From: a virus
Direction: 5' to 3' (one strand)
Virus record (IMG/VR): IMGVR_UViG_3300032282_001534
Coordinates: 1 to 46,829 of that record
DNA: 46,829 bases
The notes beneath the pieces were generated by a model. It searched no databases and was not told the DNA's origin. It saw nothing but the letters and a program-made list of their open reading frames with translations. Positions within the stretch are counted from its first letter, which is position 1. Each line of letters begins with the position of its first letter. This document shows positions 1 to 46,829 of this stretch, one piece after another. A program made the translations under genes and the position numbers.

Positions 1-3000
1 AATACAGTAAGATTAACAGGAACATTATATGCAGATAGTCTTATTGTATCTTCATCAGTAATTTACAGATCTGGTTCTACAAAGTTTGGAGATGATACTG
101 GTGATACACACCAATTTACAGGTAGCATTTATAATACAACATTAGTAAGTGGTACTATTGCAAGATTTACAACAGTAACAGGGTCTAATTTAGTTGCTGG
201 TATTGTAACTGCTACAAGTAACATTGTGTCTACTGGTGGTATCTTATCTTCATCAACTGGTGTTCAAACTGCTGGTGCAATAACTGCTGGTGGTATATTA
301 TCTTCATCAACTGGTGTTCAAACCGCTGGAGCAATAACAAGTCAAAGCATTATTTCTTCTTCTTTAGGATTTCAAACTAATTCAACAATTACTGCTAGAA
401 ATAATATAACTTCAACATCTGGATTAATATCTGCATCTAGTGGTTTATATTCTGGAGATGTTCTTAACGTTGCTGGTGTTACAAACTTAAAAAATAATTT
501 AGATGTAACTGGATCGGTCAATGTATCTGGAAATATATCTTCATCTGCACTTGTTAGAGCTTCTGGATTTGTCGGTGATGGTCTTAACATAGTTGGTGTT
601 CAAGCAAGTAATGTAGATGGTGCTGGCGATGATTGGACTATACAATTAAAAGATGGAAATACAGGAAGAATATCTGGATCATCTAATTTAACTTTTAGCG
701 GAAGCACACTTACATTAACTGGAACATTTGTTGTAACTGGTGGTGTTGCAGTATCTCCATATGTACAGTTGCTCCCAGTAGGAAATGTAGCTATTCCAAC
801 AAATCAAACTGCTTCTTATATTTATACATCTGGTTCAACAAATGATATGTATTTTACACAATATCAACCAGGAAGTAATTTTAACAATACAACCCGTCTT
901 CGCTGGTTAGAAGGTATGCTCACCACAGGACTTCTTCATGGTGGTGTCCTTTCAACTGCTACTGGTTCCACAACATTCTCCATAACCTCTGGCTCTGGTT
1001 TAATACTCTCCTACAATGCCTCTACAGGCTCTGACCCATATCCAACAATCAACTTTATCTCATGGCCTGCCTACGTTAACCAATCTCTTACTTACATTAC
1101 CTCCTCCCTCATCACATATATTGGAATTAATCCAACGGGTGGAATAATCCAGCAGACCTCGCCCTTCACACTTAGCACCGACTCTGACTACATTACAATC
1201 GGTAGAGTTCTGCATCAGTCGGGTTCCGTAACAAATGGTGTTTCTACACAGCCCGTTGTATCTTACGGAACAAATCATTGGCAAGACGATTTCACAAGAG
1301 CATTCGGTCCTCTCAAAGTTTCTGGTCACATACTAGCAGCCAGCGGTTCAACTCTTGGAATCACAAAAACCGCTGGTGACTCCTACGTTATTGGAAGAAA
1401 TTACACCAATAACCCAAATAATCCCAACAACATCACATCTGCAAACGATACTGCCGTCACGGTTTCTAAGATTTACAGGGCTTATGTATCTGGTTCCACA
1501 CTCAGATTAGATACAAATACAAATAATACAGGCTACACCACTATTGACCCAACCCAATATAATAACAACGGAACACTTGCATCAGTTGGAGCATCAGACG
1601 CATCCATTCAAAGAGTTTACTGGTATCCTAATAGTACTTCCCGTGCCTTCACAGTCTATTATGGTTCTGCTACCTATGCAGACCCACCTGGAGGTACAAC
1701 CGCTCTTGATGTTGCACAACAGAACATTGCATCAGAAAACTTTGTAGAGGGTGAAAATACGGCAGGTGCTGCTATTTTAGTTGGTTACATTCTTGCACTT
1801 GGAAATGCCACAGACTTATCTAATACAGCTCAAGCTCGTTTTATTCAAGCTGGTGTATCTCGCGGAGCAGGTGCTGGTGGTGGAGGTGGCGTAGCAGTTG
1901 GAGCAACTAATGCTGCTGGCTTAGATACTTATGTTCAATTTAATGATGGTGGTTCCACATTTGGTGGTGATGCTGGATTAACTTATAATAAGACAACCGA
2001 TACTCTTTCTGGAGTGGTTGCTCAATTTACACAACTAACAGCATCTGTTGTTTCTGCTTCTTCTTATGTTGGACCAATACCAAAACATGCAGTATTTGCA
2101 GCAAGCGGTATTACAACAGGATCATTTTACGAATTAAGAACTATAAATGCAAATAAATATTTACAGCTTCAAAGAAGAAAAACATTTCCTATAGCAAGAT
2201 CAATAGGAACTTCTGATTCTGAATATGGTTGGATTTGGTTAAACAGAGGAAGTCTTTCTGGTAGCTCTAACGAAAATATAACTGTTGTAAGTGGAGCAAA
2301 TTTTGTACACTCACAATCTTCAAATACAACTTGGTTTAGTTCTACTAATACAGCCCCAGTAAGATACAAATCTTATAGTATTATGCCAGGACAAACACTT
2401 CAAGTAATAGCAAAAATTGCAGCAACTGGTTCTCAAGATTATGATTCTACTCAAATTATTGCTTGGGTATCTGGCACTAATACACAATATGTAAGAACTG
2501 GACCAGCGCAAGATTCTGGTATAAAATTATCAACACAACATCCTGGTGGTACTGTCAATGTCAGCATTACTTCTACTGAAAGAGCAAATGGTATCTGGGT
2601 TAATTTAACACTAAAAGATGATGCTTTTGTTTTGTATCACTACACTGGTTCTTCTGGTTTGACCCCTCCAACTAGTGGTTGGGAATATAATACTTATGTT
2701 TCATTAGCAACTAATGCTAAAAAAATAAACGTTGGACAACTAATCATGACAGGGCATACTGGAGCTAATAATTCAACTGGTTCGTTTTTGTACTATGATG
2801 TTTCATTAACAGATCAAACAGATTTTATTAATCCTGTACCTTATGTTAGATGGGGAGCTACGCAATACGATACTTCTGGAACAGAGCGATTAATTGGAGA
2901 ATTTGATTTAGGTTCAACAGCATCAGTAAACCAAACAATATTAAGACAATTATTAGCAGACTTAGAAAATAATATTGATGGTGATAACGCAACAATTACT

Positions 3001-3174
3001 TGGTCTGCTGTGCAATCTGATTCATCTGGTGCTTCCTCTGGTACATTCTATTCTTCTAGTTCAGTAGTTATTTCTGGTTCTGGTAGATATTTTAGACTTT
3101 GGGTTAAAATTACAAGTAACGGTAATCAAGCAGGTTCTATAGGTCCATTTCCAATAGTAATACCTATTTCATAA
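1..3174 (+). CDS. Large tail-fibre / virion appendage protein, 5' truncated
   Basis: The frame is open from base 1, so this is the C-terminal 1057 residues of a longer protein; an internal GTG at 226 is not a convincing start. The visible part is low-complexity Ser/Thr/Gly-rich beta sequence typical of T4-superfamily fibres: two perfect-register 18-residue repeats (GGILSSSTGVQTAGAITA), GSTKFGDDTGDTHQFTGS near the N-side, a poly-Gly hinge (around nt 1867-1890) and a YVQFNDGG strand after it. From about nt 885 to 1765 lies a segment of clearly different base composition (C-rich, C-ending codons) that reads as an inserted domain. The C-terminal 350 residues look like a beta-sandwich tip. It ends in three consecutive TAA codons (3172-3180). 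Role inferred: host attachment. Which fibre it is cannot be told. Confidence 0.8.
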   Translation, partial: NTVRLTGTLYADSLIVSSSVIYRSGSTKFGDDTGDTHQFTGSIYNTTLVSGTIARFTTVTGSNLVAGIVTATSNIVSTGGILSSSTGVQTAGAITAGGILSSSTGVQTAGAITSQSIISSSLGFQTNSTITARNNITSTSGLISASSGLYSGDVLNVAGVTNLKNNLDVTGSVNVSGNISSSALVRASGFVGDGLNIVGVQASNVDGAGDDWTIQLKDGNTGRISGSSNLTFSGSTLTLTGTFVVTGGVAVSPYVQLLPVGNVAIPTNQTASYIYTSGSTNDMYFTQYQPGSNFNNTTRLRWLEGMLTTGLLHGGVLSTATGSTTFSITSGSGLILSYNASTGSDPYPTINFISWPAYVNQSLTYITSSLITYIGINPTGGIIQQTSPFTLSTDSDYITIGRVLHQSGSVTNGVSTQPVVSYGTNHWQDDFTRAFGPLKVSGHILAASGSTLGITKTAGDSYVIGRNYTNNPNNPNNITSANDTAVTVSKIYRAYVSGSTLRLDTNTNNTGYTTIDPTQYNNNGTLASVGASDASIQRVYWYPNSTSRAFTVYYGSATYADPPGGTTALDVAQQNIASENFVEGENTAGAAILVGYILALGNATDLSNTAQARFIQAGVSRGAGAGGGGGVAVGATNAAGLDTYVQFNDGGSTFGGDAGLTYNKTTDTLSGVVAQFTQLTASVVSASSYVGPIPKHAVFAASGITTGSFYELRTINANKYLQLQRRKTFPIARSIGTSDSEYGWIWLNRGSLSGSSNENITVVSGANFVHSQSSNTTWFSSTNTAPVRYKSYSIMPGQTLQVIAKIAATGSQDYDSTQIIAWVSGTNTQYVRTGPAQDSGIKLSTQHPGGTVNVSITSTERANGIWVNLTLKDDAFVLYHYTGSSGLTPPTSGWEYNTYVSLATNAKKINVGQLIMTGHTGANNSTGSFLYYDVSLTDQTDFINPVPYVRWGATQYDTSGTERLIGEFDLGSTASVNQTILRQLLADLENNIDGDNATITWSAVQSDSSGASSGTFYSSSSVVISGSGRYFRLWVKITSNGNQAGSIGPFPIVIPIS
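235..342 (+). repeat. 54-bp in-frame tandem repeat in fibre gene
   Basis: Two 54-bp units (235-288 and 289-342) differ at only a few positions, and each encodes 18 residues starting GGILSSSTGVQ. A degenerate third unit follows (343-396, QSIISSSLGFQTNSTITA). A related line (GILSASNAVQTAGVI) occurs in the fibre gene at 4818-6002. In-frame units of this kind can change fibre length by slippage or recombination. Confidence 0.85.
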
Positions 3175-3179
3175 TAATA

Positions 3180-3187
3180 ACTACTTA
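3180..3187 (+). promoter_or_regulatory. Variant of the ACTATTTA box (ACTACTTA)
   Basis: ACTACTTA followed by TAG lies 14 nt before the ATG at 3194. It differs by one base from the box that recurs in intergenic gaps of the virion module (compare ACTATTTATAG at 28577). No Shine-Dalgarno is visible before 3194. The spacing is shorter than at the other sites, so this is a weak candidate. Confidence 0.2.
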
Positions 3188-3193
3188 TAGTTA

Positions 3194-4141
3194 ATGGCAC
3201 GCCAAAAAAAATCAGATACTGCTTGGAATCAACCCGCAACTCCTCCTCCACCTTTATTTACTGGTGAAAAAGAACGCAACCTTGTTAAACAAGTCAATGA
3301 CGAACTTATTGAAAGAGTCATTGGTCAACAGGTTGCGTATTTTGCTGTTGATATTGATCGATCAAACTTTCATCCTCTTTATGGAGAGGCAATACAAAAA
3401 ACATTTCTTCCTCCAATAAGAGTACACGCTTTGATAAAGTGGGAAGGTCAAACACAATCATTTACACAAAATGTTGGTATAGACAAAGCAACATCAATAG
3501 AGATTCACTTTCATAAAAAACGTTTAACAGAAGATCAAGATCTTTATGTTCGTGAAGGAGACTTTGTTTTATATGGTGATCGTTATTATGAAATTGTAAA
3601 GCTTGATGAACCAAAAAGATTATTTGGACAAATAGAAAATAAATTTGAAGTTGTTGCAAAATGTTTAAGAGCAAGAGAAGGAATGTTTAATCCTCAATTT
3701 GTTGCTAATACAATACCAACCACCAGAGTTACAACATCAACTTCAACTGGTTCTGCTTCAACTTATTCAAACCCATCTACCGTAACTGTGGGTGGACTTG
3801 TAACAAATACACTTAATGTAAGTTCAACCTCTACATTTAATGGTGCTATGATATATAAATCTGTTTTAGTATCTGGTACTTATACAATACTTTCTACTGA
3901 CTATTTAGTGGGAGTAAATACAAATTCCTCAACTGCTTCAATTATTCTTCCTTCAGTTTCAACAACTACAGCAGGAAGAACAATAATTATAAAAGATGAA
4001 ACTGGAAATGGTTATACAAACCCTATACACATATCTGCATCATCTGGAGAAACAATAGACGGACTATCTGTATTTACTATGGACTCAGATAATGGTGCAG
4101 TAACCTTATATTGTACTTCAACTGGTTGGCATGTAACATAG
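3194..4141 (+). CDS. Neck/connector-like protein with C-terminal fibre module
   Basis: 315 residues in two parts. Residues 1-170 form a globular alpha/beta domain (EKERNLVKQVNDELIERVIG, then a Tyr/Phe-rich region with REGDFVLYGDRYYEIVKLDEP) that resembles T4-superfamily neck proteins of the gp13/gp14 type; this is recalled family resemblance, not a search. Residues about 180-205 are a Ser/Thr linker. Residues about 205-315 are a fibre-type module with ETIDGLSVFTMDS and a terminal Tyr/Trp pair, shared with the next two genes. The start has no clear Shine-Dalgarno and sits 20 nt after the fibre stop. A connector domain joined to a surface-fibre module would anchor a fibre or whisker near the head-tail joint; that is inference. 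Confidence 0.5.
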   Translation: MARQKKSDTAWNQPATPPPPLFTGEKERNLVKQVNDELIERVIGQQVAYFAVDIDRSNFHPLYGEAIQKTFLPPIRVHALIKWEGQTQSFTQNVGIDKATSIEIHFHKKRLTEDQDLYVREGDFVLYGDRYYEIVKLDEPKRLFGQIENKFEVVAKCLRAREGMFNPQFVANTIPTTRVTTSTSTGSASTYSNPSTVTVGGLVTNTLNVSSTSTFNGAMIYKSVLVSGTYTILSTDYLVGVNTNSSTASIILPSVSTTTAGRTIIIKDETGNGYTNPIHISASSGETIDGLSVFTMDSDNGAVTLYCTSTGWHVT

Positions 4142-4149
4142 GATTTTAA

Positions 4150-4725
4150 ATGGCTTATAAAGTTATTAAAGGCAAAAATAGAATATCTGGTAGTCAGACT
4201 TTTCTTAATGATATTTCTGGTTCCATTATATCTGCTTCTTATTTTGTCGGTGACGGTTCATTATTAACAAATATAACAGCGTCAGAAAGTGGTGGAACAG
4301 CTAATGGTCAAGGTCCAACTGGTTCTGTTCAATTTAAATCTGGTTCATCTGGTCAAATAAGCGGTTCTTTAGATCTTTTATTTGATCATACCATACCAAA
4401 ATTTACAGTTAATGCTGGTTATGTAACAAAAAGAACATCAACTTCTTCTAATATTACATTAAGCCCCTCACATTATATAATTGGTGTTGATACGGCTACC
4501 GCCATTAGTTCAATAACAATATCTCTTCCAAACGCATCAACTTTATCTGATGGTCAAATTTATGTCATAAAAGATGAAGGTGGCATGGCAGATACAAAAA
4601 CAATTTTATTAAGCTGCTCAGTTAATGGTCAGACTATTGATGGGGAGCAAACAGTATTAATTGAGTCGCCATACTCGGCAATTAATCTATATTCAAACGG
4701 AAATAATAAATACTTTATTTATTAG
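4150..4725 (+). CDS. Small fibre/appendage protein
   Basis: 191 residues, starting 9 nt after the previous stop. The N-terminal half has fibre motifs (ISGSIISASYFVGDGSLLTN, GPTGSVQFKSGSSGQISGS) that I associate with fibre proteins of marine T4-like phages. The C-terminal 95 residues are the module also present at 3194-4141 and 4818-6002: a hydrophobic strand, IIGVDTATA, VIKDEGG, QTIDGEQ, ESPYSAINLYS and an aromatic end. It has no signal peptide or membrane segment. Probably a short fibre or a tip subunit translated with its neighbour; function beyond virion structure is not known. Confidence 0.6.
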   Translation: MAYKVIKGKNRISGSQTFLNDISGSIISASYFVGDGSLLTNITASESGGTANGQGPTGSVQFKSGSSGQISGSLDLLFDHTIPKFTVNAGYVTKRTSTSSNITLSPSHYIIGVDTATAISSITISLPNASTLSDGQIYVIKDEGGMADTKTILLSCSVNGQTIDGEQTVLIESPYSAINLYSNGNNKYFIY

Positions 4726-4744
4726 TTAGATTGGGTATTAACAC

Positions 4745-4752
4745 ACTATTTA
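4745..4752 (+). promoter_or_regulatory. ACTATTTA box (candidate late promoter element)
   Basis: ACTATTTATT lies in the 92-bp gap between 4725 and 4818, just upstream of the terminator hairpin at 4762. It is one of seven exact ACTATTTA copies in non-coding gaps of the virion module. Its position before a terminator makes it the least convincing of the seven as a promoter for the next gene. Confidence 0.35.
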
Positions 4753-4761
4753 TTATTGTCA

Positions 4762-4798
4762 ACACATAGCCATATAAAATTTATGCTATGTGTCTTTT
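4762..4798 (+). terminator. Intrinsic terminator
   Basis: ACACATAGC (4762-4770) pairs perfectly with GCTATGTGT (4785-4793), giving a 9-bp stem and 14-nt loop followed by CTTTTTAT. It closes the unit ending at 4725 and precedes the AAGGAG ribosome site of the gene at 4818. Confidence 0.8.
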
Positions 4799-4817
4799 TA
4801 TATAAGGAGACAAAAAT

Positions 4818-6002
4818 ATGGCTTATAAATTTCAGAGAGGAGCAGCAACAGCTTCTGGTTCTTTTACAGCAGAAAATGGTTTAACATCCAATAATGCTCT
4901 TTCGGTTACTGCTGGTACATCTACATTGCAAGCAGTAAGCGCACAAGGCGTAACCGCAACAACTTTATCATCTTCTGGTGGCTTGCAAGTTGGTACTTCT
5001 GCCACTATTGCAAGCGGTCTTAATATTACTGGTCTTGGAGCAACTATAACAGGCTCAGTAGCTGTTAGCGGTAGTATTACTTCTACAGGTAATATCTCTG
5101 TAACCGCTGGTATACTATCTGCATCAAACGCTGTACAAACTGCTGGTGTTATTCGTGGTCAAACAGTTTCTGCATCTTTAGGTGCAGAGCTTAATGCTGC
5201 CGTTGTAACTACAATAACTGGTTCTGGTGCAGCAACATTTGCTTCATTAACTGTAGATTCTGTTGATATTAATGGTGGTGCAATTGATGGTACTACTATA
5301 GGCGCAACAGCCCAATCATCTGTAAAAGCAACAACTCTAAGTGCTTCATCTAATCTACAAGTTGGTACTTCAATAACAGCATCAAGTGGTATTCTTGTTA
5401 ATGCTGGTGGTCTTACTGTTTCTGCTGGCGATTCATCATTACAAAAACTTACTGTTAATGGTGATTTGATTGTACTTGGTACAACATTCTCCGCTTCAGT
5501 TGGCTCATTGTTAATTGAAGATGCAGCAATAGTAATTGGTGATGGTTCAACTGCATTTGGAACTGGGTATGGTATTAACTTTGGTTCTGGTTCAAATCAA
5601 TGGGCAACACTTTTAACTGCACAAGATAATATTGACGGTGTAGCAGGAAATGAAAATATTCTTTCTTCTTCATTGGCAATCAAAGCCCCTGCATTTGCTG
5701 GTACTTTATATGGTACAATGGCTTCACCTGTTACTTTGGTAGCAGATGCTGGCACTTTGGCTACTGGTATCAATTACTTTGCAGATGTTGTAGGTGCCTC
5801 ATCAGTTACTTTGCCAGGCGCACCTTCGGTTGGCGATTCAGTAAGAGTCAAGGCTCCATCGAACTGTAGTACAACTAACACTATTACAATCAATAGATCA
5901 GGTTCACATACAATAGATGCTGAAAACTTCATTGTTCTTGAATCACCATTTGCTGCTGTTGAGTGTGTTTATGTAGCAACAAACCTATGGAGAATCTTCT
6001 AA
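4818..6002 (+). CDS. Tail-fibre-like structural protein
   Basis: 394 residues with a good Shine-Dalgarno (AAGGAG) before ATG 4818. The body is made of short beta repeats rich in Ser, Thr, Ala and Gly (for example LSSSGGLQVGTSATIASGLN and the similar LSASSNLQVGTSITASSGIL), then VNGDLIVLGTTFSASVGSLL and an IGDGSTAFGTGYGINFGSG stretch, a pattern I know from fibre proteins of marine T4-like phages. The last 95 residues are the shared C-terminal module (HTIDAENFIVLESPFAAVE, ending W-R-I-F). It has its own terminators on both sides, so it is probably a separate, well-expressed transcript. Exact fibre identity unknown. Confidence 0.7.
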   Translation: MAYKFQRGAATASGSFTAENGLTSNNALSVTAGTSTLQAVSAQGVTATTLSSSGGLQVGTSATIASGLNITGLGATITGSVAVSGSITSTGNISVTAGILSASNAVQTAGVIRGQTVSASLGAELNAAVVTTITGSGAATFASLTVDSVDINGGAIDGTTIGATAQSSVKATTLSASSNLQVGTSITASSGILVNAGGLTVSAGDSSLQKLTVNGDLIVLGTTFSASVGSLLIEDAAIVIGDGSTAFGTGYGINFGSGSNQWATLLTAQDNIDGVAGNENILSSSLAIKAPAFAGTLYGTMASPVTLVADAGTLATGINYFADVVGASSVTLPGAPSVGDSVRVKAPSNCSTTNTITINRSGSHTIDAENFIVLESPFAAVECVYVATNLWRIF

Positions 6003-6040
6003 TCTAAAATTATATTCTGGTTTTATATTAGAATTATTTT

Positions 6041-6077
6041 GGAAGGCATCAGAAATGGTGCCTTCCTTTTTTATTTT
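6041..6077 (+). terminator. Intrinsic terminator
   Basis: GGAAGGCA (6041-6048) pairs perfectly with TGCCTTCC (6059-6066), with a 10-nt loop and TTTTTTATTTTT after it. It lies between the fibre gene ending at 6002 and the one starting at 6108. The rest of this 105-bp gap holds only the GGAGAG ribosome site of the next gene. Confidence 0.9.
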
Positions 6078-6107
6078 TAAGTCTAATTATTTGGAGAGAA
6101 ATTAAAT

Positions 6108-7097
6108 ATGTCATTTGGATACAATAGAACAACAGGAAGTGCTACTCAAATAGTTGGAGATTTGGTAGCTGGCATAGACCCACAAAGAAATACAAAAATT
6201 GATTTTGAAAATGATAAAATTGATTTTGTTGCTGGAGGCGTAACCGTTCTTTCAATAACTCCAACATTGATCAGTTCTTCAACAGATATTTATTCTTATG
6301 GGTATCTAAGATCCCTAAATTCATCTGGTGACGAAGGTGGAGAAATATTGTTAGCAAAATCAGTAACCAACAATACACTTACTGGTAGTGGTATAACAAT
6401 TGATTCATACCAAAATAAAATAAGAATCTTTGAACAAGGTGGGTCCGCACGCGGCGCATATATAGATTTAACTGAATGTGATGCTGGTGTTGGAACTAAT
6501 CTTTTGGCTGGAGGTGGTGGTGGCGCGGCGGCGGGCGGCGGCGGTGATATTACATCAGTTGGCGCTGGAACTAATTTAGCAGGAGGTGGTGCTTCTGGTG
6601 CAGTTACTTTAAACTTAGCAGATAATATTAATTTAACTTCTGTTACTGCTTCATTATTTGGAACTGCTTCTTTTGCAAGAAATGCAATAAATGCCCAAAC
6701 AGCATCATATTTAACAGAATTAAATCAAGTAGTTGTTATTACAGGTTCTCTAACTGTCTCCCAAAGAACAAGATCAAATCAGTATCAAACACCTTTTGTA
6801 ACATTAATTGATGGCGCAACAATAGGATGGGATGTAACATCTGGCTCTATAGCACAAGTAACTTTAGGTGGTGCTAGAACTCTTGGAGCTTTGACGGGCG
6901 CAGTTCCAGGTTGTGTTTATACATTAATTGTAAAACAAGATTTAACTGGTTCTCGTACTCTTTCTTATCATAGTATGCATAAATTTTCATATGGTATAAA
7001 ACCAGTATTATCAACAATAACAAGTTCGGTTGATATTGTTACTTTCTTATATGATGGTACTTCATCTTATGGTGTTATGCAACAGGATTTTAAGTAA
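6108..7097 (+). CDS. Fibre protein with conserved phage C-terminal domain
   Basis: 329 residues. The N-terminal 120 residues contain a KIDFENDKIDFVAGGVTVL segment typical of fibre shafts. A GC-rich poly-Gly/Ala hinge follows (AGGGGGAAAGGGG, near nt 6505-6545), then a shaft (SVTASLFGTASFARNAINAQ). The C-terminal ~100 residues (VTLIDGATIGWDV, LGGARTL, LIVKQDLTGSRTLSY, VTFLYDGTSSYG) form a domain widely seen at fibre tips in tailed phages. Its stop overlaps the next start by one base (TAATG), so the two proteins are probably translationally coupled and may form one appendage. Inferred function: receptor binding. Confidence 0.65.
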   Translation: MSFGYNRTTGSATQIVGDLVAGIDPQRNTKIDFENDKIDFVAGGVTVLSITPTLISSSTDIYSYGYLRSLNSSGDEGGEILLAKSVTNNTLTGSGITIDSYQNKIRIFEQGGSARGAYIDLTECDAGVGTNLLAGGGGGAAAGGGGDITSVGAGTNLAGGGASGAVTLNLADNINLTSVTASLFGTASFARNAINAQTASYLTELNQVVVITGSLTVSQRTRSNQYQTPFVTLIDGATIGWDVTSGSIAQVTLGGARTLGALTGAVPGCVYTLIVKQDLTGSRTLSYHSMHKFSYGIKPVLSTITSSVDIVTFLYDGTSSYGVMQQDFK

Positions 7098-8089
7098 TGC
7101 TTCTTCCAGCGATGTTGTGGGGTGGTGCATTACCAAGATTAGTTGCAATGACAAGTGTAACAAAATTAGCTTATACTTATGATTACAAAACTTGGACAGA
7201 GACTGCGGATTTAAATTTAGGTTATGATGTTGATATACGCGGAGTAGCATTCAATCCAGTAGACAATGTTGTTATGATTTTAAACTATGTAACAAATGTA
7301 CCTTTTTTAAGTCACGTTACTAGAACAACATCACTCAATAATTATGATAAAAAATTAACTTATTCTTTAAAAGGTGCTCCTTCTGTTGGCAGTTACACTC
7401 CTAATACATCAACAAGATTAAATTATGATTCTGGAAAATGGATGTGGGGATTTACAAATAGTAGAATTGCTTTATCTACTAATAATGGAACAAGTTGGAC
7501 AGGTTACAATTCATGGGGTTCATCAGCAACAAGAAACCCACAAATTACTAGATATTTTAATTCTGCTGATAGATACGTTACTTGTTATCCAAACGTTCAA
7601 CAAGTTGGTGTATCACCAGTTGGGTCGTTTAATAGTACGGCATGGGCAATAGTATCAACTGGATTTACAAACAATACTAGGTATGTTGAAGAAGGTAGTT
7701 CTGGAAATTTTTTAGCTCTTGGAGGCTCTACTACAGTAGGCCAGATAGCAACATCTACAAATTTAACTTCTTGGACAGTAAGAACTTGGATTACTGGTAC
7801 ACCTTTACCAAATTGGGCTGTTTGGAATGGTACTACTTGGGTTGTTGTAGCTAATGATGGGAAAATAGCAACATCAACCGATGGTATAACTTGGACAGAA
7901 CAAACAAGCCCAACTGCAAATAATTTAACTTGGGTTGATTGGAATTCAGTCGATAACCAATTTGTAGCTATAGGAAATGCAATGACTGTTCTTACTTCAC
8001 CAAATGGAGTAACTTGGACACAGCAAACAGTTACAACAACTAATTTTCTTTCAAGTATAAATCCAAGACAAATAGCGAGAATAAAATGA
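7097..8089 (+). CDS. Asp-box / beta-propeller-like appendage protein
   Basis: 330 residues. At least four Asp-box-like signatures (S-x-[DN]-x-G-x-[ST]-W or close) are visible: LSTNNGTSW, TSTNLTSW, TSTDGITW and TSPNGVTW. Such boxes mark blades of sialidase-like or photosynthesis-assembly-like beta-propellers. Spacing is irregular, so the blade count cannot be fixed by eye. The N-terminus (MLLPAMLWGGALPRL) is hydrophobic, but the protein is coupled to a fibre gene (TAATG), and a signal peptide would be odd here. No catalytic Arg triad or Tyr of a sialidase can be assigned. Likely a glycan-binding tip or adhesin; enzyme activity is not shown. Confidence 0.5.
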   Translation: MLLPAMLWGGALPRLVAMTSVTKLAYTYDYKTWTETADLNLGYDVDIRGVAFNPVDNVVMILNYVTNVPFLSHVTRTTSLNNYDKKLTYSLKGAPSVGSYTPNTSTRLNYDSGKWMWGFTNSRIALSTNNGTSWTGYNSWGSSATRNPQITRYFNSADRYVTCYPNVQQVGVSPVGSFNSTAWAIVSTGFTNNTRYVEEGSSGNFLALGGSTTVGQIATSTNLTSWTVRTWITGTPLPNWAVWNGTTWVVVANDGKIATSTDGITWTEQTSPTANNLTWVDWNSVDNQFVAIGNAMTVLTSPNGVTWTQQTVTTTNFLSSINPRQIARIK

Positions 8090-8376
8090 CATTATTAACA
8101 CAACAACAATTAGATGTATTATTACAACTACATCAAGATTTGTGGAATGATCTAGAGACAGGAAAAAGATTACAGCTAGATAACTATAATCTTCAAGGTT
8201 TAGACTTTTCTAATAAAGAATTAAGATCTTGTAGATTAGTTGGTTGTAATTTACAAAATTGTAATTTTTCAAATAGTGATATTTCACATTCAGAATTTAT
8301 GAGATCAGATCTTCGTAATGCTAATTTAAATGTAATTGCAAGTATTGGAACTGATTTTACTGATTGTATTGAATAA
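8086..8376 (+). CDS. Pentapeptide-repeat protein
   Basis: 96 residues, overlapping the upstream stop (ATGA). Residues about 28-90 are pentapeptide repeats with Leu/Phe at every fifth position: LDNYNLQGLDFSNKELRSC, LVGCNLQNCNFSNSDIS, then FMRSDLRNANL. These form a right-handed quadrilateral beta-helix. Pentapeptide proteins include DNA mimics that protect gyrase and structural spacers. Its place at the end of the fibre operon favours a small structural or chaperone-like role; a gyrase link cannot be shown. Confidence 0.75.
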   Translation: MTLLTQQQLDVLLQLHQDLWNDLETGKRLQLDNYNLQGLDFSNKELRSCRLVGCNLQNCNFSNSDISHSEFMRSDLRNANLNVIASIGTDFTDCIE

Positions 8377-8399
8377 ATTGGTTTTTTATAAAAATGCTT

Positions 8400-8407
8400 A
8401 CTATTTA
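8400..8407 (+). promoter_or_regulatory. ACTATTTA box before the head operon
   Basis: ACTATTTAT begins at 8400 in the gap before the scaffold gene, 46 nt from ATG 8446. A similar ACTATTATTTATT follows at 8417, so the site may be double. There is no other obvious promoter before the scaffold and capsid genes. Confidence 0.5.
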
Positions 8408-8445
8408 TCTTTGACTACTATTATTTATTATTGGAGAACGATTTA

Positions 8446-9531
8446 ATGTCTTCTTTGTTAGAACAAGCAATTATTGACGCAACAGCACTTAAAGAAGCTG
8501 CACTTAAAAACGCAGAAGCTCAAGTCTTAGAAAGATATTCAACAGATGTAAAAGAAGCTTTAAAAAATCTTCTAGAACAAGAAGAAGGTTTTACTGAACC
8601 ATCTGCTACAGAACCAACTGGAACAGGTACATCTGCTACTGGTATGGGTGGTGATCAAGCAATGGGTGGTGGTGCAAATATAAAAAATCAAGCACCATCA
8701 GCATTTAGAGATGGTCAAAAATTATGTGCTTGTCCAGAAGATAAAGAACAAGTAACAATTGATTTAAATCTTTCCGATATTGAAGATATGGCAAATGAAG
8801 CAGGAATTCCAGTTGGTGGAAATATGCCAAACCCAGCTACACTAGGTCCAACTCCAAGCGCACAATCAGCAGGGCTTCAAGAAGAATATGAAGTTAATAA
8901 AGATGAGCTTTTAGATCTTTATGAAAAACTTACAGTTGATGCAAGAAACGTTCCTTATGGAAATATAGAGTATCCTGCAAATTCTCTTGAAGTTGAATAC
9001 GCAAAAGATATTTCACTTGCAAAGAAAGCACAACTTGCAGCAGAGCAAGAAGCCTCAGAAGTTGTACAAGAAAACAATAAACTTACAAAAGAAAATAAAA
9101 TATTAGCAAGAAAACTTGATTCAGTTCAAAACAAACTTGCTAAAATTTCTGAAATTGCAGAAGCACTCGCAAACAGAGTTGAAGAGTACGAATCAGCAGT
9201 TTCAACACTTAAAGAGAGGCTTGATACAATAACAGTATCAAATGCCAAACTTTTATACAAAAATAAAGTATTGAATAGTAACTCCTTGAATGAGCGACAA
9301 AAATTTAAGATTGTCGAAGCACTATCCAATGCAGAATCAGCAGATGAAGCAAAAACAATCTATCAAACACTTCAAAGCACCGTGTCGAGTGACAATAAAG
9401 TTGCTGCTCCAAAATCACTTAGCGAAGCAATAAATAGAACTTCATCAATCATAATGCAAACCAGACAAAACGATGCACCACCTCCAGTAATTGAGAGAAT
9501 GCAAAGATTAGCTGGTATTAAAAATAAATAA
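8446..9531 (+). CDS. Prohead scaffold (core) protein, gp22-like
   Basis: 361 residues from ATG 8446 (GGAG at 8433; an upstream in-frame TTG at 8431 lacks any ribosome site and is rejected). It is Ala/Glu/Lys-rich, with a predicted long coiled coil from about residue 185 to 290 (AEQEASEVVQENNKLTKENK and on), a Gly/Met/Thr-rich low-complexity segment (about 60-85) and an N-terminal helix containing L-L-E-Q-E-E. It lies directly upstream of the major capsid gene, where T4 carries gene 22. It would assemble inside the prohead and be degraded by the prohead protease, which is not in this window. Assignment rests on position and coiled-coil character. Confidence 0.75.
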   Translation: MSSLLEQAIIDATALKEAALKNAEAQVLERYSTDVKEALKNLLEQEEGFTEPSATEPTGTGTSATGMGGDQAMGGGANIKNQAPSAFRDGQKLCACPEDKEQVTIDLNLSDIEDMANEAGIPVGGNMPNPATLGPTPSAQSAGLQEEYEVNKDELLDLYEKLTVDARNVPYGNIEYPANSLEVEYAKDISLAKKAQLAAEQEASEVVQENNKLTKENKILARKLDSVQNKLAKISEIAEALANRVEEYESAVSTLKERLDTITVSNAKLLYKNKVLNSNSLNERQKFKIVEALSNAESADEAKTIYQTLQSTVSSDNKVAAPKSLSEAINRTSSIIMQTRQNDAPPPVIERMQRLAGIKNK

Positions 9532-9550
9532 CATTTAAGGAGTTATTACT

Positions 9551-11311
9551 ATGTCTATTATTGAAAAATTGACAGAGGGTATGGTACAAAGAGATCTTCA
9601 AGCAGAAGGCTCAGCCCTCTTAGGAAAATGGGAAAGAACTGGTCTTCTTGAAGGTCTTTCCTCAGAAAGAACAAAACACACAATGGCTAGACTTCTTGAG
9701 AATCAAGCTAAAGAGCTTCTTCGTGAGTCTACATCAATGGCCGCAGGCGACGTAGAAGGTTTTGCTGCTGTAGCATTCCCAATCGTCCGCAGAGTATTCG
9801 CTGGTCTTATCGCCAACGATCTCGTAAGCGTTCAACCAATGAGCCTTCCATCTGGCCTCATCTTCTTCCTTGATTTCCAAATCTCTTCAACAGCAGGTTC
9901 TGGTCCAAGATTAGGTGCTGCTGCTGGTGACTCAATTTATGGTCAAGGCGTAACTGGTCAACAAATCACTGGCGGTGTTAGCTTAACTGGCTTAAACGCT
10001 GAGAAAGGTTTCTACAACCTTAATAACGGTTATACCTCACCAACTGGCTCTTACTCTGGTCCAGCATTCGTATCTCTTGCTTCTGGTGTCTTTGGCGATG
10101 GTACACTTGATAAATGGGTTCGTTATGATGCAGATTTCCTTTCTGGTGCATCTGGTACAGGCACAGCCCTTGTATTGGTATCAGCAAGCTTAGCTTCACT
10201 TTCTAACTTTAACAAGAAAGATTTTGTTGCTATTTCGCTTAACGGTACTACACCAAACTTAACTGGTTCTAACAATTCAACATTAGTAAGAAGACTTACA
10301 AGAACTGGTGATGGCACAGTAGTCGGTTCACACACAACCTCAGCCGATGCAGTTTACTTTGTATTTGCTGGTGCTGCTGGTGTTACTGCTGCTAACGTTG
10401 CTACAGACGTAACAACTTCTGCTGGAACATTAAGCTTCCCAATAGTTGATCCATTTGGTACTTCTGTAACTGCTGGCCCAACTAACGCACTTGGCGCAAT
10501 TGCTGGTACTGGCACATGGGGTCTTGAGGCTCAAGCTAATATTCCAGAAATTGATATCAAAGTTGATTCAATCAGCATCACCGCTGTAACCAAGAAAATG
10601 AAAGCAAAATGGACACCAGAACTTGGTCAAGATCTTAATGCTTATCACAATCTTGATGCAGAAGTTGAACTTACATCAATTCTTTCAGAACAAATCGGTC
10701 TTGAAATAGATCGTGAAATTCTTGAAGACCTCGTTAAAGGCGCAACCGCTGGTACTTATTACTGGGCAAGATCTCCAGGTCTTTTCGTCAACAGAACAAC
10801 TGGTGTCGAAATTGGCGCATCAGCTAAAGCTCCAGACTTCACTGGTACTGTTTCAGCATGGTATGAAACATTGATTGAAACAATCAATGACGTATCTGCT
10901 CAAATTCACAGAAAGACACTTCGCGGTGGTGCAAACTTCCTCGTATGTGGTCCAGAAACCGCCAATATTCTTGAGTTCACTTCTGGCTTCAGAGCTAAAG
11001 TAACTCACGAAGATGAGAAAGGCGAGGTCGGCGCAGTTAATGTTGGTTCAATCTCCAAGAAATGGGACGTTTACGTTGATCCATACTTCCTTCGTAACGT
11101 AATCCTTGTTGGTCGCAAAGGCTCCAGCTTCCTTGAGTCTGGTTACGTCTATGCTCCATACGTTCCACTACAAGTCACTCCTACCATCTTTGGTACTGAG
11201 GACTTTGTACCACGCAAAGGCGTAATGACACGTTACGCTAAGAAAATGGTCAAACCAGACCTTTACGGCTTGGTCATCATTCGTGGTATGCTTGGCGAAA
11301 GCGGCGCTTGA
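9551..11311 (+). CDS. Major capsid protein, gp23-like
   Basis: 586 residues, strong AAGGAG 9 nt upstream. Conserved gp23 signatures include VAFPIVRRVFAGLIANDLVS followed by VQPMSLPSGLIFFLDFQ (about residues 76-115) and a C-terminus with IFGTEDFVPRKGVMTRYAKK and YGLVIIRGMLGE. The first ~59 residues are helical and end in L-L-R-E, matching the (L/I)-x-E cleavage rule of T4 prohead protease; T4 gp23 loses 65 residues at a comparable site. A variable Gly/Ser/Thr-rich insertion (about residues 115-300) probably forms the surface domain. Codons here are enriched in C-ending forms compared with neighbours, as expected of the most abundant phage protein. A terminator follows. Confidence 0.95.
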   Translation: MSIIEKLTEGMVQRDLQAEGSALLGKWERTGLLEGLSSERTKHTMARLLENQAKELLRESTSMAAGDVEGFAAVAFPIVRRVFAGLIANDLVSVQPMSLPSGLIFFLDFQISSTAGSGPRLGAAAGDSIYGQGVTGQQITGGVSLTGLNAEKGFYNLNNGYTSPTGSYSGPAFVSLASGVFGDGTLDKWVRYDADFLSGASGTGTALVLVSASLASLSNFNKKDFVAISLNGTTPNLTGSNNSTLVRRLTRTGDGTVVGSHTTSADAVYFVFAGAAGVTAANVATDVTTSAGTLSFPIVDPFGTSVTAGPTNALGAIAGTGTWGLEAQANIPEIDIKVDSISITAVTKKMKAKWTPELGQDLNAYHNLDAEVELTSILSEQIGLEIDREILEDLVKGATAGTYYWARSPGLFVNRTTGVEIGASAKAPDFTGTVSAWYETLIETINDVSAQIHRKTLRGGANFLVCGPETANILEFTSGFRAKVTHEDEKGEVGAVNVGSISKKWDVYVDPYFLRNVILVGRKGSSFLESGYVYAPYVPLQVTPTIFGTEDFVPRKGVMTRYAKKMVKPDLYGLVIIRGMLGESGA

Positions 11312-11337
11312 TAAAGTAGCCTAATTAGGCAAAGAAG

Positions 11338-11370
11338 CCCCCCATTCCAAAAGGTTTGGGGGGTTTTCTT
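11338..11370 (+). terminator. Strong intrinsic terminator after capsid gene
   Basis: CCCCCCA (11338-11344) pairs with TGGGGGG (11357-11363), loop of 12 nt, then TTTTCTTATTT. It follows the capsid stop by 26 bp. A short palindrome GCCTAATTAGGC (11319-11330) lies between. Confidence 0.9.
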
Positions 11371-11380
11371 ATTTATTCAA

Positions 11381-11388
11381 ACTATTTA
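11381..11388 (+). promoter_or_regulatory. ACTATTTA box after capsid terminator
   Basis: ACTATTTATTTT starts 11 nt after the T-tract of the capsid terminator and 44 nt before ATG 11425. A terminator followed at once by this box is what a promoter that restarts transcription would look like. Confidence 0.55.
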
Positions 11389-11424
11389 TTTTGTTGGTTA
11401 AAAGCCAATAGGAGGGTTTTTAAA

Positions 11425-11850
11425 ATGGGTTCTAAATTTAGCGTAGCAAGAATGAGAAAAGAACTTGCTGCTCAAACAATGACAACTGTTACTACATCTG
11501 GTGATATATTGGCTGGTGGCTTTTCATTATATGATGTTGGAGCATTAGCTGCTGCTGGTAATGCTCAATCTAATGCTGCTACTATAGTAAATCACGTTAC
11601 TATGGTAAGTGCTGCTGATGGAACAAAAGGTGTTGTATTGCCACTTGCTGTAACTAATGGTGAATTTTATGCTGTTGGTAATACAGTTTCAAATCAAACA
11701 TTAAAGTTATATCCAAGCACAGGTTCTGCTATTAACGGTGCAGCAGTTGATGCTTCCATTAATATAACAGGTTCTGGTGCTGCACTTTGCTTTTATGCTT
11801 CTTCAAGCATTGGAGCAAAATGGTTAGTAATTGATCGTGGTTTGACCTAA
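11425..11850 (+). CDS. Capsid decoration / head-fibre-like protein
   Basis: 141 residues from ATG 11425 with a strong AGGAGG; a longer frame from TTG 11356 is rejected because it reads through the upstream terminator. After a short basic N-terminus (KFSVARMRKEL) comes an all-beta domain with GVVLPLAVTNGEFYAVGN, LKLYPSTGSAINGAAV and a final AKWLVID. This layout (value, then I-N-G, then aromatic-Trp end) matches small phage head-decoration and head-fibre domains and resembles the C-terminal module of the fibre proteins at 3194, 4150 and 4818. It has its own box, ribosome site and terminator, consistent with high expression. It probably sits on the capsid surface. Confidence 0.55.
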   Translation: MGSKFSVARMRKELAAQTMTTVTTSGDILAGGFSLYDVGALAAAGNAQSNAATIVNHVTMVSAADGTKGVVLPLAVTNGEFYAVGNTVSNQTLKLYPSTGSAINGAAVDASINITGSGAALCFYASSSIGAKWLVIDRGLT

Positions 11851-11876
11851 TATAGATTAAAAGTATTGTTACTTTT

Positions 11877-11910
11877 AGAATCCCTCCTTAATTGGGGGGA
11901 TTCTTTTATT
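11877..11910 (+). terminator. Intrinsic terminator
   Basis: AGAATCCCTCC (11877-11887) pairs with GGGGGGATTCT (11894-11904), 11 bp with one T-G wobble and a 6-nt loop, followed by TTTATTTAT. Confidence 0.9.
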
Positions 11911-11914
11911 TATA

Positions 11915-11922
11915 ACTATTTA
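11915..11922 (+). promoter_or_regulatory. ACTATTTA box
   Basis: ACTATTTAAAG starts 5 nt after the terminator T-tract and 31 nt before ATG 11946, with AGGAG between. Same terminator-box-ribosome-site order as at 11338-11425. Confidence 0.55.
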
Positions 11923-11945
11923 AAGTATTGAGGAGTATTTATTGA

Positions 11946-13235
11946 ATGGCAGTTCCAACCCTAACTCCTGCATCTACTTTAAGCGCAGTTGTTTTACCAT
12001 CAAGCGGAAATCCTGCTGATGTTTCTTTAGCATTACCTTTAGGAATTTATTCATCAAATACTGACTTTCTTTCTGGTGCAGCAGATCAAGTTGCTTTTGT
12101 TTATAAAAGACTTGGTGGCGATGTATTAGATATTGAATTAACAACAGGTAATATTTATGCAGCTTATGAAGAAGCAGTACTAGAATATTCTTATCTTGTT
12201 AATCTTCATCAATCAATCAACTCTCTCCCAACATTACTAGGCTCAGCTACTGGTTCATTTAACCAAGATGGTGAATTTGTGTCTGGATCCGCGCTTGCTG
12301 GTAAAAATCCAGAACTAGCTTATCCAAAATATAATTTACATTATGCTTCAAGATATGGCGATGCTTTCTCAACAGAAGTTGGTGTTGGTGGTATAGAACC
12401 AATATACTCTGCTTCTATACCAATAACACCAGAAGTTCAAGATTACGATTTGCAATCAATAATTGAATCTGCATCATTAAATAATTACGAACCTGCTACT
12501 GGTGGTCCTGTTCCTTATTCTGGGTCTGTTGGAAATAAAAGAGTAATTATAAGAAGAGTATTCTACAAAACTCCAAATTCAATGTGGAGATTTTTTGGTT
12601 ATTATGGTGGTTTAAATGCTATCGGCAATCTTTCTTCTTATGGTCAATATGCTGATGATAGTACCTTTGAGGTAATTCCAACATGGCATAACAAACTTCA
12701 AGCTATGGCATATGAGACAGCAATTTATACAAGAAATTCTCACTTCTCGTATGAAATTAGAAACAATAGAATAAGATTTTTTCCTAATCCACCAGACATA
12801 GGTATTACTCATTATTGGGTTGAATTTACAATAACTAATCAATCAAATCCTTGGGAAACAACATCTGGTTCTGCTGATGATACTGTTGGTGGTGTAAATA
12901 ATATGAACACACTTCCATTTGCTAACATACCTTATAATAGTATAAATTCAATTGGTAAACAATGGATACGCAGATATGCTCTAGCTATTTGTAAAGAAGT
13001 TCTTGGACAGATAAGATCTAAGTTTAGTACTATTCCAATTCCTGGCGAAAGCGTAACTTTAAATGGTACAGCATTAATGAGTGAAGGCAAAGAAGAGAGA
13101 AAAGAATTGAAAGAAGAACTTAATAAAATTCTTGAACAAATCACTTATCATAAGCTTTCTGAAATTGAAGGCAAAATGTCTGATGATATGCAAAAGATTA
13201 ATCAAAAAATTCCTATCCTCATTTATACGGGTTGA
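11946..13235 (+). CDS. Virion connector / neck-region structural protein
   Basis: 429 residues. A mixed alpha/beta protein with a Trp/Tyr-rich core (FYKTPNSMWRFFGYYGG), an IGKQWIRRYALAICKEVLGQ helix and a C-terminal charged helix (GKEERKELKEELNKILEQ). The helix segment followed by IRSKFSTIPIPGESVTLNG belongs to a family I recall from large T4-like and marine phages, usually annotated as a neck or virion protein. Its position between the capsid/decoration genes and the sheath is where T4 carries the neck and tail-completion genes (13, 14, 3, 15). Precise T4 equivalent unresolved. The next gene starts 10 nt downstream without a Shine-Dalgarno, implying coupling. Confidence 0.5.
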   Translation: MAVPTLTPASTLSAVVLPSSGNPADVSLALPLGIYSSNTDFLSGAADQVAFVYKRLGGDVLDIELTTGNIYAAYEEAVLEYSYLVNLHQSINSLPTLLGSATGSFNQDGEFVSGSALAGKNPELAYPKYNLHYASRYGDAFSTEVGVGGIEPIYSASIPITPEVQDYDLQSIIESASLNNYEPATGGPVPYSGSVGNKRVIIRRVFYKTPNSMWRFFGYYGGLNAIGNLSSYGQYADDSTFEVIPTWHNKLQAMAYETAIYTRNSHFSYEIRNNRIRFFPNPPDIGITHYWVEFTITNQSNPWETTSGSADDTVGGVNNMNTLPFANIPYNSINSIGKQWIRRYALAICKEVLGQIRSKFSTIPIPGESVTLNGTALMSEGKEERKELKEELNKILEQITYHKLSEIEGKMSDDMQKINQKIPILIYTG

Positions 13236-13245
13236 TAAATAAATA

Positions 13246-14154
13246 ATGTCAAATATTTTAAAAGAAATAGAATTCCAACCATCAACAATAGAAACAATAG
13301 ATTTTGCTGTATTTGAATGGTTAAATGAGAAGATGAATATTCATTCTACAACCAATGAAGGATGGAGAAAAGTCCCAGTTATTTGGACTTCAGCAGAAAG
13401 AGCACATCAAATAAAGAATGACCAAGATATTCGCGATTCTTCTGGTATGTTGAAGTATCCAATTATAACATTGGAAAGAACAACTATAAATAAAGACCCA
13501 CAGAAAAAAGGTTCAGTACCAGCAAACATAAGAGATGTAAATGATGAAAAAGGTGGCACTATAACAATAGCAAGAAGAATACAGCAAGATAAAACTTCTA
13601 ATTTTCAAAATGCTGATTTAAATAAGTTACTTGGTGCTAATCAAAATATTAAAAGAGGAAACTCAAGAACTTTACAGAATAAAGCTGGTTTATATGAATT
13701 AAGAGATCAAAGATCTTTATCTAATAAAAAAGTTGTTTATGAAACTGTAACAATACCAATCCCTGTCCATGTAACTGTTATGTATAACATCTTTATTAAA
13801 ACAGAATATGTACAACAAATGAACGAGATAATAACCCCATTTTTTACTAAAAACGGAAACACAAGATCAATAATATTAAATAAAGATAATCATAGATTTG
13901 AAGCATTTATGAATGGAGATTTTACACAAGAAAACAATTATTCATCTTTAAATGAAGAAAGAAAAGTTTATGGTTCTAAAATAAGTTTAGAGGTTCTTGG
14001 AAAACTAATCGGATCTGATGTTAATCAAGATAGACCAAAAATTGTTATAAGAGAAAATGCAGTTGAGTTTAAATTTCCAAGAGAAAGTGTAGTATTTGGC
14101 GATCAAATTGAAGGATTAGATATAAATAAAAATAAACGTAAATTAGTAGAATAG
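13246..14154 (+). CDS. Putative tail-completion / tail-terminator protein
   Basis: 302 residues immediately upstream of the sheath gene, the place of T4 gene 15 (tail terminator, sheath stabiliser). The core has a beta-rich segment (VTIPIPVHVTVMYNIFIKTE) then YVQQMNEIITPFFTKNGNTR, and a C-terminal strand set (RPKIVIRENAVEFKFPRESV). Length is similar to T4 gp15 (272). I recognise the family only as a conserved protein of large myoviruses, so the tail-completion role rests mainly on position. No membrane segment or signal peptide. No Shine-Dalgarno; probably coupled to the gene before. Confidence 0.4.
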   Translation: MSNILKEIEFQPSTIETIDFAVFEWLNEKMNIHSTTNEGWRKVPVIWTSAERAHQIKNDQDIRDSSGMLKYPIITLERTTINKDPQKKGSVPANIRDVNDEKGGTITIARRIQQDKTSNFQNADLNKLLGANQNIKRGNSRTLQNKAGLYELRDQRSLSNKKVVYETVTIPIPVHVTVMYNIFIKTEYVQQMNEIITPFFTKNGNTRSIILNKDNHRFEAFMNGDFTQENNYSSLNEERKVYGSKISLEVLGKLIGSDVNQDRPKIVIRENAVEFKFPRESVVFGDQIEGLDINKNKRKLVE

Positions 14155-14174
14155 TGCTTTTACAATATAATATT

Positions 14175-14182
14175 ACTATTTA
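14175..14182 (+). promoter_or_regulatory. ACTATTTA box before the sheath gene
   Basis: ACTATTTATTTATGATTATAAT lies in the 64-bp gap before the sheath, 44 nt from ATG 14219; GGGAG is the ribosome site. No terminator precedes it here. A TATAAT hexamer at 14191 lies within the same stretch, so a sigma70 -10 is an alternative reading, though no -35 is evident. Confidence 0.5.
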
Positions 14183-14218
14183 TTTATGATTATAATAAAA
14201 TACAGGGAGTGATTAACA

Positions 14219-17086
14219 ATGTCAGTATCAAAATTTAAGTTTGTATCACCTGGCGTTTTCGTAAAAGAATTCGACAATTCACAAATTGCTGCTGGTGCCG
14301 TAGGCGTAGGACCAACCATAATTGGCCGTCTTGAAAGAGGACCAGCAATGCGACCAGTTCGCCTAGGCTCAATGTCAGACTTTGTTGAGATATTCGGCAA
14401 CCCAGTAGCTGGTAGAGTTTCAAATGATTGTTGGAGAGATGGCAATTACGCTGCTCCAACTTACGCTGCTTATGCAATACAAGCTTGGTTAAGAAATACT
14501 CCATCTGTAAACGTCATAAGACTTCTTGGAGCCGAGCATGTAAACGCCACAGACGATACAGGCAAAGCAGGATGGAAAGTAAATAATCCAAGTACCGCTG
14601 GTAACTCTGGTGGTGCTTATGGCTTGTTTCTTGTAAACTCTGGTTCAACAAATCTTACTGGCACACTAGCAGCAGTATGGTACTTAACAACTGGCTCTAT
14701 TGCTCTCACTGGTACATTAGCAGCAGGCACTGAAACTTTCCAAGGCTCAAACACACTATTCAAGAGTGATGGAGAAAATTCAGAATTCAAAGTTGTACTA
14801 CTTGACGGTGGTGGTAATCAAGCTTTAAAAACTTCTTTCAACTTCAATAAAGATAGTAACAAATATATTCGTGACGTTTTTAATACAAATGCTTCTTTAA
14901 CCAATTCAACTATTACAAGAACAAGTAATCTTAAAAATTATTGGTTAGGTGAAACATTTGATAGATCAGCAGCAGAGTATGTTACTGAAACAGCCGCTGG
15001 TAAAGTATATGGTTTCGTAGCTCCATTGGCAGCTAATATTGATTCATCTTCAAAAGCTCATGGTGGTTATTTTAGAACTGGAATGAAAAAATCCAAAACA
15101 GGTTGGTTCTTTAGCCAAGATTTAGGATTTGATACTTCCTCATATTCTCCAACCAATATGACAAAACTTTTCAGATTTATTACTGTTGATTCTGGAGAGT
15201 GGGAATCAAAGAATCTTAAGATTGCAATTTCAGACATAAAAGGTCCAAGAACCAATTATGAACAATATGGTACATTCTCTGTAGAAATTAGAAGAGCAAA
15301 TGATACCGATTTGAATCCACAAATAATTGAAAGATTTACAAACCTAAATCTAAACCCAGCTTCTGAAAACTACATTGCAAGAAAGATAGGTGATAGATTT
15401 ATTGAATGGAGCGATACTGAAAAGAGATACAGAGAGTTTGGTAACTATCCAAATCTTTCAAGATACGTTTATGTAGAAATGAATCAAGAAGTAGACAATG
15501 CTTTAACTGATCCAAAACTACTTCCATTTGGTTTCTATGGCCCTGTAAGATTCAAACAACTTCAAGTTCTTGGAACTGGTTCTACTGCTACTCCATCAAA
15601 CACTTTCGTTGTAGCTTCTGGTTCACAAAACCAAGCTGGTGCATCTAAGTTCTTAAAAATTACAGGAAGCATAACAAATACATTCGACGCAAAATTCCTA
15701 TTCCCAGCACCAGCGTTAAGAGTATCAGCTTCAGCAGAGAAACTTAACGATTATACAAAAGCTTACTTTGGTTATGATGTAACTTTAAAAGCTACAAAGA
15801 CTGAGGTTGATAAATCATATGTTGATTATGTAAGAATGGCCCCAAGTTTCTATAGCAACGATCCAGATTCTACCAACATTGAAAGCAACAGAGAATTCTC
15901 TTTCTACTTCACATTAGATGATATATCTGGCTCTTCTACTGATGGTGCAGTATATACTTCTGGAAGCAGAGTTGCTGGTACTTCAATAACTGCAAATGGT
16001 TATGTAAATCAATTAACTACACTAACTTCTTCTGCTGGTTATGAAGCAGTTTTGAGTGCTGGTTTCAACAAATTTGTTGCTCCATTGGTTGGAGGCTTTG
16101 ATGGTCTTGATATAACAGAAACTGATGCATTTAGAAACTCACAATTCAATGGTACAGAAACTGAACTTAATAGCTATGAGTTATATACGCTACGCAGAGC
16201 AGTTGATACAGTAGCAGACCCAGAATTAATAGTCACAGACATAATTGCAATGCCAGGAGTTACAAACACAAATGTAACTACTCACATGGTTACAACAGCA
16301 GAAAATCGTGCTGACTGTATGGCTATTATTGATCTCCCAAGCTATAAACCAGATTCTGAAGGACAAGTAACAACTTCTGATAGATTAGGCGCAACAGTTG
16401 ATTCTGTAGTAAATACTCTAAAAGCTAGAAGCTTTAATTCAAGTTATGGTGCAACCTACTATCCTTGGGTACAAATCAGAGATACTATAAGTAATCAAAA
16501 CGTATGGGTTCCACCATCAGTTGTTGCTCTAGGTGCTCTTTCTTATGGTCAAGCATCACAAGAACTTTGGTTTGCCCCAGCAGGATTTACCAGAGGTGGT
16601 TTAAGTGAAGGTCGTGGCGGTGTTCCAGTATTAGCTGTAGCACAAAGACTTAACTCAAGAGAACGTGATTTGCTATATGAAGCTAATATCAACCCAATTG
16701 CACAATTCCCAGCAGAAGGCATTGTAATCTTTGGTCAAAAGACTCTTCAAGTTACACCATCTGCACTTGATAGAATTAACGTTCGTAGATTAATGATCTA
16801 CTTGAAGAGAGAGATTTCAACAATCGCTTCAACACTTCTCTTTGATCAAAACGTTTCTTCTACATGGTCAAGATTTAAGTCACAAGTAGAACCATTCTTA
16901 GAGAGCGTTAAATCTAGACTCGGTATAACTGAATACAGATTGATTCTTGATAGTACAACAACAACCCCAGATCTTGTCGATAGAAATATTCTCTACGCAA
17001 AGATTTACTTAAGACCAGCTAGAGCAATTGAATTTATTGCAATTGACTTTAATATTTCAAGTTCTGGTGCAGCATTTGCAGACTAA
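14219..17086 (+). CDS. Contractile tail sheath protein, gp18-like
   Basis: 955 residues, much longer than T4 gp18 (659). The N-terminus (FVSPGVFVKEFDNS, GPTIIGRLERGPAM, MSDFVEIFGNP) and C-terminus (RLNSRERDLLYEANINPI, FPAEGIVIFGQKTL, DRINVRRLMIYLKREI, LRPARAIEFIAIDFN) carry the conserved sheath core and handshake regions. The middle (about residues 130-620) is Ser/Thr/Tyr-rich and probably forms surface protrusions. The sheath drives contraction and pushes the tube through the host envelope. It stands directly before the tube gene, as in T4. Single gene, no frameshift. Confidence 0.95.
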   Translation: MSVSKFKFVSPGVFVKEFDNSQIAAGAVGVGPTIIGRLERGPAMRPVRLGSMSDFVEIFGNPVAGRVSNDCWRDGNYAAPTYAAYAIQAWLRNTPSVNVIRLLGAEHVNATDDTGKAGWKVNNPSTAGNSGGAYGLFLVNSGSTNLTGTLAAVWYLTTGSIALTGTLAAGTETFQGSNTLFKSDGENSEFKVVLLDGGGNQALKTSFNFNKDSNKYIRDVFNTNASLTNSTITRTSNLKNYWLGETFDRSAAEYVTETAAGKVYGFVAPLAANIDSSSKAHGGYFRTGMKKSKTGWFFSQDLGFDTSSYSPTNMTKLFRFITVDSGEWESKNLKIAISDIKGPRTNYEQYGTFSVEIRRANDTDLNPQIIERFTNLNLNPASENYIARKIGDRFIEWSDTEKRYREFGNYPNLSRYVYVEMNQEVDNALTDPKLLPFGFYGPVRFKQLQVLGTGSTATPSNTFVVASGSQNQAGASKFLKITGSITNTFDAKFLFPAPALRVSASAEKLNDYTKAYFGYDVTLKATKTEVDKSYVDYVRMAPSFYSNDPDSTNIESNREFSFYFTLDDISGSSTDGAVYTSGSRVAGTSITANGYVNQLTTLTSSAGYEAVLSAGFNKFVAPLVGGFDGLDITETDAFRNSQFNGTETELNSYELYTLRRAVDTVADPELIVTDIIAMPGVTNTNVTTHMVTTAENRADCMAIIDLPSYKPDSEGQVTTSDRLGATVDSVVNTLKARSFNSSYGATYYPWVQIRDTISNQNVWVPPSVVALGALSYGQASQELWFAPAGFTRGGLSEGRGGVPVLAVAQRLNSRERDLLYEANINPIAQFPAEGIVIFGQKTLQVTPSALDRINVRRLMIYLKREISTIASTLLFDQNVSSTWSRFKSQVEPFLESVKSRLGITEYRLILDSTTTTPDLVDRNILYAKIYLRPARAIEFIAIDFNISSSGAAFAD

Positions 17087-17119
17087 TACTAATTACAATA
17101 TATTAGGGAGAAATAAGTA

Positions 17120-17767
17120 ATGGCAACATTTTGGAGTTCAGCAAACGTAGAACCAAAAAGAAAGTTTAAATTTTTAGTACAATTCAATCCAATAAGTGGA
17201 GACTTTGATGTTCCTTCATTTGTTGTGAAGAAAATTGATAAACCTGGATTTACAATAACAGAAACTAAACATACCTTTTTAGGTCATAACTTTTTCTTTC
17301 CTGGTAAATTAGAGTGGAAAGAAATAAGTATGTCTATTGTAGATCCTGCTGGAACTGGTGTCAGTCAAAATTCTGTTATTGAAATTGGAGAGCAAATACC
17401 AGATATGACAAGAAATCTAACACAAATACTTAGTGCTTTTGGTTATCAAAACCCAGCAAAAGTTGCACAAGCTTTAAATAGTGGTGGTGATGTTAATGCT
17501 GGAACTGCTGGTACAGGTATCAAATCTTTTTCAAAAGCTGGTGCAGTTGCTACTACAGGTAATGTAAATATTCTACAAATCGATGATGACGGTAATGTTG
17601 TTGAAAAATGGGCTTTAAGAAATGCTTGGATCAAAGACATTCAATTTGGTTCTAATGATTACAGTTCAGATGATGCACAAGAAGTAACAGTTAAACTTAG
17701 ATACGATTGGGCAGAATTCTACTCTGTTGGTAAAGATGGAGCAGAAACTGCTTCTAGCTACGTTTAA
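17120..17767 (+). CDS. Tail tube protein, gp19-like
   Basis: 215 residues with GGGAG ribosome site. Opening FWSSANVEPKRKFKFLVQF, core VKKIDKPGF and LEWKEISMSIVDP, and closing WALRNAWIKDIQFGSNDYSS with a DDAQEVTVKLRYDWAEF strand are tube-protein features. A Gly/Ala/Thr-rich loop (about residues 115-150) may line the inside or surface. Tube rings stack inside the sheath and carry DNA. Length is slightly above T4 gp19 (163). A longer paralogue follows at once. Confidence 0.9.
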   Translation: MATFWSSANVEPKRKFKFLVQFNPISGDFDVPSFVVKKIDKPGFTITETKHTFLGHNFFFPGKLEWKEISMSIVDPAGTGVSQNSVIEIGEQIPDMTRNLTQILSAFGYQNPAKVAQALNSGGDVNAGTAGTGIKSFSKAGAVATTGNVNILQIDDDGNVVEKWALRNAWIKDIQFGSNDYSSDDAQEVTVKLRYDWAEFYSVGKDGAETASSYV

Positions 17768-17778
17768 ACCATAAAATA

Positions 17779-17786
17779 ATTATTTA
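17779..17786 (+). promoter_or_regulatory. Variant of the ACTATTTA box (ATTATTTA)
   Basis: ATTATTTATTAGACTAAATACTAGT fills the gap before ATG 17804, which has no Shine-Dalgarno. The first eight bases differ by one from the recurrent box. CTAAATACTA within it also resembles the T4 late promoter core TATAAATA. Weak candidate. Confidence 0.25.
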
Positions 17787-17803
17787 TTAGACTAAATACT
17801 AGT

Positions 17804-18901
17804 ATGGCACTTAAAACAAATAAGAACTACTTTTGGTCTAATTCATTTGTCGATCCTAAAAGAAAGTCTAGATTTTTTGTAGAGTTTGGTGGGCAATTTG
17901 ATGAATTAACTAAAGGAAAATATCCTTGGATAGTTAAATCAATTAATCGTCCAAAGTTTCAAGTTGGTTATGATACAGACTCTTATGCAAATCAATTTAC
18001 AGGTGATATAGGTGTAGCCTTACCAACATCATGGACTTGGCAGGAAATAACTGTAAAATTTGTAAATCCTTATAGTAACACCTTAGCTCCAGAAGTAGGT
18101 CAAGACTTGGATGATATTCTAACTAGATATACTAGTGCAAGAATATCATATGCAAGATCACCTTCGGTTGATGGGGATATTAGCTCTAATAAAGGATTTT
18201 TTGAGGATCAAGTAGCAGATCCAGTATCTGAACGATACTTAGGATCTACAATAAAAATTTATGATCTTTCTATGGGATACGAGACAAGACAAATAGCTTC
18301 AAGACTTAGTAAAAGTCCTCTTGCAGCAGAAGCTCCACCAAACTATAATTTAAATCGTGGAGAAATCTTTTTTGGTGGTATGTATGCAAATGGATATTGG
18401 GTTTTACAACATCCTTGGATTACTAAAGTTGATTTTGGAGATCATGATTATAGTAGCGATGATCTACTTGAAATAAGTTTATCATTTAGATATAAAAGAG
18501 CTAATTATTATCCTCAATATAATAAAACATTAGGAGATGGTACGGAACTCCCAGAAGTACAACAACAGTTTCTTGATGAGGCTGATAAATTCAATCGCTC
18601 TGGCATTCCAGTTACAGAGGATGCTTGGAGCGATAAAGCAGCAGCAGAAAGAGCTAAAGTAATACAAGCTGCACAAAAAGCAGCAACTCCAAAACCTAAA
18701 CCCAAACCAAATCCTAAACCTAAAAACGAACAAGTTGCTACTTCACCACCCGCTCCACCACCAAAACCAGTAGAACCACCTACAGCAAAAGCTAGTGGTT
18801 CAGTAAAGATACCTAGATGTACACTAACACTAGCCGAACAACAACAGATATTAAGTGGACAAAAGACTAAAGCTGAAATCTGTGCAGCAAAAGTAAAATA
18901 A
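17804..18901 (+). CDS. Second tail-tube-like protein with Pro/Lys-rich extension
   Basis: 365 residues. It is a paralogue of the preceding tube protein: FWSNSFVDPKRKSRFFVEF matches FWSSANVEPKRKFKFLVQF, and WVLQHPWITKVDFGDHDYSS followed by DDLLEISLSFRYKRANYYP matches the C-end of the tube. A shared WTWQEITVKFVNP strand lies in the middle. After about residue 255 it gains a helical segment, a low-complexity stretch of Lys-Pro repeats (residues about 290-310), a PPAPPPKPVEPP run and a Cys-containing C-terminal domain (PRCTLTLAEQQQILSGQ). A tube-fold protein with an extension could be the terminal ring, a distal tube adaptor or an alternative tube subunit. No Shine-Dalgarno precedes the ATG. Confidence 0.7.
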   Translation: MALKTNKNYFWSNSFVDPKRKSRFFVEFGGQFDELTKGKYPWIVKSINRPKFQVGYDTDSYANQFTGDIGVALPTSWTWQEITVKFVNPYSNTLAPEVGQDLDDILTRYTSARISYARSPSVDGDISSNKGFFEDQVADPVSERYLGSTIKIYDLSMGYETRQIASRLSKSPLAAEAPPNYNLNRGEIFFGGMYANGYWVLQHPWITKVDFGDHDYSSDDLLEISLSFRYKRANYYPQYNKTLGDGTELPEVQQQFLDEADKFNRSGIPVTEDAWSDKAAAERAKVIQAAQKAATPKPKPKPNPKPKNEQVATSPPAPPPKPVEPPTAKASGSVKIPRCTLTLAEQQQILSGQKTKAEICAAKVK

Positions 18902-18919
18902 ATTTAACCAGAGGATAAA

Positions 18920-19774
18920 ATGAGAAATAACGAAGAAAGATTTGGGGCTATAGAGCAGACAACAGACCCAACTCCAGTGATCGAAAAGACAGAACAATTT
19001 GCATATATAACACCAACAGAGGCTGTAGAAATACCATCTAAAGGAATTTTATATCCTCCAGAACATCCACTATATATGCAAGATACAATTGAAATAAGAC
19101 ATATGACAGCAAAGGATGAAGATACTCTAACATCAAAAGCTTTACTTAAAAAAGGTTTAGCAGTTGATAAGATGTTGAATGATATTATTGTTGATAAAAG
19201 AATTAAAGTTGATAACTTATTGATTGGCGATAAGAACGCTTTAATTGTTGCAGCAAGAATATCTGGTTATGGCGAAGAATATGAAACTAAGATTACTTGC
19301 CCATCTTGTGGAGTAAACTCTCAACATACATTTGATTTAAATATAAATACTATGGCCTATCCTCTTCCAAAAGAAGAATTAGATAATCTTGGTATAATAA
19401 TAACAGAGAAAAATACATTCATTGTTAGATTACCATTATCAAAAATAGAAGTTGAAATAAAACTTCTCACAGGTTTAGATGAAAGACAAATGGTTGTTAA
19501 ATCACAAGAACAACAGAAGAATAACTTACCAGAAAGTACAATGACACAACAAATGAAATACTTTATTGTTTCAATGAATGGTGAGACTGATAGAAGAAAA
19601 CTAACCCAAATGGTTGAGAATATTCCAGCCAAAGATTCAAAATATTTGAGAACTGTTTATAAGAACATAAACCCAAATATTGAACTTGAACAGAATTTTG
19701 TTTGCTCCGCTTGCGAGTTTGAAGACTCAATGGAGGTTCCGTTTACAGCGGACTTTTTTTGGCCTAAACGATAA
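18920..19774 (+). CDS. Baseplate hub / tail-assembly chaperone, gp26-like
   Basis: 284 residues, ribosome site GAGG. The N-half has AVEIPSKGILYPPEHPLY, IEIRHMTAKDEDTLTSKALL and LLIGDKNALIVAARISGYGE, the pattern of T4-superfamily gp26 proteins. Two Cys pairs, CPSC (C127, C130) and CSAC (C262, C265), could together bind one zinc. Position directly upstream of the tape measure is where tailed phages place their assembly chaperones. The end of the gene contains seven T residues (19754-19760), and the next frame remains open across it, suggesting a possible chaperone frameshift product. Confidence 0.7.
   Translation: MRNNEERFGAIEQTTDPTPVIEKTEQFAYITPTEAVEIPSKGILYPPEHPLYMQDTIEIRHMTAKDEDTLTSKALLKKGLAVDKMLNDIIVDKRIKVDNLLIGDKNALIVAARISGYGEEYETKITCPSCGVNSQHTFDLNINTMAYPLPKEELDNLGIIITEKNTFIVRLPLSKIEVEIKLLTGLDERQMVVKSQEQQKNNLPESTMTQQMKYFIVSMNGETDRRKLTQMVENIPAKDSKYLRTVYKNINPNIELEQNFVCSACEFEDSMEVPFTADFFWPKR
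19754..19760 (+). other. Possible +1 frameshift site at the end of the gp26-like gene
   Basis: The zero frame reads GAC TTT TTT TGG CCT AAA CGA TAA. Slipping forward one base on the seven-T run gives TTT TTT GGC CTA AAC GAT AAG TAT ATG GAG, joining the gp26-like protein to the 19779 frame. The downstream ATG has no Shine-Dalgarno. Tail-chaperone genes upstream of tape measures often use frameshifting; whether it occurs here is untested. Confidence 0.3.
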
Positions 19775-19778
19775 GTAT

Positions 19779-19949
19779 ATGGAGTCTGTTTACGAACAGT
19801 TCTTCATTATGAAACTACACGGTGGATGGTCATTGTTTGAGTTATACAATCTTCCAATTGGATTAAGAAATTGGTTCTGCGATAGATTAGCAAAACATTT
19901 TGAAAAACAAAACGAAGAAATGGAAAAAGCAAAAGCTTCTTCCAAGTAA
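19779..19949 (+). CDS. Small tail-assembly chaperone-like protein (gp51 position)
   Basis: 56 residues from ATG 19779, or the C-terminal extension of the upstream protein if frameshifted. It is helical: MESVYEQFFIMKLHGGWSLF, then ELYNLPIGLRNWFCDRLAKH and a Lys/Glu-rich tail. The combination of a short hydrophobic helix, Gly-Gly, aromatic residues, Asn-Leu-Pro and a charged tail resembles C-terminal extensions of GT-type chaperones. T4 has gene 51 after gene 26, but T4 gp51 is much longer. It starts 5 nt after the gp26-like stop, with no ribosome site of its own. A terminator follows immediately. Confidence 0.55.
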   Translation: MESVYEQFFIMKLHGGWSLFELYNLPIGLRNWFCDRLAKHFEKQNEEMEKAKASSK

Positions 19950-19953
19950 GATA

Positions 19954-19987
19954 AAGCCAAGAATAACCTTCTTGGCTTTTTTCTTTT
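19954..19987 (+). terminator. Intrinsic terminator
   Basis: AAGCCAAGAA (19954-19963) pairs perfectly with TTCTTGGCTT (19969-19978) around a 5-nt loop, followed by TTTTCTTTTG. Confidence 0.9.
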
Positions 19988-19989
19988 GT

Positions 19990-19997
19990 ACTATTTA
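19990..19997 (+). promoter_or_regulatory. ACTATTTA box before the tape-measure gene
   Basis: ACTATTTATTG starts directly after the T-tract of the terminator and 30 nt before ATG 20020, with AAAGGA between. Third case of terminator, box, ribosome site in that order. Confidence 0.55.
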
Positions 19998-20019
19998 TTG
20001 TAAAGGAATTAATTTATAA

Positions 20020-22845
20020 ATGGCTGACCCCGTATCACCAGCTTCAATAACTTTGCTAGAAAAACAAAGAGAGCTATTGGCAGAAAACGAAAGAATTACA
20101 AGAGATACTACACTAAGTGAAGAACAAAGAGCAAAACAGTTATCAACTATTGGTTTGGCTTTACAAAATATTGAAGAAAGATTAAGAGCTTCTGTTGATC
20201 TTCAAAAAGAAAGATTGAAAGATATTCAGCTTGAACGTGATATTTTGCTTGCTATGGTTGGTGATAGAGGTAAATTAAAGGAGTCAGAAAGAGAAAGTGT
20301 AGAAATACAAGAAAAAGAATATGAATTACAAATAGAAAAAACAAAATATCAAGCTCAAATTGCACAAATGAAAAAAGATGGTGTTGAAATTGATGCTCAA
20401 GAAATGGCTAAAGAAAAATTAAGAATTGAAAATTTAGAAAAGGATCTTAATTTACAGAAACAAAAAAAGAAAGTTACAGACGATATGGCATCTAGTGCTG
20501 CTGATATATTGAACCTTAAAGTTCAAGAAGGTAGTTTTTTTCATGTTGTTACTGGCGAAGATGGTGAATTAAATGTAGCTGAATTTCAAGAAAGAATAGT
20601 AAGTTTTGGTAAAAAATTTAAAGAAGAATTTTTAAACCCACAAAATTTAGGTGCAAAAATACAAGAACAAATGTTTGCTTCAACAAAGCAGGCTGTAATT
20701 ATTTTAGATTCCCAAACTGCTTCTTTAAGAAGAGCTACTGGTGCAATTGATGGATATACTACAGAACTAAATATGGCAGCAAATTTTGCTGGTATGAATT
20801 CGGTAAGTATGGAAAAAACAGGAGAAGCTATGCTCTCCTTAGCAAATGATTTTTCTGAGTTTACAAATGTTTCTTCTCAAGCAAGAGTTGAAATGGCAGC
20901 AACAATTGGCACCTTATCTAACTTGGGAGTAAGTTCTGATGTTGCATCTAAAAATATGTCTACATTAATTCAATCCTTTGGAATGACAACTTCTGAAGCT
21001 ATTCAAACTTCTAAAGAATTAGCTGTATTAGCAAACACTTTAGGCACATCTCCTCAAAAGATAGCAAGCGATTTTGCTGGTGCTGCTTCTACTCTTGTTG
21101 TGTATGGTGAGAAAGGTATTGATGTGTTTAGAGGGTTGGAAGCAGCCGCTAAAGCCTCTGGTCTTGAGGTAGCAACTCTTGTTGGAATTGTAAAAAAGAT
21201 GGACACATTCCAAGGTGCAGCAGAAGCGGCGGGTAAATTAAATGCAGTTCTTGGTGGTGGATTGTTAAATTCATCACAATTACTGGTAGCAACAGAAGAA
21301 GAAAGAATAAGACTAGTTGTAGAATCTGTTCAGTCTCAAGGTGTACAATTTAAAGATATGGATAAGTACACACAAATGTCCATAGCTAATGCTGCTGGTA
21401 TTACTGATATGGCACAGGCAAATAAATTATTTGGTATGTCTTTAAGTGAATATGACAAGTATGTAACACAAACAGAAAAATCAAAAGACGCTACAGAAAA
21501 GTTTTCTCAAATGTCATTAGCAGCTACAACTATGACAGATAAATTTAAAGTAGCAATGATGCAATTAGCTACATTTGCAGCGCCATTGTTATTTATTCTT
21601 TCTGCACTAGTAGATGGGTTTGCTGAAGGCATTGCAATTATTAATAAAACAATTTCTTTATTATATGTATTTACCGATGTTCTACCTACGCATGTAGTTA
21701 AAGCTTTTGGAGAATATATTGATTTTTTGTCTAAATCTTTAAAAACAATGTTACAAGCTATTGGATTTGCTATAGGTTTATTTGTTGCCTATAAAGCTGC
21801 AACTCTAGCTTTGGCTATGGCTAAGGGCATACTTGCACTAGCATCAACTGGACTTGCAGCAGCACAAACTGCATTAAATGCTGCTATGTCAGCAAATCCA
21901 ATTGGACTTATAGTAATTGGTATAATGCTTTTAGTTGGTATAATTTATTATGCTATTAAAAATTTTGAAACTTTTGGAAAAGTTTTATTATTTCTTCTTG
22001 GACCAATTGGTTGGGTAGTAATGGCTTTAAAGATGCTTTATGATATGGTTGTTAAACCTGGTTCTCCCAAATTTTATGATCTTCCAAACCATTTTGGTAA
22101 AGCTTTTAACTTTCTAAAAGAAAATATATTATTTATAATAGGACCAATTGGTTTGGCTGTTAACGCACTAAAATATCTTTATGATATGTTTCATAAAGCT
22201 GGTTCTCCTATGTTATACGAAATTCCAAAATATATGGCAATGGCATTTGAAATATTAGGAAACGTAATGCAATCTATACCAAGTATAATGGATAGGATTG
22301 CTGAGTCAATGGCTAAAATGGCTACATCAACATTTAAATTATTTTATGCTATATATGGACTAGCTTCAGTATTACCAATATTTGCACTAGGATTAGTATC
22401 AGCAATTCCAGCTATGCTTGCATTTGCAGGTGCTTCGTTTGTAATGAATGTAACTGGTGGAAACTACTTAGAGAAAATATTAAGTGCTATAACACCACAA
22501 AGATCTGCTGGATTAAAAGTAGTTGTTGATTCTCTTGATGGTTTAAATAAAATACATAAAGAAATAAAACCAGAAGGTCTTAAAAATGTCAAAGAACTTG
22601 TAGATGAAGTTGAGAGATATAATTTTCAATTACTTGCTTCTTCTGCATTAAATATTGTTTCTCCTTTGGAATCACTAATTAAAGCTGTTGGATATTTAGG
22701 AGAGTCTAAAGAAACAAAAGGTGGAGATTTAATACTCAAAGTAGATGGTAGAGAAATTGGAAGAATAGCAATTAGTGCTATCAATGCATCTGGTGGTGGT
22801 AACGTTATTGTTAAAAACACTACTGCTGCTGGAACTAGAGGATAA
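20020..22845 (+). CDS. Tape measure protein
   Basis: 941 residues. Residues 1-160 are a highly charged coiled coil (LLEKQRELLAENERITRD and on). The middle is Ala/Ser-rich helical, with the classic tape-measure pattern (LSNLGVSSDVASKNMSTLI, AKASGLEVATLVGIVKKM, AAGKLNAVLGGGLLNSSQ). Several hydrophobic segments occur from about residue 515 onward (FAAPLLFILSALVDGFAEG, NPIGLIVIGIMLLVGIIYYA and others). Two 40-residue repeats are at residues 660-699 and 707-746. Tape measures set tail length, roughly 0.15 nm per residue, so a tail near 140 nm is inferred. The C-terminus enters the host envelope. It sits between the assembly chaperones and baseplate genes, as expected. Confidence 0.9.
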   Translation: MADPVSPASITLLEKQRELLAENERITRDTTLSEEQRAKQLSTIGLALQNIEERLRASVDLQKERLKDIQLERDILLAMVGDRGKLKESERESVEIQEKEYELQIEKTKYQAQIAQMKKDGVEIDAQEMAKEKLRIENLEKDLNLQKQKKKVTDDMASSAADILNLKVQEGSFFHVVTGEDGELNVAEFQERIVSFGKKFKEEFLNPQNLGAKIQEQMFASTKQAVIILDSQTASLRRATGAIDGYTTELNMAANFAGMNSVSMEKTGEAMLSLANDFSEFTNVSSQARVEMAATIGTLSNLGVSSDVASKNMSTLIQSFGMTTSEAIQTSKELAVLANTLGTSPQKIASDFAGAASTLVVYGEKGIDVFRGLEAAAKASGLEVATLVGIVKKMDTFQGAAEAAGKLNAVLGGGLLNSSQLLVATEEERIRLVVESVQSQGVQFKDMDKYTQMSIANAAGITDMAQANKLFGMSLSEYDKYVTQTEKSKDATEKFSQMSLAATTMTDKFKVAMMQLATFAAPLLFILSALVDGFAEGIAIINKTISLLYVFTDVLPTHVVKAFGEYIDFLSKSLKTMLQAIGFAIGLFVAYKAATLALAMAKGILALASTGLAAAQTALNAAMSANPIGLIVIGIMLLVGIIYYAIKNFETFGKVLLFLLGPIGWVVMALKMLYDMVVKPGSPKFYDLPNHFGKAFNFLKENILFIIGPIGLAVNALKYLYDMFHKAGSPMLYEIPKYMAMAFEILGNVMQSIPSIMDRIAESMAKMATSTFKLFYAIYGLASVLPIFALGLVSAIPAMLAFAGASFVMNVTGGNYLEKILSAITPQRSAGLKVVVDSLDGLNKIHKEIKPEGLKNVKELVDEVERYNFQLLASSALNIVSPLESLIKAVGYLGESKETKGGDLILKVDGREIGRIAISAINASGGGNVIVKNTTAAGTRG
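21997..22257 (+). repeat. Internal 40-residue repeat in tape measure
   Basis: Unit 1 (21997-22116) encodes LGPIGWVVMALKMLYDM...KPGSPKFYDLP and unit 2 (22138-22257) encodes IGPIGLAVNALKYLYDM...KAGSPMLYEIP. They share G-P-I-G, A-L-K-x-L-Y-D-M, G-S-P and an x-I/L-P end. Each unit is a hydrophobic helix followed by a short turn. Duplication in a tape measure is a simple way to change tail length. Confidence 0.8.
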
Positions 22846-22861
22846 ACAAGGAGTTAATTAA

Positions 22862-23485
22862 ATGGCATCTGGATATTTAGAATTATTAGGTTATGGTGCA
22901 GGTGTAAACAGAATTGATTTTGGCGATAATCAATTTTCGCAAATTGAATATGTATCAGAAATAACACCAAACTATACAGAGACAATGGTATACGGAAGAA
23001 ATGAACCAATTGTAACTTATAAAAATACAAGCAGAAATCTTAAAATATCTTTTGTTATTTCTCAAGGTAGTGGTGATAATGTTAGCTGGAACTCCACAAT
23101 GAACAAAATGATTCATCTTTTATATCCAAAATATGATGATAAATATGTCATAGTTAAAACACCAGTTTATAGATTTAAATTTTTTAATTTATTGCAAGAT
23201 CCAATAGATGATGAACAAGGACAAGTTTGTATTTTAAAAAATGTAAACATAGGTCCAAGCGGTTTTAAATATGGAAAAGTTGCAACTATTGGAGATTATA
23301 CAGCTACAGAAACAGGACGAGTAGAAGGAACTAATAATGGAGCAAAGATTTCATTTAAAGAATTTAAAGTTGCTATGACGGTTGTTCCTTTACAAACTAT
23401 ACCAATAGGTTTTTCAAATAACGATAGCTTTGGCAATGTAACTTTCCCATTTGGAACTATAACTGTAAAGGCAAATAATCAATGA
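22862..23485 (+). CDS. Baseplate / tube-initiation protein
   Basis: 207 residues, AAGGAG ribosome site, first gene after the tape measure, where T4 carries 48 and 54 (tube cap and tube initiator). It is beta-rich: LELLGYGAGVNRIDFGDNQF, then SEITPNYTETMVYGR, IVTYKNTSRNLKISFVISQG and VYRFKFFNLLQDPIDDEQGQ. It resembles small baseplate proteins of other myoviruses that join tube to hub, but I cannot match it to 48 or 54 by motif. It overlaps the next gene by ATGA. Role given from position. Confidence 0.45.
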   Translation: MASGYLELLGYGAGVNRIDFGDNQFSQIEYVSEITPNYTETMVYGRNEPIVTYKNTSRNLKISFVISQGSGDNVSWNSTMNKMIHLLYPKYDDKYVIVKTPVYRFKFFNLLQDPIDDEQGQVCILKNVNIGPSGFKYGKVATIGDYTATETGRVEGTNNGAKISFKEFKVAMTVVPLQTIPIGFSNNDSFGNVTFPFGTITVKANNQ

Positions 23486-23817
23486 ACAGATATTCCAATA
23501 AAGAACTTATACAAAATGAAAATGAATTATATGAAAGTTTCTTTAGAGAAAGAAATATAAAATTTATTAATCATTTTGAAACTACAAATTTTACATTTCC
23601 AACAAATCAGCAATTATTAACTATACCATATGTTGAGCATACTTGGAAATATGGAGATAGATATTATAAATTATCTAGCAAATATTATGGTGATACAACC
23701 ATGTGGTGGGTTATAGCAATGTTCAATAATAAACCAACAGAGCACAGTATTAGCATAGGTGATACAATATTAATACCAACATTATTAGAAAAACTATTTT
23801 CTTATATGAAACCATAA
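23482..23817 (+). CDS. Baseplate wedge protein with LysM-like domain, gp53-like
   Basis: 111 residues, ATGA overlap with the preceding gene. Residues 50-105 are LysM-like: VEHTWKYGDRYYKLSSKYYG, then MWWVIAMFNNKPTEHSISIG and DTILIP. T4 gp53 carries the same YGDT-x-x-WW-x-I pattern and joins wedges in the baseplate. It is shorter than T4 gp53 (196), consistent with a minimal core. The N-terminal helix region (ENELYESFFRERNIKFIN) would contact neighbours. Confidence 0.75.
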   Translation: MNRYSNKELIQNENELYESFFRERNIKFINHFETTNFTFPTNQQLLTIPYVEHTWKYGDRYYKLSSKYYGDTTMWWVIAMFNNKPTEHSISIGDTILIPTLLEKLFSYMKP

Positions 23818-23827
23818 CGGATAAAAA

Positions 23828-26185
23828 ATGTCAAGAGAAAGACCAATATTATTTAGAGATCCAAACACTAGCACTTCTAGTACACAAACAGAAGAAGAAA
23901 CAGAGAAACAGAAAAGAGAAGAGTTTTCTGTTGATTGTTATCTATTAGATTATACTCAAGAAATTTTAAATAAACAATCAGCCTTTAACGTATCAGTAAC
24001 TCCAAATGGAGCAGCGTATTTTTGTAATAAAACTAATATGACAACAAATAATTTTTCACAAATATTAGCTTCTTTGAGTGGTAGAAAAAACTTAAAAGAA
24101 CTTGGAGAATTAAGTACTGCTGCTATTGCAACAATGTATCCAATAATAAAACTTTTTAGAATTGATAGTGATCAAACTGGGACAAGACAAAAGAAAAGAC
24201 AATTTGTATTTAATAAAAATTTAAATGATGTTTTAGGAAAAGGTAATATTGATGCAAATATGTCTTTTTATACTGGTTGTGGAATAAAGAATTTTTCTTA
24301 TACTTTAGCTGGTACAAATCCTGTAGAAGCCGAAAGAGCAGTAGATGTTTCTATTACTTTTGTTTTTTCATCTGTCCAAGAATTTATAGGCAATACTAAT
24401 GTTAATCCTATTGGCTCTTTAGCCACTATATCTGGAAATCCTACAGGATTAACAGATCCTACAGATAAAAGCGATATAAATGGAACATCTACCTCAATAG
24501 GATCTACAACTCAATATATAACTTTAATACAAAGACCGAACCCTAATAATATTAAAGATGCGTTTGATGCAAAAGACTTTAGATTACAAGTAGAATTATC
24601 ATATAGTTTATTAGAAGATGAAAGTGAATCAATCTATTCTAAAGAAACTCTTGCTAGACTAAGAGATATTAAACTTTTATTAGACCTTACACTAATAAAT
24701 CATGAACTTTCTTTTACCGAAGAGGGTTCCTTAGAACTTAAAGTAAATTATTATGGAAGCTTACAACAATATATGAATGATCCAAAGACCGATTATTTTT
24801 ATAAACAAATAGAAAAAGAAAGTTTAGGTAATGATGTTTTAAAAAATGCTAAAACACAAAGAGATAATGTTGAACAAGCTAGAAAAGCAGTTAAAGATTG
24901 CGGTAATGCTGTAACTAAAAAAGCTTTAGAAGATGCTTTAAAAAAAGCAAGTGAAACAAGTGAAGCTGAACAAGCACAATTACAAACAATAAAATCTAAA
25001 GTTTATGGTACATTTATTGAAGAGTTGTATAAGAACTCTTCGTTATTTACTTTTACTGTAGAGGAAGAAAATATAAATTTATGGATTGATTTTATTAATG
25101 GAGTTACTGCTACAAAGCCTCCTTTTATTTTAAAAGAAATAAGTGAAGGAGGTAGTGGTGAAGCGGGAAATGCAAAAAAAGAAGCAGAAAGTAATGCAAA
25201 AAGCGAACCAGATGATATTAAGTCTGAGATAGACTCTAAAAGAGAGAAAAAAGTAAAATTAGATGAAGAGTTATCTGTTACATATTTTTATTTTGGTGAT
25301 TTGTTACAATCAATAACTAAAGTATACAATATGGGTTCCGAAACAAACAATAAAATAATACTTGGTGATATTGAATATATTGATGATAGAACTGGTACAA
25401 ATACAGTTGTAAAATATAATATAGGAGAAATTCCTATAAGTTCTGATTTATTTCAAGCTTGGTTTTTAGAGAAAGTTATAAAACCTGGAAAAACTAGTTA
25501 TAGGCTTGATACCTTAATAAAAGATCTAGTCAATGGTTTGCTTAGACCAGCACTTGACCCAGAATGCTTATTTTTTGCAAGAAATATTAATAAAAAAATT
25601 GATATAAATTTTACAAATTTTACTATAGAATCAAGTTCTGATATTGATACTTTTGCTAATAGTGTTGGTGTTTTAAAAAGTGTTCCAACTTTAAATCAAA
25701 ACGGTGCTTTAAAAATTTATAATTATTTTTGTATTTTTTCAAATCAAGCATTATGTGAATTAAGGGGAGATCCAGAACAAGATGAGAAGAATGGTATTAT
25801 GCACCTTTATATTGGTAAAGTTAATGGTTTAGTAACATCTGTTAAATTTAAAAGAATTGATCAACCATACGCAAAAGAGGCCAAAGCTACAAGAGAAGGT
25901 TTTACGCCTTTATCTTCTTTAAGAGATATTTATAATTGTGATATTAATATGGTAGGTAATCATGTTTTTTATCCTGGCATGACTGTTTTTATTCATCCAC
26001 CATATGGGTTTGGAAGTCCTACAGAAAAAAATCAAACTTTTTCTAATATCATGGGTGTAGGTGGATATTATAATATAATTAAAATTACTACTGATATAGC
26101 AGATGGAAAATATGAAACTAGATTAGATTGTTTTTATCAATCAAGCGGAGATGGTAGTTGTAAGGCAGATGTTAAGTGTAAATAA
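23828..26185 (+). CDS. Large baseplate hub-like structural protein
   Basis: 785 residues. N-terminal ~300 residues are beta-rich (FSVDCYLLDYTQEILNKQSA, MYPIIKLFRIDSDQTGTRQK). Residues about 340-480 are a Lys/Glu-rich coiled-coil insertion that includes EAGNAKKEAESNAKSEPDD. The C-terminal 250 residues contain VKFKRIDQPYAKEAKATREG and a final segment (MVGNHVFYPGMTVFIHPPYG, MGVGGYYNIIKITTDIADGK, ETRLDCFYQS) similar to hub domains where a Pro-Gly-Met loop precedes G-x-G-G-Y-Y. That favours a hub, gp27-type role. I do not see a lysozyme domain or needle repeat. Weak ribosome site (ACGGAT). Confidence 0.5.
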   Translation: MSRERPILFRDPNTSTSSTQTEEETEKQKREEFSVDCYLLDYTQEILNKQSAFNVSVTPNGAAYFCNKTNMTTNNFSQILASLSGRKNLKELGELSTAAIATMYPIIKLFRIDSDQTGTRQKKRQFVFNKNLNDVLGKGNIDANMSFYTGCGIKNFSYTLAGTNPVEAERAVDVSITFVFSSVQEFIGNTNVNPIGSLATISGNPTGLTDPTDKSDINGTSTSIGSTTQYITLIQRPNPNNIKDAFDAKDFRLQVELSYSLLEDESESIYSKETLARLRDIKLLLDLTLINHELSFTEEGSLELKVNYYGSLQQYMNDPKTDYFYKQIEKESLGNDVLKNAKTQRDNVEQARKAVKDCGNAVTKKALEDALKKASETSEAEQAQLQTIKSKVYGTFIEELYKNSSLFTFTVEEENINLWIDFINGVTATKPPFILKEISEGGSGEAGNAKKEAESNAKSEPDDIKSEIDSKREKKVKLDEELSVTYFYFGDLLQSITKVYNMGSETNNKIILGDIEYIDDRTGTNTVVKYNIGEIPISSDLFQAWFLEKVIKPGKTSYRLDTLIKDLVNGLLRPALDPECLFFARNINKKIDINFTNFTIESSSDIDTFANSVGVLKSVPTLNQNGALKIYNYFCIFSNQALCELRGDPEQDEKNGIMHLYIGKVNGLVTSVKFKRIDQPYAKEAKATREGFTPLSSLRDIYNCDINMVGNHVFYPGMTVFIHPPYGFGSPTEKNQTFSNIMGVGGYYNIIKITTDIADGKYETRLDCFYQSSGDGSCKADVKCK

Positions 26186-26200
26186 TGGAAACTTTAAAAT

Positions 26201-27421
26201 ATGATTAAAAGAACTAGTAAAGAAATAAAAGTTGCCATAAATAATGGTACTCTTGTAGATACAACAAATAAAACAAAATTATTTGAATTGTTTTCAAAAA
26301 GAGATCTATATTCTACAATATTTGATGATTATAATGTTAATAATATTGAAACAATTAACTTATGGACAGAAAGAACTTTATATGGAAAAATAGATCACGA
26401 ACAACAACCAGTACTACCAATTTATACAAAATTAAAAACTTTAATTAATTCTAATAATAATTCATGTTTTGTTGTTGCACCAGTAGCAGATGCTTTTTTA
26501 GATTTAAACAATAGTATGAATTATGATTCTAATATAAGAAAAATTAAACCTTCCAGTTATTATCCTTTAAGACCAAAATCTGCTACATACAATGTTGTAG
26601 ATAAAATGAATACTCAGATAATAGAGTTATTTGATTTTTATTATACTAGATATGTAAAATTATATAATAAAAAAAATATGATAAAATCATTTGAAGATTT
26701 TATTAATTATTCTTTAGAATTTTTAAATATTTCAAATCCTTTTATTACATTATCTTCTTTTTCTTTAAAACAAAATTATCTATCAAATGGTTTGACTATA
26801 GATTTGGTATCAGATAAAGATGCATCAAGCGATAAAGAAAAACAAATAAATTATTTAGAAGATGAAAACTTTACTTATTTCTTAGATAAAGCAGAACAGT
26901 TTGGATTTTTTGTAGATAAAAATGTACCTTGGAGATTAGTTTTTAATATTCAATCTCCTAATTCACAGAAATATTTACAAAAATATAATATTTCTAATAC
27001 AAAACAATTTTTTGAAACATTCTATGTTAGAACAATACTTCTTGAGCTTGATCTTATAAAACAACAATATGTAAGAACATACAACCAATTTTTAAGAATA
27101 AATCCAGATGTTCTAAACAGTTGCAACGAAAAAATACAACCAAGAACTCTCATAACAGATCAAATACTAAATGATGATTATAGGTGGTTAAAATTTCATT
27201 ATTTTCTTAAATTAAAAGAATTTAATCTTATTAAAGATCAAAATAATTATGATCAACTTATAAGTGATTTTAATATGTTATATGGTCTTAATAAAGACAT
27301 ATTAATAAAACATATACAGGAAGTAACAAAACCTGTTGTCGCAAATGGTGCAAATCCAGATCTTGATATGTTGAACTTGACAACAAAAAGACTAAGCTAT
27401 AAGATCAACTACAAGTTCTAA
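26201..27421 (+). CDS. Conserved-looking virion protein of unknown function
   Basis: 406 residues, very AT-rich (Asn, Lys, Ile, Tyr, Phe abundant). Notable segments: SKRDLYSTIFDDYNVNNIET, NLWTERTLYGKIDHEQQPVL, FVVAPVADAFLDLNNSMNYD and GFFVDKNVPWRLVFNIQSPN. The last is a pattern I recall from unnamed proteins next to baseplate genes in marine T4-like phages. No membrane segment, no catalytic motif. Its place at the end of the tail operon suggests a baseplate or fibre-attachment component. Function is not known. Confidence 0.5.
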   Translation: MIKRTSKEIKVAINNGTLVDTTNKTKLFELFSKRDLYSTIFDDYNVNNIETINLWTERTLYGKIDHEQQPVLPIYTKLKTLINSNNNSCFVVAPVADAFLDLNNSMNYDSNIRKIKPSSYYPLRPKSATYNVVDKMNTQIIELFDFYYTRYVKLYNKKNMIKSFEDFINYSLEFLNISNPFITLSSFSLKQNYLSNGLTIDLVSDKDASSDKEKQINYLEDENFTYFLDKAEQFGFFVDKNVPWRLVFNIQSPNSQKYLQKYNISNTKQFFETFYVRTILLELDLIKQQYVRTYNQFLRINPDVLNSCNEKIQPRTLITDQILNDDYRWLKFHYFLKLKEFNLIKDQNNYDQLISDFNMLYGLNKDILIKHIQEVTKPVVANGANPDLDMLNLTTKRLSYKINYKF

Positions 27422-27431
27422 AGAGGTTGCT

Positions 27432-28577
27432 ATGCTCGTTGAGCCGCTTGATAATAAAGGCGATTGTGTAGGTTTTTATTGTGATGGACAAATAGTAAAA
27501 GAAGTTCCAGACCATGTTGAATCTTGGGCTTATCATCCTGCTTTTGGAGTAAATGGTGAGTATGCTTACCTTTACTGCCAAGATGAAATTAATAAATTTG
27601 TTTCAGATGATTATAAAAGTGATTGGAAAATGCTCAACAACAAGATGAAAGCATTTTTTAAATCTTTTGGTTTAGCAAAGATTAATCTCGATGATAATTG
27701 TATCTTTGATATGATTCCAAATCATTTCATCATTAACTATTATGAGGTCAAATCTCAAATTGTTAAAAATATTTTAGACACAATCAGAAAACCAAAAGAT
27801 TATGATTATCTTGTCGCTCTTTCTGAAATTCTGTGGGACATTAAAAGTAGAAAACTAAACATTGAATTGTCTTCTCTAACAGATAAAAAGACAATTCAAA
27901 AATATACAGATGTAAGTCACTACATTAACTATAACATCTTTGGAACAAAAACAGGAAGACTATCAACTCATAAACATTCATTTCCAATTATGCAGATGGA
28001 TAAAAATCATCGTTCAATTATTCAACCAACAAACGATTGGTTTATTGAACTTGATTATAATGGTGCAGAGCTTAGGACGTTTTTGGCTCTTGCAGGTAAA
28101 GAACAACCAAAAGAAGACATTCATGATTGGAACAACAATCACATTTATGGCGGAATGAAAACAAGAGATGAAGCAAAAGTTGCATTTCTTGCTTGGCTTT
28201 ATGGAGAAACAAAAAATGAAAAAGCTGAAGTCATTTACAATAAAAAAGAAGTCCTTGATAAATATTGGAAGGGGGAAGTGGTTACTACATTCTACGGTAT
28301 GGAAATTCCTGCGGATAATCATCACGCTCTCTCTTACCTTATTCAGTCTACATTTGGTCAACTTGCTCTTCGTCAGATGATTAAAGTGTTTGACTTTCTA
28401 AAAGACCGTAAATCATTTATTGCTTTTACAATTCACGATAATATTGTTATCGACTTGGCAGAAGAAGATAAAAAAGATCTAAAGAAAATTATTAATGTTT
28501 TCTCAAATACAGATCTTGGTATGTTTAAAGTTAATGTAAAAGCAGGAAATAATTACGGAGAAATGCGTAAGATTTGA
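27432..28577 (+). CDS. Family-A DNA polymerase core, no exonuclease domain
   Basis: 381 residues, about the size of a bare polymerase domain. Motif 1 TGRLSTHKHSFPIMQM leads into motif A LDYNGAELRTFLALAG (catalytic D208). Motif B/O-helix is R245-DEA-K249-VAFLAWLY257-G. Motif C is FTIHDNIVIDL (H335, D336, N337). No 3'-5' exonuclease motifs are present; residues 1-150 look like no domain I know. At the O-helix position matching E. coli Pol I Phe762 there is Leu253. Motif C has Asn where most family members have Glu. It lies at the junction between tail genes and the junction cassette, far from the family-C polymerase at 45025. It could be an auxiliary repair or gap-filling enzyme. Confidence 0.85.
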   Translation: MLVEPLDNKGDCVGFYCDGQIVKEVPDHVESWAYHPAFGVNGEYAYLYCQDEINKFVSDDYKSDWKMLNNKMKAFFKSFGLAKINLDDNCIFDMIPNHFIINYYEVKSQIVKNILDTIRKPKDYDYLVALSEILWDIKSRKLNIELSSLTDKKTIQKYTDVSHYINYNIFGTKTGRLSTHKHSFPIMQMDKNHRSIIQPTNDWFIELDYNGAELRTFLALAGKEQPKEDIHDWNNNHIYGGMKTRDEAKVAFLAWLYGETKNEKAEVIYNKKEVLDKYWKGEVVTTFYGMEIPADNHHALSYLIQSTFGQLALRQMIKVFDFLKDRKSFIAFTIHDNIVIDLAEEDKKDLKKIINVFSNTDLGMFKVNVKAGNNYGEMRKI

Positions 28578-28584
28578 CTATTTA
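28577..28584 (+). promoter_or_regulatory. ACTATTTA box before the Dps-like gene
   Basis: ACTATTTATAG overlaps the last base of the polymerase stop codon and lies 26 nt before ATG 28603, with AGGAG between. It is the only exact non-coding copy downstream of the tail genes, suggesting that the cassette after it is expressed with virion proteins. Confidence 0.5.
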
Positions 28585-28602
28585 TAGTGTTAGGAGATAA
28601 TA

Positions 28603-28959
28603 ATGGACCAAATAGTAATGCAACTCGTCCAAATGGAACAACAAATGAGAATCTTCCATTGGCAAACAAAATCATTCGCCAGACACTCAGCCTTTGGTGG
28701 AATCTACGGAACGCTAGGTGATCTCATAGACACTTTTGCAGAGGCATGGATGGGAAGAAATGGAAGAGTGCGTGTTACTGGTCCAATTGAGCTTCAAGAC
28801 ATTGGTGGTGATGTTGAAGGTATTGTTGATGGATACATTGATACACTAATTTCAATGACCGATACTCTTGACCCACAAAAAGATACAGACCTTCTAAACA
28901 TTCGTGATGAAATTCTTGGAGAGTTCAATAAACTCAAATACCTATTAACACTTAAATAA
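28603..28959 (+). CDS. Dps / ferritin-like protein
   Basis: 118 residues, all helical. The segment FHWQTKSFARHSAFGGIYGT, then LGDLIDTFAEAWMG, matches the Dps/ferritin-like pattern. H28, D43 and E47 reproduce the spacing of the Dps ferroxidase ligands (His, +15 Asp, +4 Glu), and H19-W resembles the first ligand. It is shorter than cellular Dps (~165), apparently lacking the C-terminal helix. Dps proteins oxidise iron or coat DNA. Small ferritin-like proteins of this sort occur in phages without established function. The TAATG stop/start overlap couples it to the phosphatase-like gene. Confidence 0.65.
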   Translation: MDQIVMQLVQMEQQMRIFHWQTKSFARHSAFGGIYGTLGDLIDTFAEAWMGRNGRVRVTGPIELQDIGGDVEGIVDGYIDTLISMTDTLDPQKDTDLLNIRDEILGEFNKLKYLLTLK

Positions 28960-30005
28960 TGGATCCTTTAGTAAAACAACTTAGAGAATTATTAACAGAA
29001 CAAACAGAGCCTTATCAGATGAAGATGAAGGCTAAACATAGTCGTTTAAAGAAAAGAGTAATTGGTCACGGAGGACAAAGTGCTGGTGCTCCTTACTCAG
29101 TTAAACCTTCCATGAAACGTTCTAAGTCAGCCCCACCTATTGGTGAAAATGTTATTTATACAAGTCTTGAAGAAGGGTTTGTAGATTGGGCTAAAGAAAA
29201 ACTTGGCATTGGACAAGGTGAGTATGTAGAAAGCACAACGCCAGATGAATATAATTATTCAAAATTAACAGACAATCTTTATGTTGGAGCACAACCAAGA
29301 AATAAAAAAAATGAATTTCCAGAAAAAGAATTAAAAAAGTTCTCTAAAATTTTTGTAATGGTTCCAAAAGATGAATATGATTATACAACTTCTGAATATG
29401 TCACAAAAAAATCAGAGTTGTTTCCAGATGAAAAAGTAACCAAAACAATACAGCATCAAAATAATACATTAGATTTATTACAACAAAAGTTTCCAGATAA
29501 AGTTATGCATATTCCAACTCTAGATGAAAATCCTCAAGACGAACAAGGCTTGGATAATTTAAAAGATACTATTGATAAATTAAACCAAGCTGGTAATTTA
29601 ATTTCAGATGCAATGAACCAAGGAAAAGTTTTAGTTGTTTGCTCTAAAGGAATGAACAGGTCTATGACGGCAGCGTTATTGGCATTAAAACAAAAAGGGT
29701 ATAAACCAGAAGATCTAATTGAATTAGCAAGAAAAGTTAGAGGTACGTCATCTTTGTGGCACACTGGTAAACCTCACAATACATTTATCGACCTAATAAA
29801 AGGAACTCAAAAAATAAATGAACGTATTGTTAAAAAAGGTTCTAAATGGTGTTTAAAATCAAAAAAGAACAATAAAAATCTTGGATGTTACAGTTCTAAA
29901 AAAGATGTAAAGAAAAGAGAAAAACAAGTTCAATATTTTAAACATATGAAAGAAAGTGCTGTTGAACAAATGGTTAGAGAGGTTATAAGAGAAATACTGA
30001 AGTAG
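28959..30005 (+). CDS. Tyrosine / dual-specificity phosphatase-like protein with capsid-targeting-like N-terminus
   Basis: 348 residues in four parts. Residues 1-16 (MDPLVKQLRELLTEQT) contain L-L-T-E, matching a prohead-protease site. Residues 18-62 are basic and low complexity (KHSRLKKRVIGHGGQSAG, KRSKSAPPIGE). Residues about 100-285 are a DSP-type domain: LTDNLYVGAQPRNK, then VLVVCSKGMNRSMTAALLA with the C-x5-R loop (C228, R234) and a hydrophobic helix after it. The His usually before the Cys is Val. A D-E-N-P loop (around residue 189) could supply the general acid. The C-terminus (GSKWCLKSKKNNKNLGCYSS, then a Lys-rich helix) is a small module I have seen on other phage proteins. Activity is inferred from the loop. 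Confidence 0.7.
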   Translation: MDPLVKQLRELLTEQTEPYQMKMKAKHSRLKKRVIGHGGQSAGAPYSVKPSMKRSKSAPPIGENVIYTSLEEGFVDWAKEKLGIGQGEYVESTTPDEYNYSKLTDNLYVGAQPRNKKNEFPEKELKKFSKIFVMVPKDEYDYTTSEYVTKKSELFPDEKVTKTIQHQNNTLDLLQQKFPDKVMHIPTLDENPQDEQGLDNLKDTIDKLNQAGNLISDAMNQGKVLVVCSKGMNRSMTAALLALKQKGYKPEDLIELARKVRGTSSLWHTGKPHNTFIDLIKGTQKINERIVKKGSKWCLKSKKNNKNLGCYSSKKDVKKREKQVQYFKHMKESAVEQMVREVIREILK

Positions 30006-30012
30006 GTACAGA

Positions 30013-30417
30013 ATGGAAACAAAAGACAGCCTAGATTCTGTTGTAATTGTTGTAACAGATAAAAATAAAATACTCTTAATTAAAAGATCTAAAACAGACG
30101 AGTGGATGCCACTACACTGGTCATTTCCAGGTGGTCATATAGAAATTGGTGAACCACCCTACAAGGCAGCAAAACGCGAACTAAAAGAAGAAACCAATCT
30201 TGACGGTAAAATAAGTTATGCTGGTCTTCGTAAAACAAAAACAGGCAAAATGTACATTTATTTATGCGATGAATTTAAAAATGATGTTGAATTAAATTAT
30301 GAACATTGCGATTATAAATGGGTTGAATATAAAGACATTGATGATCTTGAAGACAAAACACCGTATGTAAAACAAATCATTGCTACTGCGCTTGAAATAC
30401 CAATGGGTTATGAATGA
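30013..30417 (+). CDS. Nudix hydrolase
   Basis: 134 residues. The Nudix box is almost complete: G41-x5-E47-x7-R55-E56-L57-x-E59-E60-T61-N62-L63, with Asn at the usual Gly position near the end. Upstream WSFPGGHIEIGE is typical. The family hydrolyses nucleoside diphosphates linked to another group, such as oxidised dNTPs, ADP-ribose, NAD(H) or RNA caps. Substrate cannot be assigned from sequence. It lies 8 nt after the phosphatase-like gene and overlaps the next gene by ATGA, so the group is probably co-expressed. Confidence 0.85.
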   Translation: METKDSLDSVVIVVTDKNKILLIKRSKTDEWMPLHWSFPGGHIEIGEPPYKAAKRELKEETNLDGKISYAGLRKTKTGKMYIYLCDEFKNDVELNYEHCDYKWVEYKDIDDLEDKTPYVKQIIATALEIPMGYE

Positions 30418-31202
30418 ATGTAATAGGGTTAGGAAAAACTGGTTGTAGTATTGTAGATAAGTTTTCTAAATATCCACAATATAAAATACACAAAGTATCA
30501 ATACAAGAACAAGACCACCCAGAAAAATATGAACAAAATACAAATCACATTCCATTCACATTAGATGATGATGATATTGATTTTTTTGTAAGTGGTGATG
30601 AAATATCCTGTGCTGCTTCTTTAAGAGTTTTGGAAAATTATAAAGGTTCAAACATTAGAATTTTTTACATTAAACCAAATCAAAAGTTCTTAACTGACTT
30701 ACAGAGAATGACTGATAGGGTTGTTTATAACGTACTTCAAGAATATACAAGATCTAAAAAATTTGATTCAATGTATATCATAAATTATGAAGATGTTGCA
30801 AAGACTGTAGGTAAGATTCCAATAATTGGATATTATGATAAGTTAAATACAGTAATTGTTGATACTATTCATATGATTAATTTTTTTGATCACAATGAAT
30901 CAATAATTGGAAATGAAGTTGAATTTTTGCCAACCTATTGTATAAATTCAATAGGTATAATGAACGCTGATACTGGTGTTGAAAACATGTTTTTCAACCT
31001 TGACGAGTGTAGAGAGAAGAGATACTATTACTCCATAGACGAAAAACAGTTAGAAACCGATGGTGATCTGTTTGATGCACTTTCAAATCAAATGGAAAGC
31101 AAATCGGAAGAGTTTGTAAAAAACAGTTTTGGAGTTTACTCTAATTGTTTTGGTAAGAATTATTGTTACTTGATTAAAAAATCACCACATATCCAGAGGT
31201 AA
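30414..31202 (+). CDS. Protein resembling a degenerate FtsZ/tubulin-type GTPase
   Basis: 262 residues. The start MNVIGLGKTGCSIVDKF has the Rossmann G-x-G-x-x-G/C opening of FtsZ (IGVGGGGCNAVNRM). After strand and helix come FFVSGDEISCAASLRVLENY and IRIFYIKP, lining up with the FtsZ order (V-T-A-G-M-G-G-G-T-G-T-G-A-A-P, then V-V-T-K-P-F). The Gly-rich phosphate loop is replaced by S-G-D-E-I-S-C (residues 60-66), so nucleotide binding may be lost. The remainder (IPIIGYYDKLNTVIVDTIHM, YYYSIDEKQLETDGDLFDAL) is shared, by memory, with unnamed proteins of marine T4-like phages. The FtsZ relation is a hypothesis from pattern, not a search. Confidence 0.4.
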   Translation: MNVIGLGKTGCSIVDKFSKYPQYKIHKVSIQEQDHPEKYEQNTNHIPFTLDDDDIDFFVSGDEISCAASLRVLENYKGSNIRIFYIKPNQKFLTDLQRMTDRVVYNVLQEYTRSKKFDSMYIINYEDVAKTVGKIPIIGYYDKLNTVIVDTIHMINFFDHNESIIGNEVEFLPTYCINSIGIMNADTGVENMFFNLDECREKRYYYSIDEKQLETDGDLFDALSNQMESKSEEFVKNSFGVYSNCFGKNYCYLIKKSPHIQR

Positions 31203-31204
31203 TT

Positions 31205-31456
31205 ATGAAGGCGTTTAAAGGAACCTTTCTTAAGAAAGATGGTTCGGAAAGAACAATGCAGTTTGTAAAAATTAAAGACTTGCCAACTGTATTCGTAGAG
31301 GGTAGGATTAAGGGAACAGGAAAGGTAAGAACCCTTTCTGATGGTTCCGAAACAGTTTATGATGTTGAGGCTAAGGAGTTCCGAATCTTCAATCATAAAA
31401 CGCTAGTAGGAGAGATTGTTGAAATCGATCTTGACGAAAGCACATTGAGTGGATAA
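31205..31456 (+). CDS. Small protein of unknown function upstream of gp32
   Basis: 83 residues, AGAGG ribosome site, start 3 nt after the previous stop. It is beta-rich and charged (MKAFKGTFLKKDGSERTMQF, VKIKDLPTVFVEG, KEFRIFNHKTLVGEIVEID). The end LDESTLSG is acidic. It may be a small OB- or SH3-like barrel, but I recognise no family. It is the last gene before the 67-bp gap ahead of the ssDNA-binding protein. Confidence 0.7.
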   Translation: MKAFKGTFLKKDGSERTMQFVKIKDLPTVFVEGRIKGTGKVRTLSDGSETVYDVEAKEFRIFNHKTLVGEIVEIDLDESTLSG

Positions 31457-31523
31457 GATAGAAACATGGCGGTTGAAGAGATTTGTTTAACCGTTCTTAA
31501 CAACAAACTAAGGAGACAATAAA

Positions 31524-32318
31524 ATGGCTATTGATATGAGCAAAATGAAGAACAAGCTTGAGAAGCTTGCTAATAATGGTAAGGAGAGCAACAATTCTGT
31601 TAGATGGAAGATGGAAGAGGGACAACACTCTGTTCGTATCGTTCCAACGGAAGACGGCGATCCATTCAAGGAGCTTTTCTTCCATTACAAGGTAGGTGGA
31701 AAGACTGTTCTTTGTCCCAAAAAGAACTTCTCTGATGATTGTCCTGTGTGCAACTTTGCTTCACAGCTTTGGCGTGACGGTGTAGCAAACGAGGATAAGG
31801 CAAGCCAGAAGATGGCAAAAGAGCTATTCCCCAAGCAGCGTTTTATGTCTCCTGTTCTAGTTCGCGGAGAAGAGGCAAAAGGTGTACAGGTATGGGAATA
31901 CGGTAAGCGTGCATATGAGACTATGATTGGTCTTGTTCTTAACCCAGAGTATGGTGACATTACTGATCCACAGGATGGTCTTGACCTTGTAATCGACTAC
32001 ACTAAGCCTCCTGCTGGTGCAAAAGATCAATTTCCAGAGACTAAGATTACTCCTCGCCGTAAGTCCTCACCACTTTGCGACCCATCTTATGGTGGAGCAG
32101 CAAAATGTAAGGAACTTCTCGACACTATTCCAGACTTTGGATCACTTTATCCACGCCAGAGTACACAAGAGGTTCAGAAGATCCTTGATGCTGCCCTTGC
32201 TTCCGATGAATCTGCTGAAACTGAGTCTCGTGAGATCGTGAAAGGTGGCAATAAGTCCAAAAAGTCTTCACCTGTTGATGAAGCCTTTGCAGGATTTACT
32301 GGAACAGACGACGACTAA
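31524..32318 (+). CDS. Single-stranded DNA-binding protein, gp32-like
   Basis: 264 residues, AAGGAG ribosome site. Features in T4 gp32 order: basic N-terminus (KMKNKLEKLANNGKESN) and QHSVRIVPTEDGDPF; a zinc-binding region with LCPKKNFSDDCPVCNFASQL; and an acidic C-terminal tail (VDEAFAGFTGTDDD) for protein contacts. It would coat ssDNA and recruit the helicase, polymerase and UvsX. G-rich codons compared with virion genes. The 67-bp leader has a weak inverted repeat (CGGTT/AACCG) but no sigma70-like promoter that I can find. A terminator follows. Confidence 0.85.
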   Translation: MAIDMSKMKNKLEKLANNGKESNNSVRWKMEEGQHSVRIVPTEDGDPFKELFFHYKVGGKTVLCPKKNFSDDCPVCNFASQLWRDGVANEDKASQKMAKELFPKQRFMSPVLVRGEEAKGVQVWEYGKRAYETMIGLVLNPEYGDITDPQDGLDLVIDYTKPPAGAKDQFPETKITPRRKSSPLCDPSYGGAAKCKELLDTIPDFGSLYPRQSTQEVQKILDAALASDESAETESREIVKGGNKSKKSSPVDEAFAGFTGTDDD

Positions 32319-32322
32319 TCTG

Positions 32323-32351
32323 TTGACTAACTAACGAAACGGGTGTATCTT
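32323..32351 (+). promoter_or_regulatory. Sigma70-like promoter overlapping a terminator, upstream of uvsX
   Basis: TTGACT (32323-32328), 17-nt spacer, TATCTT (32346-32351). The -10 spans the end of the 5' arm and the loop of the terminator at 32337. A start near 32358 would lie inside the 3' arm, so the new transcript would not carry the hairpin. Confidence 0.5.
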
Positions 32352-32371
32352 ATGGGTACACCCGTTTTCAT
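32337..32371 (+). terminator. Intrinsic terminator after gp32-like gene
   Basis: AAACGGGTGTA (32337-32347) pairs perfectly with TACACCCGTTT (32357-32367), 11 bp with 9-nt loop. The T-run is short (TTTTCATTT). It separates gp32 from uvsX. Confidence 0.85.
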
Positions 32372-32389
32372 TTATCACAAAGGAACCAA

Positions 32390-33514
32390 ATGGCTAAAAA
32401 AACTCAAACAACGACAAATGGTAAATTATCTATTGCACAAATGAGAGATGCAATTAATAAAAAAGCTGGAGTAGAAGTTTCTTTTGATCTTCTTGAACAA
32501 AACCCATCAGAAGTAACAGAATGGATTCCAACAGGTTCAGATGTACTAGACTCTATTATTTGTAGAGGCAAGAAAGCAGGAATTCCAGTTGGGCGTATTA
32601 CAGAACTTGCAGGTATTGAAGCCTCTGGTAAGTCTTACTTTGCCGCTCAGATTGCTGCTAATGCCCAAAAGATGGGAATGACCGTAGTTTACTTTGATTC
32701 AGAGTCTGCATTAGACCCTTCATTCCTTAGTAAAGCTGGATGTAATGTAGGTGAGATTATTTATACTCAAGCAGTAAACATTGAGTTTGTACTTGAAACT
32801 ATTGAACAACTTCTTGGAGAAGGTGATCACTTCTTATTTGTTCTTGACTCTTTTGCTTTTACTCCATCGCTTGCAGACCTTGAAGGAGATTTTAATCCTC
32901 AGTCTTCAATGGCAGTAAAACCAAGAATTATGTCAAAAGGTCTTGCTAAGCTTATTCAGCCAATTGCAAATAAGAAAAGCTCATTCCTTGTTCTTAATCA
33001 ACTAAAACAAAACATTGTAATGGGGCCAACAGCACATACAGAAATGCTTGTAAATCCATTTATAACTCCTGGCGGTAAAGCACTATCTTATGCTTATTCG
33101 CTAAGAATTTGGCTTACTCCAAAAAAAAGCAAAGCAAGTTATGTTGTATCTCCAACAGGATTTAGAATTGGGTCAGAGACTAAATGTGTCCTAAAGAAAT
33201 CTCGTTTTGGTACAGAAGGAAGAGAATGTTCGCTTAAACTCTTATGGGGTGGAGAACGAGTAGAAGTTTCAGACCATGAAGCTTGGCTTGACATTATTTC
33301 TAAATCAGATAGAGCTTCAAGTGGTGCATGGTGGACAATTACTCTACTTGATGGATCAGAGAAGAGATTTAGGTCAGCAGACTTTCCTACAGAACTTCAG
33401 AATGAAAGTTTTAGAAATGCTGTACTAAGTATTGTAGAAGAAGAGCTTATTACTAAATTTGATAAGCAAACTGGTAATGCTTCAAATTACTACAACATAG
33501 AAAGCGAAGACTAA
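32390..33514 (+). CDS. uvsX: UvsX/RecA-type recombinase
   Basis: 374 residues, AAAGGA ribosome site. Walker A is G75-IEASGKS (K81); Walker B is FLFVLDSFAF; the RecA core also shows VVYFDSESALDP and SSFLVLNQLKQNI (L2 side). NPFITPGGKALSYAYSLRIW is typical of T4-like UvsX. It forms filaments on ssDNA for recombination-dependent replication and repair, with gp32. C-terminus (NASNYYNIESED) is acidic, as in RecA. Arg codons are a mix of AGA and CGT. Confidence 0.92.
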   Translation: MAKKTQTTTNGKLSIAQMRDAINKKAGVEVSFDLLEQNPSEVTEWIPTGSDVLDSIICRGKKAGIPVGRITELAGIEASGKSYFAAQIAANAQKMGMTVVYFDSESALDPSFLSKAGCNVGEIIYTQAVNIEFVLETIEQLLGEGDHFLFVLDSFAFTPSLADLEGDFNPQSSMAVKPRIMSKGLAKLIQPIANKKSSFLVLNQLKQNIVMGPTAHTEMLVNPFITPGGKALSYAYSLRIWLTPKKSKASYVVSPTGFRIGSETKCVLKKSRFGTEGRECSLKLLWGGERVEVSDHEAWLDIISKSDRASSGAWWTITLLDGSEKRFRSADFPTELQNESFRNAVLSIVEEELITKFDKQTGNASNYYNIESED

Positions 33515-33532
33515 TCTAACTAAAACAAACAG

Positions 33533-33567
33533 GCTCCGTGGGGTTGACTTCCTCACGGGGCTTTGTT
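33533..33567 (+). terminator. Terminator-like hairpin with a -35 hexamer as its loop
   Basis: GCTCCGTGGGG (33533-33543) pairs with CCTCACGGGGC (33551-33561), 11 bp with two G-T wobbles. The 7-nt loop is TTGACTT. The tail TTTGTT is a weak T-tract. It follows the uvsX stop by 18 bp. Confidence 0.65.
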
Positions 33568-33572
33568 ACTAT
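33544..33572 (+). promoter_or_regulatory. Sigma70-like promoter upstream of the deaminase gene
   Basis: TTGACT (33544-33549), 17-nt spacer, TACTAT (33567-33572). The -35 is the loop of the terminator-like hairpin. A start near 33579 would give a leader of about 18 nt with GGAG at 33582 before ATG 33597. Confidence 0.5.
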
Positions 33573-33596
33573 CTATGTGTTGGAGAGAAGAACATC

Positions 33597-34019
33597 ATGG
33601 AGAGTCACCCGAGCAACAAGCTGTCTAAGAAGAAGCAGCGGTTTATTGAGCTTGCATCGCGTATCGCTATGCAGACTGAGTTTCGCGAGTATAAGCATGG
33701 AGCAGTTCTTGTTCGTGCTGGTGCTGTTGTGAATACGTCTTGTAATAAGAATAAGTATAAGGCATGGGCCAATCAGTTTCGTAAGAAGCAGCGTGGTCAT
33801 GCTACTGTTCATGCTGAGATTGGTGCTATTCTTGGTCTTGACCGCTCTGTTACTGAGGGTGCTACTATCTACGTTGTTCGTGTTGGTCGTGATGGATGCC
33901 TTCGTAACTCTAAGCCTTGTGCTATGTGTGAGGCAGCTATGCAGTATGTTGGTGTGAAGAAGGTTGTTTATTCTAACGAGAACGGCGATATTGAGTCTAT
34001 GAGGATTTATAATGAGTAA
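33597..34019 (+). CDS. Cytidine/deoxycytidylate deaminase-family protein
   Basis: 140 residues. The zinc-deaminase motifs are H72-A-E74 and P107-C108-A-M-C111. Such phage enzymes usually convert dCMP to dUMP for thymidylate synthesis, which would suit ThyX at 42144, but the protein is shorter than T4 Cd (193) and starts with a Lys/Arg-rich segment, so a different cytosine or adenosine substrate is possible. Codon use is unlike the neighbours: Arg is mostly CGT, Lys is often AAG and G+C is visibly higher, suggesting a separate origin. It overlaps the next gene by 8 bp. Confidence 0.75.
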   Translation: MESHPSNKLSKKKQRFIELASRIAMQTEFREYKHGAVLVRAGAVVNTSCNKNKYKAWANQFRKKQRGHATVHAEIGAILGLDRSVTEGATIYVVRVGRDGCLRNSKPCAMCEAAMQYVGVKKVVYSNENGDIESMRIYNE

Positions 34020-34308
34020 TAAATATTATGATAATTACAAGAATCCTTGGGATGAACAAGAAGAAGGTTGTTGGGTAATTCGTAAATCTAAAGGCTGTAC
34101 TTCTATGAAGAAGGTGAGCCAAGAACAAGGAACTCAAGAACTTGAAGCATTTCATTATGCAATGGCTGTTTGTTACGATGTTATGGTAAATGAAATTTCA
34201 AATACAATTAATAATGGAAAGCCTTATTCAATTTCTGACATAGCTCTAAACACTATTGAATCTATTGGAAAGGTTGTAAACGAAAGGAGAAAGAATGTGG
34301 GAATCTGA
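34012..34308 (+). CDS. Small protein of unknown function
   Basis: 98 residues, overlapping the deaminase stop (ATGAGTAA). A segment YYDNYKNPWDEQEEGCWVIR, then SKGCTSMKKVSQEQG, precedes two helices (ALAIN-type). Two Cys (in EGCWV and KGCTS) may bind metal. It carries a good ribosome site for the next gene within its end (AAAGGAG). I recognise no family. Confidence 0.65.
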   Translation: MSNKYYDNYKNPWDEQEEGCWVIRKSKGCTSMKKVSQEQGTQELEAFHYAMAVCYDVMVNEISNTINNGKPYSISDIALNTIESIGKVVNERRKNVGI

Positions 34309-34663
34309 AATGCATGACAAGTATCCAAAGACTCTTAAGGGTCTTTCATATTTTGAAATCAACGAAGGATGGAAGGAACTTGTTGAAGAAATCACTTCTA
34401 AAATTGAAGTTGTAAATAATAAGTATTCTCCATCAAGCTACATTCGTGCTGCACAAGTTAAACAGAAGTTCGGAGGTCTTAGATACTACATTAGTATTGA
34501 AGAAATTGACGAACAAGACGTTAGATACGTTTATGATATGATTGCAGAAGCAGAAAAAAGATCTTTTACTATCTGTGAGTATTGCGGTTCTCCAGCAAAC
34601 ACCTCTAGAGATAGACTTTATGTAGAGACACTATGCGATGAACACAGAACTTCAAGAAGGTGA
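34295..34663 (+). CDS. Small zinc-finger protein of a common phage family
   Basis: 122 residues, AAAGGAG before ATG 34295. It has the order: a GWKELVEEITSKIE helix, AAQVKQKFGGLRYYI, then C94-EYC97-G and C114-DEH117, a C2-C-H zinc site. I know this layout (helix, K-x-K-F-G-x-L-R-x-Y, terminal zinc knuckle) from many tailed phages as an unnamed family. Function unknown; possibly nucleic-acid binding. It overlaps both neighbours. Confidence 0.7.
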   Translation: MWESEMHDKYPKTLKGLSYFEINEGWKELVEEITSKIEVVNNKYSPSSYIRAAQVKQKFGGLRYYISIEEIDEQDVRYVYDMIAEAEKRSFTICEYCGSPANTSRDRLYVETLCDEHRTSRR

Positions 34664-34865
34664 TTTAGTATGGGTTAATAAGTATGCTAAGTCATACAGC
34701 TCAGAACTTATTATTCATCGTAAAATAAAACAAATGTCCTTACTAGAGGAATTTACTATTTTGGGTATTGTTATTACAGCATACCCAGAACTTTGTTACG
34801 TTTGGGTAATGCAGGATGAAGAATACCACTATTTTTTTAAGGAGGATCTTAAATGCCAAGAATGA
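34638..34865 (+). CDS. Small beta-rich protein of unknown function
   Basis: 75 residues. The start ATG lies in the last codons of the zinc-finger gene (26-bp overlap) and the end overlaps the nuclease gene by 13 bp. Sequence LQEGDLVWVNKYAKSYSSEL, then HRKIKQMSLLEEFTILGIVI and YHYFFKEDLKCQE suggests a small SH3-like barrel. No function proposed. Confidence 0.6.
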   Translation: MNTELQEGDLVWVNKYAKSYSSELIIHRKIKQMSLLEEFTILGIVITAYPELCYVWVMQDEEYHYFFKEDLKCQE

Positions 34866-35809
34866 TGATTGTTGATGCTAATAATCAGTATCTTCGTGCA
34901 TACATTACTAATCCAACGCTTTCACCAAACGGTCAACCTGTAGGTGGTGTTGTTGGGTTTCTTAAAATTATGCAGAAGCTTTGTAACACAACAAACCCAG
35001 ATCTTATTTTTGTTTGTTGGGATGGCGAAGGTGGATCTAAGAAACGTAAACTTATGAACTCAAATTATAAAGAGGGTCGTAATCCTCTTCGTTTAAATCG
35101 TGATGTTCGCAATCTTACAGAGAATGAAGAGATTTCTAATAGAATTTGGCAGCAAACTAGAGTTGCAGAATACTTTAATCAAATGCCAATAATTCAGCTT
35201 CTTTATCCAAACATCGAAGCAGATGATTTAATCTCGTATGTAGCAAATCATGAACATTATAAGAAATGGCAAAAGGTAATTGTATCATCAGACAAAGACT
35301 TCATTCAACTTATTAATGATAAAACTGTTCTGTATCGTCCTATTCAAGAAGAAATACTTAATGTAGCAAAAGTTGTTGAAAAGTATGGTGTTCATCCTAA
35401 TAACTTCGCCCTAGCTAGAGCAATTACTGGTGATGATAGTGATAATCTAAAAGGTGTGCGTGGTGTTGGAATGGCTACGGTAGCTAAAAAGCTTCCAATG
35501 CTTACAGAAGATAAATCATATCTACCAAATGATGTTGTGGAGTTTTCCAAAGATAAGGAAGGAAAAGCATTTATAAGTATCGCATCATCATTTGAGGCGA
35601 TTAGAGATAACTATCGCATCATGCAACTTTCCTCTCCTCAAATTTCTTATCAAGTTAAACAGCAGATAGACGAGGTAATTGAAGACTTTAAGCCAGAGCT
35701 AAACCAACTTGAATTTCGTAGAATGTCTATGCAAGATGGTTTTGGTGTTGTTGATTTTTCATCTTTGATGACTACATTTAAGAAGATTGTTGCCAATAAG
35801 ACTACTTAA
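34853..35809 (+). CDS. 5'-3' exonuclease / RNase H-like (FEN family)
   Basis: 318 residues, AAGGAGG ribosome site. FEN-family acidic residues are visible: IVDANNQYLRA near the start, E122-ADD125, S-S-D-K-D (D147, D149), and G-D-D-S-D-N (D194, D195, D197) followed by a helix-hairpin-helix (GVRGVGMATVAKKL). Length matches T4 RNase H (305). It would remove RNA primers and flaps on the lagging strand. A separate 5' nuclease fits the absence of such a domain in the polymerase at 27432. Confidence 0.88.
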   Translation: MPRMMIVDANNQYLRAYITNPTLSPNGQPVGGVVGFLKIMQKLCNTTNPDLIFVCWDGEGGSKKRKLMNSNYKEGRNPLRLNRDVRNLTENEEISNRIWQQTRVAEYFNQMPIIQLLYPNIEADDLISYVANHEHYKKWQKVIVSSDKDFIQLINDKTVLYRPIQEEILNVAKVVEKYGVHPNNFALARAITGDDSDNLKGVRGVGMATVAKKLPMLTEDKSYLPNDVVEFSKDKEGKAFISIASSFEAIRDNYRIMQLSSPQISYQVKQQIDEVIEDFKPELNQLEFRRMSMQDGFGVVDFSSLMTTFKKIVANKTT

Positions 35810-35813
35810 ATGT

Positions 35814-36584
35814 ATGAAGTACAATTTAATTTTAGAGAGCTGGAAGAAGTTCCTTACTGAAGAAGAAACTTTAGCCAAAACAGCCACAGAAGTAGAAAAC
35901 TCAATTGAGAATAAACAAGAAGAAGAAAAACAAAAAATTAAAAGTGTTATTGCTGCAATAAAATCTAGTATTGGTACTGGTATTCAATCACAACAAGAAA
36001 CTATAAAAACTATACCAAACAAACAAGCAATAAAAGATGCTTTAAAGAATGAAATAGATAGCTTAAGTCTTCAAGAGGCTATTGAAGAAGCTAAGAAAAG
36101 AAAAAGAGCTAAAGTTACTAAAAAGAAGAAATCTGGTGGAGATAGATGTACTAGAATAGCCAAACGTAAATATGATGTTTGGCCTTCTGCTTATGCTTCT
36201 GGTGCTGTTGTTAAATGCCGTCAAGGAAAGATCTGGAAAGGTATAAGCGAAAGCGCAACAGATGAAGAAATTGATGATGCTTTGCTTCTTGAAGAGGTTG
36301 AACAAATTGAAATAATTGAAGAAGCTAAAAAAAAAGCTTATAAGCCAAACTTCTCCAAAGAAAAAGAGCAAGGTCTTCATGGATGGTTTGCCAGAAATAA
36401 TGGAAAAGGTTGGGTAAATTGTAGAACTGGTGGTCCTTGTGGCCGTGATTCTTCTGACAAAGGTGGTAAATATCCAGCATGTAGACCAACTAAAGCACAA
36501 TGTAAATCTGCTGGTAAAGGCCCATTAAGAAAAAAGAAATCTTCCAAACCAATTTCTTGGACTAAAAAGAAAAAGAAGGACTAA
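35814..36584 (+). CDS. Basic putative internal-head protein with L-T-E N-terminus
   Basis: 256 residues from ATG 35814; a longer frame from TTG 35787 is rejected because it overlaps the nuclease and hides the N-terminal signal. The N-terminus is MKYNLILESWKKFLTEEE, similar to the T4 capsid-targeting peptide of internal proteins (MKTYQEFIAE), with L-T-E matching the prohead-protease rule. Next is a charged helical region, then two small basic modules: RCTRIAKRKYDVWPSAYASG, then AVVKCRQGKIWKG, and HGWFARNNGKGWVNC, followed by CRPTKAQCKSAGKGPLRKKK. The C-terminus is strongly basic. Likely packaged and DNA-bound; this is inference. Confidence 0.55.
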   Translation: MKYNLILESWKKFLTEEETLAKTATEVENSIENKQEEEKQKIKSVIAAIKSSIGTGIQSQQETIKTIPNKQAIKDALKNEIDSLSLQEAIEEAKKRKRAKVTKKKKSGGDRCTRIAKRKYDVWPSAYASGAVVKCRQGKIWKGISESATDEEIDDALLLEEVEQIEIIEEAKKKAYKPNFSKEKEQGLHGWFARNNGKGWVNCRTGGPCGRDSSDKGGKYPACRPTKAQCKSAGKGPLRKKKSSKPISWTKKKKKD

Positions 36585-36592
36585 TTAACAAC

Positions 36593-37006
36593 ATGAGCGA
36601 TAAACTTACATCATTTAAAGATTTTCAACTATTAACAGAAAATTTTAAGAACTTTATTGAAACTGAAGAAACCGAATATGATGACGCAGTATTAGATGAC
36701 GGAACTCCTGTTTGTGCTGCTTGTCTTGAAGAATTGCTTGAAAGTCAAAGAACTGTTATTCAAGAAGCAAAATACCAAGGTAGAACAGTAACTCTAAATA
36801 AGCCAATGAAAGGCGATGTAAAAAAATCAAAAGTTTTCGTTAAAGATCCAAAAACTGGTAACGTAAAGAAAGTTAACTTTGGCGATAAGAATATGAAGAT
36901 TAAAAAGTCTAATCCAAAAAGACGTAAATCATTCAGAGCACGCCATCACTGCGAAAACCCAGGACCAAAAACTAAAGCACGTTATTGGTCTTGCAAAGCT
37001 TGGTAG
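36593..37006 (+). CDS. Small basic putative internal-head protein
   Basis: 137 residues. N-terminus MSDKLTSFKDFQLLTENFKN carries F-Q-L-L-T-E, again matching a prohead-protease site. A Cys pair (VCAACLEELLE) follows, then a Lys-rich region (KKSKVFVKDPKTGNVKKVNF) and a conserved phage module at the C-terminus (SFRARHHCENPGPKTKARYW, then SCKAW). The net charge of the second half is strongly positive. Same signal and same style as the protein before it, so the two probably share a destination. 8 nt after the previous stop. Confidence 0.55.
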   Translation: MSDKLTSFKDFQLLTENFKNFIETEETEYDDAVLDDGTPVCAACLEELLESQRTVIQEAKYQGRTVTLNKPMKGDVKKSKVFVKDPKTGNVKKVNFGDKNMKIKKSNPKRRKSFRARHHCENPGPKTKARYWSCKAW

Positions 37007-37041
37007 ATCGTATTACTCTATAACTTCCCAAAAGGTGCAAA

Positions 37042-38433
37042 ATGACTACAGCCTCTACAAACGAGAGGAGTGACTTTTCTCGTTTCGGAAAAAGCTTTCA
37101 AGAGAGTCTAGTACAACTTATCCTTATGGATCGTCCTTTTTGTGACCAAATCCGTGAGGTATTTTCTATTGAATTTCTTGAGCTAAAGTATCTCCAAGCA
37201 TTCGTGCAGATTGTATTTAGCTACAAAGATAAATACAAAATTCATCCTACATTTGACATTATGACCACACTTATTAGATCTGGTCTTGATGATCAAAATG
37301 AAACCGTGCAAAAGCAGGTTCGTGATTTCTTTGCTCGTATGCAGGATGCAGAACCAGACGGTGCTCAATTTATCAAGGAAACCTCTCTTGATTTCTGTAA
37401 GAAGCAGAAACTAAAGGAAGCAATGTTGAAGTCTGTTAAACTTCTTCAATCTGCTTCTTTTGATGAAATTTCTAAGACAATCAATGAAGCTCTTAAACTT
37501 GGTACAACCTCTGATTTTGGTTATGATTATCTTGTAGATTTTGAAAAGCGTTTCCAACTTAAGTCTCGTAATCCAATCGGTATGGGTTGGATTGAGGTTG
37601 ATAGTATTTGTAAGGGTGGTCTTGGTACTGGTGAGCTTGGAGTAGTTATTGCTCCTACTGGTGCTGGTAAATCAATGGTGCTTGTACATCTTGGAACAGA
37701 GGCACTAAAGGCTGGAAAGACTGTAGTACACTATACTCTTGAACTTGCAGACTCTGTTGTTGCTTCACGTTATGATAGTTGTCTTACTGGCATTGAGTTG
37801 AAAGACTTGTTTACTTTCAAAGAGCAAATTTTTCAATCGGTACAGGATTTGGCTGGTAAACTTATTGTAAAGGAGTATCCAACCAAGTCTGCATCTACTA
37901 ATACTCTTAAATTGCATCTTGAAAAACTAAAGATTAAGGGTATCAAGCCAGATATGATTATCGTAGACTACGGTGATCTTCTTCGACCTATTTCTAATCA
38001 GAAAGAGAAGAGACAGGAACTTGAAACTATTTATGAAGAGTTACGAGGATTAGCACAAGAGTATACTTGCCCTGTTTGGACGGCATCACAAACTAATCGC
38101 TCTGGTCTAAATGCAGAAGTAATTACGATGGAATCAATCTCAGAGGCATTCAATAAATGCTTTGTTGCTGATTTTATTTTTTCTGTTTCTAGAACGGTTG
38201 AGGATAAAGCTTCAAACTCTGGTAGAATCTTTGTAGCTAAAAACCGTAATGGCCCAGACGGTCTTGTCTATCCAATCTTTATGGATACAAGTAATGTTAA
38301 GATTAAAGTTTTGCCCTCGACAGGAGAGACACCATCGGACATAATGGTTAGAACTTCTAAAGAGCAAGAAGATAATCTAAAGAAGAAATACTCAAAATAT
38401 AAAAAGAAAAAAACGGAGGATGGTGATGTATAG
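37042..38433 (+). CDS. Replicative DNA helicase, DnaB/gp41-like
   Basis: 463 residues. Walker A is A204-PTGAGKS (K210); then VVHYTLELADSVVASRYDS, Walker B PDMIIVDYGDLLRP, and CPVWTASQTNRSGLNAE (sensor/H3). The first ~170 residues correspond to the N-terminal domain for hexamer and primase contacts. DnaB-type ring helicases unwind the fork 5'-3'. Length matches T4 gp41 (475). No primase gene is visible in this window. It overlaps the next gene by 8 bp. Confidence 0.88.
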   Translation: MTTASTNERSDFSRFGKSFQESLVQLILMDRPFCDQIREVFSIEFLELKYLQAFVQIVFSYKDKYKIHPTFDIMTTLIRSGLDDQNETVQKQVRDFFARMQDAEPDGAQFIKETSLDFCKKQKLKEAMLKSVKLLQSASFDEISKTINEALKLGTTSDFGYDYLVDFEKRFQLKSRNPIGMGWIEVDSICKGGLGTGELGVVIAPTGAGKSMVLVHLGTEALKAGKTVVHYTLELADSVVASRYDSCLTGIELKDLFTFKEQIFQSVQDLAGKLIVKEYPTKSASTNTLKLHLEKLKIKGIKPDMIIVDYGDLLRPISNQKEKRQELETIYEELRGLAQEYTCPVWTASQTNRSGLNAEVITMESISEAFNKCFVADFIFSVSRTVEDKASNSGRIFVAKNRNGPDGLVYPIFMDTSNVKIKVLPSTGETPSDIMVRTSKEQEDNLKKKYSKYKKKKTEDGDV

Positions 38434-40831
38434 TAGAGAGGAAGTTAATAAATCAAGTTTAGAATATTTTGGCGGTGATGAACTAGCTGCAAACGTATTT
38501 ACTACAAAATATGCTCTTAAAAGCAAAAGCGGTGAATATCTAGAGACAACCCCAGATGATATGCATAAGCGAATTGCAAAAGAGTTTGCTCGTATTGAAT
38601 CTAAGTTTGGAGGAGAAAGTGCTCTAGACTTTGAAACAATTTATAATGATATTAAAGATTTCAAATACATAGTACCACAAGGTTCCCCTATGTATGGAAT
38701 TGGTAATAATGAAACAATTGCATCTTTGTCAAATTGTGTAGTTGTTGCCTCACCAGAGGACTCAGTTTCATCAATTGTTGATTCTGGCAAGCATCTTGCA
38801 AACCTTTTTAAACGCCGTTGTGGTGTTGGTTTAGATATTTCTAATCTACGACCAGAAGGAATGACTGTAAATAATTCAGCAGGTACTACAACTGGTGCTT
38901 GGTCGTTTGCTGATTTTTATTCGTATGTTTGTCGTATGATTGGTCAGAATGGTCGTCGCGGTGCGCTTATGATTTCTCTTGACGTAAGACACCCAGACGT
39001 TGAAAAGTTTGTTACAATGAAACATGATCTAACAAAGGTTACAGGTGCAAATGTCTCAATCCGAATCTCAGACGATTTTATGGAAGCTGTGGAGCAAGAT
39101 CAAGATTTTACTCTTAAATTTCCTGTTGATTCCAACAATCCTACTTACTCTAAAACTGTTAGAGCCAGAGATTTATGGAAAAGTGTCGTTGATTCTGCGA
39201 CAAAAACGGCAGAGCCAGGACTCCTAATGTGGGGAAACATTGAGAAATACCTACCAGCACAAAGTTATGCAGAAAAAGGATTCAAAACACTTACAACTAA
39301 TCCTTGCGGCGAAATTCCTCTTTCTGCCTATGACTCTTGCCGTTTGATCTCAGTGAATCTCAAATCATTTGTAGTTAATCCATTTGAATCAAATTCATAC
39401 TTCCATTTTGAAAAATTTGAAAGTGTTGTAAAACGTGCAATGCGTCTTTCTGACGATCTTGTAGAACTTGAAGTTGAGAAGCTTACAAAAATTATTGGTG
39501 CTTGTGATAGCCAAGACGAAAAAGAGCTTTGGACTAATCTTCTAAGAGCTTGTACTGATGGTCGTCGTACAGGTCTTGGTACTCACGGTCTTGCTGATGC
39601 GCTTGCTTGTCTTGGTATGCCATACGATTCAGCAGATGCACTTGTTACAATTGATAAAATTTATAATACTCTTAAAGAAAGTGCTTATACAGAATCAGTT
39701 TGGCTTGCAAGAGAGCGTGGATCATTCCCAGTATTTGATTGGGAACTTGAAAAAGATAATGGCTTTATCAAATCACTGTCATCTTCACTTCAAAATGCTA
39801 TTAAGTCATTTGGACGCAGAAACATTAGCATCTTAACAAATGCTCCAACTGGTTCTGTTTCAATTATGTCACAAACTTCATCTGGTCTTGAGCCTGTATT
39901 CCGCAACTTCTATATTCGCCGTCGTAAACTTTCTCACAATGAGCAAGATCAAATGGCAGCTTTTGTAGATGCTATGGGAGATAAATGGACTGAATACAAA
40001 GTTTATCATCAAAATGTTCAAGAATACTTAAAGCGTTTTGAAACCGAAGAAGTTCCTACTTTCTTTACAGAATCAGATAAAATTGATTGGAAACGTCGTG
40101 TTGAAATTCAAGGTGTAATTCAAAAACACATTGATCATTCAATTTCCTCTACAATCAATCTTCCAAAAGGTACAGAACCAGAAGTAGTTTCTGAGCTTTA
40201 CCGTCTTGGCTGGAAACTTGGTCTTAAGGGTATTACTGTTTATGTTGATGGTTCCCGCGATGGTGTTCTTATTACAGAAACCAAGAAGGAAACTTTTCCA
40301 CAACATAATGCTCCAAAACGCCCAACAACTCTTGAAACTGACATTCACAACCTTACAATTAAGGGAGAAAAATGGACTATTCTTGTTGGACTAATGGATG
40401 GAAAACCTTACGAGATTCTTGGTGGAGCAAACAAAATTGTTGATCTTCCAAAGAACGCAAAGAAAGGACAACTTGTAAAAGTATCAACTGGTAAGAATCA
40501 AGCTAGATACGATTTGATTGTTGATGATTTAACTGTCAAGGATGTATCTAAAGTATTTGATAATCCAAACTACTCAGCATTTACAAGACTTCTTTCATTG
40601 TCTCTACGTCATGGTGCCCCAATTAACTATGTTGTAGAGCAGATGCAGAAAGAACAAGATTCAGATATGTTCTCATTTGCCCGTTCTATTTCAAGAGTCC
40701 TAAAGCAATATGTTCCAGATGGTACAAAAGCCACAGGCCAAAAGACCTGTCCAGAGTGTAATTCAACTAACTTGATTTACCAAGACGGATGCGTTACTTG
40801 CTCAGACTGTGGAAATAGCAAGTGCGGCTGA
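38426..40831 (+). CDS. nrdJ: Class II (B12-dependent) ribonucleotide reductase
   Basis: 801 residues from ATG 38426, with GGAGG 6 nt before it; the ATG at 38420 touches that site and is rejected. Motifs in order: LSNCVVVASPED (first active-site Cys), RCGVGLDISNLRP, NPCGEIPL (292-299, active-site Cys C294), GLGTHGLADALACLGMPY, APTGSVSIMSQTSSGLEP. The C-terminus is a Cys-rich tail (C775-PEC778, then CVTCSDCGNSKCG) that recycles the active-site disulfide. Class II enzymes use adenosylcobalamin and need no NrdB subunit. No nrdA/B genes are in the window. The host must supply B12. Confidence 0.85.
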   Translation: MYSREEVNKSSLEYFGGDELAANVFTTKYALKSKSGEYLETTPDDMHKRIAKEFARIESKFGGESALDFETIYNDIKDFKYIVPQGSPMYGIGNNETIASLSNCVVVASPEDSVSSIVDSGKHLANLFKRRCGVGLDISNLRPEGMTVNNSAGTTTGAWSFADFYSYVCRMIGQNGRRGALMISLDVRHPDVEKFVTMKHDLTKVTGANVSIRISDDFMEAVEQDQDFTLKFPVDSNNPTYSKTVRARDLWKSVVDSATKTAEPGLLMWGNIEKYLPAQSYAEKGFKTLTTNPCGEIPLSAYDSCRLISVNLKSFVVNPFESNSYFHFEKFESVVKRAMRLSDDLVELEVEKLTKIIGACDSQDEKELWTNLLRACTDGRRTGLGTHGLADALACLGMPYDSADALVTIDKIYNTLKESAYTESVWLARERGSFPVFDWELEKDNGFIKSLSSSLQNAIKSFGRRNISILTNAPTGSVSIMSQTSSGLEPVFRNFYIRRRKLSHNEQDQMAAFVDAMGDKWTEYKVYHQNVQEYLKRFETEEVPTFFTESDKIDWKRRVEIQGVIQKHIDHSISSTINLPKGTEPEVVSELYRLGWKLGLKGITVYVDGSRDGVLITETKKETFPQHNAPKRPTTLETDIHNLTIKGEKWTILVGLMDGKPYEILGGANKIVDLPKNAKKGQLVKVSTGKNQARYDLIVDDLTVKDVSKVFDNPNYSAFTRLLSLSLRHGAPINYVVEQMQKEQDSDMFSFARSISRVLKQYVPDGTKATGQKTCPECNSTNLIYQDGCVTCSDCGNSKCG

Positions 40832-40840
40832 TAAAATAAC

Positions 40841-40869
40841 TTGACATAAACCTCCTAATTGATTATTTT
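40841..40869 (+). promoter_or_regulatory. Sigma70-like promoter with -10 in a hairpin loop
   Basis: TTGACA (40841-40846), 17-nt spacer, TATTTT (40864-40869). The spacer contains the 5' arm of the hairpin at 40849. A start near 40876 would fall inside the 3' arm, so the RNA would lack the pairing partner of its Shine-Dalgarno. Confidence 0.5.
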
Positions 40870-40895
40870 AATGATAATTGATTAGGAGGTTTTTT
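40849..40895 (+). promoter_or_regulatory. Terminator-like hairpin burying the Shine-Dalgarno of the next gene
   Basis: 40849-40866 pairs with 40874-40891 over 18 bp with two T-G wobbles (T40860-G40880, G40861-T40879) and a 7-nt loop. The 3' arm contains AGGAGG (40884-40889), the ribosome site of ATG 40896, and TTTTTT follows at 40890-40895. Read-through RNA from nrdJ would either terminate here or have the ribosome site paired. Confidence 0.7.
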
Positions 40896-41123
40896 ATGTC
40901 TATTAAGTTAAATCATTTAGTACCAAGACAGGATAGGGATAAAAAATGTGATCCACAAGACTCAAACAGTAGAACACATTTCTTTATCTTTACTGGTCAT
41001 GTAGAATCAAAATTTAATGGTCTTATCCAAGTAGATTTTGTTTGTAAACATTGTGAAAGAAGGGTAACAAGCTTTCTAACTCAAGAAGATTACCAAACTC
41101 ACAAAAAATCATTAGGTGCATGA
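40896..41123 (+). CDS. Small Cys/His-containing protein of unknown function
   Basis: 75 residues from ATG 40896; an in-frame TTG at 40878 lies upstream of the Shine-Dalgarno and is rejected. Sequence features: KCDPQDSNSRTHFFIFTGHV, then VDFVCKHCERRVTSF with C-x2-C and a C-terminal His (QTHKKS), so a small zinc site is possible. It is expressed from a region with terminator and promoter overlapped (40841-40895). It overlaps the next gene by ATGA. I recognise no family. Confidence 0.65.
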   Translation: MSIKLNHLVPRQDRDKKCDPQDSNSRTHFFIFTGHVESKFNGLIQVDFVCKHCERRVTSFLTQEDYQTHKKSLGA

Positions 41124-41401
41124 TGTATTATTTATCCCCACGAAACAAGTTCTTGCTTGTTGAACATACTGAGGTTAAGATAGAACAACCTCAACACGCT
41201 TTCGTTCTTCCTACAGACTATAGAGAAAAAGAGAAGCCACATAAGGTGGTTCGTGTTATAGAGGATTCGACAGAGAAGTATGAACCAGAAAGTTTGATTC
41301 TTGTTCCAACTCATATGTTAGAAGAAGTTGATTTAGATGGTGAAAAACACTATCTTATTCAAGAAAATTATGTATTAGCAACCGTAACCAAGGAGGGTTA
41401 A
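41120..41401 (+). CDS. GroES-like co-chaperonin (gp31-type)
   Basis: 93 residues, the size of GroES. Pattern: SPRNKFLLVEHTEVKIEQ (domain opening, like P-L-x-D-R-V-L-V), a loop with AFVLPTDYREKEKPHK (mobile loop position), VVRVIEDST, then ESLILVPTHMLEEVDLDGEK and a closing strand (YLIQENYVLATVTKEG). T4 gp31 replaces GroES and is needed to fold the major capsid protein gp23. It is recognised by overall pattern rather than an invariant motif. Two adjacent ATGs; the first fits the ATGA overlap. Confidence 0.5.
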   Translation: MMYYLSPRNKFLLVEHTEVKIEQPQHAFVLPTDYREKEKPHKVVRVIEDSTEKYEPESLILVPTHMLEEVDLDGEKHYLIQENYVLATVTKEG

Positions 41402-41658
41402 TGTCAGACGCACTAAGCCGTGAAGAGCACATTGCAAATTATGTTCGTAATCTTGCAACTATTGAGGAAGCAATTCAACCATTTAAAGATCAAATGAAAG
41501 ATCTTCGTAAAGAATATGTTGACAATGCTTGGCTTACAAAAGAAGACATTAAAATGGCTGTAAAGGCTTACCGTCTTTCTAAAGCCAAAGTAAACATGGA
41601 TGAGCTTGTAGAGAGTCATAATACTCTTGTAAGTAAATTTGTAATTAGTGAGGAATAA
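41401..41658 (+). CDS. Small helical protein, possibly GapR-like
   Basis: 85 residues, AAGGAGG ribosome site, start overlapping the previous stop by one base. It is helical: EEHIANYVRNLATIEEAIQP, then FKDQMKDLRKEYVDNAWLTK and DIKMAVKAYRLSKAK. The layout of one long helix with I/L-E spacing followed by 'x-D-x-K-x-x-x-K' recalls the DNA-binding GapR/DUF2312 family, but I would not assign it on sequence alone. If correct, it would bind overtwisted DNA. Confidence 0.55.
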   Translation: MSDALSREEHIANYVRNLATIEEAIQPFKDQMKDLRKEYVDNAWLTKEDIKMAVKAYRLSKAKVNMDELVESHNTLVSKFVISEE

Positions 41659-41660
41659 AA

Positions 41661-42143
41661 ATGGAACCAGTAGTAGCAGAAGAAGTAGCAGTAGAAGGCG
41701 TAGTTACTCAAGAACAACAACCAGTTATTGAAGAATTACCCCCGCCAACAGATGTTACTATAACTAGAACAAGTACTTATGAACAAATAGATGGTGTAAG
41801 GCAATATCCAAGCTTATATGATACTTATGGTTCAACAATGATTGCGATTGTTTTTGCAGTTGCAATTGTTACAGCAGTTATTGGTATCGTTCAATATATT
41901 TATCGTAAAGCAGCATCAGATCATTCTGCATTGACACAATTTGTTACTACAATGTTTGCTTTGATTGCTGGTATTTTTGTAGCAGATAAAATTGTTGCTG
42001 GCCCATCAACACAACTTCTTCATGGTCAAGAGTCTCTTAAAATACTTGAATTTATTCAACAGACTTGTTTGATGGTGTTTGCTTATTACTTTGGCACAAA
42101 AGCACAACCACCAAAAGATGGTCCACTTCACAAAGAGGAATAA
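41661..42143 (+). CDS. Three-segment membrane protein, holin candidate
   Basis: 160 residues. Three hydrophobic segments: residues 59-81 (MIAIVFAVAIVTAVIGIVQY), 91-113 (LTQFVTTMFALIAGIFVADK) and 126-146 (ending MVFAYYFGT). N-terminus is acidic (residues 1-58), C-terminus polar and short (QPPKDGPLHKEE). Three segments with a short charged tail suit class I holins, but no lysin gene is nearby in the window. No recognised family motif. It starts 2 nt after the previous stop. Confidence 0.6.
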   Translation: MEPVVAEEVAVEGVVTQEQQPVIEELPPPTDVTITRTSTYEQIDGVRQYPSLYDTYGSTMIAIVFAVAIVTAVIGIVQYIYRKAASDHSALTQFVTTMFALIAGIFVADKIVAGPSTQLLHGQESLKILEFIQQTCLMVFAYYFGTKAQPPKDGPLHKEE

Positions 42144-42854
42144 ATGAAATCTATTGATATTTATGGTGATGGAATTGGTAAAGTAGAACTTGTAGACTAT
42201 ATGGGTTCAGACCTTACTGTTGTAAACTCAGCCCGCGTATCTTTTGGTAAACATAAAGAGGAGTTAGATGAAAAAGATGAGAAACTTATCGATTATCTTA
42301 TTCGTCATAAGCATACTTCTGTATTGGAGCACAATCTAATTACTTTTAGATTTAAAGTTCCTTTATTTGTTCGTTCACAACATCATAGGCATCGCACTTG
42401 GTCTTACAATGAAATTAGTAGAAGGTACACAGACTTTAATATTGAGTTCTATGAACCAAAGGAATACAGACTACAACATGCTTCAAATCGTCAAGCTTCA
42501 ACTAATGAGACATTTAACCCAAAATTCTACAATGATGGGTTTGGTATCGAACACTCTGCAACTACAATTGTTGCTGGACACCTCAAGCACAGTCTTACTC
42601 TTTTCAATAAGTTAATTGAGCATGGAGTGTGCAGAGAACAAGCAAGAATGGTACTGCCACAAGCAATGTATACAGAATATTATGGAACAGTAAATCTTGG
42701 TAATCTACTTAAGTTTATTGATCTTAGAAGCCACGAAGGCGCACAATGGGAAATTCAAAAAGTTGCTGAGGCTTGTTTAGAAATTGCAAGTGAACTTTAT
42801 CCAAAGACAGTTGCGGCTTATAGAAAGATTGTAGATGAAAGGCATAGTTCATAA
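42144..42854 (+). CDS. thyX: FAD-dependent thymidylate synthase ThyX
   Basis: 236 residues. The ThyX motif R82-H-R84-T-W-S87-Y-N-E-I-S92-R-R-Y95 is intact. VLEHNLITFRFKVPLFVRSQ is the preceding conserved segment; the C-terminus LRSHEGAQWEIQKVAEACLE is also typical. It makes dTMP from dUMP using methylene-THF and FAD with NAD(P)H. It starts right after the membrane-protein stop and overlaps the next gene by 20 bp. With NrdJ and the deaminase it forms the dNTP supply set of the phage. Confidence 0.92.
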   Translation: MKSIDIYGDGIGKVELVDYMGSDLTVVNSARVSFGKHKEELDEKDEKLIDYLIRHKHTSVLEHNLITFRFKVPLFVRSQHHRHRTWSYNEISRRYTDFNIEFYEPKEYRLQHASNRQASTNETFNPKFYNDGFGIEHSATTIVAGHLKHSLTLFNKLIEHGVCREQARMVLPQAMYTEYYGTVNLGNLLKFIDLRSHEGAQWEIQKVAEACLEIASELYPKTVAAYRKIVDERHSS

Positions 42855-43785
42855 ATATGATAGAATAATAATAGGGGCTACTATTGAGTCCCTATTATAT
42901 GCTCTATTTACGAGAACTCCAGTATTTTACGTTGTTCCAAAAGTTCCAACAACTTTCGATACGGTAACAATAGGAACAAGTTATAAAATACTGAAGATCT
43001 TTCCAGAACTAGTCGAAATAGTATCAAACAAAAACAAAGAACTAACCAGACCTCAAAAACAATTAATTTGGGGTAGGTTAGTTTTTTTGTTATCTATTCT
43101 TGGTCTTATGCCAGCTTCAAATTTACAAACAATAAGAATAGAAGATAATATTGTCAAATTAACAACCGAGAACTCTCGATTAATTAAATTAGAAGTTAAT
43201 AAAATTTTACTATTTGATGATGATGGAATTGAAGGTTTAGATCTACCACTAATTGAAAATACACGTTATGTTGTAAAAGATTTTATTCAATTCAATAATC
43301 TTAAATTTATAGATAAAGAGTATGATGTAATTTATACTGATTATGATACCGTAAATCAAATTTGGTTTTTAAAATCAAAAGATAAAAGAAGAAAGTTTGA
43401 TGGTTGTCTTATTTCGTATTGCGAAGATCTAAAAGATCTTCAAGATAATTTAAATGATTATAATATTAAATTTATTTTAAAAGAACAGTTTAAACAATAT
43501 AATTTAAAAGGCAGAGAAAACGGTTATTCTGATTCTGGTAAGCAAAAACATAGACCAGTTTCTTATAAATTTACAGAAAGAATAATACAAAAAGAAAAAT
43601 GTAATGTTTATGAAAACACACAGTATTTAACTTTTATGAATTATTCTGTTCAAGAAATAATGATTATGTTTGATAAAATACCATACAGAGAGTATATGTT
43701 ATGCGAGAAATTGTTGAAGATCAGTACACAACGCCGAAAATCGCGCACCTCGCAGGGATCGTACCGATTGCGGGTAAAGCCTTAG
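42835..43785 (+). CDS. Phage protein with Rossmann-like N-terminus, unknown function
   Basis: 316 residues. The start YDRIIIGATIESLLYALF followed by PVFYVV is like the N-terminal beta-alpha-beta of FAD/NAD-binding proteins (I-I-I-G-A-x-x-E), but the third Gly of the dinucleotide motif is missing. The rest (PQKQLIWGRLVFLLSILGLM, VYENTQYLTFMNYSVQEIMI) is AT-rich with no catalytic motif I know. It overlaps thyX by 20 bp and the next gene by 85 bp; its C-terminus (ISTQRRKSRTSQGSYRLRVK) is very basic because of the second reading. Confidence 0.6.
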   Translation: MKGIVHKYDRIIIGATIESLLYALFTRTPVFYVVPKVPTTFDTVTIGTSYKILKIFPELVEIVSNKNKELTRPQKQLIWGRLVFLLSILGLMPASNLQTIRIEDNIVKLTTENSRLIKLEVNKILLFDDDGIEGLDLPLIENTRYVVKDFIQFNNLKFIDKEYDVIYTDYDTVNQIWFLKSKDKRRKFDGCLISYCEDLKDLQDNLNDYNIKFILKEQFKQYNLKGRENGYSDSGKQKHRPVSYKFTERIIQKEKCNVYENTQYLTFMNYSVQEIMIMFDKIPYREYMLCEKLLKISTQRRKSRTSQGSYRLRVKP

Positions 43786-44573
43786 ATTTTCAAATGCCTT
43801 GGCACGATGCTATGATGCCACTTGCACCAAATTATATAGCAGCAGAAAGAGCAATACTTGAGTGTGCTTGGGCTGGTTGTGAAACTATTTGGGTTGTTTG
43901 TAATGAAGACATAGCAAGAGTTATAAAGAATAAAATTGGAGAGTTTGTATACGACCCAGTTAGAAGCTATTTTAAACATAAAATGCCAGATGGTAAAATA
44001 GCTACAATGTTTAAAAAAATACCAATTTACTATGTACCAGTATTTACAAAGAATAGAGCAAAATTAAGTCTCCCTTATTCTGTTATACAGGGTGCCTATA
44101 ATGCTTACCACGCAAGTTGGGTATTATCTAAATGGATGCTGCCAGCTATGTATTATGTAGCATTTCCGTATGGAGTTTATTCTCCAAAAATTGTATCAAA
44201 AAACAGAGAAAGATTATCAACTTATACAAATCATCTTGTAACTAATAGTGACGGAAAAACGGTATTAGATGGTGAGTATTTAGGATTTACATTTTCACGA
44301 AAACAGTATAAAGAATTTAGAAATGTAATAACCAAGAAAAAGGTAGATAAAGATTGGATTGATTATAATCTTGACGACGTTTTTAACCGAGTTATTGTAA
44401 CAGAACATGAGCCAGTAAAGATTAAAAATTATCATAATATTTCAAATTGGGATGGTTATTGTAAGTTTTTAGGTTCTGACCAAACTAAATACTATACCAA
44501 TAATACAATAAAAAAATACTTTGTTGACAAGTCTTACACGTTGTATGGTATGATAGATGAACCAGAGGAGTAA
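43701..44573 (+). CDS. Nucleotidyltransferase-like protein
   Basis: 290 residues. The N-terminus IAHLAGIVPIAGKALDFQMPW followed by MMPLAPNYIAAERAILECAW and AGCETIWVVCNEDIARVI has the order of GT-A sugar nucleotidyltransferases (G-I-x-P-x-A-G, lead residue, then A-G-x-x-x-I-x-x-V). The signature Gly-x-Gly-T-R and acidic metal residues are not clear, so the enzyme activity is uncertain. Start at 43701 is required to keep HLAGIVPIAGK. The overlap with the previous gene is 85 bp and locally GC-rich. The end carries a possible promoter for the next gene (44524). Confidence 0.5.
   Translation: MREIVEDQYTTPKIAHLAGIVPIAGKALDFQMPWHDAMMPLAPNYIAAERAILECAWAGCETIWVVCNEDIARVIKNKIGEFVYDPVRSYFKHKMPDGKIATMFKKIPIYYVPVFTKNRAKLSLPYSVIQGAYNAYHASWVLSKWMLPAMYYVAFPYGVYSPKIVSKNRERLSTYTNHLVTNSDGKTVLDGEYLGFTFSRKQYKEFRNVITKKKVDKDWIDYNLDDVFNRVIVTEHEPVKIKNYHNISNWDGYCKFLGSDQTKYYTNNTIKKYFVDKSYTLYGMIDEPEE
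44524..44554 (+). promoter_or_regulatory. Weak sigma70-like promoter candidate
   Basis: TTGACA (44524-44529) is perfect, but the best -10 (TATGAT, 44549-44554) needs a 19-nt spacer, which is suboptimal. It lies at the end of the upstream gene, and a start near 44561 would put GAGGAG and GTG 44578 correctly downstream. Confidence 0.3.
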
Positions 44574-44577
44574 AGTC

Positions 44578-45024
44578 GTGGGTATGTTTGATACTATTGA
44601 AGTTATTGAAGACATTAAAGACGGCCCAGATGCTGGTGAGTACCAAACTAAAGATCTTGGTTCTTACCTTGATAATTATTTTATTAAAGATAATAGGCTT
44701 TGGTTAATTAAAAGAAGAATTGAAGTTGTACCAGAAGCCGAAAGAAAACATCCTGTACTTGGTATGTTTCGTTCTATTGAAGAGGAAACAGTAGACCTTT
44801 GTTATCATGGATGGTTTGAAATGTACGGCCCTTATACAACTTGGAAACTTAAATTTACAGATGGAGAACTTATGCAAAGTATTTTTGTACCACACGATAC
44901 TGATACCGCCCCTGTTAGTGGCAGTACAGCAGAAGATTGCCAAGATGATACGGAAGAAATAGTTGCACATTGGAAGGGTGATGGTTATGTTCCAGAACCA
45001 GACTATGACGACTACGAGGGGTAA
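44578..45024 (+). CDS. Conserved small phage protein, unknown function
   Basis: 149 residues from GTG 44578, placed 7 nt after GAGGAG; an in-frame ATG at 44557 lies before that site and an ATG at 44584 is possible but further away. The opening VGMFDTIEVIED and GEYQTKDLGSYLDNYFIKDN are the hallmark of an unnamed family common in tailed phages (M-F-D-T-I, then x-Q-T-K-D-L). It has an acidic C-terminus (PEPDYDDYEG). No enzymatic motif. It is adjacent to the polymerase gene. Confidence 0.7.
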   Translation: MGMFDTIEVIEDIKDGPDAGEYQTKDLGSYLDNYFIKDNRLWLIKRRIEVVPEAERKHPVLGMFRSIEEETVDLCYHGWFEMYGPYTTWKLKFTDGELMQSIFVPHDTDTAPVSGSTAEDCQDDTEEIVAHWKGDGYVPEPDYDDYEG

Positions 45025-46829
45025 ATGAATAACGAAATTAAGTTTGTTGGACTTCACGCACATTCTGTAGCAGGTTCAATCTTTGATGGTATGGGATATC
45101 CACCAGACCACATGGATTTTGCTTATTCTAATGGAATGGATGCACTTGCTTTGACTGACCACGGAAATATGAATGGTCTTTCGTGGCAAGTTCTCCATGC
45201 AAAAAAGATGAAGAAGGAAGGTAAGGACTTCAAACCTATTTTTGGTGTTGAGGCTTACTTTATTCCTTCTATTGAAGATTGGCGTGCAGAATATGAAAAG
45301 CACAAGGAAGATAAGAAGAACAAGACAGAAGATGAATCCGTAACAGGTGCAATTGTAGAGGACGAAGGCGCATCAAAGAAAGAGATTAAATCTCTTCTTA
45401 ATCGTCGCCGTCACCTTGTTCTTCTTGCACAAAATCAGCAGGGTCTAAATAATATTTTCAAGCTTGTTTCTGAAAGTTACAAGACTGAGAATTATTACCG
45501 CTATCCTCGCATGGATTACACAATGCTAGAGAAGTATAACGAGGGTGTAATTGCCCTTTCTGCTTGTCTTGGCGGTGTTTATGCTGGATGCTATTGGGAG
45601 AATAAGGACAAGGGTGAGGAAGCAATTCTTGATTCTTTCCGTACAGTAACAAAGCGAATGGTTTTCATTTTTGGTGATCGTTGGTATGGCGAGCTACAAT
45701 GGAATAACGTACCAGAGCAGCACATTCTAAATAAGTACATTATCAAGATGCACGAAGAGTTTGGTATTCAACTTGTAACTACCTGTGACAGTCATTATCC
45801 AAATCCAGATGCTTGGAAAGACCGTGAGCTTTATAAGCGTCTTGGTTGGCTAGGTAAAGGCAAGCCAGAGTGGGCAGAAGGCAATTCAGAACTTCCTGCT
45901 GGTGTTGATGAAATTGGATACGAGCTTTATCCAAAAAATGGTGATCAAGTATTTGAGTCTTTCCAAAAGTACTCAAAAGAGTGTGGTGTACATTATCAAC
46001 AAAGTCTAGTTCTTGAGAGCATTACAAATAGTTACAAGATTGCACACGAACGTATTGAAAGCTTTATGCCAGATAATACCGTTCGACTTCCTAACTTTGT
46101 AGTGCCTGCTGGTTATACTGCTGGTGAGGCTCTACGTCATTATTCTATGGAAGGTATGCGTAATCTTGGTTTGCTTGATAAGCCAAATTACATTAAGCAA
46201 CTTGATCAAGAACTTGACGTAATTGAAGATAGAGGATTTAGTAAATATTTCCTCACAATGAAGGCTATTTCAGATAAAGCTCAAGGAATGCAACTAGTTG
46301 GCCCAGGTCGTGGTTCTGCTGCTGGTTCGCTTGTATCTTATGTACTTGGAATTACTCAAGTAGACCCAATTAAACACGGGCTTCTATTTGAGCGTTTTAT
46401 GACAAAGAACCAAGATGGATTCCCAGACATTGATTATGACGTTTCTGACCCAATGGTACTTAAAGATGTTCTAATCAAAGAGTGGGGAGATACTACAGTA
46501 GTTCCAATTTCTAACTGGAATACTCTACAACTTAAATCTCTTGTTAAAGACATTAGCAAGTTTTATAACATCGAATTCAAAGAGGTAAATGAAGTCACTT
46601 CTAAAATGATGCTTGAGGCTACACCACTTGCCAAGCAAAAACATGGAATCAAATCTGGTGTTTATACGCCAACATTTGAGGAGGTAAAAGAGTATTCTGC
46701 AACACTACAAGGATTCCTTAAAAAGTATCCGCACATTGCAAATCACATTAATGCTCTTTATGGACAAGTTCGCTCTTGCTCTCGTCATGCTGGTGGTGTT
46801 GTAGTTGGTGAAAATCTTGATCAATACAT
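45025..46829 (+). CDS. dnaE: DNA polymerase III alpha (DnaE, family C), 3' truncated by window end
   Basis: 601 complete codons from ATG 45025 to the window edge; ATG directly follows the previous stop. I translated it line by line and it is one open frame. N-terminal PHP domain: H11-AHS and T-D45-H46-G. Then the family-C polymerase core: LVGPGRGSAAGSLVSYVLGI (G426 on) followed by VDPI, and PDIDYD (467-472), the catalytic aspartate motif; the third catalytic Asp lies beyond the window. A Lys/Glu-rich insertion (about 90-115) occurs after the PHP start. T4 itself uses a family-B polymerase, so this is a replacement. It probably is the main replicase. Confidence 0.9.
   Translation, partial: MNNEIKFVGLHAHSVAGSIFDGMGYPPDHMDFAYSNGMDALALTDHGNMNGLSWQVLHAKKMKKEGKDFKPIFGVEAYFIPSIEDWRAEYEKHKEDKKNKTEDESVTGAIVEDEGASKKEIKSLLNRRRHLVLLAQNQQGLNNIFKLVSESYKTENYYRYPRMDYTMLEKYNEGVIALSACLGGVYAGCYWENKDKGEEAILDSFRTVTKRMVFIFGDRWYGELQWNNVPEQHILNKYIIKMHEEFGIQLVTTCDSHYPNPDAWKDRELYKRLGWLGKGKPEWAEGNSELPAGVDEIGYELYPKNGDQVFESFQKYSKECGVHYQQSLVLESITNSYKIAHERIESFMPDNTVRLPNFVVPAGYTAGEALRHYSMEGMRNLGLLDKPNYIKQLDQELDVIEDRGFSKYFLTMKAISDKAQGMQLVGPGRGSAAGSLVSYVLGITQVDPIKHGLLFERFMTKNQDGFPDIDYDVSDPMVLKDVLIKEWGDTTVVPISNWNTLQLKSLVKDISKFYNIEFKEVNEVTSKMMLEATPLAKQKHGIKSGVYTPTFEEVKEYSATLQGFLKKYPHIANHINALYGQVRSCSRHAGGVVVGENLDQY

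Follow-up and report, generated by a model that had tools for sequence, protein, structure and literature searches.

A predicted promoter nested in a terminator-like, putatively Shine-Dalgarno-masking hairpin downstream of nrdA in a phage genome record

In phage T4 genes e, soc, 49 and I-TevI, and likewise in segB and in mobE of Aeh1, the Shine-Dalgarno sequence (SD) is masked in early or middle RNA, and an internal late promoter yields RNA in which the SD is unmasked (PMC3014915, PMC2988022). Gene e had been named, correctly, as the precedent for the hairpin considered here by an initial annotation, which placed a terminator, a mask and a promoter in one element. A second kind of compact unit, the PeSL (promoter early stem-loop) cassette of phages RB49 and phi1, was reportedly described by Arbiol et al. 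2010; the cassette is said to join a strong sigma-70-like promoter and a terminator stem-loop in one small unit, and the RB49 stem-loops of this sort are said to be effective terminators.

The window, which is the whole 46.8-kb phage record (46,829 nucleotides), carries genes for tail sheath, tape measure, gp32-like, RecA/UvsX-like, DnaB-type helicase, NrdA and ThyX proteins. The end of nrdA is separated from the next ATG, at 40896, by 64 bases that contain the whole element up to that ATG. Within one 58-base stretch (40841 to 40898), a predicted terminator, an SD mask and a promoter overlap in a single hairpin, as follows.

38420 to 40831, forward strand: ribonucleotide reductase large subunit gene (nrdA), the upstream gene, whose transcripts would enter the element
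40841 to 40846, forward strand: -35-like hexamer TTGACA, which the stem does not include but closely follows
40848 to 40866, forward strand: 5' arm of the hairpin, within the promoter spacer; its CCTCC pairs with the SD
40864 to 40869, forward strand: -10-like hexamer TATTTT, spanning the top of the 5' arm and the beginning of the loop; spacer 17
40874 to 40892, forward strand: 3' arm of the hairpin with the SD inside, from folding and covariation
40875 to 40877, forward strand: predicted start of RNA from the internal promoter, 7 nt past the -10, which would leave the 5' arm untranscribed
40884 to 40889, forward strand: SD AGGAGG, 6 nt from the ATG
40890 to 40895, forward strand: T6, the predicted terminator U-tract and also the spacer between SD and start codon
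40896 to 41123, forward strand: gene under the putative control of the element, encoding a 75-aa Cys-containing small protein

The 40896 protein had no above-threshold match in Pfam or PHROGs and none in the cultured phages searched, so the function of the gene gives no clue. From 40896 to 45024 the genes follow one another closely, the majority overlapping or lying at most 2 bases apart, and the terminator scan of the window listed no forward terminator-like site from 40892 to 45560; the element therefore seems to stand at the head of an operon with thyX among its genes. No Rfam family (riboswitch, thermometer etc.) reached its gathering score on the element, and a search of the 46.8-kb record, which may be a fragment, found no copy other than the element itself.

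The 18-pair stem first annotated (40849-40866/40874-40891), with AGGAGG in its 3' arm and T6 before the ATG, was recovered as described, and the pair 40848:40892 extends it to 19 pairs, including 2 inner G-U pairs (40860:40880 and 40861:40879). When 40820-40930 was folded as RNA, the energy was -35.7 kcal/mol, whereas shuffled sequences averaged -15.1 (z -6.7) and none of 200 folded as well. This stable stem followed directly by T6 has the form of an intrinsic terminator as predicted from sequence, and it was picked up by the terminator scan; its strength is uncertain, as the stem is AT-rich above the CCTCC/GGAGG base. In the long RNA the start codon was also paired, its partner being the -35 region (GACAU with AUGUC in 40841-40902). 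In some relatives the corresponding pairing is between UGACAA and UUGUUA, and the mask may thus extend to the AUG in several lineages.

With sigma-70 recognition assumed, TTGACA-N17-TATTTT matched at 10 of 12 positions, with 4 of 6 in the -10. Promoter-like matches of this kind occur at chance level in the AT-rich window (37 found, 32.2 expected, sd 6.1) and, because they are no more frequent than that, it is conservation in relatives, not the match by itself, that makes the promoter in the window credible. Orthologs were gathered by means of the 40896 protein alone, never by means of the element. The close set comprised 20 loci (L277-L296) of at least 46% identity, giving 16 distinct elements with that of the window included. 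All 20 kept TTGAC followed by A or G, a spacer of 16-17 nt, a TANNNT hexamer, the hairpin, the buried SD, the ATG and a T-rich spacer between SD and start codon. In the 16 distinct elements, TTGAC never varied even though the stem does not include it; within the -10 hexamer, the T, the A and the last T were invariant or nearly so. Eight distant orthologs (L297-L304; 31-37% identity) lacked the element. The commonness of promoter-like matches in the window would suit an ordinary terminator that happens to overlap promoter-like letters; however, TTGAC and TANNNT at fixed spacing persist through 16 distinct elements whose stems have been rewritten, and a -10 peak at spacer 17 recurs in independent elements (below), which makes such a coincidence highly improbable. 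The predicted nested promoter is thus conserved in both hexamers.

Masking was to be given up, according to the initial annotation, if relatives showed no covariation. The ortholog stems were found to be as divergent as CCTCCTAATTG, CCTCTATATGG, CCCCTACATGG and GCTCCCGATTGG, and two-sided compensatory changes occurred at 10 of the 19 stem pairs with 94% of cells paired, so the proposal stood. These counts were made on a hand alignment of the orthologs, in which a one-base deletion was mirrored in both arms and which leans towards structure, because RNAalifold on the MAFFT alignment misplaced that deletion in five sequences. Among 8 lineage representatives, none of 2000 shuffles matched the observed percentage of paired cells or the number of doubly changed cells. 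The near-perfect inverted repeat overlaps the promoter, as would a dimeric regulator site or a cruciform acting at the DNA level. The strand test on the stems, in contrast, gave 236 Watson-Crick pairs, 32 G-T, 0 A-C and 1 other mismatch; this excess of top-strand G-T over A-C is not favoured by a DNA palindrome or protein site, and it is the pairing and not the stem sequence that is conserved. The DNA-level explanation was rejected through this asymmetry and is held to be very improbable. The same asymmetry indicates that the top-strand RNA is what folds and, as judged from these comparisons, that RNA containing both arms, i.e. read-through RNA, is under selection to fold.

All 15 scored orthologs had at least 5 T among the 7 bases before the ATG, compared to none of 41 other genes of the window, indicating that the U-tract is a selected feature; some orthologs have weaker tracts (TTATTT, TATTACT). 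This finding bears on the proposal that the hairpin is purely a translational mask of the T4 gene e and I-TevI type with no real termination. Identical logic is proven in T4 (PMC3014915, PMC2988022), and SD burial is universal among the orthologs. However, a pure mask does not account for a T-rich spacer kept in the orthologs and missing from the 41 other scored genes, and the class as a whole was discovered as GGAGG-T6 hairpins. The RB49 stem-loops of the PeSL sort, moreover, are reportedly effective terminators. Masking with no real termination is accordingly regarded as unlikely.

When long transcripts from the window and from the orthologs were folded in silico, the probability that the SD is unpaired was 0.0 in each of them. 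For window RNA starting at 40874-40878 the predicted value rose to approximately 0.7, in agreement with the claim that an SD hidden in the long RNA is freed by an internal start. The short RNAs of most orthologs gave 0.2-0.8, and the exceptions were L294 and L295, in which the short RNA was predicted still to pair most of the SD (0.02-0.07 unpaired).

Comparison of the orthologs showed a hairpin selected as RNA, together with conservation of the promoter hexamers, the SD burial and the T-rich spacer. As for termination, the start site, the difference in translation and the timing, we infer the following. Polymerase arriving from the nrdA side would transcribe both arms, and the hairpin and U-tract would stop most of it; in RNA that reads through, the SD and AUG would be buried, and the 40896 gene would go untranslated from such RNA. 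The sigma-70-type promoter, with its -35 just before the stem and its -10 at the top, would start RNA in the loop or 3' arm. RNA started there would lack the 5' arm and so could form neither terminator nor mask, its SD would be free, and its start codon would lie approximately 20 nt from the 5' end. The packed genes from 40896 on would then follow the schedule of their own promoter, apart from the nrdA unit. The element is thus read as a compact operon boundary that combines terminator, SD mask and its own promoter and insulates the genes from 40896 on from the nrdA unit, a reading that we consider likely, and the initial interpretation was largely supported by the sequence comparison.

Promoters and terminators were also found combined at other positions in the window and in its relatives.

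32323 to 32368, forward strand: second composite, TTGACT-17-TATCTT, whose -10 falls within the loop of the terminator, preceding the RecA/UvsX-like gene (32390)
33533 to 33572, forward strand: third composite, in which TTGACT is the terminator loop and TACTAT follows the T-run, preceding the dCMP deaminase gene (33597)
L103, L115 and G012:22251-22294: fourth composite, carried by relatives past the end of the window

The SD lies outside the hairpin in both the second composite, which is conserved in G005 and G012, and the third, whose stem has been rewritten with compensatory changes and pairing kept in relatives G005 and G011. The fourth has TTGACA-17-TAGTAT in a CCCTCC/GGAGGG hairpin (TTGACACCCTAACCCTCCTTAGATAGTATGTCTCTGGAGGGTTT) and probably precedes a UvdE-like gene with a TTG start. 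The cultured phage RB49 has many early promoters with a hairpin filling the spacer (TTGACA-GGGGATCGGCGATCCCC-TATACT), one early promoter with TATAAT in the loop (record 3201), and at the modB start (L323, record 9420-9482) the arrangement TTGACA-17-TATTAT-CCTCC..GGAGGC-T6-ATG, with the SD in the 3' arm.

These composites are relevant to whether masking has any role of its own. It could be that only a terminator and a promoter overlap here for compactness, the SD sitting in the 3' arm because GGAGG is a convenient stem base. The T-run is present in every scored ortholog, the element heads packed genes of which the later ones would be silenced by termination only, neither of the two other composites in the window has its SD within the hairpin, and most such RB49 promoters have their hairpin between -35 and -10 and their SD after it. 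Yet the SD is buried in all orthologs, even where the U-tract is weakened, and in long RNA the -35 region is paired with the AUG as well; the compactness explanation is possible, if on balance doubtful. The role of mask originally given to the hairpin stood in that SD masking is predicted, but the hairpin and T-run are also a predicted terminator. Termination probably does most of the insulation in the operon boundary proposed here, since only termination protects genes further down, with SD masking as a back-up or second lock.

To look beyond this locus, viral contigs were scanned for TTGACA-N2-22-CCTCC-N10-40-GGAGG-T6, the -10 being left out of the pattern. The scan gave 47 stretches, 32 of them distinct, in which matches to TATAAT peaked at spacer 17 (mean 3.25 of 6, compared to roughly 1.1-2.5 at other spacings). 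Where a hairpin was followed by an ORF, 18 of 26 distinct viral sequences matched the -10 at 4 or more of 6 positions when the spacer was exactly 17, compared to 14% at other spacers; none of 5 viral terminators without a following ORF had that many at spacer 17. The peak was absent when TTGACA was placed 23-50 nt upstream and when the hexamer was scrambled, and these two controls ruled out a chance TTGACA over hairpins. The genes behind the independent elements encode dUTPase, dCMP deaminase, 5'-3' exonuclease, adenylosuccinate synthetase (PurA) and unknowns. Relatives of four independent sigma-70 elements were sought in cultured phages and none was found. The same signal was present in bacterial genome contigs (16 of 46 with hairpin and ORF, compared to 5 of 66 without ORF), many of them Clostridia MAGs. 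In the examples L159, L170, L166, L149, L137, L126 and L134, which are mostly from Clostridia, the genes behind the design include one of the FUR family, one for an MFS transporter, one for a MazE-like antitoxin and others. Part of the bacterial contigs could belong to mobile elements. Because CCTCC/GGAGG was fixed in the pattern, the scans sample only one version of the design; a broad promoter-over-hairpin count was too permissive for statistics and its use was limited to listing candidates.

Several hairpin-led genes (L024, L026, L042, L046, L048) resembled HNH/zinc-type homing endonucleases by eye and in this recall T4 I-TevI and Aeh1 mobE; a Pfam search of fragments of these genes gave no endonuclease match.

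A late-promoter version was also observed: in marine T4-like contigs an ATG is preceded by a CCTCC..GGAGG-T5 hairpin with the core CTAAATA in its loop, and such a hairpin occurs before an ATG in Synechococcus phage ACG-2014e too. At least 120 stretches were found, compared to 14 for the control hexamer ATAAAT, 5 of the 14 being shared, a strong enrichment; the version was seen in L344, L241, L338 and about 40 distinct sequences.

That promoters nested in an intrinsic-terminator and SD-masking hairpin form a widespread, repeatedly evolved class of gene starts marking operon boundaries is an evenly balanced proposal. If true, the same letters would give opposite outcomes for read-through transcription and for own initiation, and the class would span sigma-70 forms in uncultured T4-like phages and Clostridia-rich bacterial contigs and a late-promoter form in cyanophages. 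The T4 trick of hiding the ribosome site from read-through RNA appears to extend beyond a few late genes: a more compact form, with a fused terminator and an ordinary sigma-70-type promoter, recurs ahead of unrelated genes. Annotation pipelines that keep terminators and promoters separate and non-overlapping would miss the element, and the design is small and would serve as a ready-made insulated gene start.

The literature searched, of incomplete coverage, did not describe any promoter lying inside a terminator/SD hairpin. As in T4 e, 49 and I-TevI, the SD and start codon are predicted to be helical only when the 5' arm is transcribed, folding and covariation agreeing in silico that the SD is sequestered in read-through RNA. 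From the conserved hexamers, RNA of the internal promoter is predicted to begin within the loop or 3' arm and so to omit the 5' arm, which would match the T4 siting. In contrast to the T4 masks, which use the late promoter TATAAATA, the window element has the sigma-70-type TTGACA-17-TATTTT and no TAAATA. It is further set apart in that its hairpin ends in a U-tract and hence is also a predicted terminator, and in that the 40896 gene is not an endonuclease or lysozyme gene. As in the RB49 PeSL cassettes, a sigma-70-like promoter and a stem-loop share one cassette, and as at RB49 modB the SD lies within the 3' arm, followed by T6 and ATG. In most RB49 cassettes, however, the hairpin fills the -35/-10 spacer with the SD outside, whereas the window hairpin begins in the spacer, passes the -10 and reaches as far as the SD, which it buries. 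The RB49 copies also resemble one another, whereas the window element is single within a 46.8-kb record that may be a fragment, with no dispersed, similar, recombining copies there. The cyanophage version (e.g. ACG-2014e) similarly has a promoter core in a GGAGG hairpin directly before the ATG, but that promoter is a late phage promoter and the genes it precedes are mostly of structural type (by eye), whereas the window element is of sigma-70 type. Since it follows the logic of the T4 masks without their late promoter and with a terminator added, and is PeSL-like in another register with the SD buried, the window element is two known ideas combined, and it is the combination that is new, not the kind.
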